From Acidobacteriota bacterium (GTDB lineage Bacteria > Acidobacteriota > Terriglobia > UBA7540): a stretch of DNA of 64,000 nucleotides. The notes beneath the pieces were generated by a model. It had not been told where the DNA came from. It searched no databases and saw only the letters and a program-made list of their open reading frames with translations. Below are positions 1 through 64,000 of this stretch, one piece after another. Numbering within the stretch: the stretch's first letter is position 1; each line of letters starts with the position of its first letter. The position numbers and the translations under genes were made by a program. The stretch spans positions 1 through 64,000 of the forward strand of contig CADDZE010000003.1 of assembly GCA_902812465.1 (NCBI GenBank). The letters run 5' to 3'.

Positions 1-1957
1 AGTCCGACGCCGGATTCGTGAATTTCCAGAAATACTCCGCGTCTGCCACGGCGTAATGGCCCATGGCCTGTTGAAACCCGGCGTTGAATTGATTGCGGCG
101 CTGGGACTTGATGGGGCTGGCCCCAAAGCCACCGAAACCAGCGCTAGCTAAGCCCCCCGCTCCGGTGGAGCTACCCAGCAGCAGGCCTTCGTTAAAGGGC
201 GCCAGGAGCAACCGGGCATAGGACGCCCGGAGAACGGTGTTGGTACTGGGGATGTGATAGGAAAGCGCGACGCGCGGCTCGATTTGGCGGGCCCGCGTGA
301 GGCCGTTGTAGCGGTCTCCGCGCAGGCCCAGGTTGGCCGTCCAATTGCCCAGTTTGATCGAATCCTGAAAGTAGGCTGATAGCTCCTTGATGTCGGCGTG
401 AGCGTCAAAGTTGAGCAGGTGGCCGCCCCGGGTAAGGTCATAAGCAAGTAGCCCGGGAGCGAAACCCGGATTAGGCCTCCGGCCTAGGGTCGCGCACTTG
501 CCGGGGTCAGTGGGTGTCGGGCTGGTGTCGGGAGTACCGTCGGGGTTTAGGCACACGGCGTTGAAAGCTGGGCTCGTGAGGCCAAGGTTGAAAGCTTCGG
601 TCAGCAGCCAATGATTCAATTGGAGTCCCGCCTTCATCTCGTGCCTGCCGCGCGTATAAGCTAGGTCCGTGCGGGCACCAAGGTTGTTCAGGCGGCGACC
701 CTGTCTCACCGTAGCAGGCGTATCCCAAAACGGATTGCGGCTGGGAAAGAACTGAAACCAGTCAAGCCGGTAGTAGGGGTTGAAGGTGAGCAACAGGTCC
801 TCGCCGAACAGGTGGGTATAGCCGGGCGCGATGTTCGTCGAGCGAATCTGGGAATGCTGGTCCTGCCCCGTTGCTGCCTGATCGTAGGTGTTCGGCTGCT
901 GGAACCACGAGCGCTGAGCGGAGAGATTGAGGTGCAGTGTATCGCGATCGTTAGGCTTAAAATCGATATGGTCAAAGACCGTCTCGCCGTTACCCCTGTC
1001 GTGGAGGTTCACAAACTCGGGTGGGTCGAGAAAACGGCTGGAGCCGTTGGAATCGACGGCCAGGAAGTTGCCCCATCGGTCGCTACCCCACCCGACATCG
1101 AATAGTTCCGCCCAGGAGCCAAACGATCCGTACTGGGCTGTGAGATCGCCGGTGGGCCTCTTCAGGCCCAGCCCGGAGCGCGAGGTGGTGTTGATAATCA
1201 GGCTGGTGCGGTCCCCGTATTCAGCTGGCGGCGCTCCCGTCACCATTTCGAAGGACTGAATGGTGTTCAGGGCGAGCTGGTTGGAAAAGACTTTGGCCTG
1301 TTGATCCGGTATGGGCTGGTTGTCAAGCACAATTTCGGTATCGGCGTGCTCACCCAAGGGGTGATAGAAGCCATTGGCATCAGCAGCCACAGCGGGAGCG
1401 GCGTTAGTAACGAGTTCTGCAAAGCCGGTCGACTGGTTCTGCACCGGCAAGGATTGGATAAGTTGCTGCCCCACGTCCGTGTGGGCCGTAGGTGTTGTTT
1501 CAACCAGGTCGTTCGCCTCCGCTTGCACGATGACGGTCGTCGTGGCGGTTCCGATTTTGAGGCTGATCCTCAACTCAAGCGGGACGGCCGTCCGGACTTC
1601 GACGTCTTGCTGGCTGGTCTCGAACCCTCGTGCCGCTACTGACAGATGGTACGGATTGAAAGGCACGTTGGTGAATTCGAAATTCCCATCGTCGTTGGTT
1701 TGGACGGTGCGCTCGTAGTTGGTTACCGGATTTCTGATAACCACCGTGGCCCCCGGCACTGCCGCTCCGGAAGGATCGGTGACCACGCCTCGAATGGTTC
1801 CCGAACTCAAGTTTTCGGCGGCGCTAGGACGAACCAGGGCCGCGAGCACGCCGAATGCCGTCAGCACAACGGCCGCCCGCCGGGTGGGCATCCTGCTGGA
1901 AGAGTTCCCGTAGGCATTGTGATGACTAGAGGGAAACCGCGAATAACAAGAGCGCAT
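1..1957 (-). CDS. TonB-dependent receptor with carboxypeptidase-regulatory-like N-terminal domain (partial)
   Basis: The reading frame is open from 1957 to the left edge (about 652 codons), so the C-terminal part of the barrel is missing. The ATG at 1957 has AGGAGC just upstream and gives a basic N-terminus followed by a hydrophobic signal segment (AVVLTAFGVLAALV) ending near SAAE. An internal ATG at 1891 is less likely because it lacks that site. Next come a carboxypeptidase-regulatory-like beta-sandwich (IRGVVTDPSGAAVPGA), a plug-like region (DTEIVLDNQPIP, MVTGAPPAEYGDRTS) and alternating beta-strand sequence typical of a 22-strand outer-membrane barrel. This is the Oar-like receptor architecture abundant in Acidobacteriota. 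It probably imports a large or metal-bound substrate using TonB energy. It lies 46 bases downstream of a small His/Cys-rich secreted protein and is probably co-transcribed with it. The substrate cannot be read from the sequence. Confidence 0.88.
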   Translation of the reverse strand, partial: MRSCYSRFPSSHHNAYGNSSSRMPTRRAAVVLTAFGVLAALVRPSAAENLSSGTIRGVVTDPSGAAVPGATVVIRNPVTNYERTVQTNDDGNFEFTNVPFNPYHLSVAARGFETSQQDVEVRTAVPLELRISLKIGTATTTVIVQAEANDLVETTPTAHTDVGQQLIQSLPVQNQSTGFAELVTNAAPAVAADANGFYHPLGEHADTEIVLDNQPIPDQQAKVFSNQLALNTIQSFEMVTGAPPAEYGDRTSLIINTTSRSGLGLKRPTGDLTAQYGSFGSWAELFDVGWGSDRWGNFLAVDSNGSSRFLDPPEFVNLHDRGNGETVFDHIDFKPNDRDTLHLNLSAQRSWFQQPNTYDQAATGQDQHSQIRSTNIAPGYTHLFGEDLLLTFNPYYRLDWFQFFPSRNPFWDTPATVRQGRRLNNLGARTDLAYTRGRHEMKAGLQLNHWLLTEAFNLGLTSPAFNAVCLNPDGTPDTSPTPTDPGKCATLGRRPNPGFAPGLLAYDLTRGGHLLNFDAHADIKELSAYFQDSIKLGNWTANLGLRGDRYNGLTRARQIEPRVALSYHIPSTNTVLRASYARLLLAPFNEGLLLGSSTGAGGLASAGFGGFGASPIKSQRRNQFNAGFQQAMGHYAVADAEYFWKFTNPASD

Positions 1958-2003
1958 ACTCTGCTCCTAACCTGCTGCGAAGTTTTTGAAGCCGAAGGGA
2001 AAA

Positions 2004-2360
2004 TCAGGAGAGAACAGGCGGAGCGCGTGCCGGAAGGGTAGAGACGTTCGCCCAGACTGAACATGCCGTGCACAGTAGGATGCCTCGGCGCAACTCGGGC
2101 AAGCGAAATGCCACCGCAAGGCCCGTGGGTTCGGTTATCCCATGGCGCGCGATTTGACATGCGTCGCATTGGGTGCCCGCGGCTTGCGGATTCTGCCAGT
2201 GGGTGTGCCCAGCGCTCACCGACGTGCAGCTATCAGCGAGCGTGCGGAGCTCGTGGTGATGAAGGGTGACGACGAGCAGAAGGTGCAGCTGAAGGCAGGC
2301 GCTGGCTGTAAATATCAGCCAGTGTTGAAGCCTGCCCGGGCGATGCACAGCAGTCTTCAT
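2004..2360 (-). CDS. Small secreted His/Cys-rich protein, DUF2946-like
   Basis: The frame is open to 2633, but the ATG at 2360 gives a sensible 118-residue protein: a basic start, a hydrophobic segment (about residues 13-33), then HHHE (34-37), CDAC (65-68) and a second hydrophobic stretch with CTAC (97-100). The upstream extension is Arg-rich and looks non-coding. Small exported proteins with this layout (DUF2946 type) are often encoded beside TonB-dependent receptors, some of them copper receptors. I assign the family by pattern only. The gene is 46 bases upstream of the receptor gene on the same strand, which suggests one transcript and a shared role, possibly binding a metal or haem in the periplasm. 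No Shine-Dalgarno site is visible. A TATACT hexamer starts 9 bases upstream of the ATG, so the message may be leaderless. Confidence 0.6.
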   Translation of the reverse strand: MKTAVHRPGRLQHWLIFTASACLQLHLLLVVTLHHHELRTLADSCTSVSAGHTHWQNPQAAGTQCDACQIARHGITEPTGLAVAFRLPELRRGILLCTACSVWANVSTLPARAPPVLS

Positions 2361-2369
2361 ACGCTTTGA

Positions 2370-2375
2370 AGTATA
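2370..2375 (-). promoter_or_regulatory. Possible -10 element for the TonB-receptor operon
   Basis: On the minus strand a TATACT hexamer lies 9 bases before the ATG at 2360. A good -35 box at 17 bases is not evident. If the hexamer is used, the transcript would begin within a few bases of the start codon. Confidence 0.35.
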
Positions 2376-2802
2376 GCGGGATCTTCGGGCAACGTCCACT
2401 GCGCTCCTGCGAAGGAGCCGCAGCGACGCGACGATTAGCGCGCCTTTGGGGCACCTCGCGGCAACCAAGCCGCACCGTGACACCCGCTCTCGCTGCTTGG
2501 AGCGCGCAGTTTCGCGCGCGAGACTCTGAATAGAGTCGACGAAGAATCCCAAGCCTAGCTGCAGACTAGGTTGTGGTGAGCCCCTGGCGAAGCGCCTCCG
2601 TCGGTCCGAACGGGAAAGGTGGTTCCAGAGCATGTGAACCCAAGCTCAAGTTGACGCCTCCCTACCATCGGCGCCGGCTTCTTCGCTTAAGCGCTCCTCA
2701 TGGTTTCCGACGCCAAAATGGCTTTCGGCGCCGGCATCGAAACGGTTCTTTTGCCTGGCGGCGCGCCGCGATATCCTACGCTAGCCACCAGGGAGGTGAA
2801 TG
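2376..2802. other. Divergent intergenic region without a recognisable gene
   Basis: This is about 430 bases between the small secreted protein (minus) and the sulfhydrylase gene (plus). The short reading frames here are Arg/Ser-rich and have no ribosome site. The decamer CGGCGCCGGC occurs twice near 2670-2740. I see no SAM-binding riboswitch, although the downstream gene acts in sulphur amino-acid metabolism. GGGAGGTG at 2791-2798 is the ribosome-binding site for the ATG at 2803. Confidence 0.5.
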
Positions 2803-3981
2803 ATGCAAAACGGACTACGATTTGCCACGCTGGCCGTGCATGCGGGCGAGGCGCCGTGCCCGGCAACGGGAGCTCTTGACACGCCAATCTACCAGTCGAC
2901 CACGTTCGTGTCTGCCAATGCCGACGAGATGGCGGCGGTATATGGCGAGCAGAAATTTGGCTACATGTACACTCGCTACGGCAATCCGACCATCCGCGCC
3001 CTGGAGGAGAAGTTGGCGGCGCTCGAAGGAGGTGAGGCGGCGGTGGCCACCGCATCCGGCATGGCAGCGATCTCCTCGGCAATCCTTGGTTTTGTGAAGG
3101 CGGGTGATCATGTGGTGGCATCGCGCTCGCTTTACGGTGCGGCCTATCACTTTCTGGCTGACAAGCTGCCGCGGATGGGGGCGTCGACTACCTTTGTGGA
3201 CTCAACTCATCCAGATGAGTTCGAGAGTGCTATCCGTCCTAATACCCGCTTGCTTTATTTTGAGACCCCAAGCAACCCTGTGCTGGGTATCACGGATATC
3301 GCGGCGGTTGCCGCGCTGGGGCGGGCGGGCGGTATCCCCACGATGATTGATAACACCTTTGCTTCCCCCGTTCTGCAGCAGCCCCTTGCGCTCGGCGTGA
3401 CTGTATCGGTGCATTCCGCCACCAAGTACCTTTGCGGCCACGGCGACGCCATGGGCGGCGCCATCATCGGGCCGCGCGACTACATCCGCGCTGTCTCGCG
3501 CGATGTGTTGCGCGATTTCGGCGGGGTCATCAGCCCGTTCAACGCCTGGCTGATCCTGCGCGGCATCCACACTCTGCACGTGCGTATGCCGGCGCAGTGC
3601 GCAAGCGCGCAGAAAATTGCCGAGTTCCTTGGCCACCACCCTAGGGTCGAGCGTGTGAATTACCCTGGTTTGCCCAAGCATCCCGGACACGAGATCGCCT
3701 GCCGGCAGATGAGGCATTTTGGGGCGATGATCAGCTTCGAAGTAAAGGGCGGCTACGAGGCAGGCAAGCGGGTGATGGATGGCGTCAAGATCTTTGCCCG
3801 TGCTGCCAGCTTAGGGGATACGCGATCGCTCATTGTGCATTCGGCGTCCACGAGTCATCAGGCGGTACCACGTGAGGAACGGCTGAAGGTTGGGATTACT
3901 GACGGCCTGGTGCGCCTCTCCATCGGCCTCGAAGCGGTCGAGGACCTGATCCAAGACCTGGACCAAGCTCTGGCGCTCTGA
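2803..3981 (+). CDS. metZ: PLP-dependent Cys/Met metabolism enzyme, O-succinylhomoserine sulfhydrylase-like
   Basis: This 392-residue protein belongs to the cystathionine gamma-synthase/sulfhydrylase family (fold type I PLP enzymes). Family marks are the N-terminal TLAVHAG and PIYQSTTF, the substrate-loop YTRYGNPT, the cofactor-binding ASGMAAI, PSNP and DNTFASP, and the Schiff-base lysine in HSATKYLCGHGD. The C-terminal SLGDTRSLIVHSAST and RLSIGLE are also typical. It should form homocysteine or a related thioether from an activated homoserine and a sulphur donor in the cytoplasm. O-succinylhomoserine sulfhydrylase (MetZ) is my best guess, but cystathionine gamma-synthase and methionine gamma-lyase are hard to separate by sequence alone. 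Two adjacent ATGs occur at 2800 and 2803; the second is better spaced from GGAGG. The gene stands alone and converges with a glycosyltransferase gene. Confidence 0.9.
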   Translation: MQNGLRFATLAVHAGEAPCPATGALDTPIYQSTTFVSANADEMAAVYGEQKFGYMYTRYGNPTIRALEEKLAALEGGEAAVATASGMAAISSAILGFVKAGDHVVASRSLYGAAYHFLADKLPRMGASTTFVDSTHPDEFESAIRPNTRLLYFETPSNPVLGITDIAAVAALGRAGGIPTMIDNTFASPVLQQPLALGVTVSVHSATKYLCGHGDAMGGAIIGPRDYIRAVSRDVLRDFGGVISPFNAWLILRGIHTLHVRMPAQCASAQKIAEFLGHHPRVERVNYPGLPKHPGHEIACRQMRHFGAMISFEVKGGYEAGKRVMDGVKIFARAASLGDTRSLIVHSASTSHQAVPREERLKVGITDGLVRLSIGLEAVEDLIQDLDQALAL

Positions 3982-3997
3982 TCGGTTGGGGCACTGG

Positions 3998-4873
3998 TCA
4001 GCTGGCACTGCGCGCCCTCGGCGACCAAGCCGCAGCGCTAGCATCGGCAGGGGCTTTCCGCATCTCGCCCCGAGGGCTCGTCTTCAGAGTTTGACGTCTT
4101 ACGAATCGCCAGGTCTCGGGCGCCAGGCGCTGCGCCTGTTGGCTCTTTTGCATCTTGCGACACAGCCGTTGCCAGTCTCTTCGATTGTCTAAATCCTCTT
4201 CGGGCGGCAAGAGGGCCCACGCAAGCCCCAGCCTGGATAGGTTGGCTTGCGTATCGCGCAAGGCCAGCCGGGTGCTCCAACGAACGCCGCGGAACAGCGC
4301 CTTGAGCCTTGACCGGATGGCAAAGGCGCGCCGCAAGCCAATGAGGTAGTAGCCCCCGTCGGGACAGGGCCCGAGCACCGCATCGCAACGACCCAGCTCG
4401 CTGAATGCCCTTCGGAGGACACTCGGCTGCAACAACGGTGAATCCGTGCCTATCACCACGGCTGCCGGGTGAAAGCGCAGCAGCCAGGCAAAGGCTCGCG
4501 CCAGCCGTACCCCGAGGTCCCTTCCCCGTTGCCGCTTGCATACTGCAGCCCAGCTTGAATCCTTCAGCTTGAGGACCCGGTGGCTCCCGGAGAGGAAGAG
4601 ATAATGCTTGATACTCCGCAGACGGCGTACCTTTGCCAAGGCGTCATAAATGAGGGCTTGCTGGAGTTCAGCGGAACCCCTCGCCCCCAGCAGCGGGATC
4701 AGCCGCGTCTTAGCTTCGCCGGGGACGGGAGCGCGAGCAAAAATGGCCAAGGCCGCCTGGGCGCTGGGACGAGTTGGCGCGCGCCCGTGGTCCTTGAATT
4801 CGCCAGTTTGTCGCAGGGCGGACGAGCCGCAGAGCGCAACGTTGGCAGCCGGTTCTGCCATCCCCAGCATCAC
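3998..4873 (-). CDS. TIGR04282/DUF2064-family glycosyltransferase-like protein
   Basis: This protein of about 290 residues has the compact nucleotide-sugar-transferase fold of the TIGR04282 (DUF2064) family. Marks are AIFARAPVPGEAKTRL (nucleotide loop), GTDSPLL in the metal-binding position and CPDGGYYLIGLR, followed by the late LPPEEDLDNRRDW. Family members are about 200-230 residues. Here there is an extra N-terminus of about 40 residues and an Arg-rich tail of about 30, both low in complexity. The start overlaps the stop of the upstream D-aminoacylase gene: GTG at 4873 or ATG at 4870 against TGA at 4872-4870. Translational coupling is therefore likely. Some relatives act in arsenosugar biosynthesis, but no arsenic gene is nearby, so the acceptor is unknown. 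Confidence 0.82.
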   Translation of the reverse strand: MMLGMAEPAANVALCGSSALRQTGEFKDHGRAPTRPSAQAALAIFARAPVPGEAKTRLIPLLGARGSAELQQALIYDALAKVRRLRSIKHYLFLSGSHRVLKLKDSSWAAVCKRQRGRDLGVRLARAFAWLLRFHPAAVVIGTDSPLLQPSVLRRAFSELGRCDAVLGPCPDGGYYLIGLRRAFAIRSRLKALFRGVRWSTRLALRDTQANLSRLGLAWALLPPEEDLDNRRDWQRLCRKMQKSQQAQRLAPETWRFVRRQTLKTSPRGEMRKAPADASAAAWSPRARSAS

Positions 4874-6585
4874 TGTTTGCCCCGTCCGTAGAGGACCTTA
4901 CCGGGCTTGGCGCCGGTGTGCTCGCCGTGATCGATCACCACCGTGCCGTTAACGATGACATAGGGAATACCGACGGGGTACTGCAAGGGATTCTCGAAGG
5001 TAGCCCTGTCCGCGACCGTCTTGGGATCGAAAATGGTGATGTCCGCTGCCATCCCTGGCCGCAGTAGGCCGCGGTCGGTAAGGCCGGTGATCTGGGCGGG
5101 CAGAGCGGTCATCTTGCGGATGGCGTCCGGTAAGGTAAGAACATGTCGTTCCCGCACGTAGACGGCGAGGACGCGCGGAAATGTCCCATAGAAGCGCGGG
5201 TGGGGGTGGCCGGCGAATTTCATGGCCGGATTCACGGCTTCGCCGTCGGAGCCGATCCCCACCCATGGTTGCTTCATGGCCAGCTCGACGTCCGGCTCAC
5301 TCATACTGAAATAGATGGCTTCGGCCGAGCCACCCTCGGAGATGAGGAGGTCGCAGAGTGCATCCAGCGGATCCTTGCCCATCAGGCGCCCAACCTCATC
5401 CAGCCGCTTGCCCTCGTACGGCTTGTTTTCGGGCTTCTGGACCGCCGCCACCATGACACCGTGCCATCCGCCCACGCTCTTCACCTCGTTATCTTCCCAA
5501 CCGGGCAAACCGCTGGCGATGTCACGACGAATTTCGGCACGAACCTTAAGATCCTTAAGGAGTTCGGCGCGATGCTGGGGCGTACCCTCGAGGAATTTCG
5601 GTGGCAGGCACTGCTCGAGCCCTGTCATGGCGGCGACGTAGGGATACTGGTTAGCCGTGATGTCGATGCCGCGATCCCGCGCTGCCTGAATGATGCGTAC
5701 TTGCTCAGCCATGTGGCCCCAGTTGGCTTGGCCGTCCATCTTGAAGTGGAGGATGTGGACCGGCAGCCCGCCTTTCCGTCCGATCTCGATAGCCTCAGAG
5801 AGCGCTGCGGGTTCCGCGGCACCTTCGCCCCGGATGTGGCTGGTGTAGATGCCGCCGTATTGGGCGGCGACCTTAGCTAGCGCGGCCAGCTCATCGGTGG
5901 TAGCGAACAGGTTCGGAGCATAAATGAGTCCGGAAGCCAGACCGAGCGCGCCATCGCGCATGGCCTGGTCGACGAGCGCCTTCATCTTGTCCATTTCTTG
6001 CGGTGTAGGGCGGCGATTGACGTTGCCCAGCACGCACTGCCACACTTGGCCACTGCCAACATAGGAAGCAATGTTCACCGAGATCCCTTGGCGCTTGAGG
6101 CGCGCGAAGTACTGGCCCAGGGTTGTCCAATCACGGGTGAGTCCGAGCTTCTGCAAGCTCCGGTCGAAGTCTGCCACCGCTGGGCCTTGCACGGGCCCAG
6201 CCGAGTCCGATTCACCCAAAATCTCGGTCGTCACCCCTTGAAGGATCTTGCTCTGGGCCTTGCCATCAACGAGCAGTGTGAAGTCCGAATGGCTGTGCAG
6301 GTCAATGAAGCCGGGTGCCACCGCCATCCCCGCCGCGTCGATCACTCGCTTGGCGGAGGCGCCTGGAAGCCGGCCCACGTCTGCGATGCGTCCGTCCTTC
6401 ACCGCTACGGAGCCCTCAAACCACGGGCTGCCGCTGCCATCCAGGATCTGGCCGTGTACGATAAGCAGGTCATATTCTGTGTCTAAAGCAAGATAGACAA
6501 CGGTGCTGGCAGCCCCCAGCGCCGCAACTAGACCCGCCAAGGCCATTGGCCTTCGGCGGAGTAACCGGCCGCATCGCGTTTTCAC
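4870..6585 (-). CDS. N-acyl-D-amino-acid deacylase / D-aminoacylase (amidohydrolase family 3)
   Basis: This 571-residue protein begins with a basic stretch and a hydrophobic segment (about 14-33), suggesting export or membrane anchoring. The amidohydrolase part then follows: LLIVHGQILDGSG, the metal ligands in GFIDLHSHSDF (about 92-102), GVTTEILGESDSAGP, YTSHIRGEG (about 248), HILHFKMDG and VGIGSDGEA near 455. The C-terminal ITGLTDRGLLRPGMAADITIF closes the small beta-sandwich. The family hydrolyses N-acyl-D-amino acids or related D-peptide amides using zinc. Export would let it act on D-amino-acid peptides, for example from cell walls, but the substrate is inferred. It is the first gene of a pair with the downstream glycosyltransferase (1-4 base overlap), and it diverges from ubiX. 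Confidence 0.87.
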   Translation of the reverse strand: MKTRCGRLLRRRPMALAGLVAALGAASTVVYLALDTEYDLLIVHGQILDGSGSPWFEGSVAVKDGRIADVGRLPGASAKRVIDAAGMAVAPGFIDLHSHSDFTLLVDGKAQSKILQGVTTEILGESDSAGPVQGPAVADFDRSLQKLGLTRDWTTLGQYFARLKRQGISVNIASYVGSGQVWQCVLGNVNRRPTPQEMDKMKALVDQAMRDGALGLASGLIYAPNLFATTDELAALAKVAAQYGGIYTSHIRGEGAAEPAALSEAIEIGRKGGLPVHILHFKMDGQANWGHMAEQVRIIQAARDRGIDITANQYPYVAAMTGLEQCLPPKFLEGTPQHRAELLKDLKVRAEIRRDIASGLPGWEDNEVKSVGGWHGVMVAAVQKPENKPYEGKRLDEVGRLMGKDPLDALCDLLISEGGSAEAIYFSMSEPDVELAMKQPWVGIGSDGEAVNPAMKFAGHPHPRFYGTFPRVLAVYVRERHVLTLPDAIRKMTALPAQITGLTDRGLLRPGMAADITIFDPKTVADRATFENPLQYPVGIPYVIVNGTVVIDHGEHTGAKPGKVLYGRGKQ

Positions 6586-6704
6586 AAGCTCCTCCCAGTG
6601 GAATCCCAGAATCGCCTGGATCGGGCTCCGCTATTATATCCTCGCGGCAACGGACAGCTTGGTTGAACATTCGCAGCAAAACCCGGAGAAGATAATGCCA
6701 TTCC

Positions 6705-6733
6705 TTGACTCACCCCGCCGCAGTGGCTAACAT
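6705..6733 (+). promoter_or_regulatory. Predicted sigma-70-type promoter of ubiX
   Basis: TTGACT (6705-6710) and TAACAT (6728-6733) are separated by exactly 17 bases. The ATG of ubiX at 6743 is only 9 bases beyond the -10 box, so the transcript would have almost no 5' leader. No Shine-Dalgarno sequence lies in front of that ATG. Confidence 0.55.
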
Positions 6734-6742
6734 CGCCCAGCG

Positions 6743-7393
6743 ATGTCTGACAAGCCTCAGAGCCAGAGCGCTATGGCACCTGGCAGCAGGGGTTTGACGT
6801 TTGTTCTGGGCGTAACCGGCGCCAGCGGGGCAATCTTTGCCCGCAAGATGCTGCAGATGCTCGAAGCCGACGACCGCGTAGCGGAGATTGATCTGGTGAT
6901 CTCTGGCAGCGGCTTGAAGGTGTTACGGCAGGAGCTGGAACTCGACGTTTCTGTCAGCCGCCGGATCCCCCAGCTACTGGCTGAGCGGTGCGTCCTCAAA
7001 ACGAGATATCTTCTGGACTCCGACATCGGCGCCAGCATCGCCAGCGGATCCTATCCGGTCGACGGGATGGTAGTCCTTCCCTGCAGCACCGGGTGCCTGG
7101 CCCAGATTGCCCACGGCATCTCCTCAACCCTGATCGAGCGGGCGGCCGACGTCTCCCTGAAGGAAGGCCGGAAGTTGGTCCTGGCAGTGCGGGAGACGCC
7201 GTTCAGCCTCATTCACTTGCAGAACATGCTGGTGGCAGCGAGGGCGGGGGCGGCGATCTTTCCCATCATACCGTCCTTCTATCATCGCCCGTCGACTATT
7301 GACGACCTGGTAACGCAGTTTTGCAGCCGCGTGTTGGATCACCTGGGACTCCCCCAGCCGAGTCAGTTTCGGTGGGGCGGCCAGGAACGATAG
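6743..7393 (+). CDS. ubiX: UbiX-family flavin prenyltransferase
   Basis: This 216-residue protein has the UbiX/Pad1 flavoprotein signatures: GVTGASGAIFARKML (FMN/phosphate loop), LVISGSG, LLDSDIGASIASGSYPVDGMV, LPCSTGCLAQIAHGISSTLI, RKLVLAVRETPFSLIHLQNM and IIPSFYHRPST. UbiX makes prenylated FMN, the cofactor of UbiD-type decarboxylases, from reduced FMN and dimethylallyl phosphate. It is full length, with a short low-complexity N-terminal extension (about 15 residues). No UbiD gene is in this window, so the partner must lie elsewhere. The gene is single and divergent from the D-aminoacylase gene, with a canonical promoter immediately upstream. Confidence 0.92.
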   Translation: MSDKPQSQSAMAPGSRGLTFVLGVTGASGAIFARKMLQMLEADDRVAEIDLVISGSGLKVLRQELELDVSVSRRIPQLLAERCVLKTRYLLDSDIGASIASGSYPVDGMVVLPCSTGCLAQIAHGISSTLIERAADVSLKEGRKLVLAVRETPFSLIHLQNMLVAARAGAAIFPIIPSFYHRPSTIDDLVTQFCSRVLDHLGLPQPSQFRWGGQER

Positions 7394-7492
7394 TTAAGGT
7401 GCGGTTGAGCTTCGGAAGAGTAAGGTTAACATACTGATAATGAGGTTGTCATCGGATTGTGAATGGGCGGGAAGGGAGGCGCGTAATTTTTG

Positions 7493-7521
7493 TTGACAAC
7501 GGAATTTATGTATGATACGTT
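7493..7521 (+). promoter_or_regulatory. Predicted promoter for the structured leader and membrane protein
   Basis: A perfect TTGACA (7493-7498) is followed after 17 bases by TACGTT (7516-7521), with TGA just before it as an extended -10. The surrounding DNA (7490-7545) is strikingly AT-rich compared with its neighbours. The next start codon is at 7689, so the leader would be about 160 bases long. Confidence 0.5.
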
Positions 7522-7549
7522 ATTAACGACTAATATAACTTATATCCCC

Positions 7550-7686
7550 AGGTCCCCGGCCTCCTGAGCTATGCTCCTTTCTGCCGGTTCTGCCGCAGGA
7601 AGGAGCTGATTCGGGATGTTCCCTTGGCCACATGCATGACTTTAGACCAAAGCCGGGGACCTCGAATGGGTTAAGGAGGTCCCCGG
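7550..7686 (+). promoter_or_regulatory. Structured 5' leader with mutually exclusive stems; possible attenuator or riboswitch-like switch
   Basis: AGGTCCCCGGC at 7550-7560 is the exact reverse complement of GCCGGGGACCT at 7652-7662 (11 pairs). The same second segment (7653-7662) is also the exact reverse complement of AGGTCCCCGG at 7677-7686 (10 pairs, 14-base loop). The third segment contains part of the ribosome site AAGGAGGT (7673-7680) of the membrane protein at 7689. Enclosed by the long pairing is a further hairpin, 7573-7584 with 7595-7606 (12 pairs including one G-U). One fold would bury the ribosome site and the other would free it. I recognise no known riboswitch class. The pairings are read directly from the sequence; the switching is inferred. 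Confidence 0.55.
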
Positions 7687-7688
7687 TC

Positions 7689-8351
7689 ATGAAATCCCTT
7701 GCCTTTTGGATTCTCGACGCTTCCGTCCTCTTCGCCCTTTCTTTAATCTACCTCTATCAAGGCTTCCATCGCAAGAACCAGCTATTTACTTTCTGGTTAT
7801 GCGCGGGCGTCTGCCTCCAACTCTTGGCGGCCTGGGGGCTCGCCGCCGGGTGGCCGTCGTGGATGGATACCGCGGCACTCTGGTTTGATGCCTTCACTTA
7901 CGCGGCTACCGCTGCCGTGCTGATCTTGGCTTTCGTTCGCCGCCAGTGTCCCGTCAACCGCAGCATCTTGTGGGGATTGGGCGCCATGGTGCTTCTTAAC
8001 GGCTTCTGGCGGTACCTGGGTGGCAACGTTGACCCGGAACTGCGGACGTGGTTGCGCAACATTAGCTTCTTTGGGCCCGCGATCTTCATGCTCATCGCCC
8101 TTTCCAACCTTCGCGCCGACCATCTGCCCTTGTGGATTCACTCGCTGCTGCGCTTGTCCACTAATGGTTCGGGGCACGCTCCGGCGTTCGCTGCCATCGC
8201 CATCAGCACGCCCCCTGCCGGACCGAAGCCAGTCCCGAGGGTGCACTTCTGCTCGTTAAAGAGCGCGAACCCTTCCCCGCCCTTCCCCGCTAGCGGGATC
8301 GCCGTTTCCAACTTTGACCTCCGTCCGGTGCACGCACCAGCTCCTGACTAG
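7689..8351 (+). CDS. Small multi-pass membrane protein of unknown function
   Basis: Start ATG 7689 has the strong site AAGGAGGT 8 bases upstream; the longer frame from 7632 is less likely. The 220-residue product has about five hydrophobic helices in its first 155 residues (for example LAFWILDASVLFALSLIYLY and AATAAVLILAFV). A Pro/Ala-rich tail of about 65 residues has no obvious fold and may lie in the cytoplasm or be poorly conserved. I cannot assign a family. It stands alone between ubiX and glpD, and its expression is probably set by the structured leader just upstream. About 290 bases after its stop contain no recognisable gene or signal before glpD. Confidence 0.65.
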   Translation: MKSLAFWILDASVLFALSLIYLYQGFHRKNQLFTFWLCAGVCLQLLAAWGLAAGWPSWMDTAALWFDAFTYAATAAVLILAFVRRQCPVNRSILWGLGAMVLLNGFWRYLGGNVDPELRTWLRNISFFGPAIFMLIALSNLRADHLPLWIHSLLRLSTNGSGHAPAFAAIAISTPPAGPKPVPRVHFCSLKSANPSPPFPASGIAVSNFDLRPVHAPAPD

Positions 8352-8641
8352 CGCTTGGAGCAGCGATTCTAACCGCGCGCGCTTTACCCTGCGCTGCCGA
8401 ACCGGTGCCGCCTGCTCTGGCGGAACTGGTGACTTCTCCCGCCGCCACGCGTGTGGCATCCGGCCCCCTGCTCCCCCATATGTTGGCCAAACGGACCAGG
8501 TCCGCATCGGTAGGGTGCCGCTTCGGGTGGGGTTACCCAGCGGCGCTCAGCCACTGCGAAACCTCGAAAGGGTCTTCCGCAGCCTGCTAGTCTAGTAGGG
8601 GTAGCATGCGACGTTGACACTGCCGGAGGACATGCCCAACG

Positions 8642-10333
8642 ATGCGGTTCCGCGCTGATGCGCTGCAGGCCGTTGAGGATAAAGCGTTCGACCTATGTGT
8701 CATTGGCGGAGGCGCGACGGGGGCGGGTTGTGCTCTCGATGCGCAGCTGCGGGGTATCAAGACGGCGTTACTCGAAGCGGGAGATTTTGCCGGCGCCACG
8801 TCCAGCGCTTCCACCAAGATGGTTCACGGTGGCGTTCGCTATCTCGAACAGGCGATAGCTCACCTGGACTTGCGCCAGTACCGGCTTGTGCGGCATGCCC
8901 TGATCGAGCGCCGGTGGATGATGCAGAATGCGCCATTCCTGACCAGACCAATGCGCTTTCTGACTCCCTGCTTTACCGTCCGCGATGTCATTTACTACGG
9001 AGTCGGGCTGAAGATCTATGACCGCATCGCCGGGGACGGTGGCTTTCAGCCCAGCTGCTTCCTGTCACGAGACGAATCCCTGAGCCGCATTCCCGCTTTG
9101 CGTGGCGACCTGCGGGGAACACTCGCCTATACGGACGGGCAGTTCGACGACGCCAGGTACTGCTTGACCCTGCTCGAGACTTTCACGGCGTGCGGCGGGG
9201 AGGCGCTAAACTACGCCCGAGTGCTGGGATTCGAGCGCGACCGGGCCGGGAAACTCACCGAAGCCCATGTAGAGGATCAGCTTTCGCACCGCCGCTTCAC
9301 GGTGCGGGCTCGCGTGTTCGTGAATGCGACGGGGCCTTTTGCGGACGCCGTCCGTCAACTGGCTAATCCCGATCTTTCCCACCGCATGCGTCCGAGCCGT
9401 GGTGTCCACCTCTTGCTTGCCCGCCCCGATTTCGCCCAGGACGCCTTGCTGGTCCCCCGTACGGACGATGGCCGGGTGATTTTCGCCATCCCCTGGCTCG
9501 GCAGACTTCTGGTGGGAACGACCGACGATCTTGCGGAGCCCAATGGTCCCGGTCCGGTGACCGCCCACGAGGTGGAATACCTCTTGCGGCACGTCAACCG
9601 CTACTTGCGTGCGCCTTTGTGCAAGGACCAGGTGGTGAGCGCCTTTGCCGGCCTTCGGCCGTTGATCGGCAACCCTGAACGCAGTGACACCAAGGGGTTG
9701 GTGCGGGACCACGAGGTGGAGGTCGACCCGCAGAGCGGCCTCATCAGCATCCTGGGCGGCAAATGGACCACGTACCGCGCCATGGCTGAACAGACTGTCG
9801 ATGCCGTCCAGCAACGTCTGGGGGTGCCCCGCACTCCTTGCCAGACCTCCAACCACCCTTTGGCCGGTTCGGCGGATTACACGCCCGATTTCTGGGAGAA
9901 GCTGGCTGCCGGCTACTCGCTGGCACCCGAGACCGCGCGCCACTTGGCAGGGAAGTTTGGTACCGTCTCAACGGCAATTTTGGAACTGTGCCGCCGCTCG
10001 CCGGAGCTTGCCCTTCCCCTTGCCGAAGGATTCGGAGCCTTACAGGCCGAAGTCGTCTATAGCGTCCGCCACGAAATGGCCGTCTCGCTCGAGGACGTTC
10101 TGGCGCGAAGGATTGGTCTGCAATGGTACGGATGGAAGGAAGCCGTCGAGGCGGCACCGACTGCCGCTTCTTTGATGGCGCGCGAGTTGGGCTGGCAAGA
10201 TAGTGAGAAGCGCGCGGCGATTGAATGCTACACGGCGAGAATCCACCAGATGATCGCAGCCGCGGGCCTCAAACCTGCCAAAGCGCGAAGTGAGAAGGAA
10301 GCGGCGGACGGCGGCGGCCCTGCCTGGCCATGA
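8642..10333 (+). CDS. glpD: Glycerol-3-phosphate dehydrogenase (FAD-dependent)
   Basis: This 563-residue protein matches aerobic GlpD. It has the FAD dinucleotide fold FDLCVIGGGATGAGCA near the N-terminus, then LLEAGDFAGATSSASTKMVHGG and YLEQ. FVNATGPFAD, RPSRGVHLLL, IFAIPWLGRLLVGTTDD and the second nucleotide-binding segment ILGGKWTTYRAMAEQTVD follow. The C-terminal helical domain (HEMAVSLEDVLARRIGL) is present. It oxidises sn-glycerol-3-phosphate to dihydroxyacetone phosphate at the membrane and passes electrons to quinone. It lies 121 bases upstream of glpK on the same strand, so the two enzymes form a glycerol-catabolism unit. No glpF facilitator is seen. A Lys/Ala-rich tail of about 20 residues follows the domain. 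Confidence 0.94.
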   Translation: MRFRADALQAVEDKAFDLCVIGGGATGAGCALDAQLRGIKTALLEAGDFAGATSSASTKMVHGGVRYLEQAIAHLDLRQYRLVRHALIERRWMMQNAPFLTRPMRFLTPCFTVRDVIYYGVGLKIYDRIAGDGGFQPSCFLSRDESLSRIPALRGDLRGTLAYTDGQFDDARYCLTLLETFTACGGEALNYARVLGFERDRAGKLTEAHVEDQLSHRRFTVRARVFVNATGPFADAVRQLANPDLSHRMRPSRGVHLLLARPDFAQDALLVPRTDDGRVIFAIPWLGRLLVGTTDDLAEPNGPGPVTAHEVEYLLRHVNRYLRAPLCKDQVVSAFAGLRPLIGNPERSDTKGLVRDHEVEVDPQSGLISILGGKWTTYRAMAEQTVDAVQQRLGVPRTPCQTSNHPLAGSADYTPDFWEKLAAGYSLAPETARHLAGKFGTVSTAILELCRRSPELALPLAEGFGALQAEVVYSVRHEMAVSLEDVLARRIGLQWYGWKEAVEAAPTAASLMARELGWQDSEKRAAIECYTARIHQMIAAAGLKPAKARSEKEAADGGGPAWP

Positions 10334-10454
10334 TCTTAACCAAGCTTTCGCTCGAGCTATTGTGCAGCCAGCCGGTCGGGCGGCAACGAGGAGCGGCATC
10401 GCCACCCACTCGTGACCTTTATTCCCGCGATCGCGGCGGGCCGGGGAGGACCAC

Positions 10455-11954
10455 GTGGCCGACTATCTAGGCGCAATTGACCAAGGGACCACCAGCACTC
10501 GATTCATGGTTTTTGACCGGCGAGGACGCGTGGTCGCGCGCGCGCAGAGGGAGCACCGCCAGATTCACCCGCAAGCCGGCTGGGTCGAACATGATCCCGA
10601 AGAGATCTGGCAATGTACGCAGCGTGTCTGCTCGGACGCTTTGCGCCAGGCCCAGCTGCGCGCTGCCGACCTGGCCGCCGTGGGTATCACCAACCAGCGT
10701 GAGACCACCCTGGTCTGGGAGCGCAGAAGCGGCCAACCCCTGGCGAACGCCATCGTTTGGCAGGACACGCGGGTGAGCAGCGAGGTGTCCAGGGTCGCAG
10801 CCGAAGGCAAGGCGGACCTCGTCCGATACCGGACCGGCCTTCCCCTCAGCACCTATTTCAGCAGCTTGAAGCTGCGCTGGCTGCTCGACAACATTCCCGG
10901 ATTGCGCGAACGTGCCCAGGACGGCGAAGCCCTTTTCGGCACCGTCGACGCCTTTCTTCTGTGGCGTCTGACCGGTGGCCCCAACGGCGGCCTTCACGCC
11001 ACCGACGTGACCAACGCCAGCCGGACCCAGTTGCTGAATCTCGAGACGCTTTCCTGGGACGATGGCCTCCTGGAGTTCTTCGGTATTCCTCGCGCTATGC
11101 TGCCGCAGGTTCGTTCCAGCAGCGAGTATTACGGTGAAGTAGCGCAGGGCGCCCTTCAGGGAGTCGTAATCGCGGGAGTGCTGGGCGACCAGCAAGCCGC
11201 CCTGGTTGGCCAAGCTTGCTTCCGCCCCGGCGAAGCCAAAAACACCTACGGCACGGGCTGTTTCCTATTAATGAACATCGGCGGGCGCCCTGTGGCTTCG
11301 CAGCACGGATTGCTGACCACCGTGGCTTATCGGTTTAGCCGCCAGCCCGCCGTCTACGCCCTCGAGGGCAGTGTGGCCGTCGCCGGAGCCTTAGTGCAGT
11401 GGCTCCGCGACAAGCTAGGAATCATCGGCGCGAGCTCCGAGATCGAGGCGCTGGCGCGCACGGTGGAGGACAACGGCGGCGTCTACTTCGTACCAGCCTT
11501 CTCGGGTCTCTACGCGCCCTATTGGAACAGCGGCGCTCGTGGCCTCATTGCCGGCCTCACTGCCTACGCTAACAAGGCCCATTTGGCGCGCGCGGTACTC
11601 GAAGCTACGGCGTTCCAGACGCGCGAGGTCGTGGAAGCAATGGAGAAGGACTCCGGAGTTCGGCTGCAGAGCCTGCGGGTGGACGGTGGCATGGTTCTGA
11701 ACCACCTCCTGATGCAGTTTCAGGCGGACATCCTCGGCCGGCCGGTGGTCCGCCCCGCTATGCTTGAAACCACTGCCCTGGGAGCCGCCTACGCCGCCGG
11801 CCTTGCCACCGGGTTCTTCTCCGATATGGATGAGCTGCGGCAAAACGGGGCCGTCGATCACACTTGGGTGCCGCAGCTCGACCCGGCCCAGCGCGAAGAG
11901 AAGTATCGCCTGTGGAAGAAGGCTGTGGCGCGATCCCTGGATTGGATTGATTAG
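10455..11954 (+). CDS. glpK: Glycerol kinase
   Basis: This 499-residue protein starts with GTG at 10455 behind GGGGAGGA. It is a FGGY-family kinase of full length. Landmarks are [16 protein letters not shown] (first phosphate loop), [84 protein letters not shown] and [21 protein letters not shown]. It phosphorylates glycerol to glycerol-3-phosphate, the substrate of the GlpD encoded just upstream. The histidine-containing loop phosphorylated in Gram-positive homologues is not obvious. Downstream are GC-rich hairpins and then a small secreted protein. Confidence 0.95.
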
Positions 11955-11960
11955 GGGATT

Positions 11961-11978
11961 AGCGGCCTTGGGGCCGCT
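11961..11978 (+). terminator. Stem-loop after glpK
   Basis: AGCGGCC (11961-11967) pairs with GGCCGCT (11972-11978) around a 4-base loop, 7 bases after the glpK stop. A second weaker GGGCCC/GGGTCCC hairpin follows. There is no T-run, so termination strength is uncertain. Confidence 0.4.
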
Positions 11979-12117
11979 CGCTGGGCCCTGAAGGGTCCCG
12001 GCAGGCGCCCTCGGTGCAAAACGCTACCCCACGCTCTCCAGGGAACCCGCAACTTTTTCTCCCCTGCTGTGTTTGCACCGGTGAAGGCAGTTGAATTCTT
12101 AGCTGAGGCAGGTGCTT

Positions 12118-12459
12118 ATGGCTCGCACATATAAATACATTATCTGGGCAGGGCTGATGGCCTTGCTCGTCCTGGGGACAGGAGCGGCCTATCTTCAGGC
12201 GCGAGAGTGGGACGGGTGGCGTGATCGTCTTCAGGACCGGCGCGACCTTCGCCGCGACACGCGCGATATTCGCGCCCATCGTCGCGACATTATCCGCGAC
12301 CGGCGCGACCTCCGGCGGGACTACCGGTTTGGCGCCTCCCCACGCGACATCGCTCGCGACCGCTGGGATCTCCGTCGTGATCAGCGCGATTTACGGCAGG
12401 ACCTCCGCGACCGTCGCCAGGACCGCCGGGACCTGTGGCGCGACCGTCATGCGTTCTAG
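12118..12459 (+). CDS. Small secreted Arg/Asp-repeat protein
   Basis: The ATG at 12118 gives 113 residues; a GTG at 12112 is also possible. After a hydrophobic signal segment (about residues 8-27, ending LQAREW) the whole mature part is built from degenerate RRDLRRD-type units (about 14 repeats of R-x-D/R-R-D). The underlying DNA is a degenerate repeat of CGCGACC-type units, so the protein may have grown by slippage. Alternating Arg and Asp at helical spacing suggests a highly charged single alpha-helix or a disordered rod. I recognise no enzyme family. It is probably expressed from its own signal, and its transcript ends at the strong terminator at 12518-12550. Confidence 0.65.
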   Translation: MARTYKYIIWAGLMALLVLGTGAAYLQAREWDGWRDRLQDRRDLRRDTRDIRAHRRDIIRDRRDLRRDYRFGASPRDIARDRWDLRRDQRDLRQDLRDRRQDRRDLWRDRHAF

Positions 12460-12517
12460 TGGCAGGCCAGGCGCAAGCTCGGCTCCCCTCTAGCCATGCT
12501 CCTCCCGCTGAACCACC

Positions 12518-12550
12518 CGGGGGGCACGCTGGTTGTGCCCCCCGTCTTTT
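12518..12550 (+). terminator. Rho-independent terminator
   Basis: CGGGGGGCAC (12518-12527) pairs perfectly with GTGCCCCCCG (12535-12544) around a 7-base loop, followed directly by TCTTTT. This is the clearest intrinsic terminator in the window and ends the Arg/Asp-repeat gene. Confidence 0.85.
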
Positions 12551-12722
12551 CACTGGGTAGCGCAATCACGAATTTTCCCAGACGGCGTCACCCGCAGCGA
12601 CGAGCGGGGTGCCACGGTTGGAGAATCGCGGCGAACCCTCTGGCCGAGCACTCCAACCACCTAGCCTCGCCCTCCACCCGCGATTCCCCTTGCTGGCAAA
12701 GAGCGGAAGGGCCAAGGCGACC

Positions 12723-13438
12723 TTATATTTTTTCGCAGCCGTTCAGCCACGCTGCCCACCTTTGAAATACGCGCTTTCCGATGGCTTGGAGCGTAGGCAA
12801 ATGGATCGCGGCTTGGCGGCGAACCTCCTCCGCGTTCATTCCCTCTTCCTTCAGTTCGTCCGTAAACGTTCGGAGCATGCTCTCGAGAATCTCCGGCACC
12901 ACCTCCATGTGAAAAAGAAATCCATAGGCACATTTACCGTAGCGGAAGGCCTGGCACGCGGTGAGGCTGGATGAAGCCAGAGTGACGGCGCCCCTCGGTA
13001 CATCAAACACATCACCGTGCCAGTGGTAAGCGGCGAAAGTTTGATCGAGGCCTTTCAGAAGAGGGTCGCCCACGGCTGCTTCCGTCAGGGTATCGGATGC
13101 CATCCGATTTCCTTCTGCCGCCCTTTTCTCACCTTAGCGCCCAGCGCAGCGGCTAGCAATTGGCTACCCAGGCAGACACCGAGAAGGGGCTTGGACTCGC
13201 GCAAGGCGGATGCAATCAGACTCATCTCGTCGCGCAAAAAGGGATAACGGTCATATTCGTAGACGCCCATCGGCCCGCCCATGATGACCAGCCCCTCCGC
13301 TCGGTTCAGGTCCTTTGGCACGGGCGCGCCGAGCCAGGTGAGCACGCTTTCTAAGGCGTATCCTCGTGAGCGAAGCGCTTCGGCGATCAACCCCGGCTCC
13401 TCGCATTCTGCATGCTGCACGACAACCACTCTCTTCAT
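12723..13438 (-). pseudogene. Class I glutamine amidotransferase (GMP synthase-like), single frameshift
   Basis: Two overlapping frames together encode one class I glutamine amidotransferase of about 237 residues. The first (13438 to 13085) carries the N-terminus, the oxyanion region VIMGGPMGVYE and the nucleophile Cys in LLGVCLGSQLL. The second (from about 13103 to 12723) carries the catalytic His segment AAYHWHGD and the C-terminus. The break falls at GATACCCTGACG on the minus strand. Adding one C to the CCC run joins the frames into HPIPLTEAAVGDPLL, as expected for the family. The gene is therefore either a recent one-base-loss pseudogene or a sequencing under-call. Such proteins hydrolyse glutamine or gamma-glutamyl compounds; the substrate is unknown. 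It lies downstream of the MarR-protoglobin gene on the same strand and may be in its operon. Confidence 0.75.
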
Positions 13439-13503
13439 GCCGGGCCTCGCGGGTTGTGGGCGCTCTCGCCCTGGTTCGATTTCGTGGGGAACGATCCCCC
13501 CAC

Positions 13504-14814
13504 TCAGAAATCTCCGTCTTTGACGTAAGGCTGGCTCCAGAGTGTGACCTGGAGAATGACGGACTTAATCCAGGCCTGGTGCATCTTTTCCACCTCGTCG
13601 GCGGCATGCCCTTTCTTACCCAGGAACGGCTTCAGGGTGTAGGTAATCGGATAGATGAGAGTCGGCAGATAGCGATAGTGGATGTTTTCCACCGAGTCGA
13701 CGCCGTCCGTCTGGTTCTTAGCACTGCGGTGGTGCCGAAGCCCAATCTCATATTGGTAATCTAGCCACTTCTGGTCGTATTGGGCAGCTGCGGTATCGAG
13801 GATCCATTGCCCAAAGCGCTTGCGGACGGCTGCCAGGTACTCCGCGTCGGGTTGGCCGTCCGTCTTTCGCGTGAAGTAATGGAGCAGGTGCGGGTGAGAG
13901 CCCACAAAGCCGTACCAAACGTCCAGCACCTGCTCGACTTGGTCCTTTAACACCTCGCCGGACAGGCGCAGATATTTCACATCCTCGTCGGTAAAAAGCA
14001 CCGTTTGCTTCAGCAGCTCCAATTCCTGAAGCGTGATCGGCGATTTGTGAACAACGTCAGTCCCATAGGTATAACCCGGGATGTGTCCGGGAGCGGCAGT
14101 TTGACTCATGATGGTCCTCCTTCTGAGCGATGATAGAGGGTGCAAAAGTCTGGGCTTCGCCGCCGGGGGCTTATGCGAGGCTGCGCTCGGCGAAGCAGCT
14201 TGGTGATCCGGGCATTCCAGCCGCAAATGCCGGTCGCCGAAGGGCGCATCCACGAAATCACAGTGGTGCGGCCTTTCGGGATCGGCGTGCACATGGGGCC
14301 GAAAGAAACGGCACGTGACGCACATGCGGGAAACCGGAATCTGCCCCTGTTCCTGCATGTGGCGAATCATCTTGACGAGCGCACGCAGGAAAACAGCCTG
14401 CTCTTCGGGCGAGAGTGTCTGCGTGGCTGCCAACAGAAAGTCAGACCAGAGTGCCGCTCGCCGGGCAGCGCGCCTCCCCTTGCTGGTCAGGCGCAGAAGA
14501 ACCGCCCGGGCGTCCTCGGCATCCCTTTGCTTCGCCACCAGATGCTTGGCCATCAGCGTGGCTACCGCATCGCTCGCCGTAGCCGTCGTGACGGCCAGGG
14601 CTTCGGCTGCCTCGGAGACGGTCGTCTTCGCGCCTTGAGCTTCCCGCGTTCGGAGGACGACCAGAATTTGTGCCTGCGTCGGCGTCAGGCCCCGCTGGCC
14701 CGCCCGCTGCCAGGCCTGGCTGCGGATGGCAAGGCTGATCTTGTGCAGCCCCGTCGTGATGTGTTGCGCCGGGGGCAGCAGCTCCAGTTCGAGGGCAGGG
14801 GCGGGGGACCTCAT
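13504..14814 (-). CDS. MarR-family regulator fused in frame to a protoglobin
   Basis: One uninterrupted 436-residue frame. Residues 1-160 are a MarR-type winged helix (LTPTQAQILVVL, TVSEAAEALAVTTATASDAVATL, a wing with basic residues). Residues 165-201 carry four cysteines (C165, C168, C185, C201) with His residues, a probable metal or Fe-S site known in some MarR proteins. Residues 236-436 are a full protoglobin (about 201 residues) with QYEIGLRHH supplying the proximal-His region. At the junction the protoglobin has its own ATG (14109) and a strong site AAGGAGGA just upstream, but the MarR part has no stop codon. Both a fusion and a separately started globin are therefore possible. Protoglobins bind haem and O2, NO or CO, so a gas- or redox-responsive regulator is inferred. 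A consensus promoter overlapped by a palindrome lies upstream, suggesting autoregulation. Confidence 0.85.
   Translation of the reverse strand: MRSPAPALELELLPPAQHITTGLHKISLAIRSQAWQRAGQRGLTPTQAQILVVLRTREAQGAKTTVSEAAEALAVTTATASDAVATLMAKHLVAKQRDAEDARAVLLRLTSKGRRAARRAALWSDFLLAATQTLSPEEQAVFLRALVKMIRHMQEQGQIPVSRMCVTCRFFRPHVHADPERPHHCDFVDAPFGDRHLRLECPDHQAASPSAASHKPPAAKPRLLHPLSSLRRRTIMSQTAAPGHIPGYTYGTDVVHKSPITLQELELLKQTVLFTDEDVKYLRLSGEVLKDQVEQVLDVWYGFVGSHPHLLHYFTRKTDGQPDAEYLAAVRKRFGQWILDTAAAQYDQKWLDYQYEIGLRHHRSAKNQTDGVDSVENIHYRYLPTLIYPITYTLKPFLGKKGHAADEVEKMHQAWIKSVILQVTLWSQPYVKDGDF
14115..14122 (-). promoter_or_regulatory. Internal ribosome-binding site for the protoglobin
   Basis: AAGGAGGA on the minus strand ends 5 bases before the ATG at 14109, inside the MarR-protoglobin frame. 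Its strength suggests that a free 201-residue protoglobin is also translated. Confidence 0.6.
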
Positions 14815-14819
14815 AATAG

Positions 14820-14832
14820 TTAGGACTCCTAA
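14820..14832. promoter_or_regulatory. Operator-like palindrome TTAGGACTCCTAA
   Basis: A perfect 6+1+6 palindrome lies between the predicted -10 box and the MarR-protoglobin start codon (14814). Its length and place suit a MarR-family dimer blocking its own promoter. Part of it (AGGAG on the minus strand) may also serve as the ribosome site. Confidence 0.55.
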
Positions 14833-14860
14833 GTATAATCCCGCCTCTCGACCCCGTCAA
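14832..14860 (-). promoter_or_regulatory. Predicted sigma-70 promoter of the MarR-protoglobin gene
   Basis: On the minus strand TTGACG (14860-14855) and TATACT (14837-14832) are separated by exactly 17 bases. The -10 box touches the palindrome at 14820-14832. The start codon is 17 bases beyond the -10 box. Confidence 0.7.
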
Positions 14861-15050
14861 GGTCTTGGGGCCTCCGTAGCCTCTTGACACCGCGCGGAGG
14901 CGGTGTATCTTCCCTATTGCCCCCTGCCCCGGTTCAGCCGTCCAATGCCGCACCGACCCCTGAGCAAGGACAGTCCGAAAGCGTTGCCCGCCCAGACCCA
15001 CTTCAAGTCTGCCTGGCTCCCGTGCAGCCGGCTGCTATGCAAGACAGGAA

Positions 15051-15111
15051 TTTTTACGAACAAAGCCGTAATGTCATTTAGAATCAAGCGAATACAAAAC
15101 CACGTCGAATT
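15051..15111. repeat. Imperfect direct repeat, copy A
   Basis: About 60 bases sharing AACAAAGCCGTAATGT, GAATCAA, ATACAAAA, ACGT and GAATT in the same order and spacing with copy B, 128 bases downstream (about 78% identical, no gaps). It lies in a non-coding stretch upstream of a decayed permease gene. The surrounding region 14861-15374 holds no recognisable gene. Confidence 0.6.
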
Positions 15112-15178
15112 GGTACTGATTTCGACCTTTGCTGCCATGGCGACAAGCGTTTCTCGGCTGGTCAGGCAACCTTGAACG

Positions 15179-15239
15179 TTTTCACAAACAAAGCCGTAAT
15201 GTTTCCTGGAATCAATGGGATACAAAATAACGTAGAATT
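15179..15239. repeat. Imperfect direct repeat, copy B
   Basis: This is the second copy of the repeat at 15051-15111, at a constant offset of 128 bases. Both copies are AT-rich relative to their surroundings. They could be duplicated regulator-binding regions or the remains of a duplicated promoter of the permease gene. Confidence 0.6.
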
Positions 15240-15374
15240 TCCGGCCTTCCAGGAAAAGGCGGCTCCAGGTATGTCACCAAGGCAAAGGGGGCAGTGTCGA
15301 AGCGCCGCGTGAGGCAAAAAGGCTGGGGGAGCAACCCTCTTGATCGTGGCCGGAATGAGCGAGGCACACTGGCT

Positions 15375-16045
15375 ATGAAGCTACTCCCGAGTGACCTCGG
15401 TTACGCCCAGCGCACGCTGCGCAGAAGCCAGGATTGGCCTTACTCGCTGTCTCGGCGCTGGCTTTGGGGATCGGCACCCATGCGGCCATGTTCAGCGTGG
15501 TGAACGCTGTGCTGCTGCGTCCCCTGCCGTTTCGCGATCCGGCCGGCTAGTGAAGATTGACGGCATCCCTGCTATTGATTTCACTGGGCCCCGGGATCGC
15601 GTGCTGGGCTGGCAGGATTGGGTCGGCAGAACGCGGACACTCGAAGACATCAGCGTCTACGAGCAGGGTAGTGTGAGCCTGGCCGGCGACCCGCCGGAAC
15701 ACCTGCCCGCCGCGGTTTCTTCCGTTTGCTTGGCGTGGGCCCGGTGCGCGGTCGGACCCTCCTTCCAGGCGACGACTCGCCGGGGCAGGCCGTGCCGGTG
15801 ATCAGCTACGACCTGCGGCTGGGGCATTTGACCGCCGACCCTGCGATCGTCGGCAAGAAGGTGGAGCTGGCTGGCCAGCCCTTTACCGTGATGGGTGTCA
15901 TGCCGCCGGGATTCGAGTTTCCCGGCGACACGCAGCTGTGGATTCCGCAAGTGCTCAATCGGCAGCAGAACCTGTTCGACGAAGGGGCCCTTGTGTATCA
16001 GCAAGTCGCGTGCTTGCGGTCTACTCGCCAGAGTTCTGGCGCCTA
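15375..16045 (+). pseudogene. Decayed orphan MacB/FtsX-like permease (acidobacterial ADOP family), N-terminal fragment
   Basis: Three frames in turn spell the start of an acidobacterial duplicated orphan permease. First comes [12 protein letters not shown], then the membrane segment [16 protein letters not shown] and [10 protein letters not shown], then the periplasmic core (VLGWQDWVGRTRTLEDIS, LLGVGPVRGRTLLPGDD, GKKVELAGQPFTVMGVMPPG, FPGDTQLWIP). Frame changes occur near 15428 and 15542, each repaired by adding one C. Another near 15715 also lacks a few residues. The copy then stops near 16045, at the 3' end of the convergent rsmA gene, so over half of a normal 800-residue protein is absent. 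It is a truncated remnant and not functional. Confidence 0.78.
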
Positions 16046-16872
16046 AGGGTGAGAAATAAGGGCAGAAGTTCGCCGATCCCAAGTTGTTCGGCGCGCGCGC
16101 TGGGCTTGAGTCCGAGCGACCCGAGCGCGTTCTGTACACGGGTGCGCGAGTACAGCGGCCCGAGATTGTTGAGCAAGGTCTTTCGCTTCTGCGCGAAGCA
16201 AAGTTGGACAAACTCCAGAAAGGCGGATTCCTGCTCGGGTGTCATGACCGCTTCGGCGAGGGCGCCGCGCCGGCTGGCTGAGCCCGCGCGGGGCCCGGAA
16301 AGAATACGGAATGTGACCAGTGCTGACTGGACCTTCGGCGGTGGCGTAAAAGCGCCGGGGGGTACGCGCAGGACCAGGGTGGGCTGCGAGTACCATTGCG
16401 CGAGAACGCTCAGATAGCCGTACGGCCGCGACCCGGGTTGCGCCACCACGCGCTCGGCCACTTCCCATTGCATCAGCAAGCCCATCGCCCGGATGCATCG
16501 GTGGAAACGAAACAGGTGATGGAGGATAGGAGAGGTGATGTAATAAGGCAGGTTGCCGAAGACGAAGCAGGTGGAGACGCCATAACGCTCGCACAGTGCT
16601 GCCAGGTCAACCTTTAGAATGTCGGCGTGTAGGATTGGCGCCCGTCCTGCGAACCGGCGCTCGAGTTCGGCGACCAGCTGGGAATCGAGCTCGATCCCCA
16701 CGACTTGCTTGGCGTGCTGTAAGAGCAAACTGGTCATCGCGCCGCGTCCCGGACCGATTTCTACCACGAGGTCATCGGCGCGCAGGTCTAAGGCAGAGAC
16801 GATACGTTCGCCGAAGCGCAGGTCCGCCAGGAAGTGCTGGCCGAGCTTGGGCGGTTTGGGATGGTGGCTCAA
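16021..16872 (-). CDS. rsmA: 16S rRNA dimethyladenosine transferase (RsmA/KsgA)
   Basis: This 283-residue protein has the complete RsmA signature: LGQHFLADLRFGERIVSAL, the SAM motif VVEIGPGRGAMTSLLL, IELDSQLVAEL, HADILKVDL and the catalytic NLPYYITSPILHHL. The C-terminal helical domain includes PPPKVQSALVTF and FVQLCFAQKRKTLLNNL. It dimethylates two adjacent adenines near the 3' end of 16S rRNA during small-subunit maturation. The last residues (RRQNSGE) run over the end of the decayed permease on the opposite strand, so the C-terminal tail may be acquired sequence. The gene is transcribed away from the radical SAM gene. Confidence 0.94.
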   Translation of the reverse strand: MSHHPKPPKLGQHFLADLRFGERIVSALDLRADDLVVEIGPGRGAMTSLLLQHAKQVVGIELDSQLVAELERRFAGRAPILHADILKVDLAALCERYGVSTCFVFGNLPYYITSPILHHLFRFHRCIRAMGLLMQWEVAERVVAQPGSRPYGYLSVLAQWYSQPTLVLRVPPGAFTPPPKVQSALVTFRILSGPRAGSASRRGALAEAVMTPEQESAFLEFVQLCFAQKRKTLLNNLGPLYSRTRVQNALGSLGLKPSARAEQLGIGELLPLFLTLRRQNSGE

Positions 16873-16971
16873 GGTCCGAAGGATGTGCCCCCTCTCGCGG
16901 CCCAGCAGCGTGCCAGTGCCATTGCCTGGTGGCGCGCTCGGTTGCAGAGCGGGAGAGCCCAGCTTGTATTG

Positions 16972-17002
16972 TCAATCACTTATCCGGGTCGTTTTATCAA
17001 AT
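16972..17002. repeat. 31-base motif shared with 62601-62631
   Basis: Core ATCCGGGTCGTTTTATCAAA here matches ATCCGGTTCGTTTTGTCAAA at the other copy. Over 31 bases 26 are identical with no gap. Both copies lie in intergenic DNA upstream of minus-strand genes. Confidence 0.5.
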
Positions 17003-17129
17003 CTCACAGGGCGGCAGGCCGGAGCCGGTGGATCTTCCGCCTATCTATTACAGCGTATGGAAAGTAAACGATCGATACCGGGCCGCGTTTCTGTGTTATT
17101 GTTGCGCTGCAAGAACCTCGAGGGGGACC

Positions 17130-17151
17130 GGGAGTCTGCGAAAAGACTCCC
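17130..17151 (+). promoter_or_regulatory. Hairpin abutting the radical SAM start codon
   Basis: GGGAGTCT (17130-17137) pairs perfectly with AGACTCCC (17144-17151) around GCGAAA, 2 bases before the ATG at 17154. The only SD-like sequence for that ATG is inside the stem. This may reduce initiation there or favour the TTG at 17208, which has a free GGAGG. Confidence 0.45.
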
Positions 17152-17153
17152 CG

Positions 17154-18188
17154 ATGACGCGATGGTACTGCCTGGCTTCGCATGGACTCTGGCGAGTGGA
17201 GGCTGCCTTGAACTACTACGGTGATGTCCTTCGCGTGTGGAGTAAAATCCTTCGAGGCCAGAAGCCCTTCCTCTCGATCGAGATCACGAAGGAGTGCCCG
17301 CTCCGATGTCCCGGCTGTTACGCCTACGAGCCCCAACACCTCGGTTCGGCAGGACCACTGCGGCAGCTCGCCGATCTGAAGGGTGACGCGCTGATCGCAG
17401 GCGTCTTGGGCGTGGTCCGCCGGTACCGGCCGTTACACCTCTCGATCGTAGGCGGCGAGCCTCTGGTGCGCTACCGGGAACTGGAGGTCTTGCTGCCAGA
17501 GCTTTGCCAGATGGGGATCGAGGTACAACTGGTTACCAGCGCCGTCCGCCCTATTCCGTTGGCCTGGAACCGCTACAGCAAGCTCCGCCTGGTCGTCTCC
17601 GTGGACGGCCTGGCACCCGAGCACGACCGCCGGCGCGCCCCGGCCACTTACGATCGCATCCTGAAGCATATCGCCGGCCACCGCATCAATGTTCACTGCA
17701 CGGTGACGCGGCAACTCCTCCAGCGCCGGGACTATCTCGAAGAGTTCGCCGCGTTTTGGTCCGAGCGCGAAGAAACTCGGAGAATCTGGTTCAGTCTTTA
17801 CACGCCGCAAGAGGGAGAGCAGAGTGCCGAACGGCTGACCGCGCGCGACCGCCAGCAGGTGCTCGAGGGTTTGCTGCGGCTGCGCCCAAGGTTCCCTAAG
17901 GTCGAAATTCCCGACCGCGTGCTGGATGGCTACTATCACCCGCCCGCGTCGCCCGCGGGATGCATCTTTGCCCAGCTCACCCGCTGCCTCTCCGCGGATC
18001 TCAAGACGACCATTGGCCCCTGCCAGTTTGGCGGCCGCCCCGTCTGCACGGAGTGCGGCTGCATTGCTTCGGCCGCGTTCGCCTCCGTTGCCAAGTACAG
18101 GCTGGCGGGTTTGGTACAGATATCCAGCCTGTTCGCCGTTTCTAGCCACATCGGCAAACAGGTAGGGCATCTTACAGCTCACAGCTGA
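17154..18188 (+). CDS. Radical SAM protein with Cys-rich C-terminus
   Basis: The product is about 344 residues from ATG 17154; a TTG at 17208 preceded by GGAGG (17198-17202) is an equally good start. The radical SAM cluster motif CPLRCPGC (C48, C52, C55) follows LSIEITKE, and SIVGGEPLVRY is the SAM-binding GGE motif. LRLVVSVDGLAPEHD is a typical barrel strand. The C-terminal region GCIFAQLTRC ... GPCQFGGRPVCTECGC has six cysteines and resembles a SPASM/twitch-type auxiliary Fe-S site. The protein should cleave S-adenosylmethionine to start a radical reaction. Substrate and pathway are unknown, and no peptide precursor or partner gene is obvious nearby. Confidence 0.82.
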   Translation: MTRWYCLASHGLWRVEAALNYYGDVLRVWSKILRGQKPFLSIEITKECPLRCPGCYAYEPQHLGSAGPLRQLADLKGDALIAGVLGVVRRYRPLHLSIVGGEPLVRYRELEVLLPELCQMGIEVQLVTSAVRPIPLAWNRYSKLRLVVSVDGLAPEHDRRRAPATYDRILKHIAGHRINVHCTVTRQLLQRRDYLEEFAAFWSEREETRRIWFSLYTPQEGEQSAERLTARDRQQVLEGLLRLRPRFPKVEIPDRVLDGYYHPPASPAGCIFAQLTRCLSADLKTTIGPCQFGGRPVCTECGCIASAAFASVAKYRLAGLVQISSLFAVSSHIGKQVGHLTAHS

Positions 18189-18345
18189 ACCGTGAATGAA
18201 AGGTGCGCGAGCGGCGATACCCCGCGCGCAGATCCGAGGCATAGAATCGCGATGCTCCCCGGACCCTTGCCCACGGTGCTATCCCGTAATAGGATGTTGC
18301 CTGCCTGATGCCTGATCACTTCTCAATTTTAGGGAGGATGATGCG

Positions 18346-19707
18346 ATGAACCGAGGGCGAGTTTCGCGCCGGGAGTTCATACGCCGCTCGGCCGGCACTG
18401 CTCTGGCCGCACCCGCTGTTCTGCTGGATCCGGCTGCTTATGGCTCGACCGCTCATGGGCTGGCCTCACCGCCGAAGCCGGTACCGCCTAGCGATCGGGT
18501 TCGCTTTGGCGTGATCGGTGTGGGAATGCGGGGCTTCAGCCTACTGCGCACGGCGCTCGAATTGCCCGGCGTCGAATGCGTTGCCGCCTGCGACCTCTAC
18601 GACGGCCGGCAGAGGCTAGCTCAGGAGGTGGTGGATAAGCCGATTCCCGTGACGCGGCAATACCGAGAGCTGCTGGACAACAAGGACATCGATTGCCTTA
18701 TCGCCGCCGTCCCCGACCACTGGCATAAGCAAATCGTGGTGGATTGTTGCAATGCTGGCAAGGACGTCTACTGTGAGAAGCCGATGACTCACCACCTCAG
18801 TGAAGGCTTCGAGATGATCGAGGCCGAGCGGAAAAATGGCCGCATCGTGCAGATCGGTAGCCAGCGGCGCAGTTCGGTAGTGTATGCCAAAGCTAAGGAA
18901 CTCTACGCGCAGGGCGCGATCGGAGAAGTCTGCCTGGTGGAGGCGGTCATGGGCCGCAACGATCCCTGTGGTGCGTGGCAGTACGCGGTGCCCCCTGATC
19001 TTTCGCCGCAGACGCTCGATTGGGAAACTTGGCTGGGCTCGGCACCCAAGCGTCCGTTCGACCCACTGCGCTGGACGCGCTGGCGGTGCTATCAAGACTA
19101 TGGCGAAGGTATCCCCGGCGACCTCTTCGTCCACCTGCTCACCGGCATCCACTTCATCGCCGGTATCACCACGCCACCGGAACGCGCCTTCTCGAGGGGA
19201 GGCCTGGTGAGGTGGAAGGACGGCCGTGACGTTCCTGACTTCATGACCACTCTTTATTCCTACCCTAACTTCCAGGTGACCGTCCGCGTAACCCTCAACA
19301 CCGAAACTCAGGAATATACCCAGTTCCTGGGCACCGGGGGAATCATGCGAGTGCGCGAAAATGACGTGCGGGTCTATGCCCAAGACGGCAAAGACCATGA
19401 ACCCTGTGCTCCTGGGTGGCCGAAGAAGATGAAGGCCGAATACGTGGAGAAATGGCATCGGGAGAACGATCCCAGGCCTGGATCGCAGCAAGCCGTCGCC
19501 GACCTGAGGTTCAACGCTCCGCCCGCCTACGACGCGGATCGCGATCACCTCTGGAATTTCTTCCAGTCGGTGCGCACCCGCCAGCCGTCGGTGGAGGATG
19601 CCACGTTCGGCAACAACACCGCGATTGCTTGCCACATGGCCAACTTCTCCTACTTCCAGCAAACCGTTGCGGTGTGGGACGCTGCAGCCAAGAAGATTAA
19701 GGGCTGA
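18346..19707 (+). CDS. Tat-exported Gfo/Idh/MocA-family oxidoreductase
   Basis: This 453-residue protein starts behind AGGGAGGATG. The N-terminus SRREFIRRSAG is a twin-arginine signal followed by a hydrophobic stretch and SAGTALAAPAV, so the protein is exported folded with its cofactor. The Rossmann part has VRFGVIGVGMRG, ACDLYD, CLIAAVPDHWHKQI and the family Lys-Pro motif in YCEKPMTHH. The C-terminal beta-sheet domain includes LDWETWLGSAP and GIPGDLFVHLL. Exported members of this family in Acidobacteriota, Planctomycetes and Bacteroidetes act on sugars or sugar conjugates using tightly bound NAD(P). The substrate is unknown. The gene stands alone. Confidence 0.9.
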   Translation: MNRGRVSRREFIRRSAGTALAAPAVLLDPAAYGSTAHGLASPPKPVPPSDRVRFGVIGVGMRGFSLLRTALELPGVECVAACDLYDGRQRLAQEVVDKPIPVTRQYRELLDNKDIDCLIAAVPDHWHKQIVVDCCNAGKDVYCEKPMTHHLSEGFEMIEAERKNGRIVQIGSQRRSSVVYAKAKELYAQGAIGEVCLVEAVMGRNDPCGAWQYAVPPDLSPQTLDWETWLGSAPKRPFDPLRWTRWRCYQDYGEGIPGDLFVHLLTGIHFIAGITTPPERAFSRGGLVRWKDGRDVPDFMTTLYSYPNFQVTVRVTLNTETQEYTQFLGTGGIMRVRENDVRVYAQDGKDHEPCAPGWPKKMKAEYVEKWHRENDPRPGSQQAVADLRFNAPPAYDADRDHLWNFFQSVRTRQPSVEDATFGNNTAIACHMANFSYFQQTVAVWDAAAKKIKG

Positions 19708-19970
19708 GAGCGCCCGCCCCTACGGAGGCTGCGGGGATCCGATAACGTAAGCGGCGCCTCCCCGCGCCTGGGCCTCGGGGGCGAGAGTCGCGTGGGCGCG
19801 GGGATAATTTTCGCCGCTTTGTGAGTTTTGTTTTAAGCCCTGCCGTTCGCGGCTGTCCAATTGATTCTCCTTATGCGACTCATGCGGGCACGCATCCCGT
19901 CCTTGTGCCCCCAACAGTGTGTTCGTCGGGCAGCATAGAGCGAGGTGGAGCAGGATTGAGCGGCTGAGCC

Positions 19971-20477
19971 ATGCGCGCCGTGGTGCAACGCGTGAAGCGG
20001 GCTGAAGTTCGAGTGGGGACTGAAGTGGTGGGACGCGTCGGTCCAGGGCTGGTGGTGTTGCTAGGGATTGGTTCCGGCGACACGCAGGAGACCGCCAGAA
20101 CGATGGCGGAGAAAATCGTCAACCTGCGTGTCTTTGACGACGCCGCGGGACGTATGAACCGGTCGATTGTTGAAGCGGGTCTCCCTGCGGAACGCCGGGC
20201 GCCTTCCGGTGCCGAGGGCGCAGCGCCGGGCATCCTTTGTGTCTCACAGTTCACGCTCTACGGAGACTGCCGCAAGGGGCGCCGCCCCAGTTTCGACCGG
20301 GCCGCGGCTCCCGAAGCCGCGCGGTCGCTCTATCAGGCCTTCCTCGAATCGCTGCGCGAGCTGCTGCGTCACACGGTGCTGTGCGTTGCGAGCGGCCGGT
20401 TCCAGGCGATGATGGAGGTCGAGCTAGTGAACGACGGCCCGGTGACGCTGCTGCTCGACTCGGAGAAGGCGTTCTAA
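19971..20477 (+). CDS. dtd: D-aminoacyl-tRNA deacylase
   Basis: This 168-residue protein matches the DTD family. It has [13 protein letters not shown] at the start, [26 protein letters not shown], the catalytic [17 protein letters not shown] and the C-terminal [12 protein letters not shown] with the Gly-Pro motif that rejects L-residues. It removes D-amino acids mischarged on tRNA. The usual length is about 145-150 residues; the excess is a short Ala/Gly/Pro-rich insert (about residues 70-86) between the first and second halves. It converges with the PD-(D/E)XK-like gene, and a stem-loop between them may terminate both. Confidence 0.92.
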
Positions 20478-20492
20478 CCCGTAGGAGCTCTC

Positions 20493-20526
20493 TGACCCCG
20501 GGGGCCTTGCTACGACCCCCAGGTCA
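20493..20526. terminator. Stem-loop between convergent genes
   Basis: TGACC (20493-20497) pairs with GGTCA (20522-20526) and GGGGG (20500-20504) with CCCCC (20516-20520), with a small internal loop. It lies between dtd and the minus-strand gene ending at 20557, and could act in both directions. No T-run is present. Confidence 0.4.
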
Positions 20527-20556
20527 CCACTCGCAGCGTCCCAAGCAAACCCAGCG

Positions 20557-22107
20557 CTACAACCTGAGGTGACGTCGGAAGAGGACCTGCACGCGTTCCC
20601 GCCATTGATCGTTCAGGCCAACCTGCACCACCTCAATCGAGGGGTCTAGATAGCGGATGAGATTGGTATAAGTGGAATGATAACGCAGCCCCGGGCAGAC
20701 GAAATAGAGCACCGGCGGCTGGGGAGAGAGCTGGAGACCAGGAAAGTATCCGAAGGTGGGAAACTGGCCCCGCTCATTTAACCATCGGACGCGCAGCCAA
20801 TAGTCAAGCCCCTGCAGAGGTAGGTTCAAGTCTTCCGAAACTTTAACCTCGATCACCGCCAGCCGACCATCGCGCCTCACCGCAAGGATGTCCACGACCC
20901 CGCGGTCATTACCGGCAAAGGCCGGCACTTGCGGATAAACAAACTCCGGATGCAACGCTGGATCGACGCGCGTGATGTCGCGCACCAGGAGGCTCTCGAG
21001 CCAGCGCTCAGATTGCAGGCGATAGAGTTCGTGGGCCGGATTGCCGCCAGCACGGCGAACCGTGATAACTTCGTTCAGAAGGGTTGCCCAGTTTTCGCGA
21101 TTCGAGGCATCCAGCCGGCGGATCCCGTCTTTCGAGCCTTCTACGCCGAAGTAAAGGCAAGGAGCCACCTGGCCTCGTAACTGCGCTATCTGCAGGCCTT
21201 GCACGCGCAGCGCGAGGTCAGTGCCCGAAGGCTCAGGGACTACGTCGACCCTCTCGCGGGCTTCGCCCAGGAGGTCTTCGAGCAGGGGGCGGTGCCTTTC
21301 CATCAAGGCTTCAGTTCGCCGGCGGGGCGCGAGGCGCGTCTCTAGGTTGCCGAAATCGCGCAGGTCTACAGGCACCAGCTCGTCCGAAGGGGTTGAAGCA
21401 TCCCAGGGAATGATCTCGATCTGCAAGGCACGGCGGTTGAGATACGCCGCGCGGTGCGCGGAGAGATCAACCGCCGCGCGCGGCAGAAAGAGTCTAAGGC
21501 CGCCAACCACGAGGCCAGAAGTCTCCTGGCGAAGCCAGTCCAGCCAGATCAAGGCGTACGCCAGCGCGGCATCTGCAGCTCCCGGTACTTCCTTCTCGCC
21601 CAACCCGAGAAAAGCCCACGCCGAGGTGCCGCGGCGCGCCAGCCCTCGCGTATACCAAGCGGAGAATGAGTGTTCGCGATCTGAGCGATGACTGACACGT
21701 TCGAACCGCCATCCCGGATAGGCGCTGCGAAGGCGTGCCAGAAGCGCGCGGCTGAGCTCCGATCGGGAAGTGGCGAGCGCAGCTCTGCCGGAGCCGGCAG
21801 GCTCCTCGAACTCGCCGAACTCGATGGCGGTGAGCGCCCGGCTTCCGGGCTTGGAGACGAACACCCCTAGCCGTGAACCATCGCGGTAAGCGATGTCATC
21901 AACCCGTAAGATGAGGGACTGCCCGGGCTGCCAGATTTCCAGCACCAACTTCCCGAATTCTATGGTCAGGCGCCACTGGGCGCTCGCCAGGTCGACAGAG
22001 GGCCATCCATCGCCCAGAGAGACGGATGGCCGCCTGAGCGATTGCACGAAAGCTTCGATCTCGCGCCGGGTTTGTTCGAGCAGGAGTGCGGGGCGTGGCA
22101 ACCGCAT
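20557..22107 (-). CDS. Conserved hypothetical protein with C-terminal PD-(D/E)XK nuclease-like domain
   Basis: A 516-residue protein of unknown overall function. The last third carries a PD-(D/E)XK-type core: GVVDILAVRRDGRLAVIEVK supplies the Asp and the E-x-K, followed by a helix beginning LPLQGLDYW. This arrangement is common in restriction-like nucleases and nuclease-derived domains. The first two thirds are mixed alpha/beta without a motif I can name; EREVEAF-like helices open the protein. A 94-residue gene on the same strand ends about 100 bases upstream. Whether the domain is an active nuclease cannot be told by eye. Confidence 0.7.
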   Translation of the reverse strand: MRLPRPALLLEQTRREIEAFVQSLRRPSVSLGDGWPSVDLASAQWRLTIEFGKLVLEIWQPGQSLILRVDDIAYRDGSRLGVFVSKPGSRALTAIEFGEFEEPAGSGRAALATSRSELSRALLARLRSAYPGWRFERVSHRSDREHSFSAWYTRGLARRGTSAWAFLGLGEKEVPGAADAALAYALIWLDWLRQETSGLVVGGLRLFLPRAAVDLSAHRAAYLNRRALQIEIIPWDASTPSDELVPVDLRDFGNLETRLAPRRRTEALMERHRPLLEDLLGEARERVDVVPEPSGTDLALRVQGLQIAQLRGQVAPCLYFGVEGSKDGIRRLDASNRENWATLLNEVITVRRAGGNPAHELYRLQSERWLESLLVRDITRVDPALHPEFVYPQVPAFAGNDRGVVDILAVRRDGRLAVIEVKVSEDLNLPLQGLDYWLRVRWLNERGQFPTFGYFPGLQLSPQPPVLYFVCPGLRYHSTYTNLIRYLDPSIEVVQVGLNDQWRERVQVLFRRHLRL

Positions 22108-22211
22108 GATAGCTGCCTGGCATTATACCTGTTGCCCGATAGCCGCGGGGAGAAGGCCGCTTTAGGCGCGTACCATCTCTCCCGGATGTCCTGCCGCCCA
22201 ACACCCGACGC

Positions 22212-22496
22212 CTAACGGGGACAGGCTGGAGCGGCAAGTTCGCGGGGTGCGTCCGCCGGGGCGGATGCCGGCTCGCCCTCCTTGGGCCAAATGGCGAGCA
22301 ACAACACCCGCCGCTGCGGCGTAATATGGATGTAGAAGACGCGGTTGCAGTTCTCCACCTCATAAAAGTCCTTGCGACGCGGGTCAGGGCGCGCCGGGGC
22401 TCCGCGTTCAAGCAGGACGCGCAGCGCCTCCACGGACTCGGGAGCGTGATGGCGCAAGTCTTCGATCCGGGGGCTTTGACCTAACTGCAAGACCAT
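22212..22496 (-). CDS. Small conserved-looking hypothetical protein
   Basis: The ATG at 22496 has AAGGCGG 6 bases upstream; a TTG at 22502 is a weaker alternative. The product is 94 residues. The middle part (FYEVENCNRVFYIHI, RRVLLLAIWPK) resembles the beta-hairpin of RelE/plasmid-stabilisation-type toxins or related small folds, with an Ala/Pro-rich tail. No antitoxin-like partner overlaps it, so a toxin role is only a guess. It is upstream of the PD-(D/E)XK-like gene on the same strand. Confidence 0.5.
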   Translation of the reverse strand: MVLQLGQSPRIEDLRHHAPESVEALRVLLERGAPARPDPRRKDFYEVENCNRVFYIHITPQRRVLLLAIWPKEGEPASAPADAPRELAAPACPR

Positions 22497-22862
22497 GAGC
22501 AACCGCCTTTCACTGTGTGTGCTTCATGCCCTTTATACGCGTTTCAGCACTACGAAGTTTCAAATTGTTCCTTGGGCTGAACGCTTCATTGGCATGCCTT
22601 TATGCACCAGCTTAGACGGAGGCCTGGCGAAAAGGTTAGGGGCGCGTTTGGTTTCGCGGCATCTTGCCGGGTTTCAGAAAGTGTGAAGCTGGTAACAGGT
22701 AGATCGAAGAATGATCGAGCGGTCGGGTGAACTTCAGTTAAAATATCTAGTTAAATGTCCAACAGCTAGAAAGACTAAAGCAAGGCGGCTGCCAGGGCTC
22801 CATAGCGTGGCCCGACCCTCCGGGGAAGCTTTATACACGGGAAAGAGAGGAGGAACGAACCG
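22497..22862. other. Divergent intergenic region before glgC
   Basis: No gene is recognised in these 366 bases. AGGAGGA at 22848-22854 is the ribosome site for glgC (GTG 22863). The AT-rich stretch around 22735-22775 may contain the glgC promoter, but I see no convincing pair of boxes. Confidence 0.4.
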
Positions 22863-24098
22863 GTGGTTCGCGATACGTTGGTTTGCTTGCTGGCCGGTGG
22901 CGCTGGAGAGCGCCTGTTCCCCCTCACGCGCGATCGCGCGAAGCCGGCCGTGCCCTTTGGGGGAGTCTACCGGATCGTGGATATTACTCTTTCGAACTGC
23001 GTAAACTCCGACCTGCGCCGCATCTTTGTGCTGACCCAGTACAAAGCGCTTTCGCTCAACCGCCATCTGCGCGAGGGGTGGAGTATCGTGGCACACGAGC
23101 TGGGAGAGTTTGTGCAGGTGCTGCCGCCCATGAAGCGGGTGAGCGACCAATGGTACCAAGGCACAGCAGATGCGGTCTACCAGAACCTCTATTCCATCGG
23201 CAGCGAGCCCTGCAAGTATGTGCTGATCCTCTCGGGCGATCACGTTTACAAGATGAATTACCAACGAATGCTACGGCAGCACATCGACTCGGGTGCCGGC
23301 GTCACGATTGGCACGATTGAGTTCGACCGGTCGCAGGCCTCACAGTTTGGCGTTGTCGAGTTGGACGCTAACGGAAGGATCGTAGGCTGGCAGGAGAAGC
23401 CTGCCGATCCGAAGCCCTCACCCCACGATCCCAATAAATGCCACGTCTCAATGGGGATTTACTGCTTCAACCGCGATTTGCTGATCAAGATCTTGATCGA
23501 AGACGCCGAAAATCCCCATTCGAGCCACGACTTTGGCAAGGATGTTATTCCGCGGCTCATCGAGTCCAACATGGCGCCCGTCTATTCATTCAATTTTGTC
23601 GACGAAAACAAGAAGCAGGCTCAGTACTGGCGCGACGTGGGGACCATTGCCGCCTACTACGAGGCGAACATGGACCTGGTGGCAGTTTCGCCAGTGTTCA
23701 ACCTTTACGACCGCGAATGGCCCATCCGCACCTACCAGCGGCAGTATCCCCCTGCCAAGTTCGTCTTCGCGATGGAAGGTAAACGCATGGGTATTGCCCT
23801 GGATTCGATCGTTTCCATGGGCTGCATTATTTCCGGCGGGCGCGTGACCAACTCCGTTCTGGCACCGGACGTGCGAATCAACAGCTACTCCGAGGTGGAA
23901 AACTCCATCCTGTTCTCCCACGTCGACATCGGCCGCTACGCGCGCATTCGTCGGGCCATCATCGATCGTCACATACGCATTCCTGAGAGGACTGAAATCG
24001 GCTTTGACCTGGAGGCGGACCGCAAGAAGTATCACGTCACCGACGAAGGCATTGTGGTGGTGGTGCCCGAGCAGCGGATGTTCGAAGAGCCGGAGTAG
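22863..24098 (+). CDS. glgC: Glucose-1-phosphate adenylyltransferase
   Basis: This 411-residue protein starts with GTG at 22863 behind AGGAGGA. It matches bacterial ADP-glucose pyrophosphorylase: LLAGGAGERLFPLTRDRAKPAVPFGG is the nucleotide loop, followed by YRIVDITLSNCVNS, QWYQGTADAVYQN, LSGDHVYKMNY and WQEKPADP (sugar-phosphate Lys). DVGTIAAYYEANMDL precedes the C-terminal left-handed beta-helix. It makes ADP-glucose for glycogen or trehalose/maltosyl pathways in the cytoplasm. Allosteric control is typical of the family. It is followed after about 90 bases by enolase on the same strand. Confidence 0.95.
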   Translation: MVRDTLVCLLAGGAGERLFPLTRDRAKPAVPFGGVYRIVDITLSNCVNSDLRRIFVLTQYKALSLNRHLREGWSIVAHELGEFVQVLPPMKRVSDQWYQGTADAVYQNLYSIGSEPCKYVLILSGDHVYKMNYQRMLRQHIDSGAGVTIGTIEFDRSQASQFGVVELDANGRIVGWQEKPADPKPSPHDPNKCHVSMGIYCFNRDLLIKILIEDAENPHSSHDFGKDVIPRLIESNMAPVYSFNFVDENKKQAQYWRDVGTIAAYYEANMDLVAVSPVFNLYDREWPIRTYQRQYPPAKFVFAMEGKRMGIALDSIVSMGCIISGGRVTNSVLAPDVRINSYSEVENSILFSHVDIGRYARIRRAIIDRHIRIPERTEIGFDLEADRKKYHVTDEGIVVVVPEQRMFEEPE

Positions 24099-24141
24099 CC
24101 TGGGTCCTGCGCGGGGGCGGGTAACGTCCGGGGGGCCGTAG

Positions 24142-25503
<1,362 letters not shown>

Positions 25504-25604
25504 GGTGTATTCAGCCAAGCCCCGGGTCGCGGACACCAAACCTCGGCGGGCCGTTGAAGCTCCGGGCGCGCCTGCCCCAGGGGTGCGGCCGCCAGCCTTT
25601 CAGC

Positions 25605-26366
25605 CTATTCTCTGCTTCCGGCGCTTGCCTTGCCCTGATTGGCCACCGCCTCGATCGCCTGCCGCACGCGCTCCGGATCACCGAGGTAGTAGCTCCGCAA
25701 AGGGTGCAAGTGGTCGTCCAGTTCGTAGACGAGGGGCAGGCCGGTGGGGATATTCAGTTCCACAATGGCCTCGTCCGAGACGTCATCCAGGTATTTCACC
25801 AGCGCCCGCAAGCTGTTTCCGTGCGCCACGATCAGCACGCGCTGGCCCGATCGGACGGCAGGAGCGATCACGTTCTGCCAGCATGGCAAGACGCGCGCCA
25901 CCGTATCCTCCAGGGACTCCGTAAGCGGCAATTGTTCCTTAGCGAGGGCTCGGTAGCGGGGATCGCGTCCAGGATAACGAGGGTCGCTCTCGCTCAGCGC
26001 CGGAGGGCGGACGTTGTAGCTGCGGCGCCATATTTTCACCTGCTCCTCGCCGTACTTCGCCGCGGTCTCGGACTTGTTGAGGCCCTGCAAAGCGCCATAA
26101 TGCCGCTCATTCAATCGCCAGTCAACGATGACGGGAATCCACATGAGGTCCATTTCGTCAAGCACGATCCAAAGGGTGCGGATAGCTCGCTTGAGAACAG
26201 AGGTATAGGCCACGCCGAAACCGAAGCCCTGTTGCTTCAGAACGCGGCCGGCCTCGTGCGCCTCCTCCTTGCCGCGAGCAGACAAGTCCACGTCCGTCCA
26301 GCCGGTGAAGAGATTCGCCTTGTTCCACTCGCTTTCGCCGTGCCGTAGCAAGACCAGCGTATGCAT
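25605..26366 (-). CDS. gpmA: 2,3-bisphosphoglycerate-dependent phosphoglycerate mutase
   Basis: This 253-residue protein has the histidine-phosphatase fold: [12 protein letters not shown] (phosphorylated His), [45 protein letters not shown] and the second catalytic His in [17 protein letters not shown]. It interconverts 3- and 2-phosphoglycerate, the step before the enolase encoded convergently 101 bases away. Full length, including the long helical insertion that marks the dependent mutases. The start ATG at 26366 faces the divergent aminotransferase promoter. Confidence 0.95.
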
Positions 26367-26466
26367 TGTCCGCTCCTGGTATCGGAAAATAGGCCCGCGG
26401 CCAATTCACCACTCTAACATCCTAGATTTTGCGACCGCCAGGCAAATCGACGAGCTTCAAGACTTT

Positions 26467-26496
26467 TTGACAAAGCCTTTCTCTTCCTCCTACACT
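26467..26496 (+). promoter_or_regulatory. Predicted promoter of the aminotransferase-serA operon
   Basis: A perfect TTGACA (26467-26472) is separated by 18 bases from TACACT (26491-26496). The start codon is at 26552, preceded by AAAGGA. Confidence 0.55.
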
Positions 26497-26551
26497 GAAT
26501 CGATGGGTCGGTCCGCACGCCCGGCAACTGAGTGATAAAGGACAACGACGC

Positions 26552-27733
26552 ATGAAGCCTCTCATCAAGACACGGCTTTTCACTCCGGGTCCCACGCCCC
26601 TGCTACTAGAGGCCCAGGCACGCGCCCTGGCCAGCAATTTCAATCACCGCACCGAGGAGTTTCGCCGGCTGGTGCGTGAGACAATCGAGCACCTGCGCTA
26701 CTTCTTTAATACGCAGAACGATGTGCTCCTTTTTGCCAGCTCGGGAACTGGAGCCATGGAAGGAGCGGTTACAAACCTGCTCTCCCCCGGCGACCGTGTC
26801 CTGGTGGGCACGGCGGGCAAATTCGGGGAACGCTGGGTCGGTTTGGCCGAAGCCTACGGCATGCAGGTTAGCAAGGTCGAGGCACCGTACGGGCATCCTC
26901 TGGACATAGAGGAAATGCGCCGGCAGATCGAGTCCGCTGGACCCTTTCGCGCTGTTTTCGTTCAGGCTACCGAGACTTCCACGGGAGTCACGCATGACGT
27001 CAAAGCTCTGGGGGAGATGGTACGCTCGTTGCCCGAAACGTGCCTGATCGTCGACGCCATTACCGGCCTGGGGACCATGGACCTGCGGCCGGATGAATGG
27101 GGCTTGGATGTAGTGATCGGTGGCTCCCAGAAGGCGACGATGATTGCGCCCGGCCTCGCATTCGCCAGTGTCAGTGACAAGGCTTGGAAACAGATCGAAC
27201 GCGCCAGGTGCCCCCGCTTCTACTTCGACTTCGCCAAGGAACGCAAGAGCCTGGCCAAAGGCGAGTCCAGCTACACGCCGGCCATCACGCTGCTGGTCAG
27301 TCTGCACGCCGCCCTCGAGTATTTGCGAGCGTTCGGACGCGAGAACCTCATCGCCAACGCGGCATTGCTGGCGGAAGCCGCACGCCAAGCAGTCAAAGCA
27401 CTAGGACTGAAGCTCTTCGCCCAGCATTCGCCCTCGAACGCCGTCACCGCCGTGTGCGCACCGCAGGGCATGGATTCGGGCGCCATCATCAAGGCGATGC
27501 GCGAGCGCTTCGGAGCCGTCGTAGCCAATGGGCAAGGCTCGATGAAGGGGAAGATTTTCCGCCTCGCTCATCTCGGTTACTACGACGCCTGTGACCTTTT
27601 CTCCGCGATCGCTTGCCTGGAGGTCGTGCTGGCTCAGCTGGGATGTTCCATTGAGCTCGGCCGCGGCGTCGCAGCCGCGCAAGAGACTTACCTGCGCCTG
27701 CAATCGCCGGCGCTGGCCAGTGTGACCGCTTGA
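26552..27733 (+). CDS. Class V PLP aminotransferase, alanine/serine-glyoxylate type, probable phosphoserine aminotransferase
   Basis: This 393-residue protein is a fold type I, class V aminotransferase. Marks are LFTPGPTPLLLEAQA and NHRTEEFRRLV at the start, FASSGTGAMEGAVTNL, QATETSTGVTHDVKAL, VDAITGLGTMDLRPDEWGLD and the Schiff-base lysine in VIGGSQKATMIAPG. By family it could transaminate serine, alanine or glyoxylate. Its stop lies only a few bases before serA, so they form one operon. That makes the phosphoserine aminotransferase step of serine synthesis the likely role, as known for related enzymes in some archaea and bacteria lacking classical SerC. This role is inferred from context. 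Confidence 0.88.
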   Translation: MKPLIKTRLFTPGPTPLLLEAQARALASNFNHRTEEFRRLVRETIEHLRYFFNTQNDVLLFASSGTGAMEGAVTNLLSPGDRVLVGTAGKFGERWVGLAEAYGMQVSKVEAPYGHPLDIEEMRRQIESAGPFRAVFVQATETSTGVTHDVKALGEMVRSLPETCLIVDAITGLGTMDLRPDEWGLDVVIGGSQKATMIAPGLAFASVSDKAWKQIERARCPRFYFDFAKERKSLAKGESSYTPAITLLVSLHAALEYLRAFGRENLIANAALLAEAARQAVKALGLKLFAQHSPSNAVTAVCAPQGMDSGAIIKAMRERFGAVVANGQGSMKGKIFRLAHLGYYDACDLFSAIACLEVVLAQLGCSIELGRGVAAAQETYLRLQSPALASVTA

Positions 27734-27737
27734 AACC

Positions 27738-29321
27738 ATGAAAATTCTTATAGCAGACGATATTTCCGAGCGGAGCATCAGTCTGCTGCAGGGAGAGCCC
27801 TCCTGGCAGGTTGTATATCTCCCTGGCTCGGCGGGCCAGTCGCTGGAGGAGGAGATCCGCGACGCCGATGCCCTGATTGTTCGCAGTGCCACCAAAGTCA
27901 CCGCTGATCTTCTCGAGCGGGCAGCACAACTGCGGGTGATTGGCAGAGCCGGGGTAGGGGTGGACAATGTCGACCTGGAAGCGGCCACGCTCCGCGGCGT
28001 CGTGGTGATGAACACACCGGGGGGCAACGCGACCAGCGTTGCGGAACACACCCTCGCCTTGCTGCTGGCGCTGGCCCGGTCGATTCCGCTGGCTGATAGC
28101 CAGCTGAAACAAGGCCGCTGGGAGAAGAAAAACCTTGTGGGCATCGAGCTGAGGGGCAAGACCCTGGGCTTAATCGGCTTGGGTAATATTGGAGCCGAAG
28201 TGGCTCGTCTGGCCCACGCCTTCCAGATGGAAGTCCTCGCCTACGATCCCTATGTGCCAGCGCTACTGGCCGCGGAGCGTAACGTGAAGCTGGTGGGGCT
28301 CGAGGAGCTGCTAGGCGGCAGCGACTTTATCAGCCTGCACGCTTCGGCCACCCGCGAAACGCATCACTTGCTGAACGCCCGGACGCTGGCTAGGACGCGA
28401 CCCGGGGTCCGCATCGTCAACTGTGCGCGAGGCGAGCTGATCAAGGAGGATGACCTCCTGGCCGCGCTGGAGAGCGGCCAGGTGGCCGGCGCCGCGCTGG
28501 ACGTCTTCGAGGTCGAGCCCCCCAAGGACCCGCGGCTGGTCCGCCATCCTAACGTGATCGCTACCCCTCACATCGCCGGATCGACCGAGGAGGCGCAGGA
28601 GATTGTCGGCATTCGCATCGCCGAGCAGGTGCGCGACTTTCTCATGACGGGCATCGCCCGCCACGCTGTCAATATGCCGTCTCTCTCTCCCGAGGAATAC
28701 AAGAAGCTGCAGCCGTACCTGCAACTGGGTGAAAAGCTCGGGTCGTTCCTGGTGCAAGTGCTGGCCGGCGCACCCGAAGAAGTGCGCATCAGCTACGACG
28801 GCGGGCTGGCGGAGCTGAACACCCACCTGGTCAAGAACGCGGTGCTAAAGGGGATGCTGGGGCAAGTGCTTTCGGAAGAAGTCAACTTGGTGAATGCATC
28901 AACTCACGCGAAGCACCGCGGTATTGAGGTGGTGGAACTGCGCAGCGCTCGGCGGGCCGCTTATTCGAGCTCATTAGGCATCGCCTTGCGCTGTGCAACC
29001 GCTAGCGCATCCGTGTTGGGCATGGTGGGCCTGCGAAGCTCCTTACACATCCTCGGTATCAACGACATCGATATCGAAGCCCCGCTCCGCGGCATCATCC
29101 TGTATATTCGCAACCGCGACGTGCCGGGGGTCATCGGCCGGGTTGGAACGCTGCTTGGCAATCACAACATCAATATCGCTAACTTTGCCCTAGGGCGGAA
29201 TCCAGAGTCACACGAAGCCATCGGATTAGTCAACGTCGACCAGCCGATTCCGGAGGCGGCGCAGCACGAAATCCGCGAGATTCCCGCGGTCGAGGACGTT
29301 CGGGTGATCACTGTCGACTGA
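27738..29321 (+). CDS. serA: D-3-phosphoglycerate dehydrogenase
   Basis: This 527-residue protein is the long SerA form. It has the catalytic domain start KILIADDISERSISLL, LRVIGRAGVGVDNVDLEAA, the NAD fold KTLGLIGLGNIGAEVARLA, HASATRETHHLLN, IVNCARGELIKEDDL, ALDVFEVEPP and the catalytic His in IATPHIAGSTEEAQ. The intervening domain and a C-terminal ACT domain (GIILYIRNRDVPGVIGRVGT) follow. It oxidises 3-phosphoglycerate in the first step of serine synthesis, and the ACT domain usually binds serine as feedback inhibitor. It is co-transcribed with the aminotransferase. Confidence 0.96.
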   Translation: MKILIADDISERSISLLQGEPSWQVVYLPGSAGQSLEEEIRDADALIVRSATKVTADLLERAAQLRVIGRAGVGVDNVDLEAATLRGVVVMNTPGGNATSVAEHTLALLLALARSIPLADSQLKQGRWEKKNLVGIELRGKTLGLIGLGNIGAEVARLAHAFQMEVLAYDPYVPALLAAERNVKLVGLEELLGGSDFISLHASATRETHHLLNARTLARTRPGVRIVNCARGELIKEDDLLAALESGQVAGAALDVFEVEPPKDPRLVRHPNVIATPHIAGSTEEAQEIVGIRIAEQVRDFLMTGIARHAVNMPSLSPEEYKKLQPYLQLGEKLGSFLVQVLAGAPEEVRISYDGGLAELNTHLVKNAVLKGMLGQVLSEEVNLVNASTHAKHRGIEVVELRSARRAAYSSSLGIALRCATASASVLGMVGLRSSLHILGINDIDIEAPLRGIILYIRNRDVPGVIGRVGTLLGNHNINIANFALGRNPESHEAIGLVNVDQPIPEAAQHEIREIPAVEDVRVITVD

Positions 29322-29365
29322 CGGAGAGCACCTCCTCCCATCCCTTACCACATCGGCCGATCAGC

Positions 29366-29839
29366 ATGAGGGCCTGGGTCTTCAAGGTCAACACCAAGCG
29401 CGGCTGGGAATTCGACCGATACTTCCGCTCACGCGCCCGCCGGCCCTATCCCATGGGCAGCGCAGGGTGGATCCGCAGTGCCTTGAGCCTCCGCTATTTG
29501 CGCGAGCAGGTGCAGCGCGGCGACCTTTTCTTCTGCTACGAAGCGGATCGGAAGCGAGTGGTGGGATTGGCGCGGGCCGCGAGCGATGGGCGCGATCCCG
29601 AAGGCAAGGGAGCGCTAGTGCACTTCTGCCCGCCGCGTGAAGCCCTGCGCTTCGATCATCCGCTCCAGCGCCATCCTGACCTCGATCATGTCTTGGCGTT
29701 TACCCCCCAGCGCGGCCGCGGAACTATCCAGCCGCTCGACCGGGATGAGCTCGCCCACCTGCGCCGCCTTATCTGGCGCCGTAACCCGCAGCAGGGTTCC
29801 GCTGTCCGGCGATTCTTTGCATCTCCTGACGGGCTCTAA
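29366..29839 (+). CDS. Small protein with EVE/PUA-like features
   Basis: A 157-residue protein starting with MRAWVFKVNTKRGWEF. The order Trp-Lys-x-Asn near the start, then LREQVQRGDLFFCYEADRKRVVGLARA, resembles the EVE/PUA-like fold, which binds modified bases in DNA or RNA. The second half is less typical (HPLQRHPDLDHVL, RLIWRRNPQQGSAVRRFF). The assignment is by eye and moderate. The gene lies 44 bases after serA on the same strand and may be co-transcribed, though no functional link is evident. Confidence 0.6.
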   Translation: MRAWVFKVNTKRGWEFDRYFRSRARRPYPMGSAGWIRSALSLRYLREQVQRGDLFFCYEADRKRVVGLARAASDGRDPEGKGALVHFCPPREALRFDHPLQRHPDLDHVLAFTPQRGRGTIQPLDRDELAHLRRLIWRRNPQQGSAVRRFFASPDGL

Positions 29840-29951
29840 CAGGGAAGAGTGAGGAAGCAGGTCGGCAGCCGACAAAGTTCGTCAGTCAGCGGTCCCAGCG
29901 GTCACTGCTGCGGAATAGCGGTTCGGTTCACAACAAACTAAAATATGAGCT

Positions 29952-30791
29952 GTGAGTCTTCTCTATGCGGAAGCAGCCCTCTTGGGTCTCGTGTTTGGGA
30001 GCTTCCTCAATGTCTGTATTGCTCGGCTGCCGTGCCATGAATCGATCGTGTCCCCACGCTCCCACTGCCGGGCGTGCGGAACGCGCATTTGCTGGTATGA
30101 CAATATCCCCGTCCTCAGCTATATGCTGCTTGGCGGGCGCTGCCGGTTTTGCCGGGAGCGCATCTCCCTAATCTACCCGCTGGTGGAAGCGCTGACCGCG
30201 CTCGGGGTTGTCGCAGCGATGGCCGTTTACGGTCCTTCTCTGGAGTTCGTTAAGTGCACGCTGCTGATGATGCTTTTAGTGATTGTAATCTTCACGGACC
30301 TGCTGGAGCGTAGGATCCCCCACCCGGTAACGATCTTTGGCATTGCCGCGGGACTTGGATTCAGCTTCATCGTCCCCGTGGACAATCGGCCGCTCGAATG
30401 GGCGTTGCTTCATACGGGCGTCGTTCTTGAGGGAACCGTATCTTCGGTGGTGGGGGCCGTTGCCGGGGGCTTATTCGGCGCAGGGTTATTTTACTTCGTT
30501 GGCTGGCTATTCATCCATTTCCTGCATAAGGACGCCTTAGGCTTCGGTGACGTGATGCTGATGGGTCTTATCGGAACGTTCCTTGGAATACCGCTAACCT
30601 ATCTCACAATTCTGATGGGATCACTCTTGGGAATCATAACCGCCGTCATACTAGCAGCAGTGGACAAACGCTTCCGAAGCGGCTACCACTGGCCTTACGG
30701 AAGCTTCCTCGGCACGGCAGCGATTTACGCCAGCCTCTTTGGCCAGCCGCTTCTCGATGCCTACCTTCGCTCATTCCACGGCACACCGTAG
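29952..30791 (+). CDS. Prepilin peptidase (type IV leader peptidase/N-methyltransferase)
   Basis: A 279-residue polytopic membrane protein starting with GTG. It opens with GLVFGSFLNVCIARLP and a four-Cys zinc site (CRACGTRICWYDNIPVLSY ... CRFC) followed by YPLVEALTA, the methyltransferase part. The two catalytic aspartates lie in IVIFTDLLERRIP and LGFGDVMLMGLIG. It cleaves the leader of type IV pilins or pseudopilins at the inner membrane and N-methylates the new end. No pilin gene is nearby. It converges with purQ. Confidence 0.93.
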   Translation: MSLLYAEAALLGLVFGSFLNVCIARLPCHESIVSPRSHCRACGTRICWYDNIPVLSYMLLGGRCRFCRERISLIYPLVEALTALGVVAAMAVYGPSLEFVKCTLLMMLLVIVIFTDLLERRIPHPVTIFGIAAGLGFSFIVPVDNRPLEWALLHTGVVLEGTVSSVVGAVAGGLFGAGLFYFVGWLFIHFLHKDALGFGDVMLMGLIGTFLGIPLTYLTILMGSLLGIITAVILAAVDKRFRSGYHWPYGSFLGTAAIYASLFGQPLLDAYLRSFHGTP

Positions 30792-30920
30792 ACCGGAGGT
30801 GGCCCACTCCCCGCAGGCATGCCTCGCCGCCTACCGACGTTTGGGATTCCACGAACGCAAAGCTCCGGGCACTCGCTAGTCCTCGGTGGCCCAGCAGAAC
30901 GTCCCATCCGCTGGTTGCAA

Positions 30921-31661
30921 CTAACCCGGGTGCAAAAACCGCACCAGGTTGCGGAAGAGCTTCAGTCCGTCCTGCGAGTAATGCACAGGCAGCGCGGCAC
31001 GCTCTGGATGGGGCATCAAGCCCAGAACCAGGCCTGTTTGATCGGTAATGCCAGCAATGCCTGCCGGGGACCCGCTGGGGTTCTCAGGATAATGTATGGT
31101 GGGAGTCTGGCCTGCCGCATAGCGGAATACTACGTGGGAGTCGGCCAGGCTCTCAGCCGGACAGGCAAACGCGCGGCCCTCTCCGTGGGCGCTAGGCATC
31201 TCCAGGAACTCACCGGCAAGGCCTTCCGTCCACATGCACGGCGTGGCTGATACGTGCAGGCGCACCTTGCGGTCCTCGAAGTGCGCCGACTGATTCTCGA
31301 GCAGCGCCAGCGAGCGATTGCCCAGCGTACGAGCCGGCAGGATACCCGACTCGGCGAGCACTTGGAATCCGTTACACACGCCGAGCAGCGGCTTGCGCGA
31401 CTCGAGAAACTCGACGAGCTGGTCGCGCAGCCTGGCCACCAGCATCGCTGCGAAAATCCTTCCTGCGCCCAGATGATCGCCGTAGGAGAATCCCCCAGGG
31501 ATCACCGCCGCCTGGAAATCCCCCAGGCGGGCTTTTCCTTGCAGCAGGTCGCGCAGCAGAACCAGTTGCGCCCGGCCGCCCGCCGCTTCGATCGCGACGG
31601 CGGTTTCCTCATGGCAATTCGTTCCTGGCGCGTAAAGAACCGCGGTGGTCGGGTTCGCCAT
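30921..31661 (-). CDS. purQ: Phosphoribosylformylglycinamidine synthase, glutaminase subunit
   Basis: This 246-residue protein is a class I glutamine amidotransferase of the PurQ type. It has LYAPGTNCHEETA, VIPGGFSYGDHLGAGRIFA, the nucleophile in LLGVCNGFQVLAESG and the His-Glu pair in LGLMPHPERA. It supplies ammonia to PurL for the fourth step of purine synthesis. It lies 54 bases downstream of purL on the same strand. The PurS function appears to be built into the neighbouring PurL. Confidence 0.94.
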   Translation of the reverse strand: MANPTTAVLYAPGTNCHEETAVAIEAAGGRAQLVLLRDLLQGKARLGDFQAAVIPGGFSYGDHLGAGRIFAAMLVARLRDQLVEFLESRKPLLGVCNGFQVLAESGILPARTLGNRSLALLENQSAHFEDRKVRLHVSATPCMWTEGLAGEFLEMPSAHGEGRAFACPAESLADSHVVFRYAAGQTPTIHYPENPSGSPAGIAGITDQTGLVLGLMPHPERAALPVHYSQDGLKLFRNLVRFLHPG

Positions 31662-31715
31662 CTATATGCCTCCGCAAGCCATTCTGGAAGCGGTGTACGA
31701 ATCGCTCTTTCCCGT

Positions 31716-34544
31716 TCATTCCAGCACCTCGCGAAACGTCCGGCTCCAGATCTCGGCTAACTCGGCGATGGGGCTGCTCCACAGCTCATGATCGCCGTCC
31801 GCCAGCACGAGCTGCGGCACGGGCGTAACTTCACCAAGCACGCGGTAGGGGATAGCGTCTAAGGCGGGGGCTATCTCAACGTCTGCTGGAACCTCGAGCA
31901 GGACCGAGCCAACAAACTCTCCAAAAAGCATTCCGTCTCGGCGCTCGCCTCCTAACAACGGAAGATCGAGATAGACTCCGAATCCCGAGCCCAAGCAGGA
32001 CTCAAAGAGGCGCAACGCCAGCCCACCCTCCGCGATGGCTGAGCCCGAAAGGTAAATGCCGTCTCGGTGCAATCGCCGGAGTGCGTCCCATAAGGCGCGA
32101 ATCGACGTCGCATCGTAGGCATCCGCCAGGCGGCCTTGGCGCTGGCCGTAACTGTCCGCATAAACGCTGCCGCCCAAGGCGTGACTATCGATGTGTCCCA
32201 CCAGCAAGATCTTGCTTCCGGCTCGCTTGAACTCCTTGGTCACCAAACGCCCGACATCCGGAACGCGGCCCATGGCGGCGACCACGAGCGTGAAGGGGAC
32301 ATCAATCGTTAGCCCATCCGTCTCCAACGTCCCCGAGCTCGAGTCCTTACCCGAGATAAATGGCACACCGATCTCGACGGAGAAGTCGGCAATCGTCTCC
32401 ACCATGCGCTTTAGCTGATAGGCTACCTCCGGCCGGATGCGCGGCGTATAGAAGTTGTCGCACAGGACCAAGTCGCGGTAGTCGACACCCGCCACGACCG
32501 CTTTGGTAATGGCCTCTATCATCATCAGCCTGGCCATGGCCGAGGGGCCATCGGGCACGGCCTCAGCGTAGAAGGGGTTGTAGGCGACTGTGGTGACCAA
32601 GCCATACTTCCGGCCGCGCAGAGGGGCCGACGCGTAAAAGTTGGTAGGCATGCGGTGATGGCGCCCGCCGTAGGGACCAATCACCGTCCGCCCCTGCACC
32701 GTGGTATCAAAGCGCACGGCCGCCGCACTCTGATCGGCGCAGTGGTAATGGCCCAGCACGCGGTGGAAGGCGGCCGCCCATTCATGCGCAGTGCGAGGCT
32801 CCGGGATCGCTACCGCCCTTGGCGCCGCCTGGGCGCTCGATTCCACGCCAGGCGGCGCGATTTCGGCAGGCTCGATAGGGCATGCACCCCAAAGGAACTC
32901 CATCTCGAGGTCTACTACCTTCTCTCCGCGCCACACCGCCTCAAAACGCCGCGTATCGGTGAACCGGCCGATCGTCGCGTGGTCCACTTCGTAGCTATCG
33001 AGGATGGTTTCGGCCTCCGCAAGCTTCTCCTGCGGGATGACGAGCAACATGCGCTCCTGCGACTCGGATAGCAGGATTTCCCAAGCAGTCAGGCTGCGAT
33101 CCTTCAGCGGAACTCGGTCGAGGTCTAGCCAGATGCCGGTTTCTGCGGCCATCTCGCCCGCCGCGCAGGAGATGCCTCCCGCGCCCAGGTCGGTGATCGA
33201 GCGGATGCAGCCCGCGTCGCGTAGCACGGGAATAGCAGTGGTAAATTTCCTCTGAGTGATGGGGTGGCCGATTTGCACGGCGGCCGCATCCTTTTCGAGC
33301 GTTTGCCCGCTCATCCCGACGGAGCTGGCTGTGGCGCCGTGGATGCCGTCGCGCCCCGTCTCACCGCCGATCAGCAGTGCAAGATCCCCTGGTTGCGGCC
33401 GCTCCTTGAGCGCGTGCGCTCGCGGTACCAAACCTATGGAGTGTCCCAGAGCCAAACACTTCGCGTAGCCAGGATGGATGCGATAGAGAGAATGCATCAT
33501 GGGAATACCCATGGGATTGTTGTAGTAGGCCGTGGCGCGTACAGCCTCCGACACGATGAATTGTGGCGGCAACACGCCCTTCGGAACCTGCTCGTCCGGT
33601 AGGCGAGGATCCAGGGTGCCCATGATAGTGGTGCCGCCGATGGGATACGCCCCGCGTCCGAAGCCCAACGTGTCCCGAATCACGCCCCCGTGCTTGGTGG
33701 CCACTCCGCCAAATGGCGCAATCGAACTGGGGAAATTATGGGTCTCACCTTTGATCGTCACTACCCAGTCCTCGTAGAATTCCATGCCGCCTGCATTATC
33801 CTGGAATGCAGACACAACCAGCGGGTGCGCGATGCGCGAGGTTGCTTCCGCCAGCCGCTTGAGCAATCCCAAGCCCTTCCACGTTGTGTGATAGCAGTGG
33901 TCGCTCCAGCTCTGCACCAGAATTTCGATCTCGGCGTCGGTGTGCGGTCGGCCTATTTGGCGTTCGTGAGTTTGGATCACTCTCAGCTGCGAGAGCGGAG
34001 CGTACCATGAGCGTGACTGGGAAAGCTCCGCCAGCCGATTGTCATCGAGCCCTTCGAAGGAAATCCTCGTCACCGGCGAGGGTGTGCCACTGGGGCGCAA
34101 CGTGGTGACGGCTTCGCCGGGCTCGCGGATACGCTCCACTACCGGGTTGTAAAGAAAGCGAGCCGCCAGCCGATGTGCTTCCGCTTCGCTAACCCCGGCC
34201 AACTGATAACGCTTGCTCAACCGAGCGAACTCCAGCCTGCTTTCTCCTACGGCTCGGGACGCGGTAAGCAGCGACGGCGTCTCCGGATCGGTCACTGCCG
34301 GGCGATAGGCAATTTCCACTATCGGTCCATGCGCCGGGTCAAGCCGGCTTTGCGACGAGGCGGTTTGGTAAAGCGGGTTGACGAGAAGGGATGTCAGTTT
34401 TCCAACGTCGATGTCACCCTCCAGCCAGTAGACACGCTCGATCACCACGCCGCTCAAACTGGCGCAATGCCGGCGCAGAACCTCCAGCCAGTGGCGAGCT
34501 TCCGCGTCGTCCCGAGAGAGCGTATAGACCGTGTGGACGGGCAT
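31716..34544 (-). CDS. purL: Phosphoribosylformylglycinamidine synthase subunit PurL with N-terminal PurS-like extension
   Basis: This 942-residue protein is longer than the usual small PurL (about 740). The first ~90 residues (MPVHTVYTLSRDDAEARHW) form a PurS-like alpha/beta segment, followed by the linker helix with SKRYQLAGVSEAEA. The synthetase core then shows QSWSDHCYHTTWK, KGETHNFPSSIAPFGGVATKHGG, IRDTLGFG, GGTTIMGTLDPR, GGETGRDGIHGAT, ITDLGAGGISCA and LSESQERMLLV. The second half has SGKDSSSG. It uses ATP to convert FGAR to FGAM with ammonia from PurQ, encoded just downstream. No separate purS gene is seen, consistent with fusion. Confidence 0.95.
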   Translation of the reverse strand: MPVHTVYTLSRDDAEARHWLEVLRRHCASLSGVVIERVYWLEGDIDVGKLTSLLVNPLYQTASSQSRLDPAHGPIVEIAYRPAVTDPETPSLLTASRAVGESRLEFARLSKRYQLAGVSEAEAHRLAARFLYNPVVERIREPGEAVTTLRPSGTPSPVTRISFEGLDDNRLAELSQSRSWYAPLSQLRVIQTHERQIGRPHTDAEIEILVQSWSDHCYHTTWKGLGLLKRLAEATSRIAHPLVVSAFQDNAGGMEFYEDWVVTIKGETHNFPSSIAPFGGVATKHGGVIRDTLGFGRGAYPIGGTTIMGTLDPRLPDEQVPKGVLPPQFIVSEAVRATAYYNNPMGIPMMHSLYRIHPGYAKCLALGHSIGLVPRAHALKERPQPGDLALLIGGETGRDGIHGATASSVGMSGQTLEKDAAAVQIGHPITQRKFTTAIPVLRDAGCIRSITDLGAGGISCAAGEMAAETGIWLDLDRVPLKDRSLTAWEILLSESQERMLLVIPQEKLAEAETILDSYEVDHATIGRFTDTRRFEAVWRGEKVVDLEMEFLWGACPIEPAEIAPPGVESSAQAAPRAVAIPEPRTAHEWAAAFHRVLGHYHCADQSAAAVRFDTTVQGRTVIGPYGGRHHRMPTNFYASAPLRGRKYGLVTTVAYNPFYAEAVPDGPSAMARLMMIEAITKAVVAGVDYRDLVLCDNFYTPRIRPEVAYQLKRMVETIADFSVEIGVPFISGKDSSSGTLETDGLTIDVPFTLVVAAMGRVPDVGRLVTKEFKRAGSKILLVGHIDSHALGGSVYADSYGQRQGRLADAYDATSIRALWDALRRLHRDGIYLSGSAIAEGGLALRLFESCLGSGFGVYLDLPLLGGERRDGMLFGEFVGSVLLEVPADVEIAPALDAIPYRVLGEVTPVPQLVLADGDHELWSSPIAELAEIWSRTFREVLE

Positions 34545-34794
34545 GCTTTTGAAATTTCCTAAGTCGTTCGCTTAGGGAACAGCATCAACCGGGGCTACAT
34601 GCGATCTTAGCACGCTTCACGGCGCGCCGCGGCACGAGAACTGGCGGGAGAAGGGTCACGGCCAAAACCCAGCCGGTAAAGAGAGCTTTCCCCGGCCCGG
34701 GCTTTTGGCTGCCGATAGGCTGTCAGGTGTCAACTGCTATGGCGGGAACTGCCCGGCACTATGCTATAGTCGCGTGTCACGACCGGAGAGCTTT

Positions 34795-36878
34795 GTGCGA
34801 CCCTTCAAGCCATACATCCCGGCTGAATCTCGCGAACCCGAGTTCACCCTAAAGGCTTCCTTGGCTGGTATTGTTATGGCGGCGCTGTTTGGCGCCGCCA
34901 ACGCCTACCTTGGTATGAAAGCCGGCCAGACGGTGGCTGCCACTATCCCGGCGGCCGTAATTGCCATTGCTCTCTTCCGGTTGCCATTCTTTCGCGGCGG
35001 CGTGCTCGAACAGAACCTGGCGCGCACGGCCGCTTCCGTGGGAGAAGCGCTGGTTGCCGGCGCCATCTTTACCATTCCGGCGTTCATGATGGTCCACGTT
35101 GGAGGCGATCGTCTGTGGACCGACCTGCGCAGCCACTTTTGGGTGGGGACGTTGATTTTGCTGACCGGCGGGTTGTTGGGTGTGTTCTTCATCATCCTTT
35201 TGCGCCGTCCATTGTGCGTTGATTTGCCGGACCTGCCCTTTCCTGAAAGCACCGCCAGCGCTGAGGTCGTGAAGGCGGGTCAGGGGGGCGCGGCGGATGC
35301 CCCGAAATACGTCTTTGGGGCGATGGGGTTGGGCGCGCTACTGCAGTTGTTAAAGGACGAAAAGGGCTTGCAGGTCTTTAAGGAAGAGGTAGTACTGCCT
35401 TTCTTTCACTTTCCGCGGTCGGCTATTAACTACACTTCAGAAAATCAGCCGCTGGCCACCGTCGCCTACGGTGGGGTATCGCTTACACAACGCCGGCAGC
35501 CTCCCCGGCCCTCCTCGGGATTGGCTACATCATCGGGCCGCGCCTTGCCGCCATCAATTTTTCCGGCGGGGTCATCGCCTGGCTGTTGCTAATTCCTCTG
35601 GTGCTCTTTATCGATCCGGATTTGCCGGGGCGTCTCGGCGTTAGTTCGCGCGCCCTAACGGGAGCGGAAGTGCCCTGGGACGTGGTCAGCAACGCGGTTT
35701 GGTATAGTGTGTTGCGTCCGATTGCGGTCGGGGCAATGCTCACGGGAACGGGCTACACCCTCTACAGCATGCGCGAATCGATCCTGAAGTCGATCCGAGG
35801 CGCGCTGGAAGCATCCGCCAGGGGCGCTGGACAAAACGCGGGCACGCGTCTGGACGCGGACGTCCCCATCCAGTGGACCATCATGGCGATTGCTGCGCTT
35901 GTACCGCCCATCGTGATCATCTACCAGCACTTCGCCCGAAGCTGGACCGCTGCTATTCTCGCCGCCGCAGTCATGACCGTAGCCGGCTTCTTCCTCTGTG
36001 CGGTGGGCGGCTATTTGGTCGGCTTGGTCGAGTCATCCAACCAGCCAGTTTCCGGATTGACATTGTGCGCGCTGGTCATCGCCGCTGTGGTGATGGTGGC
36101 GATAGGCATGAGGGGGGCGGGAGGCGTGGCCGCGGTGCTGGGTGTAGCCTCGGTAGTCTGTTGCGCAACGTGCACCTCTGGCAGCCTGATCCAAGACCTG
36201 AAGGCTGGCTACCTTCTAGGTGGTACGCCTTGGAAAATGGAAGTCGCGGAGGTGTTAAGCATCGCCGTTGTTTCCTTCTTTCTTCTGTTTCCCATCATGT
36301 GGCTGCACGAGGCTAATCTTGTGACGGGCGGAATCGGTGGCCGCGCCTTGCCAGCGCCGCAGGCGGGGCTGATGGCCGAGCTGGCGCAGGGCATTGTGGG
36401 TGGGCAGATAGCTTGGGGGCTGATTGTAATGGGATGCGCCTTGGGGGTGGCACTGATCATGATCGGCGCGCCTTCGCCCATGCTGATCGCCGTGGGAATG
36501 TATCTTCCGCTCGAGACGACTTCGGCTATCTTTGTCGGCGGCTTGATCAAGGGGCTGGCGGACATCGCCGCAGCGCGCGCCGCGGCGCGGCGAGAGGATG
36601 AGGCGGGAGCCAAAGCCCAGTTCGAGGAGCGTGGCACGCTGCTGGCATCGGGATTGATCGCCGGGGAGGCTATCACTGGCATTCTCCTGGCCGTCTTATT
36701 CCTTCGCGGAATCCCTTCGCTCACGCGCGTGATGACGGGCCGGGACACCTTCGCCTTCGTCGAGCCCTGGGGAGGCTGGATCTCGCTGGCTGCCTTCGCC
36801 CTTTTGGCTTACGTGCTAATTTGGATTCCGATTCGGAAACGCGTCTTCGCGTCCAAGGACGTCTCCTCTGTGCTCTAG
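34795..36878 (+). pseudogene. OPT-family oligopeptide transporter, single frameshift
   Basis: Two frames encode one OPT transporter of about 694 residues. The first starts at GTG 34795 (GGAG 9 bases upstream) with KPYIPAESREPEFTLKAS, then AANAYLGMKAGQTV and LEQNLARTAASVGEALVAGA. It is continuous to about 35480. The second, open to 36878, begins in sense with TTPAASPALLGIGY and continues through many membrane helices to a short basic tail. The frames join if one G is added to the GGGG run at 35473-35476, giving GGGIAYTTPA. OPT proteins import small peptides or metal chelates using the proton gradient. The rest of the gene is intact, so this is either a very recent mutation or an under-called base. 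It is divergent from purL. Confidence 0.82.
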
Positions 36879-36926
36879 CATGCGTCTAGCCGCTCGATCC
36901 GGGTTACGAGCCGCACGATCATTGTC

Positions 36927-37730
36927 GTGTCGAAACGTTTTGTGCCAGAATGGGAGCGAGGGCTGAGTCTGGTGCACCCGGAAGTCAAAGCCGTGATTGA
37001 GCTCCAGCAGTTGGATAGCCGCATCGCGGAGCTTACCGCGCAGATTGACAGCTTGCCCCTTCAGATCCGGAAGTTGGAGAGCGAACTGCACGAGTTCATT
37101 AAGAACCATGAAGCTGAACGGCAGCGTCTGGCAGCCAATCAGAAGGCTCGCCGTGACCTTGAGGGGGATATTCAGCTCATCCGCGCCAAGATTTCCAAGC
37201 ATAAGGATCAGCTGTACGAGGTGAAGACGAACGAACAGTTCCGTGCCATGCTCCGGGAGATAGAGGGCGAGGAGGAAAACATCCGCCAGATTGAGGACCA
37301 ACTGCTGGAGAAGATGGTCGAGGCGGAACAGCTCGAGAGACACGTGAAGGAAGCTGCGTCGCACCTGGAGGGTGAGAAGGCGCGAGTGGAGCAAGAATCT
37401 CGCCGGCTGCAAGCGTTGTGCCAGGCGGATGAACAGGAACGCGCCCGGCTGCTCGAACAACGCTTGGCCCTCGCTGCACAATTAGAAGATAGGGTGCGCG
37501 AGCATTACGAGCGGCTGCGCAAGTCGCGCGGCTCGGCGGTGGCTGAAGTCCGCGACGGCTTTTGTTCAGGGTGCCACGTCCGGTTACGCCCGCAGGCTTA
37601 TAACGAGGTGCGGTCCAATAGTACCATCCTGACGTGCGAGACCTGCGGACGCATTCTTTACTACGTTGAAAAGGCTGAGCCCGACGTGCAACCAGCGGCT
37701 CCGGCCAGCGGCGCCAGCGCCTCCCGCTAG
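36927..37730 (+). CDS. Coiled-coil protein with C-terminal C4 zinc ribbon (zf-RING_7/DUF164)
   Basis: A 267-residue protein. After a short N-terminus, about 180 residues form a long antiparallel-type coiled coil (ELQQLDSRIAELTAQI onward, rich in E, K, Q, L). The last third carries DGFCSGCHVRLRP and LTCETCGRILYY, the C4 zinc ribbon of the zf-RING_7 family (CT398/HP0958-like). These proteins are thought to bind nucleic acid or act as chaperones in secretion; here no partner is evident. The start is GTG at 36927; a GTG near 36972 is possible. It is 26 bases upstream of an RNase HI gene, a common neighbour. Confidence 0.88.
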   Translation: MSKRFVPEWERGLSLVHPEVKAVIELQQLDSRIAELTAQIDSLPLQIRKLESELHEFIKNHEAERQRLAANQKARRDLEGDIQLIRAKISKHKDQLYEVKTNEQFRAMLREIEGEEENIRQIEDQLLEKMVEAEQLERHVKEAASHLEGEKARVEQESRRLQALCQADEQERARLLEQRLALAAQLEDRVREHYERLRKSRGSAVAEVRDGFCSGCHVRLRPQAYNEVRSNSTILTCETCGRILYYVEKAEPDVQPAAPASGASASR

Positions 37731-37756
37731 CCTCTTATGCTGTCTCAATTTTTCCG

Positions 37757-38314
37757 ATGCCCGAACCGGTCTCGCATCTAATAGCGCACATTGACGGCGG
37801 AGCGCGCGGAAACCCGGGGCCCGCTGCCTATGCCGTGGTCATCGAGACAGCGGACGGTCGCCCCCTCGAGAGCCTGACCGGACTCTTGGGACATGCCACC
37901 AACAACGTGGCCGAATACCGCGCTTTGCTAGCGGCGCTCGATTATGCCCGCCGGCACGGCGCTCGAAGGCTCACCGTGCTTTCCGACTCCGAGCTGCTGG
38001 TGCGCCAGATTCGGGGTACCTATAAGGTGAAGAGCGAAGACCTAAAACCTCTGCATACGTCCGCCAGAGGAAGGATCCAGGAATTCGATTCTTTTACTAT
38101 CAAACATATCCCTCGCGCCGAGAATCAGGTTGCGGACCGGCTGGTGAACCAAGCGCTCGATGCAGCTGTACGGGGAGGGAGCTTCGAGCCGGGTCGCATC
38201 GCTCGACCGATCCGCACTCGGGCGGTGTACCAAGACGGCGTACTCAAGCCGTCGGGACGCCTTGACATCAAAGACGGAGAGGAGGTCGAAGTCGAAATTC
38301 GTAGGAGGGGCTGA
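37757..38314 (+). CDS. Ribonuclease HI fused to a DUF104-like C-terminal domain
   Basis: Residues 5-135 are an RNase HI of the compact bacterial/archaeal type with all four acidic catalytic residues in place: IDGGARGNPGPAA (D13), NNVAEYRALLAAL (E53), VLSDSELLVRQI (D77) and RAENQVADRLVNQALD (D127). Residues 152-185 (RTRAVYQDGVLKPSGRLDI, then GEEVEVEI) match the small DUF104/AF2212-like beta-domain, typically a stand-alone antitoxin of about 60 residues. The RNase part cleaves RNA in RNA-DNA hybrids; the role of the appended domain is unknown. The gene follows the zinc-ribbon coiled-coil gene by 26 bases and is probably co-transcribed. Confidence 0.85.
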   Translation: MPEPVSHLIAHIDGGARGNPGPAAYAVVIETADGRPLESLTGLLGHATNNVAEYRALLAALDYARRHGARRLTVLSDSELLVRQIRGTYKVKSEDLKPLHTSARGRIQEFDSFTIKHIPRAENQVADRLVNQALDAAVRGGSFEPGRIARPIRTRAVYQDGVLKPSGRLDIKDGEEVEVEIRRRG

Positions 38315-38417
38315 TGCGGTCATTCTTCTGAGGCATGGGTTAGGCGGTCGCACACCGCCGACCGCGAGGGTGTGGCAGGTTCCAATCTCCAACGGAGGCT
38401 GCCAGCCATAGGCTTTG

Positions 38418-38921
38418 CTAGCCCGGGAAGATGCCCTTAACCCCTGGTAGCGGCCCGGTTGAGTAGCGATCGCTGCAGGCGCGCTTCTGTGCGGGTTGGC
38501 TGCTGATCTTGCTCATCGCGCGAACCAAGCGGGCAACTGCTAGGGCGTGCCGACGACTGCTGATTCGTAGCATTACGGAGCGCTCGCCTCGCGCTACTAT
38601 CCGTGCCTCCGCCTCGACCTTGGTGCGAAGCAAACGCCATTCGAGCTTCGGGTCCAGTTGTAGTTCGGCCTCTAGTATTCCGGGCAGCACGCTGACCGTC
38701 AGGATTACCTGGCCTGCCAGGCTGTAGCGGGGCAGCCACCGACGCGATTTTTCGTCGTAATGCAATGCTTCGACGAGGCTGTCGATGCGGCCCAAGGCGC
38801 GCCGCAAGTCCTCGAAAAGCAGCGCCACGCGGTCACCTCCAAGGCGGGCCAGCGCCGCCCAGGGAGCTGCCTGAAGGGTTGAGTCAGCGGCATGCTGGAA
38901 CGGATTGAAACAACTGCTCAT
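38418..38921 (-). CDS. Hypothetical protein
   Basis: A 167-residue product starting at ATG 38921 with GAGGCGAG just upstream. The central part is regular alpha/beta (RRWLPRYSLAGQVILTVSVL, LEWRLLRTKVEAEARIVA) without a motif I recognise. It converges with the RNase HI-fusion gene and diverges from the CoA-binding gene. The ribosome site and codon pattern support a real gene; function is unknown. Confidence 0.5.
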   Translation of the reverse strand: MSSCFNPFQHAADSTLQAAPWAALARLGGDRVALLFEDLRRALGRIDSLVEALHYDEKSRRWLPRYSLAGQVILTVSVLPGILEAELQLDPKLEWRLLRTKVEAEARIVARGERSVMLRISSRRHALAVARLVRAMSKISSQPAQKRACSDRYSTGPLPGVKGIFPG

Positions 38922-38997
38922 CTCGCCTCGTCTAGCGGTATGATAGCAGCAGTCGGCTGTTTCACACCGAATGCTTTTGGGTCGACGAGGTTACCGA

Positions 38998-39486
38998 ATG
39001 TATACCCGCAACCAGCCGCTGAGGCCTGATCGCCCGCCGCACGGCGGAGCGCCTCCGGCAACGTCTCTACCTGAGACCGGGGACGTAATCCGGTCCATTC
39101 TGGAGCGATATCGTACACTTGCCATCGTGGGGCTTTCCTCAAAGCCCTCGCGGCCCAGTTATGGCGTCGCTGCTTACCTAAAGACCCACGGCTACCATGT
39201 GATTCCTGTGAATCCTAACGAGGTCACCGTTCTGGGAGAGACGGCCTACGCGCGGCTTGAAGACATACCCGAACGGATTGAAGTAGTGGTGATCTTTCGG
39301 CGCTCCGAGTACGTCCCCGGCATCGTCGAAGAGGCGATCCGCCTCGGTGCACGAGTGATCTGGATGCAGGAGGGGGTTGCCCATGAGGAAGCGGCTAGCC
39401 GAGCCCGACAGGCGGGCCTGCTGGTGATTCAGGACCGCTGCATGCTGAAAGAACACGCTCGGCGATTCGTGGCAGAGGGGATTTAG
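38998..39486 (+). CDS. CoA-binding domain protein (YccU-like)
   Basis: The ATG at 38998 has GAGG about 8 bases upstream and gives 162 residues; the frame is open further upstream without a better start. After a Pro-rich leader of about 30 residues it has the small Rossmann CoA-binding fold: TLAIVGLSSKPSRPSYGVAAYL, VIPVNPNEVTVLGETAYARL, VVVIFRRSEYVPGIVEEAI, ARVIWMQEGVAHEEA and the closing IQDRCMLKEHARRF. The family is widespread and its role is unclear; it resembles the CoA-binding part of succinyl-CoA synthetase. The two tRNA-Pro genes follow on the opposite strand. Confidence 0.88.
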   Translation: MYTRNQPLRPDRPPHGGAPPATSLPETGDVIRSILERYRTLAIVGLSSKPSRPSYGVAAYLKTHGYHVIPVNPNEVTVLGETAYARLEDIPERIEVVVIFRRSEYVPGIVEEAIRLGARVIWMQEGVAHEEAASRARQAGLLVIQDRCMLKEHARRFVAEGI

Positions 39487-39525
39487 TGCCGCACGGGGGC
39501 CCTCCAGTCCTATACAGGGAAACAA

Positions 39526-39599
39526 TCGGGGCGCCCGGATTTGAACCGGGGACCTCTTGGTCCCGAACCAAGCGCGCTACCAGGCTACGCCACGCCCCG
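39526..39599 (-). tRNA. tRNA-Pro (anticodon CGG)
   Basis: A complete 74-base cloverleaf on the minus strand. Acceptor CGGGGCG pairs with CGCCCCG (discriminator A). The D-arm region GCGTAGCCTGGTAGCGC, the anticodon arm CTTGG-TTCGGGA-CCAAG and the TTCAAAT T-loop are all present. The anticodon at loop positions 3-5 is CGG, reading CCG. CCA is not encoded. Confidence 0.93.
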
Positions 39600-39677
39600 G
39601 CAAAAGCATCGGCCTCAAGATAGCTAATCAATTAGCAAGCTGCCGCTCGCGCACCCAACCACCGCGGTTTGAACTGG

Positions 39678-39751
39678 TCGGGACGGCCAGATTTGAACTG
39701 GCGACCCCTTGCACCCCAAGCAAGTGCGCTACCAGGCTGCGCCACGTCCCG
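39678..39751 (-). tRNA. tRNA-Pro (anticodon GGG)
   Basis: A 74-base cloverleaf on the minus strand, 78 bases upstream of the first tRNA-Pro. Acceptor CGGGACG pairs with CGTCCCG. Anticodon arm CTTGC-TTGGGGT-GCAAG gives GGG, reading CCC and CCU. The D- and T-arms match the neighbouring tRNA-Pro closely, suggesting tandem duplication followed by anticodon change. Confidence 0.93.
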
Positions 39752-39840
39752 ACTCTATGGGCTAGGTTACAAGCGGTACGCGGAAAGGTCAAGCTTGTGC
39801 TGGTGTCTTACTGCAGCCAGCCAGACTTCTAGTCCTCCCG

Positions 39841-40594
39841 CTATCCTGCCAACTTTCGCAGCCGGCGCGCGGCCTCGTCCTTGAAGCTGAGTTCCTGACG
39901 AGTTTGTGCCGGGAGCCTGACTACTCGGCGCAGCGCCAAAATTTCATCGTTCTGCTTCCCCTCCATAGCATAGGTGAGCGCCAGTTGGTACTGGGCGTAT
40001 ACCGACTAGGGATCGAGTTGGATACCTAGCAGAACATCCTCTCGGCGTCGGCTAGAGTCACTTTAGGTAAGACGCCGAGGCTGCCCGCCAGCATGCGCTC
40101 AAGCCAATTGAGGCTTGCCACCTCGCGGTAAAAGACGCCGAGCAGCGTGTAGGATGGAGCAAAGCTCGGATCGAGCTGGATCGCCTTCTCCGCGTAATCC
40201 TCGACGTCCTTGCCAAGCATTAGCTTCTCGCGGCCACCTTTGAACAGGGAAAAACTGCCGTACGAAGGGCCAGGTAGAAAAAGGTTTGCTCGCGGCCGGG
40301 AAACACGCGCTTCATCAGCTCGGCGTATTGCACCGCCTGGCTATAGTACTTTTCAGCTTCCTTGGACCTTCTCCGCGCCAGGTCGTTAGCCAGCTCGATA
40401 CAAGCGCGCGTCACCTTTTCCAAAGCGGCGGCGTCGCGTGGCGCCATCCGGTGGGCCCGCTGGTAAGCGATGTAGGCCCCCGCTTCATCGAGTTGCTGAT
40501 ATCGCGCGTCACCTTCGGCCAGCGCGAGACGAAAGTCATCCGCGCCCTTCCCATTAGGAAAGCACCAAGTCACCAGCAACACCCATACTCCCAT
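39841..40594 (-). pseudogene. TPR-repeat secreted protein, two frameshifts and one amber codon
   Basis: The gene starts at ATG 40594 with a short hydrophobic signal (VWVLLVTW). The first part has TPR helices (DEAGAYIAYQRAHRMAPRDA, EAEKYYSQAVQYAELMKRVF). It shifts frame near 40250, continues as GGREKLMLGKDVEDYAEKAI and QLDPSFAPSYTLLGVFYREV, and shifts again near 40034. It ends as YAQYQLALTYAMEGK and [13 protein letters not shown] at 39841. Adding one T to each of two T-runs restores the frame, but a TAG (in CCC TAG TCG) remains. It was probably the last gene of the ABC-2 operon just upstream and may have served as its periplasmic partner. Confidence 0.7.
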
Positions 40595-40656
40595 CCCCTG
40601 CTTTACTCGTATGCCTATCCTCCGTGCCCGGATACCCTTCCGTATCTGCCTGACCC

Positions 40657-41448
40657 CTATGACCCAGTACTGCTGTAGTTCATCACGCCGCGGTTCCAAA
40701 CCGCTACGGCCAGGGTGAAGAACGCTGCTGCGACCAGGGGTGTGAGGTAGAAATAGCCGGTCAATTCCTGCCGGCCGAGGAAATGCGTCGTGGGATAAAA
40801 GGATGCGAAGGCGAAGGGAATGACCCAGCTCAACATAAACTGGATGAAAACGCTGTAGATGGTCAAGGGATACCGGCCAAAAGTGAGCATATTGAATACC
40901 GGCGGGACGATACCGATACGGTCTTCGAACCAGAAGGCGACGGACGTGAGAATAAGAAAGACCGAAAGATAAATGACCGCGCCGCAGGCTACCATGATAG
41001 CGAACCAGCCGTAGTCCGTCAGAGACCAGCCCAAGTGCAGGTGCTGTGTGCAGATGCCGATCACCGCGAGGCCGGTCACCACTTCCTGCAGCGACTCAAT
41101 ACGGAATTTCTCAAAGATCACCTGAAAAAGACTGTTCACTGGGCGCAGCAGGATTCGGTCAAAGCGCCCTTGAATGATGTACATGTCGCCGAACTCATAG
41201 AGATTCCAGCTCACCACATTGAACAGGCCCAGGGGCACCAGAGAGAAAGCGTAAAGAAAGAGAATCTCGTAAAACGACCAGCCCTGAAGCTGGGGAGTCT
41301 TGGTAAACAGCACTAGCACAAAGCCAAAGCCGATTACCGTGGCAGCCATGGAGGAAAAGAAAGCGATGAAAAAGTCGGCCTTGTAGGCTAGGCGTACCTT
41401 GGCGTACTGGGCAAAGTAGAGGGCGAAGAGGCGTAAATGACGCTTCAT
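40657..41448 (-). CDS. ABC-2 family exporter permease
   Basis: A 263-residue membrane protein with about six transmembrane helices (for example FFIAFFSSMAATVIGFGFVL and LTPLVAAAFFTLAVAV). The motifs EILFLYAFSLVPLGLFNVV, DMYIIQGRFDRILLRPVNSL and FDR...LRP are typical of the DUF990-type ABC-2 permeases, which work in pairs with one ATPase. Its partner permease is just upstream and broken by an amber codon. The substrate is unknown. It lies between that gene and the TPR remnant. Confidence 0.87.
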   Translation of the reverse strand: MKRHLRLFALYFAQYAKVRLAYKADFFIAFFSSMAATVIGFGFVLVLFTKTPQLQGWSFYEILFLYAFSLVPLGLFNVVSWNLYEFGDMYIIQGRFDRILLRPVNSLFQVIFEKFRIESLQEVVTGLAVIGICTQHLHLGWSLTDYGWFAIMVACGAVIYLSVFLILTSVAFWFEDRIGIVPPVFNMLTFGRYPLTIYSVFIQFMLSWVIPFAFASFYPTTHFLGRQELTGYFYLTPLVAAAFFTLAVAVWNRGVMNYSSTGS

Positions 41449-41540
41449 GGGGTATTTCCCGATTCTCGATTCAAGCCTTAAGGCTGCTCAACCTAATTCG
41501 CCAAAGAATCCTGTTCGACTGCCAGAAACCGTTCGTCTCC

Positions 41541-42359
41541 TCACCCCCCCTGAATGGTGATGAGCCTTGCGGACCAGCGCCACATCAGATCGCCGACACC
41601 GATCATGGCCACTACCCAGAAGGCCTGAAGGCCGAGTGCGCCTAGGATCCGCGCGCCGTTGATCTTGCCTAGGTAAAGCAGCACCGGCGTGTAGCTGACG
41701 TACTCGAACGGTAGAATCGCCAGCAGGCGCTGGAAGAAGGGTGGGAAAAAGGAAATGGGCAACAGGAGGCCGGAAAACAGCTCGAGCACGAAGTACTTGG
41801 CGCGCAGCAGCCCGAGGATCGACTTCAGGCGGATCGCTAGCGTGCCCACAGCGAAATTGATAGCCGCCACCAGGAAAAAGCTCAGCACTACACTAGCAAA
41901 AAACGCGACAAAGTGCGTGATGCTGGCCGGGGGCCGCAAGGGGTAGACGGCTAGGAGGAGGACCGCGGTGGGTGCGGTCAGCAGTGCCAGCCGGAAGACT
42001 GCCTCGCCGGCCGCCTACGCGATGTACATACACTGCACGTTCACCGGCTTGATGAGATCCATGGCCAGCTTGCCCTCGAGGACCTGCTGCGCTATCTCCT
42101 GGTCTATATTATTAAAGTAGACGCTGCGGATGGTCCATCCCACGGCGATGTAGGTAAGAATCTGGCTGAAGTTGAATTCCTCGATGCGCGAGCTGTGGGC
42201 GAAGATGGCCTTCCAAATGAAGTAGTAGACCCCAACGTAGATGAAATACGTAACGATGCCTGTGTAATAGCGTAGCCGGTAAGCCAGCGTGTTAACGAAG
42301 CCGAGGCGCGCAAACTCGGCATAAGGGCGAAGGGAACGCAGCGTTGCTTCAGCCGTCAT
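41541..42359 (-). pseudogene. ABC-2 family exporter permease with in-frame amber codon
   Basis: One frame of about 272 codons from ATG 42359 encodes a DUF990-type permease (FARLGFVNTLAYRLRYYTGI, QQVLEGKLAMDLIKPVN, FELFSGLLLPISFFPPF-like helices). It is interrupted only by TAG at 42017-42015, between MYIA and AAGEAVFRLALL. The sequence on both sides is well preserved, so the change is recent; a CAG-to-TAG transition is the simplest cause. The start overlaps the hydrolase stop by ATGA, showing translational coupling. If the stop is real, the exporter would be missing half its membrane domain. Confidence 0.8.
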
Positions 42360-43357
42360 GGCAGGATCCTCCAGCGGAGCGGTCCTGCGGTCTCCAGCTG
42401 ATCGTGCAGCAGCGGCCCGACCGGCGCCAGGCCGAGCTGCTCTGCGAGCCACTCATCGCGGTCGCGCAGGGCGCCCAAGTCATTCAGCTCATGGCCAGTG
42501 CTGTACCATAGCGCCGTCTTAGGCTGACTAGCCTTGCGGTAATAATCCCACCCTTCCTCTTCCGTGACGTAGAGGTCGAAGCGCGCGATCTGAAACAGCA
42601 GCGACGCAGGTGCGGCCCGGCGGACGTAGTGCTCGGCGTCGAGAGGCGCCTGGATGCGCATCCAGCGGTCGAGCACCTGCTTGGGTGTGCTGGCGACGGC
42701 TTCGGCGACCTGGGGATTTGGGCTGGTGAAGACGTTTCGGCTAGAGCTGGCGTTGCCCGCCATCAGGACGTAAGCCTTGACGCGCTTCTCGACACCCGCC
42801 AGGACACCCCCTAGGCATGCTCCGACGCTGTGCCCCACGTATCCGATGCGTTTGGGGTCGACGTCCGGGCGTGCTAGAAGCAGATCGATGGCGCGGCGCA
42901 AATCAATGACATCCTGAATGCTCGCGTCGCGCTCCGCTTCGGCGTGTGTGAAGTCGCCCGAACGCGTCCAAGGAGCAGGCCGGATAAAGGGTGCGTCAAT
43001 CAGAATCGACACCGCGCCTGCGCGAGCCAGCATCACGGCTTCGGGCAGGAACTCGGACCGGTCACCGAGCCCCCAATGGTGGAAAACGATGCCAGCGAAC
43101 GGCCCGCGGTCCGGTGGCACCACAAGGTAAGCGGGGACCCGCCCACCCTTGGGACTTGCGTAGGTGATGTCGTGCACCAGGACACCGCCAAAATTCCGCA
43201 CGCTGGTTTCTTTGGTGTCCAGCGAGGCGCTCGGATCGTATTCGAAGAGCTGGACAAAACTGGAAGAGGACGGTGGCGCCTGGACGCCGGCGCCAACTGG
43301 CCCCGCCGTAGCGAACAACGCCACCAGCAAGATAAAGCTGCCACGGATGAGCCCCAT
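42356..43357 (-). CDS. Exported alpha/beta hydrolase (dienelactone-hydrolase-like)
   Basis: A 333-residue protein with a signal peptide (FILLVALFATAGPVGAG) and start site GGGAAGG 4 bases upstream of the ATG. The hydrolase fold shows GIVFHHWGLGDRSEF (oxyanion region), ILIDAPFIRP, DLRRAIDLLLARPDVDPKRI and the nucleophile in GYVGHSVGACLGG. The acid and His are likely in RFDLYVTEEEG and STGHELND. It should hydrolyse an ester in the periplasm. It is inserted between the ATPase and permease genes of an ABC-2 exporter with ATGA overlap to the permease, so it may process the exported compound. Confidence 0.87.
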   Translation of the reverse strand: MGLIRGSFILLVALFATAGPVGAGVQAPPSSSSFVQLFEYDPSASLDTKETSVRNFGGVLVHDITYASPKGGRVPAYLVVPPDRGPFAGIVFHHWGLGDRSEFLPEAVMLARAGAVSILIDAPFIRPAPWTRSGDFTHAEAERDASIQDVIDLRRAIDLLLARPDVDPKRIGYVGHSVGACLGGVLAGVEKRVKAYVLMAGNASSSRNVFTSPNPQVAEAVASTPKQVLDRWMRIQAPLDAEHYVRRAAPASLLFQIARFDLYVTEEEGWDYYRKASQPKTALWYSTGHELNDLGALRDRDEWLAEQLGLAPVGPLLHDQLETAGPLRWRILP

Positions 43358-43538
43358 GGTGCCTTCCCGCTGAGTTAGCTGCGACCGCGGTCGCCTGCAG
43401 GCCTCCGCACTGACGAAAAGGCGCAGTCGTCGAAGGCAGCGGTTGCCAACGGCTAAGCCTGTTCACCGGCAAGCTGCTGGCCACTACCGTCTGCATCGTC
43501 CTATCATCTGGCGCCCAGCGCTGTATGCCGCAAGTCTG

Positions 43539-44573
43539 TCAGCCCATCCCGCCGCCCAGGTAAATTCGCTTGACGATATCTTCGATGGGCTCCTCCTCGA
43601 CAAAGATGTCGCTTACCTCCAGCAGGCTGTTCACCAGATGGCGAATGACCTCGGCGCTAGAGTGCTGGCTGCGTTCAAACCGCATCACATAGGTGAGGTC
43701 GTCCACCCGCTCGCAGGCAATGCCGTTGCCAGCGAAGCGCGGTAGCCTAGCAACCTGGGTGCGGTCCTTAAGTGAAAACTTTACCTGGTTGTAGCGGGCC
43801 AGGCGGTCCTTCATCTCGGCGAGCTGCCCGTCGAACAAAATCCTGCCGCGGTCGATGATGAGGATGCGGTGGCAGAGCTCTTCGATGTCCGAAAGGTCGT
43901 GGGTGGTCAGCAGAACGGTGGTGTGCTGACTACGGTTGACTTCCTTGAGGAACTCGCGGATGCGATCCTTGGCTACGACGTCCAGACCGACGGTGGGCTC
44001 ATCGAGGAAAGGCAGCGGGGGGTTGTGGAGCAAGGCTGCTGCCAGATCGCAGCGCATGCGCTCACCTAGGCTGAGCTTCCGAACCGGCGTGTGGAGATAC
44101 TGGCGAAGGTTGAGAATCTCACAAAAGAAGTCGAGACGGCGCAGGTAATCTGCGGCGGGAATCTCGTAAATTTCTTTCAGAAGCTTGAAAGATTCGATGA
44201 CGGCAATGTCCCACCAGAGCTGGGTACGCTGGCCGAAGACTGCACCGAGGTGGCGCGTGTAGCGGCGGCGGTCGCGATAAGGAACAAATCCGGCAGCCAC
44301 TACCGAGCCGCTGGTGGGCACGAGGATGCCCGTCAGCATTTTGATCGTGGTCGATTTTCCTGCACCGTTGGCCCCGATGTAGCCCACCATCTCGCCTGGC
44401 TCGATCGAGAAGCTGATACGATCTACCGCGCGGATGGTGATCTGTTCCCGCACGAAGAGGTTCTGGATCGCACCCCGCACTCCTTCGCGCCGCTTGAAAG
44501 TGCGGAACTCCTTGGTCAGATCGCAGACTTCAATAATTGGAGACGCCATGCCCTCGCGCCCAACCTGGCTCAC
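43539..44573 (-). CDS. ABC transporter ATP-binding protein
   Basis: A 344-residue ATPase. Walker A is GYIGANGAGKSTTIKML, the Q-loop is AVFGQRTQLWWDI, the signature is KLSLGERMRCDLA, Walker B is LPFLDEPTVGLD and the switch His is LLTTHDLSDIEEL. The C-terminal ~100 residues form an extra regulatory domain (RIYLGGGMG end). It starts with GTG at 44573 or ATG at 44549. It heads the ABC-2 operon with the hydrolase, two permeases and a TPR protein. The signature form and permease type fit DUF990-linked exporters of antibiotics or lipids, but the substrate is not known. Confidence 0.92.
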   Translation of the reverse strand: MSQVGREGMASPIIEVCDLTKEFRTFKRREGVRGAIQNLFVREQITIRAVDRISFSIEPGEMVGYIGANGAGKSTTIKMLTGILVPTSGSVVAAGFVPYRDRRRYTRHLGAVFGQRTQLWWDIAVIESFKLLKEIYEIPAADYLRRLDFFCEILNLRQYLHTPVRKLSLGERMRCDLAAALLHNPPLPFLDEPTVGLDVVAKDRIREFLKEVNRSQHTTVLLTTHDLSDIEELCHRILIIDRGRILFDGQLAEMKDRLARYNQVKFSLKDRTQVARLPRFAGNGIACERVDDLTYVMRFERSQHSSAEVIRHLVNSLLEVSDIFVEEEPIEDIVKRIYLGGGMG

Positions 44574-44891
44574 CCGCGTCGCCCATGGATTTCTGACGCC
44601 GGAAAGCCGCTAACCCGGAGACATAACTGGCCCTTTGACCGGACCTTCCTTTACTACTCCTTTTAGAGCACCACAGGCCAACCCAGTTCCGGGGCGCTGG
44701 GATGCCCTCTACTGATACCTAACATACCCGAGCGGTGTGTCAAGTTGCTTAGATGCCGGGTCTTTCGCCGAAGCTCGGAGCGCAAGAGGTTCTTCAACTA
44801 CTACTTCGCGCTTCCCACCCAGGTTGAGAGGGAGTTAAGCTCCTGCTTGGCGGGCAAGGAAGGGAATCGCCAGTCTAGCGAGGTGGCTAGT
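44574..44891. other. Divergent intergenic region between ABC operon and creatininase-like gene
   Basis: About 318 bases without a gene. On the minus strand TTGACA occurs at 44743-44738, but the -10 candidate (TAGGTA, 16 bases away) is poor. The frame that continues from 44745 into the creatininase-like gene has no start signal before 44892. Confidence 0.35.
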
Positions 44892-45755
44892 ATGACCCAT
44901 TTGACGCGACGAAGCCTGCTGCTGGCCGGCACAAGCATTCCACTCGCGCTCGAGGCTACCGGCCTGCAAGGGGTCGGGCAGCCGGCTGAACCTGAATGCT
45001 TCGAACTGCTCACTGGGCGCCGGCTGGCAGCGACCATCGAGTCCGGCCGTCTAGCGCTGCTGCCCTGCGGGAGTCTTGAGTACCATGGGCCTCACAACCC
45101 CCTGGGCACCGATTCGCTGATCATCTCGGGCATTGCAGAGCGGGTGGCCATACGGACTAACGCTGTTTTACTCCCTGTTGTAAACTTTACTCACTGTCCG
45201 GCGCACACGGCCAGTTTTCAAGGGACGCTCTCGGTACGGCCGGAGGTGATGACACTCTACTTCGAAGAAATTCTGCGAAGCCTGACGGGCGCGGGCTTCA
45301 GGCGGATCCTGGTTCTGAACGGGCATGACGGCAACATTGGACCGGCTCGCGGCGCCATCTCCCGGGTGACGGCTGAAGTTCCTGCTGCGTCTATCTTGCT
45401 TGTGAGCTGGTGGGAGACGCTACCCTCTGATGAAATGGTGAAGCTAGACCTCTTCCATCAGGCCAACGGAGGCCATGGCCACGGCGGGCCGCTCGAGACT
45501 TCAGCAGTCGCCGCCTTTCATCCCAACTTAGTTGAGCTCGACCGAGCGCGCGACCTTTCCCCGCCGCCGGATTTCTCGGCTGGCTTCCCCTACTATCTCG
45601 AGAAGTCGGCTGCCGAAGGCTGGCCGGGCTACTCCGGACTCATCAGTGAGGCATCGGCCGAGAAGGGAAAGCGAATCGTCGCCATGAGCGAGGATCGGAT
45701 CGTCGAGCTGGTTCAGAAGTGGTTGGAAGCGCCGACTCTTCCTGGAAGTTGGTAG
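44892..45755 (+). CDS. Creatininase-family amidohydrolase with signal peptide
   Basis: The ATG at 44892 has GAGGTG 6 bases upstream, giving 287 residues. The N-terminus THLTRRSLLLAGTSIPLAL is a signal with RRS resembling a twin-arginine motif. The creatininase fold has LLPCGSLEYHGPHNPLGTDS (metal ligands Glu, His, Asp), HCPAHTASFQGTLS, ILVLNGHDGNIG and GGHGHGGPLETSAVA. Family members open cyclic amides, for example creatinine or formylated pyrimidine intermediates, with divalent metals. Export makes a role in nutrient scavenging likely; the substrate is unknown. It converges with the PIG-L gene. Confidence 0.88.
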   Translation: MTHLTRRSLLLAGTSIPLALEATGLQGVGQPAEPECFELLTGRRLAATIESGRLALLPCGSLEYHGPHNPLGTDSLIISGIAERVAIRTNAVLLPVVNFTHCPAHTASFQGTLSVRPEVMTLYFEEILRSLTGAGFRRILVLNGHDGNIGPARGAISRVTAEVPAASILLVSWWETLPSDEMVKLDLFHQANGGHGHGGPLETSAVAAFHPNLVELDRARDLSPPPDFSAGFPYYLEKSAAEGWPGYSGLISEASAEKGKRIVAMSEDRIVELVQKWLEAPTLPGSW

Positions 45756-45871
45756 CCAGGAGTCGACTTGCTTGCGTGAACGCAGTGCCAGCAGCTTCCT
45801 TGGGGGCCATTAGCACCTTCCGTCCGGCTTCAAGCTGACCGGCTGTGTCGCCTAGGCAGGGACACATCCGC

Positions 45872-48694
45872 CTACCTCAGACCAGGGTTTTTTGCCAAGC
45901 TCACCAAATTGGCAAACAATCGGTAGGCCCCGGGAACGCCTTCGGGCAACTGACGGTAAAACGCGTAGGCACAGTAAATATATACCCCCTGGCCGTAACG
46001 GGCATAGAGCAGCCCCCCTTTCTGCGGATCCTGACCCGGATCGTGAGTCTCAAGCAGCGGCTCATAGCGCCGGTCCCAGGTCTTCATGAACTTCGATCCG
46101 CGCTCCTCCACCCACCCCCTGAAGTCGCTCTCGGTAATCTGGTTGGGCCAGGCGAAGATTGGATTCTGAGGGTCGAGGATTTGGACCTTCGAGTCTTCGT
46201 CGGTCACTTCTTCTGGGTTATCGGTCATGCTATAGGGGTAGGGTCCATAGTTATGGTCGAACTCAGGCGTGTTGTACTGCACCACCACCACGCCTCCGTT
46301 CTTCACGTAATCGAGCACGCGGCCGTTGTAGGTAATCAGGTCCTGACGCACGGCGTAGGTTCGCACGCCAAGCAGGATGACGTCGTATTTTGAAAGATCG
46401 CCCGTTGCCAGGTCGGCGCTGGTGAGCAGGTGGACACGGATGCCAAGGTTCTCAAGGGACTGAGGGACATCGTCACCGCTGCCCATGACGTAGCCTACGT
46501 TGAGGCCGGGTGCGACCTTCACATCCACGCCGGTGGTGCGATAGAGAGCGGGCTGATACAGGTTGTAAGGCCGTAGGCCCGGATAGCCGACCGTCTGATA
46601 ACCTTCTCGGTAGGCGCGCCCATTGTATTCCGCCACCGCACCGATCTTATACGGCTTCTGCTCCAAACCGGAGGGATGAATCTCAAAGGCTAGCGGCTGG
46701 TCCTCGCCGTCGTGCTGAGTGGCGAAGTGCGCGGCGCTGGGCGAGGAGGTCCAATCCGGGGGTAGTTCCAGCCGCAGTGTGCCCTGCGCCGGCCCTTTCA
46801 CGTTGCTGTGCACGGTGAGGCTCAAGCGAAACGCTCGCTGCCCCAACGGAACGATACCAGCCCGCGGGGCGATGGAAACGGAAATTGCTGGTCCGACCAC
46901 CATAGGATTCAGTACGGTGCCCTCGCCGTTCACTTGACTTACCGCTTGCACTACCTGTCCTGTGTCAACCGTCACACCCTGGTAGCTGAAGTGCACCCAG
47001 GCGGACAGAGGGTAGGGCATCAATGGGAGGTTGAGATACCGAGGATCGGGGACGTCATAGTAAGGTTGCTCGAGGTTCGGCCGGGTGAAGTAGGGGCGGG
47101 TGAAACTGGCGTTCTCCGGCACGGTGACCAGGAAACGCTGATCGCGAGTTTGATTGCTGCCTAGCGCTCCGGAAAGGTTGCCGCCCAGCGGTTCGACTGC
47201 CCAGCTCTCGCCTGATGGTGTAGCCAGTTCGACTTTCGTCAGCTCGACTGTGGCCGGGCTTTGCACGGCAGTGTGCACCCTTACCCAGAACCGCTGGCCC
47301 GGAATGGCAATCTGGAAGCTCTCCGGCGTTCCCCTGAAGAGGGCGAAGAGTCCCGTAGGTTCGTGCTCGGGAGCGATCGTGGCCTGCATGGAGAAACCGA
47401 GCGCTTGGGCGAGGGCTTCCTGGAACTGTTGCTGCTTTACTGCCAGCTCATAGCTAACGTTGTACTTTGACTCGGCAGAAAGGTTGCTGACGCGCACTTG
47501 CTCGACCAGTGCATTGGTGGCTTTCAGGCCTTCGGCCAGCAAGGGTGCAATCGCTTCCGGATGCTCGACGGAGAAATTCTGCGTGGCTTCTTCAGCCAAG
47601 GTATTGATGCGCGCGAGCCCTTCTTCAAGAAAGGCGGGGCTGCCACCTTCGGCCAGAGACGCGATGCCGGCCAGAGAAGTATCGATGCCGTCAAAAACGG
47701 ACTGCTCCTTCTCCCCCGACGAAACCCGCGAGCCAAAGCGGTGGTAAGCGCTCGTCTGCTGCCCGGCGGCGGGAATGGATGTGCCTCCGTTCTGGGACCG
47801 CTGCCATCCCAGGCCGCGCCGCGAAATCTGCAGGTAGTTTTCGCCGAGCGGTGCGGCGTAATCGCCCACCGGAACTTCCACGTTCACTACCGGTCGGCCG
47901 GGCTCCCAGCGCTTAACGACGTAGTTGTAGACGCCTACCGGCGTCCACTTGCCGGTCGCGTAGTCGTACATGCCCTTTTCCGAAGTGCGCATGAACGGCA
48001 TTCGCGCGTACACTTTGAGTGGGGTCCACGGGTGCAGGCCGGCCTGGATCTGATCAGGGAAGACGCGAGGATCGCCGGCGGCGTTGAAGACCACTTGCGC
48101 CATCTGTCCCGCTACCTGGTGGTTGCCGTGTCCATCGGTGGGTCCGCCGACAAAAACGGAAGTGACCACTAAGGGACGGGTCAGGCGCACAACGCGAACG
48201 ACGTCGTACAGCACGCGGTCGTGTCCCCACTTTTGCAGAGCTTCTTCCTTCGTCTTGGAGAAGCCGTAATCGCAGACGCGCGTGAAGAACTGCTCGGCGC
48301 CGTAATATCGCCCGGCCGCCAGGAGCTCCTCCGTGCGTACCAGACCCAGCGCATCCCAGTAATCGCGTGACATTACGTTGGCCCCGCCCTCACCACGGTT
48401 CAAGGTGAGCAGTGTGACGCGTGCCCCCTGGCCCCGCGATTCGTAAGCCAGCATGCCGCCGTCTTCATCATCCGGATGGGCGGTGATCATGATCAGGCTG
48501 GCGCGCGTGCGAAGCTTCTTCAGCGTCTGCCACAAGCCCGGAGCGCCCCGATCAAGCGGCAGGGGTTCGGCATCAGCTGCTGGGCTAACCGTGATCGGAA
48601 GATTCGGCTGCCCAGTGATCAGGCCCGACCAGATTCCCGCGAAGAGCGCGAAACTCAACCCAGCCATCCAACCTTTGCGTTGCCCGGAGAACAT
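45872..48694 (-). CDS. Large exported PIG-L family deacetylase with C-terminal domains
   Basis: A 940-residue protein from ATG 48694; the open frame continues upstream to 49009 in Arg-rich, unlikely sequence. A signal segment (LSFALFAGIWSGLITG) is followed by the PIG-L domain: IMITAHPDDEDGGML (73-77 HPDDE), LTLNRGEGGANV, DALGLVRTEELLAAGRYYGA and DGHGNHQVAG. The remaining ~650 residues contain beta-rich segments and a C-terminal glutamine-amidotransferase-like part (KYDVILLGVRTYAVRQDL, VVVQYNTPEFD). PIG-L enzymes remove N-acetyl groups from sugars with zinc; long exported forms are common in Acidobacteriota and Bacteroidetes. It has a near-consensus promoter. Confidence 0.9.
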   Translation of the reverse strand: MFSGQRKGWMAGLSFALFAGIWSGLITGQPNLPITVSPAADAEPLPLDRGAPGLWQTLKKLRTRASLIMITAHPDDEDGGMLAYESRGQGARVTLLTLNRGEGGANVMSRDYWDALGLVRTEELLAAGRYYGAEQFFTRVCDYGFSKTKEEALQKWGHDRVLYDVVRVVRLTRPLVVTSVFVGGPTDGHGNHQVAGQMAQVVFNAAGDPRVFPDQIQAGLHPWTPLKVYARMPFMRTSEKGMYDYATGKWTPVGVYNYVVKRWEPGRPVVNVEVPVGDYAAPLGENYLQISRRGLGWQRSQNGGTSIPAAGQQTSAYHRFGSRVSSGEKEQSVFDGIDTSLAGIASLAEGGSPAFLEEGLARINTLAEEATQNFSVEHPEAIAPLLAEGLKATNALVEQVRVSNLSAESKYNVSYELAVKQQQFQEALAQALGFSMQATIAPEHEPTGLFALFRGTPESFQIAIPGQRFWVRVHTAVQSPATVELTKVELATPSGESWAVEPLGGNLSGALGSNQTRDQRFLVTVPENASFTRPYFTRPNLEQPYYDVPDPRYLNLPLMPYPLSAWVHFSYQGVTVDTGQVVQAVSQVNGEGTVLNPMVVGPAISVSIAPRAGIVPLGQRAFRLSLTVHSNVKGPAQGTLRLELPPDWTSSPSAAHFATQHDGEDQPLAFEIHPSGLEQKPYKIGAVAEYNGRAYREGYQTVGYPGLRPYNLYQPALYRTTGVDVKVAPGLNVGYVMGSGDDVPQSLENLGIRVHLLTSADLATGDLSKYDVILLGVRTYAVRQDLITYNGRVLDYVKNGGVVVVQYNTPEFDHNYGPYPYSMTDNPEEVTDEDSKVQILDPQNPIFAWPNQITESDFRGWVEERGSKFMKTWDRRYEPLLETHDPGQDPQKGGLLYARYGQGVYIYCAYAFYRQLPEGVPGAYRLFANLVSLAKNPGLR

Positions 48695-49353
48695 AGCCGC
48701 CCTTTCCTTAAATAGAACGACACGTGCGCGCCATGATGCCGTTAAAGAATGTTGGAGACGACATGGCAGGAGAAAAACCTGAGGTCGCCGCCACCTTCTT
48801 CGATGGTAGCCATCAGAGAGATGCAGGATTATCCGCTTGCGGCCCACTCTTGTCAACATTTGTGCCAAAACGTTACGGTCGGTAGCATTGACCCCCTGTA
48901 CCGGAGAATGAGTTTGCGGACGGCCAATGGCTTCGGTTGCCCTTGGGCGCCCGCCGGAAGCGAGCGAGCTCGAACGGAAAGAAGATCGCGGCCGCCTTTC
49001 TCTCTTCAATGCCGTGTCTAACGGAGCGCGCCAGGCCAGCCTCGCCTTTCTTTAAAGATCCACCAGATCAGACGAGATGGCGGTTTGAACTTGGTCCGCA
49101 CTCCAATGGACTTTGTGCTCTAGACCTCAGCCACGCCTGCGTAAGTTGGACAAGGACCTTTTGCTTGCTAGCCTTACTCAATCGCACGTGGGAGACGAGC
49201 TTCAGGCTTGAGCCGGTGCTGTCTGGCTGGCCACGCCGCAACAGGTGGCTGCAGACGCTGAATCGCGGAGGAAGTCCAGCCGGCCGCTCGCGGTGAGCCA
49301 ACCGTCGTTGGCTGGCAGAAGGCAAAGTGCAGGTCTCGTTGCGCGGGGATTGG
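48695..49353. other. Intergenic region upstream of the PIG-L gene
   Basis: About 660 bases holding the PIG-L promoter (48828-48856) and nothing else that I recognise. The reading frames in it are short, Arg/Ser-rich and lack ribosome sites. Confidence 0.5.
48828..48856 (-). promoter_or_regulatory. Predicted strong sigma-70 promoter of the PIG-L gene
   Basis: On the minus strand TTGACA (48856-48851) and GATAAT (48833-48828) are separated by exactly 17 bases. This is one of the best matches to consensus in the window. It implies a leader of about 125 bases before the ATG at 48694. Confidence 0.7.
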
Positions 49354-49427
49354 TGGGCCTGGGTAGAGTTGAACTACCGACCTCACCCTTATCAGGGGTG
49401 CGCTCTAGCCACCTGAGCTACAGGCCC
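49354..49427 (-). tRNA. tRNA-Ile (anticodon GAT)
   Basis: A 74-base cloverleaf on the minus strand. Acceptor GGGCCTG pairs with CAGGCCC (discriminator A). TAGCTCAGGTGGCTAGAGC forms the D-arm, CACCC-CTGATAA-GGGTG the anticodon arm and GTTCAACTC the T-loop. Anticodon GAT. It stands alone, not in an rRNA operon. Confidence 0.94.
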
Positions 49428-49566
49428 GTAGACAGCCGTGTAGGCCGCTTTCAAGAACCACGCGGCCTTTCTACGTTGCTCCAGTATAGGCAGGCTAGAG
49501 GCAACGCGCAAGCACCAGGCTCTGCCTTCGCCCCTGCCTGAGGTCATTTACATCACAGCCTGACGG

Positions 49567-50220
49567 TCAGCGTTGGAGGGGACGGATGGCGACTTCCTTG
49601 AAGTAGACCACGTCCTTGTCGCTGTGGTTTTGCAGGCCGATGTAGCCCTCGTTTGGGCGCGGCCCGCGGTCAGGCTCGTAGCCCTTCTGCTTGGGCGGCA
49701 CGGGCTGGCCTTCGGTGTAGTCAGTCACCTTTACGCCGTTTACGGTCACAATGGTATGCGGCCCGTCGAGGGTAATGTCCATGGTGTTCCATTCCCCGGC
49801 TTTCTCGGGCCGGGCCAGGGCCTTGGTGAGTGAATAGAGGACGCCAGTACAGTGGTAATCGTCGTCGGAGTTATCGATCTGCACTTCGTACCCGCGGTTG
49901 ACCGGCATCCAGGGCTCCGTGGGCTTCTCGGGTATGCGAATGAACACGCCGGAGTTCGAGCTGTTCTCAACCGGTTTGAACACCACGCGGACGATCGCGT
50001 TGCCGACCTTCTGGCGTGTGTACCAGAGGAGTCCCATTCCGCCGTAGGGCTTCAGCAGGCCGTCCACCACCTTGAAGCCGCCGGGTCCGACGTGCTCCCA
50101 TCCGTCCAGATCCTTGCCGTTAAAGAGCTGCACCCAGCCCTCAGAGTCGGCTGCGGGCCGCGACCTTCCGGGAGCCACCGCCAGGACCAGGAGCAGCGCA
50201 AAGCAAGTACATGCTTTCAT
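49567..50220 (-). CDS. DUF1080 (3-keto-disaccharide hydrolase-like) secreted protein
   Basis: From ATG 50220 the product is 217 residues with a signal peptide (CFALLLVLAVAPG). The concanavalin-type sandwich of DUF1080 is clear: WVQLFNGKDLDGWEHVG near the start, then SNSGVFIRIPEK, GYEVQIDNSDDDYHCTGVLY, EWNTMDITLDGPHTIVTVNG and the C-terminal GYIGLQNHSDKDVVYFKEV. Family members act on or bind saccharides outside the cell and are abundant in Acidobacteriota and Planctomycetes. The substrate is unknown. It lies downstream of a long stem-loop that probably separates it from the homoserine kinase transcript. Confidence 0.9.
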   Translation of the reverse strand: MKACTCFALLLVLAVAPGRSRPAADSEGWVQLFNGKDLDGWEHVGPGGFKVVDGLLKPYGGMGLLWYTRQKVGNAIVRVVFKPVENSSNSGVFIRIPEKPTEPWMPVNRGYEVQIDNSDDDYHCTGVLYSLTKALARPEKAGEWNTMDITLDGPHTIVTVNGVKVTDYTEGQPVPPKQKGYEPDRGPRPNEGYIGLQNHSDKDVVYFKEVAIRPLQR

Positions 50221-50441
50221 TGTCAGCCCCCAGTTGATGTGGATTGGAACATGCGAAGAGTTCTGCATAAGCCTATGGGGAAGAGCCGAAGAAGGCGCCG
50301 TCGGGCATTAAGTTCTTTGCGGCCAGAACGAGATCCGCCTGGGAGCAACAGCGCCGGGCGGAGCCGTCCGTGCTGGCCCCGCTAGTTTCTCCAGCCAGAC
50401 GCGTATTGTACACGGGAATCCAGCCAGTGAAACGAATCGCG

Positions 50442-50478
50442 CCTGGGGTGCGGAGATTTGCATCATCCGCACCCCAGG
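50442..50478 (-). terminator. 13-base-pair perfect stem-loop downstream of thrB
   Basis: CCTGGGGTGCGGA (50442-50454) pairs perfectly with TCCGCACCCCAGG (50466-50478) around an 11-base loop, 10 bases after the thrB stop. No clear T-run follows in either direction, so it could be a terminator, an RNA-stabilising end or both. Confidence 0.55.
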
Positions 50479-50487
50479 AGGGGGAGG

Positions 50488-51330
50488 TCAGACGGGAATG
50501 AGGGAAACCGGGTGCGGGGTTTCATTCACCCACTGTGCGGCGGGCGTGAGCGCTTCCGGGCTCAAGCCGTTCAGCTCGCGGGCGCCGGAATTGGTGGGCG
50601 TGAACTCTGCTGTCGTGGTGGCCACGCCGTAGCGCGCGAAGCACCGCTTCACCGAGCTGATTACATCGGCATGACCTCCGTCAGCCAAGAGGCCGACAGC
50701 GGGCCCAGAGCCGCAGCGGAACACCGCCAGGAGTCCTGGAGCTGAGACCTGCAACGCTTCGTCCAGGCCCGGTACCGATTTCAGCCGCCCAGCGTCAACC
50801 GAGCGAAAGCCGCCTCGCGGAATCACCACCTGCAGTGTACAGTCGGGAGGCACGGGCGCGGGGCGGTAAGTGCCATCCTCCTCGCCCTGTGTCACCAAGC
50901 CACCGAACCAGGCAGCGCGCAGATTGTCAGCTCGGCTCTCAAACTTCGACGCGAGATCGAAGAGAGTCTTCTCATCCAGTGCCAGGCGGTAGAGCCGATC
51001 CGCCGCAACGATACCGGCAAGGACGGCAGCGGCGCTCGAGCCGAGTCCGACACCCACCGGCACCGAGCTGTACATCTCGAAGTCGGCTCCCGTGAACTCC
51101 AGCCCGAGATGGCGAAGCGTTCCTTCCATGGCGCGGACCGTAAGGTTGGAGGCGTCCCGGGGAACCCGCTCTCCGTGATTGCCGAAATAACGCACCATCA
51201 CCTCGCCGTCCCGGCGCGGGGTGACTTTGACGTTGAGGGTGGCGTCGAGCGCCAGGGCTGCGGCATCGGTGGCTCCGCCAAAACCCCCTACCGAAGCAGG
51301 TACACGAATTAGGACGGATCGCGGTGTCAT
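50488..51330 (-). CDS. thrB: Homoserine kinase
   Basis: This 280-residue protein is a GHMP kinase. It has IRVPASVGGFGGATDAAALA near the start, the phosphate loop PVGVGLGSSAAAVLA (motif 2), LRAAWFGGLV and CGSGPAVGLL (motif 3). The order and length fit homoserine kinase, which phosphorylates homoserine on the way to threonine. Other threonine genes are not nearby. The AT-rich stretch at 51450-51480 could hold its promoter. It follows the MFS gene on the same strand with a gap of 247 bases. Confidence 0.88.
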   Translation of the reverse strand: MTPRSVLIRVPASVGGFGGATDAAALALDATLNVKVTPRRDGEVMVRYFGNHGERVPRDASNLTVRAMEGTLRHLGLEFTGADFEMYSSVPVGVGLGSSAAAVLAGIVAADRLYRLALDEKTLFDLASKFESRADNLRAAWFGGLVTQGEEDGTYRPAPVPPDCTLQVVIPRGGFRSVDAGRLKSVPGLDEALQVSAPGLLAVFRCGSGPAVGLLADGGHADVISSVKRCFARYGVATTTAEFTPTNSGARELNGLSPEALTPAAQWVNETPHPVSLIPV

Positions 51331-51577
51331 GGGTCTTGCCTCGCTCTCAAAAGGAACGCGTACCAGCAGTCAAAAGGACGCAGCCGTCGTCTTCCAGGAA
51401 GCTGCTAGACTCAGCCGCAGTTAGCCTACGAGGTTCGAAGGGCAGAGTAAAATACGAAATTTTTATATAGATGATAAGGTTTGTAACTGCTCTTTTGGTG
51501 CTCTAAGCGGCTTAACGATGCGACAAGCCTGCTTCTTTGGGTTCCTGCGTTTAGTCACGACCGGTTTTCCTGCCACC

Positions 51578-52855
51578 CTAGCTGCGATCCGCGGTCTGGG
51601 ATCGAGCGCCTGAGGCTGGGCGTAACAAAATCAGCACGGCCACCGTAGCGGCCAGAGGCAGCGTGGCCGCGGCGAAGAACGCCGGAATATAGGAGAAGCG
51701 GTCTAACAACTTACCGATTGCGAGGGTAAAAACGGCTCCCGCCAAGCCAGCGCCTAGTCCGCTGAGCCCGGTGACCGATGCGACGACGTCCTGCGGGAAC
51801 AGATCCGACGGAAGGGTAAGTCCCATGGTGGACCAGCTGGCGTATCCCCATACGGCCACAGCAATGAGGGCCAGCGCCCAGTACGGGCTGCGCGCCAGGG
51901 CTGCCGGAATGCCGGCGATTACCGGTAGGCAGCTAACCGCGCAAACCCACTTGCGGGCGCGGAGCACGGGCATGCCGCGCTTCACCAGGAAACCCGAAGC
52001 GAGGCCGCCTGTGAAGTTTCCCAAGTCAGCCGCCACAAACGGCACCCAGGCCGAGGCGGCGATCTGCTTCAGGCTGAAGCCGCGAGCATCGCTCAGATAC
52101 TGGGGAAGCCAGAACACGTAGAACCACCAGATTGGATCAGTGAGGGAACGACCCAAGACGATGCCCCAGGTATTGCGCTCCTTGAGGAGGCTCAGCCATT
52201 TCCCCGCACCGCCGCCCTTCGAATGCGTGGCGGTGTCGCGGCCTGCCTCAATCCAGGCTCTCTCTGGTTGCGTCAGGCGGGGATGGCGGTCCAGAGGGTA
52301 GTAAACGCGCAGCCACAAGGCCAGCCAAAGCAGGCCCAGGACGCCTGACAGCACAAAGGCGTAGCGCCAGCCCAACTCCAGTGCCACCCAGGGCACCGCA
52401 ATCGCAGCGACCGCGCCTCCCACGCTTGACCCGCTATCGAAGATGGCCACGGCGATGCCGCGCTCCCTGGCCGGAAACCACTCCGCCACGGCTTTGCTCG
52501 CCCCTGGCCAATTGCATCCCTCGCCGATGCCCAACAAAAAGCGAAACACCGCAAATTGGGATAGAGAGTGAGCGAGGCTGGTCGCCATGCTGACCACCGA
52601 CCACCAGATGACCGCCAGGGCGAGCCCTAAACGCGTGCCAATCACATCCAGGGCCACTCCGCCCACCAGCCACATGGCGGCGTAAGAGACCTGAAATGCG
52701 GAGAACACCCAGGACAACTGCGCGTGACGCAAATGTAGCTCCTGGGTGATGACAGGCGCCAGCACGGAGAGCGTTTGCCGGTTGATGTAGTTGATGGTGG
52801 TGGAGCAGAATAGGGTCCAGGCTATCCACCACCGCTGGCGTGAGGTCGAGTTCAC
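51578..52855 (-). CDS. MFS transporter, anion:cation symporter (hexuronate-type) family
   Basis: A 425-residue protein with 12 predicted membrane helices. The opening WTLFCSTTINYINRQTLSVL and the loop GIGEGCNWPGASKAVAEWFP are typical of the ACS subfamily (ExuT/GudP/DgoT-like), as is RERGIAVAIFDSGSSVGGAV. These import sugar acids with protons. The glucosamine-6-phosphate deaminase-like gene is 145 bases upstream on the same strand, so the true substrate may be an amino-sugar derivative; this is inferred. Confidence 0.88.
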   Translation of the reverse strand: MNSTSRQRWWIAWTLFCSTTINYINRQTLSVLAPVITQELHLRHAQLSWVFSAFQVSYAAMWLVGGVALDVIGTRLGLALAVIWWSVVSMATSLAHSLSQFAVFRFLLGIGEGCNWPGASKAVAEWFPARERGIAVAIFDSGSSVGGAVAAIAVPWVALELGWRYAFVLSGVLGLLWLALWLRVYYPLDRHPRLTQPERAWIEAGRDTATHSKGGGAGKWLSLLKERNTWGIVLGRSLTDPIWWFYVFWLPQYLSDARGFSLKQIAASAWVPFVAADLGNFTGGLASGFLVKRGMPVLRARKWVCAVSCLPVIAGIPAALARSPYWALALIAVAVWGYASWSTMGLTLPSDLFPQDVVASVTGLSGLGAGLAGAVFTLAIGKLLDRFSYIPAFFAAATLPLAATVAVLILLRPASGARSQTADRS

Positions 52856-53000
52856 AGGAGGAGATCCAAGGAGCAGCCTGCCGTACCGGCTGTGGCGCCG
52901 ATGCCTTCACTGGCGGTTCCGGCCGCCATCAGCGCTGAGCCTGTTCGGTTCATTGGCTCAGGGTATGCCTCGACCCAAGGCGTCGCCCGCGCGGCGTTTG

Positions 53001-53831
53001 TTACCAGGCCGGTTGGTCTTGGCTTCGGGCAGGAGGTTCGCCCGCCCAAAGCTCCGGGGATAGTTCGGCGGCTGACTCCCGATCAAGAAACACCGTCGCA
53101 TGGGGATGTCGGCGGAGAATCGTGGCTGGGCAAGCTGTGGCCACCGGTTCCTGCAAGGTCCGGGCGACAATGTGCGCTTTGCGCGGGCCGGGCACAGAAA
53201 GAATCAGCTCAGGCACTCGCAGGAGCGCGGGTATTGTCAAGGTGATAGCCTGCGTCGGGACTTCAGCGAGCTCCGCAAACCAGCCCTCGTTGACCTGTTG
53301 TTGCCGGCAAGTCTGGTCGAGCGAAACCACCTTAGCATCCATGGGATCGTCAAAGTTGGCTTCCGCTGGGTCGTTAAAAGCCAGGTGCCCGTTCTCGCCG
53401 ATGCCCAGCAGGCAAAGCCGCGGCGGGTGTGACCGCAGTAGCGCCGCGTACTCTTCACAGGTCTGCGGAGCGCGTTGCGGATCGCCGTCGATGAAGTGGA
53501 AGCGGCGGAAAGGGACTCGATCCACCAGATTCTCCTGGAGGTAGCGGCGGAACGAAGAGGGATGATTTGGTGCTATACCTAGGTACTCATCCATGTGAAA
53601 GCCGATTACGCGTTCCCACGGCAAGCCCGGAATGGAGGTCAGCGCCTGGAGGGTGGCAAGTTGTGACTCTCCTGTAGCAAAGATCACGCCCACTTCGGCC
53701 TGCTCCTGCGCCAATTGCCGCAGCCGGTTCGCCGCCGCCCAGGCGGCTGCCTTTCCCATCGCCTCCCGATCAGGATAGACTTCCACCTGCAACAGACCAG
53801 CGCGGAAGGAAGCGATGCGGGTTAAGTTCAT
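53001..53831 (-). CDS. nagB: Glucosamine-6-phosphate deaminase-like protein
   Basis: From ATG 53831 the product is 276 residues; the open frame reaches 53915. It has the NagB/RpiA/SOL fold: VIFATGESQLATLQAL, IGFHMDEYLGIAPNHPSSF (substrate binding), LCLLGIGENGHLAFNDP (catalytic Asp/His region) and ITLTIPALLRVPELILSVPG. NagB converts glucosamine-6-phosphate to fructose-6-phosphate and ammonia. The C-terminus departs somewhat from the best-studied enzymes, so a related aldose-ketose isomerase cannot be ruled out. It is followed by an MFS importer gene. Confidence 0.87.
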   Translation of the reverse strand: MNLTRIASFRAGLLQVEVYPDREAMGKAAAWAAANRLRQLAQEQAEVGVIFATGESQLATLQALTSIPGLPWERVIGFHMDEYLGIAPNHPSSFRRYLQENLVDRVPFRRFHFIDGDPQRAPQTCEEYAALLRSHPPRLCLLGIGENGHLAFNDPAEANFDDPMDAKVVSLDQTCRQQQVNEGWFAELAEVPTQAITLTIPALLRVPELILSVPGPRKAHIVARTLQEPVATACPATILRRHPHATVFLDRESAAELSPELWAGEPPARSQDQPAW

Positions 53832-54062
53832 AGGCAACCCGCCGATTGTAGCCCGGGTGAGCTGCGAAAAACTAGTGGCCGCGCCTACCGCAGCCGACGC
53901 GAGCTTCTGTTTCACCTCGGGATAACGCGCGTATGCTTTGCCCTAGGCCCAGCGCCCCTGCCAGCGCGGAGGGTGGAAATCGCGGTCTGGGCAGCCCTGT
54001 TCAGCCATCGCAGAAGGATCATCTGCGCGAAACTATTTGGTTTGGTTCGTGTTATATAGGGT

Positions 54063-54665
54063 GTGGCAACAATGGCCATCGACTCGGACCTCGAGCTGAT
54101 GCTCCGGGTATGCCGTGGCGACACGGAGTCCTTTGAAGTGTTGCTGCGCCGCCACCGGTCGCCGCTGGTTGGCTACCTCTGCCGCATGGTCAGCGACCGC
54201 AGCTTGGCGGAAGACCTGGCGCAGGAGGTTTTTCTGCGGGTCTACCAGGCCCGCAAACGCTACCAGCCGGACGCACGCTTCACCACCTGGCTTTACCGGA
54301 TTGCGACGAACCTTGCTCTGAACGCCATCCGGGACCGCCAACAAGATTCGAAACTCAACGGGGGCGCGGAGCGGACCTCCGACGGGGAAGCCGGCTCGCG
54401 GCTAACGGAAGTGGCAGACGGTAGACCGACGGCAGAACAGGAGCTCATCCGGTCGGATCGCGAGCGTATTATTCGCGAGGCCATTGAAGCTCTACCGGCG
54501 CGGCAGCGGGCCGCCGTGATCCTCCACAAGTACCAGGGAGTGGACTACGCGCAGATTGGCAAAATTCTCGCCCTCTCGGACAGCGCGGTGAAGTCGCTGC
54601 TGTTTCGTGCCTATGAGAGCCTGCGGACCCGCCTTGAGCCGTTGTTGAAAGGAGGCCAGTTGTGA
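54063..54665 (+). CDS. ECF-type RNA polymerase sigma factor
   Basis: About 200 residues; GTG at 54063 or ATG at 54072, neither with a strong ribosome site. Region 2 is LMLRVCRGDTESFEVLLRRH to LAEDLAQEVFLRVYQARKRY and FTTWLYRIATNLALN. An Asp/Glu-rich linker of about 40 residues follows. Region 4 is IREAIEALPARQRAAVILHK with the helix-turn-helix YAQIGKILALSDSAVKSLLF. It directs RNA polymerase to a stress or envelope regulon. Its stop overlaps the anti-sigma start by 4 bases (GTGA), so the two are made together. Confidence 0.92.
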   Translation: MATMAIDSDLELMLRVCRGDTESFEVLLRRHRSPLVGYLCRMVSDRSLAEDLAQEVFLRVYQARKRYQPDARFTTWLYRIATNLALNAIRDRQQDSKLNGGAERTSDGEAGSRLTEVADGRPTAEQELIRSDRERIIREAIEALPARQRAAVILHKYQGVDYAQIGKILALSDSAVKSLLFRAYESLRTRLEPLLKGGQL

Positions 54666-55219
54666 AACCCAAGATTCGTTGTGCCGAGCGGGAGCAGTTG
54701 TTCGCTTATGCCTGCGGGATGCTGAATCCGCGGGAGGCGGGGGAGCTCGGCACGCACATCCGGCAGTGTGAGGCTTGCCTCCGAGTAGTCGAGAGCTACC
54801 GCTGGGTCGATGAGGTGCTGGATGCCTGGAGGCCCGAAGAGCCGTCGCCCTCGTTTGACTCCCGAGTTCAGGCGGCCATCGCCACCGGGGCGACCACCTC
54901 GGCAGGCCTCTGGGCGAGGCTCAAGGGCGGGCTACGCGATTATTGGTGGGGTAGCGGCCGTCGGTTGGCGCCCGTCATGGTGGCGATGGCCGTGGCGGTG
55001 GTCTCCGTTGTAGTTCTCCGCGAGCGTCATGCACCACTTCGCCCGCCGGGACAAACACAACAGGTGGTCCGGACAATCAAGCAGCCATCGTCGGGGGCAG
55101 GGCTGTCGCAGGCATCGATTGAGGCCTCTAGCTCTGCTGTGGATGATTACGATATCTTGGCGAATTTTGAGCTGCTGTCGGAACTCCCGAAGGGGCACGG
55201 CAAGCCGGAAGATAACTGA
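54662..55219 (+). CDS. Membrane-anchored anti-sigma factor with zinc-finger motif
   Basis: A 185-residue protein starting with GTG inside the sigma stop codon. The cytoplasmic part has the zinc anti-sigma motif HIRQCEAC (H-x3-C-x2-C), preceded by the helix LNPREAGELGTH. A single hydrophobic segment (PVMVAMAVAVVSVVVL) crosses the membrane. The outer part is short and ends in an acidic segment (DDYDILANFELLSELP). It should hold the sigma factor inactive until an envelope signal. A DUF3106 gene follows 144 bases downstream. Confidence 0.88.
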   Translation: MKPKIRCAEREQLFAYACGMLNPREAGELGTHIRQCEACLRVVESYRWVDEVLDAWRPEEPSPSFDSRVQAAIATGATTSAGLWARLKGGLRDYWWGSGRRLAPVMVAMAVAVVSVVVLRERHAPLRPPGQTQQVVRTIKQPSSGAGLSQASIEASSSAVDDYDILANFELLSELPKGHGKPEDN

Positions 55220-55363
55220 CGGCGCTGAAGACCATTGCGCTCAGCCTTGCTTCGCGACGAAGCATGGAGGAGGCTGGGCAGAGCAGAGTCCGAAAATGAA
55301 GACCCGCTGAGCGGGAGGAGCTTCCTTGCCAGGGTGTTGAGTGATGGGAGGAGTTGCGAGTCG

Positions 55364-55945
55364 ATGCGGCGACTGATATGCACTGCCATTGCGTGGGTGA
55401 TCGCCGGGACGTTGGGCGTTGCCCAGGAGCCGCCTCGCGTGCCCCCTCCAGTCGTTCGACGGGTTCCCCCAGCAGTGAGGAAGGGGCAAGCAAAGCGGCC
55501 GCCCGGGTACTTCAAACGCCTGCGTGAGCTGTCTCCCAAGCAACAGGAGCGCGTGATGGCCAACAGCCCAGCCTTTCAGCGTCTGCCCCCTGCACAGCAA
55601 GAGAGGATCCGCGAAAACTTACGGCGCTGGAACGCCCTCACGCCGCAGCAAAAGGCAGTCTTCCGCCAGCGAGAGGAGATCTTCGAGAGCCTCTCGCCGG
55701 ACCAGCGGCAGCAGCTGCGGGCGATTTTCCCTGAGTGGCGCCGCTTGCCTGAGGATCGCCGGAGGGCGTTGATGCAGGCTTTCCGACGCTTGCGGGACAT
55801 GCCAGCGGGGGAGCGGCAAGGTTTTCTCGCGAGCCGTGAACTTGAGCAGCGCTTCTCACCTGAGGAGCGCGGTATTCTGGAGCGGCTGAGCACCCTCCTG
55901 CCCGCCGAATCCCGGCCTGCTTCCCGTGACGGGGACGACGAGTGA
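55364..55945 (+). CDS. DUF3106 secreted protein
   Basis: The ATG at 55364, with GGGAGGAG about 11 bases upstream, gives 193 residues; the open frame runs further upstream without support. A signal peptide (ICTAIAWVIAGTLGVAQ) and a Pro-rich linker are followed by the repeated DUF3106 pattern (FKRLRELSPKQQERVM, FQRLPPAQQERIRENLRRW, WNALTPQQKAVFRQR, SLSPDQRQQLRAIFP). These are short amphipathic helices with conserved L-x-P. The gene sits directly after an ECF sigma/anti-sigma pair, so it is probably part of the same stress operon; its molecular role is unknown. Confidence 0.87.
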   Translation: MRRLICTAIAWVIAGTLGVAQEPPRVPPPVVRRVPPAVRKGQAKRPPGYFKRLRELSPKQQERVMANSPAFQRLPPAQQERIRENLRRWNALTPQQKAVFRQREEIFESLSPDQRQQLRAIFPEWRRLPEDRRRALMQAFRRLRDMPAGERQGFLASRELEQRFSPEERGILERLSTLLPAESRPASRDGDDE

Positions 55946-56026
55946 GCCGCTGTTGCCGCCCCCGAGGGAGGCTCCGGCACAAAGGCTTTGGACGCAGTGC
56001 GCCTCCTTGATTGGCCGACTGTTGCT

Positions 56027-57250
56027 TCAATCGCCGGAAAGGCATTCGTTGCCGGCCTGGCGGTACCGCCGACCCTTCCACGCGATTCCTTTCCCAGCTA
56101 GGCTCATCCACGCGGAACTGATGGCGATCAGGGAGTAGAGACCCATTGCCAGGGGAAGGGTGAGGGCGTACCAGGGAGCCACCCGGTCGGAGCGCAGTAC
56201 TGGCAGGTAGACGAGCAAGCTGAGCGCGCAGGCCGCAACTCCTAGCCAGACAGAAACATGGGTCGGCGGAGCATGTCCGGAGAATAGGTGTCGTGCGGCC
56301 GCCGACATCCAAACCAACCAGGGCAAGATTCCCAACAGGAAGGTGGCGCTTACGATAGCGAGCAGCTTAGCCACGGAGAAGCCAACCCCTTCGAAGGCGG
56401 TCCGGCTTAGCCCTTCCCATAGCTCGCCGAGACCTGAGTACATGCGCGTGCGCAGCAGGCCCCGGCTGCGCATCAGCGCAATCCTGTGTCCATGCTGTTT
56501 GAAGAGCTGGGCGGTTCTGAGGTCTTCAATCAGCGTCCCGCGCAGCGCCGCATAGCCGCCTAAACTTTCAAAGACGCTCCGCCGCATAAGGATGAATCCG
56601 CCAGCCGCGAGCGCTCGCCGCGACGCTGGGCGGTTCACAAGGGGCAGAGGATAGGCTATGCCCAGCAGCAAGGTGAAAGCGGGCAACATGACTCTTTCCC
56701 AGAATCCTCCGAACTCCAGCTGCGGAATCAGCGAGATCAGGTCTAGGTTGTTCGCCAGGGCGCAGCTCATTGCCAGCCGCAGGCTGGCCGGATGGAGGAC
56801 CACGTCCGCGTCTGTGGCCAAAAGCCATTCGCCTTGAGCGGCCTGAGCTGCCAAGTTCAGGGCGTGGACCTTGCCGCGCCAGCCAGGGGGAAGGATTCGA
56901 TTATGAATTACAGTCAGCCTTCCGCCTGACCGCGCTGCCCACTCGTCGGCCAGCGCACCCGTGCGGTCTGTCGAGCCGTCGTCGACGACGATGACCTGAT
57001 AGTTAGGATAGTCGAGGTGCAGCAGGGCTTCGAGTGCCTGCCTCACCACCTCTTCTTCGTTGCGGGCCGGAACCAGGATGGAGACGCTAGGCGCAACCGA
57101 GGGCAGGAGCTGGTGGGAAGCCGGGCCTTCCGAAATGCGTGTTTCTGGCTCCAGGACGATCGATGTTCTGGCCGTCCACAGCCAAATCGTCCCCACACCG
57201 CACCAGAAGAGGCAGGTGAGCCCGAGCAGTGCGGCCAGAATCGTGGTCAT
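56027..57250 (-). CDS. Membrane glycosyltransferase family 2 (HpnB-like)
   Basis: From ATG 57250 the product is 407 residues; no good ribosome site is present there. An N-terminal membrane helix (LAALLGLTCLFWCGVGTIWL) precedes a GT-A domain: SILVPARNEEEVVRQALEAL, VIVVDDGSTDRTGALADEW, LLATDADVVL (DxD metal site) and GGFILMRRSVFESLGGY, with EDLRTAQLFKQHGHR. Three or four membrane helices close the protein. The layout resembles hopanoid-associated glycosyltransferases (HpnB), but no hopanoid gene is close. It converges with the DUF3106 gene. Confidence 0.85.
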   Translation of the reverse strand: MTTILAALLGLTCLFWCGVGTIWLWTARTSIVLEPETRISEGPASHQLLPSVAPSVSILVPARNEEEVVRQALEALLHLDYPNYQVIVVDDGSTDRTGALADEWAARSGGRLTVIHNRILPPGWRGKVHALNLAAQAAQGEWLLATDADVVLHPASLRLAMSCALANNLDLISLIPQLEFGGFWERVMLPAFTLLLGIAYPLPLVNRPASRRALAAGGFILMRRSVFESLGGYAALRGTLIEDLRTAQLFKQHGHRIALMRSRGLLRTRMYSGLGELWEGLSRTAFEGVGFSVAKLLAIVSATFLLGILPWLVWMSAAARHLFSGHAPPTHVSVWLGVAACALSLLVYLPVLRSDRVAPWYALTLPLAMGLYSLIAISSAWMSLAGKGIAWKGRRYRQAGNECLSGD

Positions 57251-57418
57251 AGGGAGAATAGAAAGTTTGCCGGGAACGGCGCAAGATCGGGCAGCCGTAC
57301 CGGGCACGACCTCACTCTGGGCAACGGGATAAACCGAGCCCGCAGCGCGTGCAGCTTTCTGTTCGCGGCCGGCGCCCGGCTGACACAAAGCTACCGCCGC
57401 TTCGCCGCCCGGCCGGGC

Positions 57419-57605
57419 TTACTCAAACTCCGAACACGAAGCGAAGTAGCCGCAGCGTGGGCAGACCAACCGGCAACGCTCTGACACTAGATGCGCTGAA
57501 CATACTGGACAAAATTCGGCTGGCCATTCGGGCCGGCCTGGCGAGCCGAGTGCTTCCGGCGACTCGGAATCTTCCCCGCCTGGCCGCCGGGCCAGACACG
57601 GCCAT
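57419..57605 (-). CDS. Small zinc-ribbon protein (start uncertain)
   Basis: On the minus strand a frame ending in TAA at 57421-57419 spells PEWPAEFCPVCSAHL, then CRLVCPRCGYFASCSEFE. This is a four-Cys zinc ribbon with a C-terminal CxDF/CSEF tail typical of small conserved proteins. The frame continues upstream without an ATG or GTG. The nearest ATG, at 57605, is in another frame and would join if one G were removed from the GGGG run near 57573. A rarer start codon is also possible. The gene lies directly downstream of the AlaA-type aminotransferase on the same strand. It probably binds zinc and a nucleic acid or protein partner. Confidence 0.55.
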
Positions 57606-57675
57606 CCCGGGCGCCGTCCTGCGAGGGTGTTTTCCCGCCGCGTTCCTGGTATTCCTTCACCGCAAATCCATGAGG

Positions 57676-58893
57676 TCAGCAGCCGCTCGCGCGCAGAAAT
57701 TCTGCAATGCTTTGGAAGGCGCGAGTCAGGGTAGCTTCGTCGGGCAGAAAGACCATGCGGAAGTGGCGCGTCCCCGGCTTCTGGCCGAATCCGCTGCCGT
57801 GCACTACCAGCACCTGCTTCTCAATCAGGAGCCGGCGCACGAACTCCTCGTCACTGCCCGAGATGTGGAGCCTCGGAAACGCGTAGAAGGCACCCGTGGG
57901 CCTGACGCAGCTTAGACCCGGGGTCGACTCGCACCATTGCATCGTGAGGTCGCGCCGCGCCCGCAGCTTGCGGACGACTTCCGTTAGGTGGTCCTGGGGG
58001 CCTTCCAGGGCGGGGCGTATGGCATACTGCGCCGGATGATTGCCGCTGAGGCGCGCCCGCAACAACTTGTGAATCCCTTCCACGTAGGGAGCCAGCGCGT
58101 CCGCCGGGCCGCTCACGATCCCCCAGCCGACACGCCACCCCGGTACCAGGTAAGCCTTCGAAAGGCCGTTAAAGGTCACCACTGGAACGTCGGAAGCGAG
58201 CGAGGCCAGAGAAACGTGCGGTTGCCCGTCCAGTATAAGTTTGTCGTAGATCTCGTCGGCCAAGAGCACCAAATGGTGCCTCCGCGCCAGCTCAATGATG
58301 GCCTCGAGCGTAGACCGTGAACAGAGTGCGCCGGTCGGGTTGTTGGGATGGATCACCACGATGGCCCTTGTTCGGGTGTTGATGCGAGCCGCCATATCGT
58401 CCAGGTCCGGCTCCCAGCCTAGCGACTCATCGAGGTGGTAAGGATTCGGCTCGGCGCCCAGTTTGGCCAGGACCGCCGAATAGAGGGGATACTCGGGGCA
58501 GGGGGTCAGGACGTTTTCCCCGGGATTCACCAGCGCCGTCAGGCACAAGTCAACCGCCTCGCTGACGCCCTGGGTCACAAACACGCTCTGGATGTTGCGG
58601 ATACCCTTCCGCTCCGCCTCACTGCGAATCGCCTCCAGCGCATCTTCCAGCCCGGCCGAGGGTGCGTAGCCATCGTATCCATCGCGCATGGCCCGGGCTA
58701 CCGCTTCGACGAGATGGGGCGGGGTACGAAAGTCGAACTTTAGCGGGTCACCCACATTCAGCGGCAGGATCTGTTTGCCCTCGCGCACCAGTTGCTCCGC
58801 CACAACCGCCACATCCCGAATGGCATAGCGCACGCGTTCGAGGCGGGTCGCAGCCGCAACCCTGAGCTGGCGAGTTGTTTCCGTATCGACCAT
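57676..58893 (-). CDS. Class I/II aminotransferase, AlaA-type
   Basis: This 405-residue protein is a fold type I aminotransferase. Marks are YAIRDVAVVAEQLVREGKQI and LNVGDPLKFDFRTPPHLV at the start, YDGYAPSAGLEDALEAI, VFVTQGVSEAVDL, HPNNPTGALCSRS, LADEIYDKLILDG and the Schiff-base lysine in FNGLSKAYLVPGWRVGW. The closing arginine is in TRHFRMVFLPDEATL. The sequence fits the glutamate-pyruvate transaminase AlaA group, though aspartate activity cannot be excluded. It diverges from the HDOD gene. Confidence 0.92.
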   Translation of the reverse strand: MVDTETTRQLRVAAATRLERVRYAIRDVAVVAEQLVREGKQILPLNVGDPLKFDFRTPPHLVEAVARAMRDGYDGYAPSAGLEDALEAIRSEAERKGIRNIQSVFVTQGVSEAVDLCLTALVNPGENVLTPCPEYPLYSAVLAKLGAEPNPYHLDESLGWEPDLDDMAARINTRTRAIVVIHPNNPTGALCSRSTLEAIIELARRHHLVLLADEIYDKLILDGQPHVSLASLASDVPVVTFNGLSKAYLVPGWRVGWGIVSGPADALAPYVEGIHKLLRARLSGNHPAQYAIRPALEGPQDHLTEVVRKLRARRDLTMQWCESTPGLSCVRPTGAFYAFPRLHISGSDEEFVRRLLIEKQVLVVHGSGFGQKPGTRHFRMVFLPDEATLTRAFQSIAEFLRASGC

Positions 58894-59076
58894 AAGCCCC
58901 TTCTAACAGAAAGCCCACAGGGGGTCAAATCACGCGCCGCCTGCGGAGTGGGTCGAAGAGCGCGACGGCGGTCGCGATCTTCAGGCAGCGAACTCGGCGA
59001 GCCTGCCGGGCGCTAAAGAAACCGCCAAGCTTGCCGATAGCCAGATTAGCACCATCCGTCCGTTCAGGAGGCGTCT

Positions 59077-59961
59077 GTGAGCGCGTCTGTGACCCCGAGC
59101 CAAGTGCCGACTCCCTCGGCTCCGCCCCGCGCGCTGGTTAACCTCCCGCCGTTTCCGGCGGTCGCGATGAGGATCCTCCAATTGCTCTCGAAAGAAGATG
59201 TCGGCATGAAGGAGTTGAGCGACCTGATTCGTGCCGACGCCGTCTTCAGCGCCGAGGTGCTCTCCCTGGCCAACTCGCCGCTCTTTGGATTCCGTGCCGA
59301 AGTGAAGAGCATCCTCCAGGCGACTGCCCTGATGGGCTTGCAGCGCGTCAAGGCGCTGGCTTTGACGGTAGGCATAAAGGCGTACATCTCTTCGGCCATC
59401 AAACAGCCCTGCTTGCGCGCCTGCTGGCAGCATAGTTTAGCCTGCGCTCTTGCGGCCGAGGAATTGGCCGCCGTCAGCTTGATCGAGAAGGATGAAGCCT
59501 ATACAGCGGGCTTAATGCACGACATCGGACGGCTAGCTCTGATCGTGATGCACCCCGCTCAGTACGCTGGGCTACTCAGTGAGCCGGCGGAGGATTCCCC
59601 GTCGCTGCTGAGCCGGGAGCGCGAACTGTTCGAGGTCGATCACTGCCAGGCCGGACAATGGTTGGTGGAAGCGTGGGGTCTTCCCAAGTCTTTCAGCGAC
59701 ATCACCGCCCGCCACCACGAACCCGCTTCTCGCGACGCGGTGAACGGTAAGTTCGATCTGCAAGCCCTAGTCCGAACCGCCTGCCGGCTGGCTGACAGTC
59801 TGGGCTTCGCGGTGGCCAAGTGCCACCAAGTGCCAACTCTCCCCCAGGTCCTCGAGGACTTGCCGCAGCGGGAGCGGAACAGGTTTCAGCCTGATCCCGA
59901 CGACCTCGCCATGCGCATCGGCGTGAAGATCAACTGCCTGGATCACAGCTCGGTCTTCTGA
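59077..59961 (+). CDS. HDOD-domain signalling protein
   Basis: A 294-residue protein starting with GTG at 59077 behind AGGAGG. After a Pro/Ala-rich N-terminus, the HDOD domain spans about residues 25-220: LPPFPAVAMRILQLLSKEDV, LIRADAVFSAEVLSLANSPLFG, ALMGLQRVKALAL, ACWQHSLACALAAEEL and AYTAGLMHDIGRLAL. The HD pair is present in MHDIGR, unlike many HDOD proteins, but the rest of the HD metal site is not clear. Such proteins act in signal transduction and can bind second messengers or partner kinases. There is no GGDEF or receiver domain. Confidence 0.9.
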   Translation: MSASVTPSQVPTPSAPPRALVNLPPFPAVAMRILQLLSKEDVGMKELSDLIRADAVFSAEVLSLANSPLFGFRAEVKSILQATALMGLQRVKALALTVGIKAYISSAIKQPCLRACWQHSLACALAAEELAAVSLIEKDEAYTAGLMHDIGRLALIVMHPAQYAGLLSEPAEDSPSLLSRERELFEVDHCQAGQWLVEAWGLPKSFSDITARHHEPASRDAVNGKFDLQALVRTACRLADSLGFAVAKCHQVPTLPQVLEDLPQRERNRFQPDPDDLAMRIGVKINCLDHSSVF

Positions 59962-60102
59962 GGACTTCTCTCGATCGCTGGCTCCGAAGCATTCGCCCAC
60001 CGGGATCTCGCCAGAATTGCCTGGCCTCCTGTCGAATCCGCCCGGGAGAAATCCGAGCTCTAATTCCGCAGGGGAACCCACTGTTTCGTTACGGGTGGCC
60101 AC

Positions 60103-61275
60103 CTACCCACGTTTGGCCGCCACGGTGCGGGCCTTCGAGTTGGAGTGTTCAGCTTTTGTCTCCGCCTGGGCCAGAGCCTCGTCCACCATCTTGTTGAACT
60201 GGTCGGCGGGTGGCGCGCCGGTGACCATTCGCCCGTTGATGAAGATGGTCGGCGTGCTAGCGACACCCAGCTTTTCGCCTTCCCGGCGACCGGCTTCGAC
60301 GCGCGCGAGAGATCCCTTCGAATCGATGCAAGCGGCCAGCTTGAGCTTGTCGATCCCTGCCTGCTCGCCCAGCACCAACATCTGGTCTCGCACGTTGGCG
60401 GCGTTGATCATCCCTTGGTTGGCAAAAATGAGCGTCCGATACTTCTCGAACGCCGAGGGCTGGATCTGGTAGGCGCACTCGTTGGCGATGGCCGCTGTCA
60501 GGGACCAGTCGTGCATCGGCAGGGGAAATTCCTTGAACACGACGCGTACCCGGTCGCCGTACTTGGGCAGGAATTCCTTCTCCAAAAATTCCTGGAAGCG
60601 CGCGCACGTGGGACACTGGAGGTCGGCGTACTCGACGATGGTCACCCGCGCATGGGGTGGCCCCACGCTGGGTTGGTTGGCGGTAACGATGGTTTGCAGA
60701 GCCTGGGCACGCAGGTTGGTCGACAATACGTAGAGGTTACCCAGAAGCAAGGTATGGTGGTCTTTGGTGATGTAAAAGTCCTGGGATTGCGGGCCCCTCT
60801 CGCCGGTGGCCGTCACCCTGATCTGCTCAAAGCCGGAAAACTTCGACTTCTCCGGCGGGCTGGCGGTGAGGCTGACGTTCGCCGGAACCTTAAACTGCTC
60901 CCTCACATGCTGGAGGATCTCCGCCTTGCTGCCGCTGGAAAGGGAATAAAAGTTCCCCAGCGCTAGATACCGGCCGTCCTTGGAGACAAAGATGGTGCTA
61001 TCCTTCTTGTTCGTTCCATCGTCGACGGTGACGGTTGTTTCGTAGTAGCCGGCGACGGGGGACTCGCGGAAGGGCTGGGCACTGATCTTGGTGCCATCCG
61101 GAATTCCGAAGCGCTCGCGGAGAAAGTCCACCACCTTGCCGGTGGTGACGGGGTCGGATCGCCGGGCCGCGCGGCTGGTTTGGGAAACGGCGCGATCCTG
61201 GCTGGTCCACCAGAGCGCCCCGCCGATACTCAGTACTGCGGCCAGGATGGCTGACCGCTTGATATGATGTCTCAA
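60103..61275 (-). CDS. Exported thiol:disulfide oxidoreductase with two DsbC-like N-terminal domains and a DsbA-like domain
   Basis: A 390-residue protein starting with TTG at 61275 (AAAGGA 9 bases upstream) and a signal or anchor segment (AILAAVLSIGGALWW). Two related ~65-residue units follow, at about 47-112 and 119-184, each ending in the pattern DGRYLALGNFYSL or DHHTLLLGNLYVL. They resemble the dimerisation domain of DsbC/DsbG. The catalytic thioredoxin-fold domain then has VEYADLQCPTCARFQEFLEK (CPTC at 221-224) and ASTPTIFINGRMVTG with the cis-Pro. It should form or isomerise disulfides in the periplasm. A shorter paralogue is encoded just upstream on the same strand. Confidence 0.88.
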   Translation of the reverse strand: MRHHIKRSAILAAVLSIGGALWWTSQDRAVSQTSRAARRSDPVTTGKVVDFLRERFGIPDGTKISAQPFRESPVAGYYETTVTVDDGTNKKDSTIFVSKDGRYLALGNFYSLSSGSKAEILQHVREQFKVPANVSLTASPPEKSKFSGFEQIRVTATGERGPQSQDFYITKDHHTLLLGNLYVLSTNLRAQALQTIVTANQPSVGPPHARVTIVEYADLQCPTCARFQEFLEKEFLPKYGDRVRVVFKEFPLPMHDWSLTAAIANECAYQIQPSAFEKYRTLIFANQGMINAANVRDQMLVLGEQAGIDKLKLAACIDSKGSLARVEAGRREGEKLGVASTPTIFINGRMVTGAPPADQFNKMVDEALAQAETKAEHSNSKARTVAAKRG

Positions 61276-61381
61276 GGTTTGTGATCCTTTCTACCGGGCG
61301 TTTCCCGCCCGCATGATCTGGTTTCCCCTTACCAGCGCCTGCACCGTGGCCTTGCGGCTGGCCGCGCTTCCCTTCCTGAGC

Positions 61382-62308
61382 CTACTTACCCGCCAGGGCT
61401 TCGTCTACTGCCTTGTAAACGTCTTGTGGCGCGGCTCCCACCACCATCCTGCCGTTGATGAAAAACGTGGGGGTGCTGGCGACTGCCAGGGTCTGGCCTT
61501 CCACGAAATCCTTCTCGACGCGCGGCAGGGTGGACCTGGCATCTATACACGGCGCCAGTTTGTCGCGGTCGATGCCTGCCTGCTGGGCGAGGTTCAGCAG
61601 TTGATCGCGCGCGCGGCTGGCGTTGATTTCCGCCTGGTGCTGAAAAATCAGCGAGCGGTAAGCCAGGTACTTCTCCGGGGCCTCCTGATAGGCGCACGCG
61701 CTTGCCACCGACCCTTCCAGCGCCCAGTCGTGAACGTTGACGAGCGGATATTCCTTGAAAATCACCCTTACCTTGCCCTGGTATTTGGGCAGCAGCTCCT
61801 TTTCCAGGAACTGCTGGGCGCGGGCGCACGTGGGGCACTGGAGATCGGCGTATTCGACGATGGTCACCGGCGCCCCTGACGGGCCCACGCTGGGCACGTG
61901 GTCCGTCGAAATTTCGCGCTCCACCTCGCGCCGCGGATCCGCGCCCAAAGTGTAAATGTTTCCCTGGATCAGGTAGCGCCCGTCCTTGGACACATAGAAG
62001 TCCCGCGACTGCCTCTGTCGGCCTTCGCCCAGGGTGATGGTGGTGGTGTAATAACCAGGAAACGGAGAAGGCCGGAAGGGGCCGATGGTTAGGGTGGCAT
62101 CGGGAGGGATGGGGAACCTTCCGCGGAAGTAAGTGGCGATTCTTGCGCGGATTACCGATTCATTCTCTTCCGCGCGACTGGTTGGCGCTGCCTTGTCGCG
62201 CCTAGAAGGCGCAGAGGATTGCCCCTTCTCCGTCCCCACGGCCAAGGCACCCACGGTCAGGAGAAGCAGACTGACACCGGCCTCAAAGCGGGGGCTGGCC
62301 CTTCGCAA
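61382..62308 (-). CDS. Paralogous exported thiol:disulfide oxidoreductase with one DsbC-like domain
   Basis: The frame is open to 62419, but the N-terminus there is Gly/Ala-rich. A TTG at 62308 gives 308 residues with a clear signal segment (AGVSLLLLTVGALAVG), matching the paralogue's TTG start. One DsbC-like unit (about residues 55-122, ending DGRYLIQGNIYTL) is followed by the DsbA-like domain: VEYADLQCPTCARAQQFLEK (CPTC at 157-160) and ASTPTFFINGRMVVG. It lies 106 bases upstream of the two-unit paralogue, so the pair arose by tandem duplication with loss or gain of one N-terminal unit. Substrates are unknown. Confidence 0.86.
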   Translation of the reverse strand: MRRASPRFEAGVSLLLLTVGALAVGTEKGQSSAPSRRDKAAPTSRAEENESVIRARIATYFRGRFPIPPDATLTIGPFRPSPFPGYYTTTITLGEGRQRQSRDFYVSKDGRYLIQGNIYTLGADPRREVEREISTDHVPSVGPSGAPVTIVEYADLQCPTCARAQQFLEKELLPKYQGKVRVIFKEYPLVNVHDWALEGSVASACAYQEAPEKYLAYRSLIFQHQAEINASRARDQLLNLAQQAGIDRDKLAPCIDARSTLPRVEKDFVEGQTLAVASTPTFFINGRMVVGAAPQDVYKAVDEALAGK

Positions 62309-63062
62309 TGACGAAACCCCATCCCCTGGTGCCAACGCCACTCTTGCGCTGGCCCCAACTCGTACACAACCACCGCCCGCGCAGCCCGCCCTTTGACCAC
62401 TTGCAGGCAGGCCGCCCAAGATGAGCGGTCACTAAGACGGCGGCAGCATTCCTGAGCTGTTGTCGATTTTAGCCAAGCCCGGCTCGGAAAATCAATTTCC
62501 AGCGCAACGGTCGCCGGATGCGATCCACCTCCCCGCAGAACGCGGAACAGTGCTTCCGCACCGCTTTGGCATGGGATTTCGGGAGTCCGGTCTCGATTTT
62601 TCAACAACATATCCGGTTCGTTTTGTCAAATTGCTATCTGCTCCCTTGCCTTGGGGATTCACCCCCAGCCTGTCGTTGCGGTTCCGCCGCCGGTACTTTG
62701 ACAACATGCGTCACAGACTAAACGTTTCGCCGAAGCGACGACAAGGTCGCGCCCGGAGAGGTTTGTTTACAGTTGTTTACGTGCGGAGCTAAGGTTTTGA
62801 GGCCTGGGGCAGGGGGTGAGGTTCCCTTGCCGGCGGCTGTTGAAAGTAGGTCGTTTCGCCTGAACGCGGCGGAGTGCGGTTCCCTGTTTGGCCCGGCTCG
62901 AGCTTGACCCGAGGCCAGTGGCGCGAGACTGCGCTGCGCTTTCCGGCATTGCACGCCTCGTGCTACGATGCAGTTTAGTCGCCGCCCGACGGTGAGCAGG
63001 TTCCGCCGCTGGGCCTCTGCCTCGCATCTTCTTCTGTGAGCCTTCTGTGAGCCGGCAAACCT
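62309..63062. other. Divergent intergenic region before trpS
   Basis: About 750 bases without a recognisable gene. It holds the second copy of a 31-base motif (62601-62631) and several TTGACA/TTGTCA hexamers (near 62622 and 62697) without good -10 partners. No tryptophan leader peptide or T-box is evident ahead of trpS. Confidence 0.45.
62601..62631. repeat. 31-base motif shared with 16972-17002
   Basis: 26 of 31 bases are identical to the copy at 16972-17002, with no gap. Read on the minus strand it starts TTTGACAAAACGAACCGGAT and contains a -35-like TTGACA upstream of the thiol oxidoreductase genes. Confidence 0.5.
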
Positions 63063-64000
63063 ATGAGTGACCCGACGCAGCGTCGTTCTCGCATCCTAAG
63101 CGGGATGCGCCCCACCGGCAAGCTTCACCTCGGCAACCTAGCAGGTGCGCTCTCGAATTGGGTCAAGCTGCAGGACCACTACGAGAGCTTCCACTTTGTG
63201 GCCGACTGGCACATGCTCACCACGGACTATGCCGATACCTCGGAGCTGCAGGCGAACATCCGCGAAATGGTGACGGACTGGCTGGCCGCCGGGCTCGACC
63301 CTGAGAAGGCCACCTTGTTCGTCCAGTCCGGCGTGGTCCAGCACGCCGAGTTGCACCTGATCCTCTCCATGATTACGCCGCTCGGGTGGCTGGAGCGCGT
63401 GCCCACTTACAAGGAAGCACTGGAAAACATCCGCGACCGAGACATCCACACTTACGGCTTTTTGGGCTACCCGGTGCTTCAAACGGCTGACATCCTGGTG
63501 TACAAGGCGGACGGCGTGCCGGTGGGTGAGGACCAAGTGCCGCACGTGGAGTTGACGCGGGAGATTGCGCGCCGGTTCAACAGTTTCTACGGTCGCGTCT
63601 TTCCAGAACCGCAGGCCCTGCTAACCCCTACGCCGCGGCTTCCCGGCACCGATGGGCGCAAGATGTCCAAGAGCTACAACAACGCCATCTATCTTTCCGA
63701 TGCGCCCGAGGTGGTGAACCAGAAGCTGGCAACCATGGTCACGGACCCGGCGCGCAAGCGCCGCTACGATCCCGGCAATCCCGACGTCTGCCCGGTCTTT
63801 GACCTGCACAAGGTGTTTTCCGGCCCGGAGGTGATCGACCGCGTTAACCGCGAGTGCCGCACGGCGGAGATCGGATGCCTGGACTGCAAGAGATTGCTGG
63901 CAGATGCTGTCAACCGGACGCTGTATCCTATCCGCGAGCGGAGGAAGCTTTACGAGCAGGAACCCCAGAGAGTTGGAGAGGTGCTCGAACAGGGAACGGA
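63063..64000 (+). CDS. trpS: Tryptophanyl-tRNA synthetase (partial)
   Basis: The frame from ATG 63063 is open to the right edge (about 312 codons). It has the class I signature in SGMRPTGKLHLGNLAGAL (HIGH-like LHLGN), HFVADWHMLTTDY, YGFLGYPVLQTADILVY, VGEDQVPHVELTREIARRFN, LPGTDGRKMSKSYNNAIYLS (KMSKS) and ATMVTDPARKRR. It charges tRNA-Trp. The remaining C-terminal helical part lies outside the window. No attenuator is visible upstream. Confidence 0.94.
   Translation, partial: MSDPTQRRSRILSGMRPTGKLHLGNLAGALSNWVKLQDHYESFHFVADWHMLTTDYADTSELQANIREMVTDWLAAGLDPEKATLFVQSGVVQHAELHLILSMITPLGWLERVPTYKEALENIRDRDIHTYGFLGYPVLQTADILVYKADGVPVGEDQVPHVELTREIARRFNSFYGRVFPEPQALLTPTPRLPGTDGRKMSKSYNNAIYLSDAPEVVNQKLATMVTDPARKRRYDPGNPDVCPVFDLHKVFSGPEVIDRVNRECRTAEIGCLDCKRLLADAVNRTLYPIRERRKLYEQEPQRVGEVLEQGT

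Follow-up and report, generated by a model that had tools for sequence, protein, structure and literature searches.

The locus at positions 13504-14860 of the window (the whole 64,000-nucleotide stretch of Acidobacteriota DNA analysed here) is probably an autoregulated repressor-globin operon, judging from sequence comparison, in which a cysteine-containing MarR-family repressor and a protoglobin are separate proteins and the signal is probably nitric oxide (NO). The two are read as one protein in the window, and this fused regulator-globin is almost certainly a pair of overlapping genes joined by one extra T in the assembly.

Organization of the regulator-globin frame

An uninterrupted ORF of 436 amino acids on the minus strand (13504-14814) contains, in this order, a MarR regulator with four cysteines, a linker and a complete protoglobin. 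Pfam detected both domains above the curated cut-offs: MarR_2 (PF12802) at residues 42-104 (E = 3e-10) and Protoglobin (PF11563) at residues 263-434 (E = 1.1e-32; 113.6 bits against a cut-off of 25, covering profile positions 3-156 of 158). The regulator corresponds to residues 1-204 (14203-14814), and is supported by the Pfam match, an AlphaFold2 model, invariant cysteines and dN/dS. The spacer, an in-frame linker in the window, occupies 14110-14202 and is not conserved in alignments. The protoglobin (13504-14109; PF11563, phmmer and dN/dS) has 201 amino acids counted from its own ATG (14107-14109), which is preceded by a ribosome-binding site, AGAAGGAGGA (14115-14124), identical in the nearest relative. 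The initial annotation, which had described a single frame joining a four-cysteine MarR to a complete protoglobin with its own ribosome site and ATG, was thus accurate as to what the sequence holds.

The single frame hinges on one base in a run of T (14144-14147) inside the non-conserved spacer. In the nearest relative (G013; same family, another genus), MarR and globin are separate ORFs sharing four bases, ATGA. The window is 79% identical to G013 in MarR (over 204 codons) and 84% identical in the globin. When the unit is aligned over its full length at the DNA level, the spacers are one net base apart, TTTT in the window versus TTT in G013, and this sole length difference joins the two frames. 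The other frame of the window spacer still ends in SEGGPS and a stop at the ATGA, where the TGA (14106-14108) that terminates the MarR gene in relatives persists; the G013 counterpart ends in REGGKS and a stop at the same ATGA. This overlap is also present in G014/L006 (a genome of the same family), L084, L086 and L087, which together with G013 makes five lineages of two phyla, and L063 shows it too. MarR and globin are divided by a stop and a gap in L003, L004 and L065, and the gene order is reversed, with the globin first, in L009 and L010.

A MarR of this family lies within 1.5 kb of the protoglobin in 19 of 35 non-redundant protoglobin loci, a biased frequency as part of the loci were gathered via MarR, and the two form one ORF only in the window (1/19). 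Since relatives carry overlapping genes and a single ORF occurs only once, the separate genes are likely the ancestral state and the fused frame a one-base event. The initial annotation had proposed a one-protein gas or redox switch and had named a stop between the domains in relatives as the observation that would speak against it. MarR and globin remain separate ORFs at every one of the 18 other loci that have a protoglobin close to a family MarR (18/18), and in the spacer G013 and the window are one net base apart; the fusion interpretation is very probably wrong. A conserved MarR-protoglobin fusion architecture was rejected on the same 18 loci. What finds support is that the pair, which recurs in relatives as neighbouring genes, would act as one functional unit, and that the globin would be translated separately. 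The globin keeps its own start, so free globin can be made under a sequence error and a mutation alike.

It is improbable that a real 1-base insertion fused the two genes in the window lineage, giving a true one-protein switch in which the globin would sense gas in cis for the repressor and some free globin would arise from the internal start. The 436-residue frame is open, the dispensable MarR tail means that a linker would be tolerated, and the internal ribosome site is retained. However, the frame rests on one base, the genes are separate in relatives, the operon holds another 1-base indel at a distance of 1.1 kb, and the species is represented by one genome (3.9 Mb in 190 contigs).

A second indel in the operon

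This other indel affects the third gene, a class-I glutamine amidotransferase (12723-13438, minus strand), in which a 1-base deletion near 13091 leaves two ORFs. In G013 the amidotransferase is intact at the same position after the globin. A second indel in the adjoining gene makes it likely that the fused frame, too, goes back to a sequence error or to a mutation of very recent date. dN/dS against G013 was 0.14 for MarR and 0.09 for the globin, and stayed within 0.09-0.14 across the MarR core, the globin and both amidotransferase halves. Because all these parts evolve under constraint, both indels are either very recent or sequence errors. Frameshift errors throughout the window were rejected as the cause by a codon-bias scan, in which the other genes are mostly unbroken; the two indels therefore look local, which fits error and mutation alike.

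Decay of the operon, whereby the end of MarR and the amidotransferase would have acquired new frameshifts because the system is no longer needed, is quite improbable. Two indels fall within one operon and apparent remnants of a permease gene lie alongside it, but dN/dS is low throughout, also downstream of the amidotransferase frameshift, and the promoter, operator and globin are all intact.

Upstream of the MarR promoter, broken permease-like pieces were observed in different frames at 15391-16046 (translations judged by eye). Two similar copies of about 50 bases (AACAAAGCCGTAATGT...GAATCAA...ATACAAAA..ACGT.GAATT) lie upstream of the operon at 15056-15110 and 15186-15240. In another genome (G058; L016, 210-820), a protoglobin gene extends over two frames, possibly another 1-base draft-genome error.

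The four-cysteine MarR regulator

The C-terminal part of the regulator contains the pattern C165-X2-C168-X16-C185-X15-C201 (CX2C-X16-C-X15-C). An alignment of 32 homologues from several phyla has all four cysteines in every sequence and shows no conservation in the tail that follows C201. The AlphaFold2 model (mean pLDDT 91) has a MarR fold, with MepR (Z 15.9) and ST1710 (Z 15.8) as the best PDB matches. The protein shows both the winged helix (PF12802 over its cut-off) and the fold of the MarR family, as well as a palindrome at its own promoter in the form of a conserved putative operator. The Rrf2 domain, a trait of NsrR, was absent from a Pfam scan of the window protein with E up to 1, in which MarR families did appear. 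The cysteine segment had no structural match among the PDB matches listed, which cover mainly residues 11-158 and so do not indicate a new fold. The segment may be a small site for a metal or cluster, added on to a MarR protein.

Promoter and operator

The MarR gene is preceded on the minus strand by a -35 element, TTGACG (14855-14860), and, 17 bp away, a -10 element, TATACT (14832-14837). The latter has one base in common with a perfect 13-bp palindrome, TTAGGAGTCCTAA (14820-14832), which is the predicted operator (consensus TTAGGANTCCTAA) by its conservation upstream of family MarR genes. Among 84 non-redundant upstream regions of such genes, TTAGGANTCCTAA was found exactly in 8 and with at most one mismatch in 23. 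For 89 palindromes made by permuting these letters, exact matches numbered 0, and those with at most one mismatch averaged 0.03 with a maximum of 1. The site at the window promoter is the only one (at most one mismatch) in its 3.9-Mb genome, and sites of this type are likewise unique per genome in G381, G111, G633 and G790.

Exact copies of TTAGGANTCCTAA precede MarR or its operon in L006, L003, L057, L059, L086, L087 and L091, and variants occur in G013 (TTAGAACTCCTAA) and L044 (TTAGGCGTCCTAA). In L009, in which the globin comes before MarR, the operator precedes the globin as the first gene. Many sites are lengthened to TAG-TTAGGANTCCTAA-CTA. Of 58 sites in family loci, 15 have a TTGAC that begins 25-33 nt ahead of the operator, against about 0.009 expected per site. 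When looked for near Nitrospirota members of the family, the operator was absent from most; it thus marks a subset of the family.

Going by this distribution, the palindrome is a conserved and mostly local putative operator, and the natural reading is that the adjoining MarR would bind it. The promoter touching a perfect palindrome, the operator-like character of that palindrome and the self-control of the gene had all been claimed in the initial annotation. The promoter elements are present as described, the palindrome proved to be conserved in several phyla, with no second copy in its genome when one mismatch is allowed, and autoregulation appears to be the most likely mode of control.

The operator is present two or three times in the clusters of L123, L125, L131, L135 and L136, where several individual genes (thioredoxin-like, DUF2024 or secreted protein, MarR) each seem to be preceded by their own copy.

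The protoglobin

In a phmmer comparison, the window protoglobin aligned end to end with that of Methanosarcina acetivorans (PDB 2VEB; E = 1.4e-86). Its RHH and WYGF motifs align to 2VEB, keeping the proximal His and the distal Trp-Tyr, residues with a haem-pocket role in the protoglobin family. In the globin alignment W65 and H126 are invariant and Y66 is nearly invariant. Protoglobins bind O2, and may also serve O2 or CO chemistry. The window protein is predicted to bind haem and a gas ligand (O2, CO or NO). The physiology of protoglobins is little settled, and a dedicated repressor with its operator offers a direct route to the inducing signal.

Neighbours of the MarR family in other genomes

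Family MarR genes adjoin cytochrome P460 in three loci (L055, L115 and L124), a YgbA_NO gene with a multihaem cytochrome in L060, DUF438-hemerythrin-PAS proteins in L057 and L059, and a truncated globin in L123. DUF2024 genes and thioredoxin-like genes are also neighbours, the latter in Bacteroidota-type clusters. Several of these neighbour sets carry the TTAGGANTCCTAA-type operator too. P460 proteins are associated with hydroxylamine and NO chemistry, and YgbA is a member of the NsrR regulon.

Other recurrent neighbours were noted. A secreted-looking protein is repeatedly found beside the family (L045, L047, L048, L091, L122 and L125-L127), in several of these loci with a TTAGGANTCCTAA-type site of its own; the protein had no Pfam match in L047 and L122. 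In L121 (845-1477), one ORF of 210 amino acids immediately before the family MarR combines DUF2024 with a domain resembling truncated globin, which falls slightly below the Pfam cut-off. The two are separate genes in L123, so that L121 is perhaps another one-locus fusion. In Nitrospirota (L156-L172), four-cysteine MarR genes without the operator stand beside lipoprotein-like genes, with no Pfam match in L156, and beside a gene for a 285-amino-acid protein starting MKILAATDGSKHGKWAIEWL, which looks like a universal stress protein.

Proposed mechanism and signal

Separate genes in relatives, a conserved operator, invariant cysteines and purifying selection are established at the sequence level; we infer MarR binding to the operator, the metal, the signal and the task of the globin. 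In the proposed mechanism, a dimer of the cysteine-containing MarR would bind TTAGGANTCCTAA over the promoter and block transcription of its own gene and of the protoglobin gene. The four cysteines would hold a metal site, Fe-S or zinc, on which a reactive gas, most likely NO but possibly O2 or a redox signal, would act. MarR would then release the DNA, and the globin would be made and bind or detoxify the gas. The two proteins would be translated separately from ATGA-coupled overlapping genes, the single ORF of the window arising from one extra spacer base that is either an assembly error or a very recent insertion.

An autorepressed, NO-responsive operon is best supported because of the neighbours of the family (P460, YgbA_NO and others) and the precedent of ArnR. 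Counting against NO are the glutamine amidotransferase, DUF2024 and the secreted neighbours lacking a Pfam match, which have no known NO role. It is rather unlikely that the regulator responds instead to O2, haem, a thiol oxidant or zinc, with the globin as an O2 or redox partner. A four-cysteine site suits zinc or thiol switching, the protoglobin family binds O2, and thioredoxin-like genes occur in the Bacteroidota-type clusters. However, the independent neighbours lean to nitrogen oxides, with P460 in three loci and YgbA_NO next to a multihaem cytochrome.

With the fusion claim set aside, the yield is a testable regulon of one regulator family, one operator and consistent gas-handling targets in several phyla. 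We tentatively suggest that the four-cysteine MarR family and TTAGGANTCCTAA may form a regulon, so far undescribed, that responds to NO or to redox signals. It would extend over at least Acidobacteriota, Planctomycetota and the Bacteroidota/Ignavibacteria group and, in the niche of NsrR, would control proteins with haem or di-iron centres (protoglobin, P460, truncated globin, hemerythrin-PAS and YgbA). A limited literature search for the MarR-protoglobin pairing, its operator and a DUF2024 regulon found no relevant description.

Comparison with known systems

In globin-coupled sensors the globin is N-terminal and the signalling outputs are C-terminal; this comparison is apt only if the fusion is real, which it most likely is not. 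The protoglobin of M. acetivorans is a full-length homologue with the same haem-pocket residues, but has been described without a MarR partner. The MarR, SlyA, MepR and OhrR repressors share the MarR fold and a palindromic operator over their own promoter, whereas the present regulator adds a C-terminal four-cysteine segment, hardly covered by the listed PDB matches, and has a globin partner. NsrR, the repressor of hmp and ygbA, is an Fe-S protein that responds to NO and represses a globin gene, as the present regulator may do, and a YgbA_NO-family gene adjoins the present MarR family in L060; unlike our regulator, NsrR belongs to the Rrf2 family and uses another operator.

In Corynebacterium, the globin gene hmp is repressed by ArnR, a winged-helix [4Fe-4S] protein that lets go of the DNA in response to NO (PMC12343034). 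ArnR has three conserved cysteines (179, 193 and 223), spaced 14 and 30 residues apart, targets the flavohaemoglobin gene hmp and nar (narKGHJI), and has homologues almost only in Actinobacteria (PMC12343034). The present system resembles ArnR-hmp in its winged-helix repressor, its cysteines in the C-terminal domain and its predicted globin target. It differs in the cysteine pattern, with four invariant residues at 165, 168, 185 and 201 (CX2C-X16-C-X15-C), in the operator TTAGGANTCCTAA and in the protoglobin partner. The operon is thus a variation on the repressor-globin theme, with a different regulator and a different operator.
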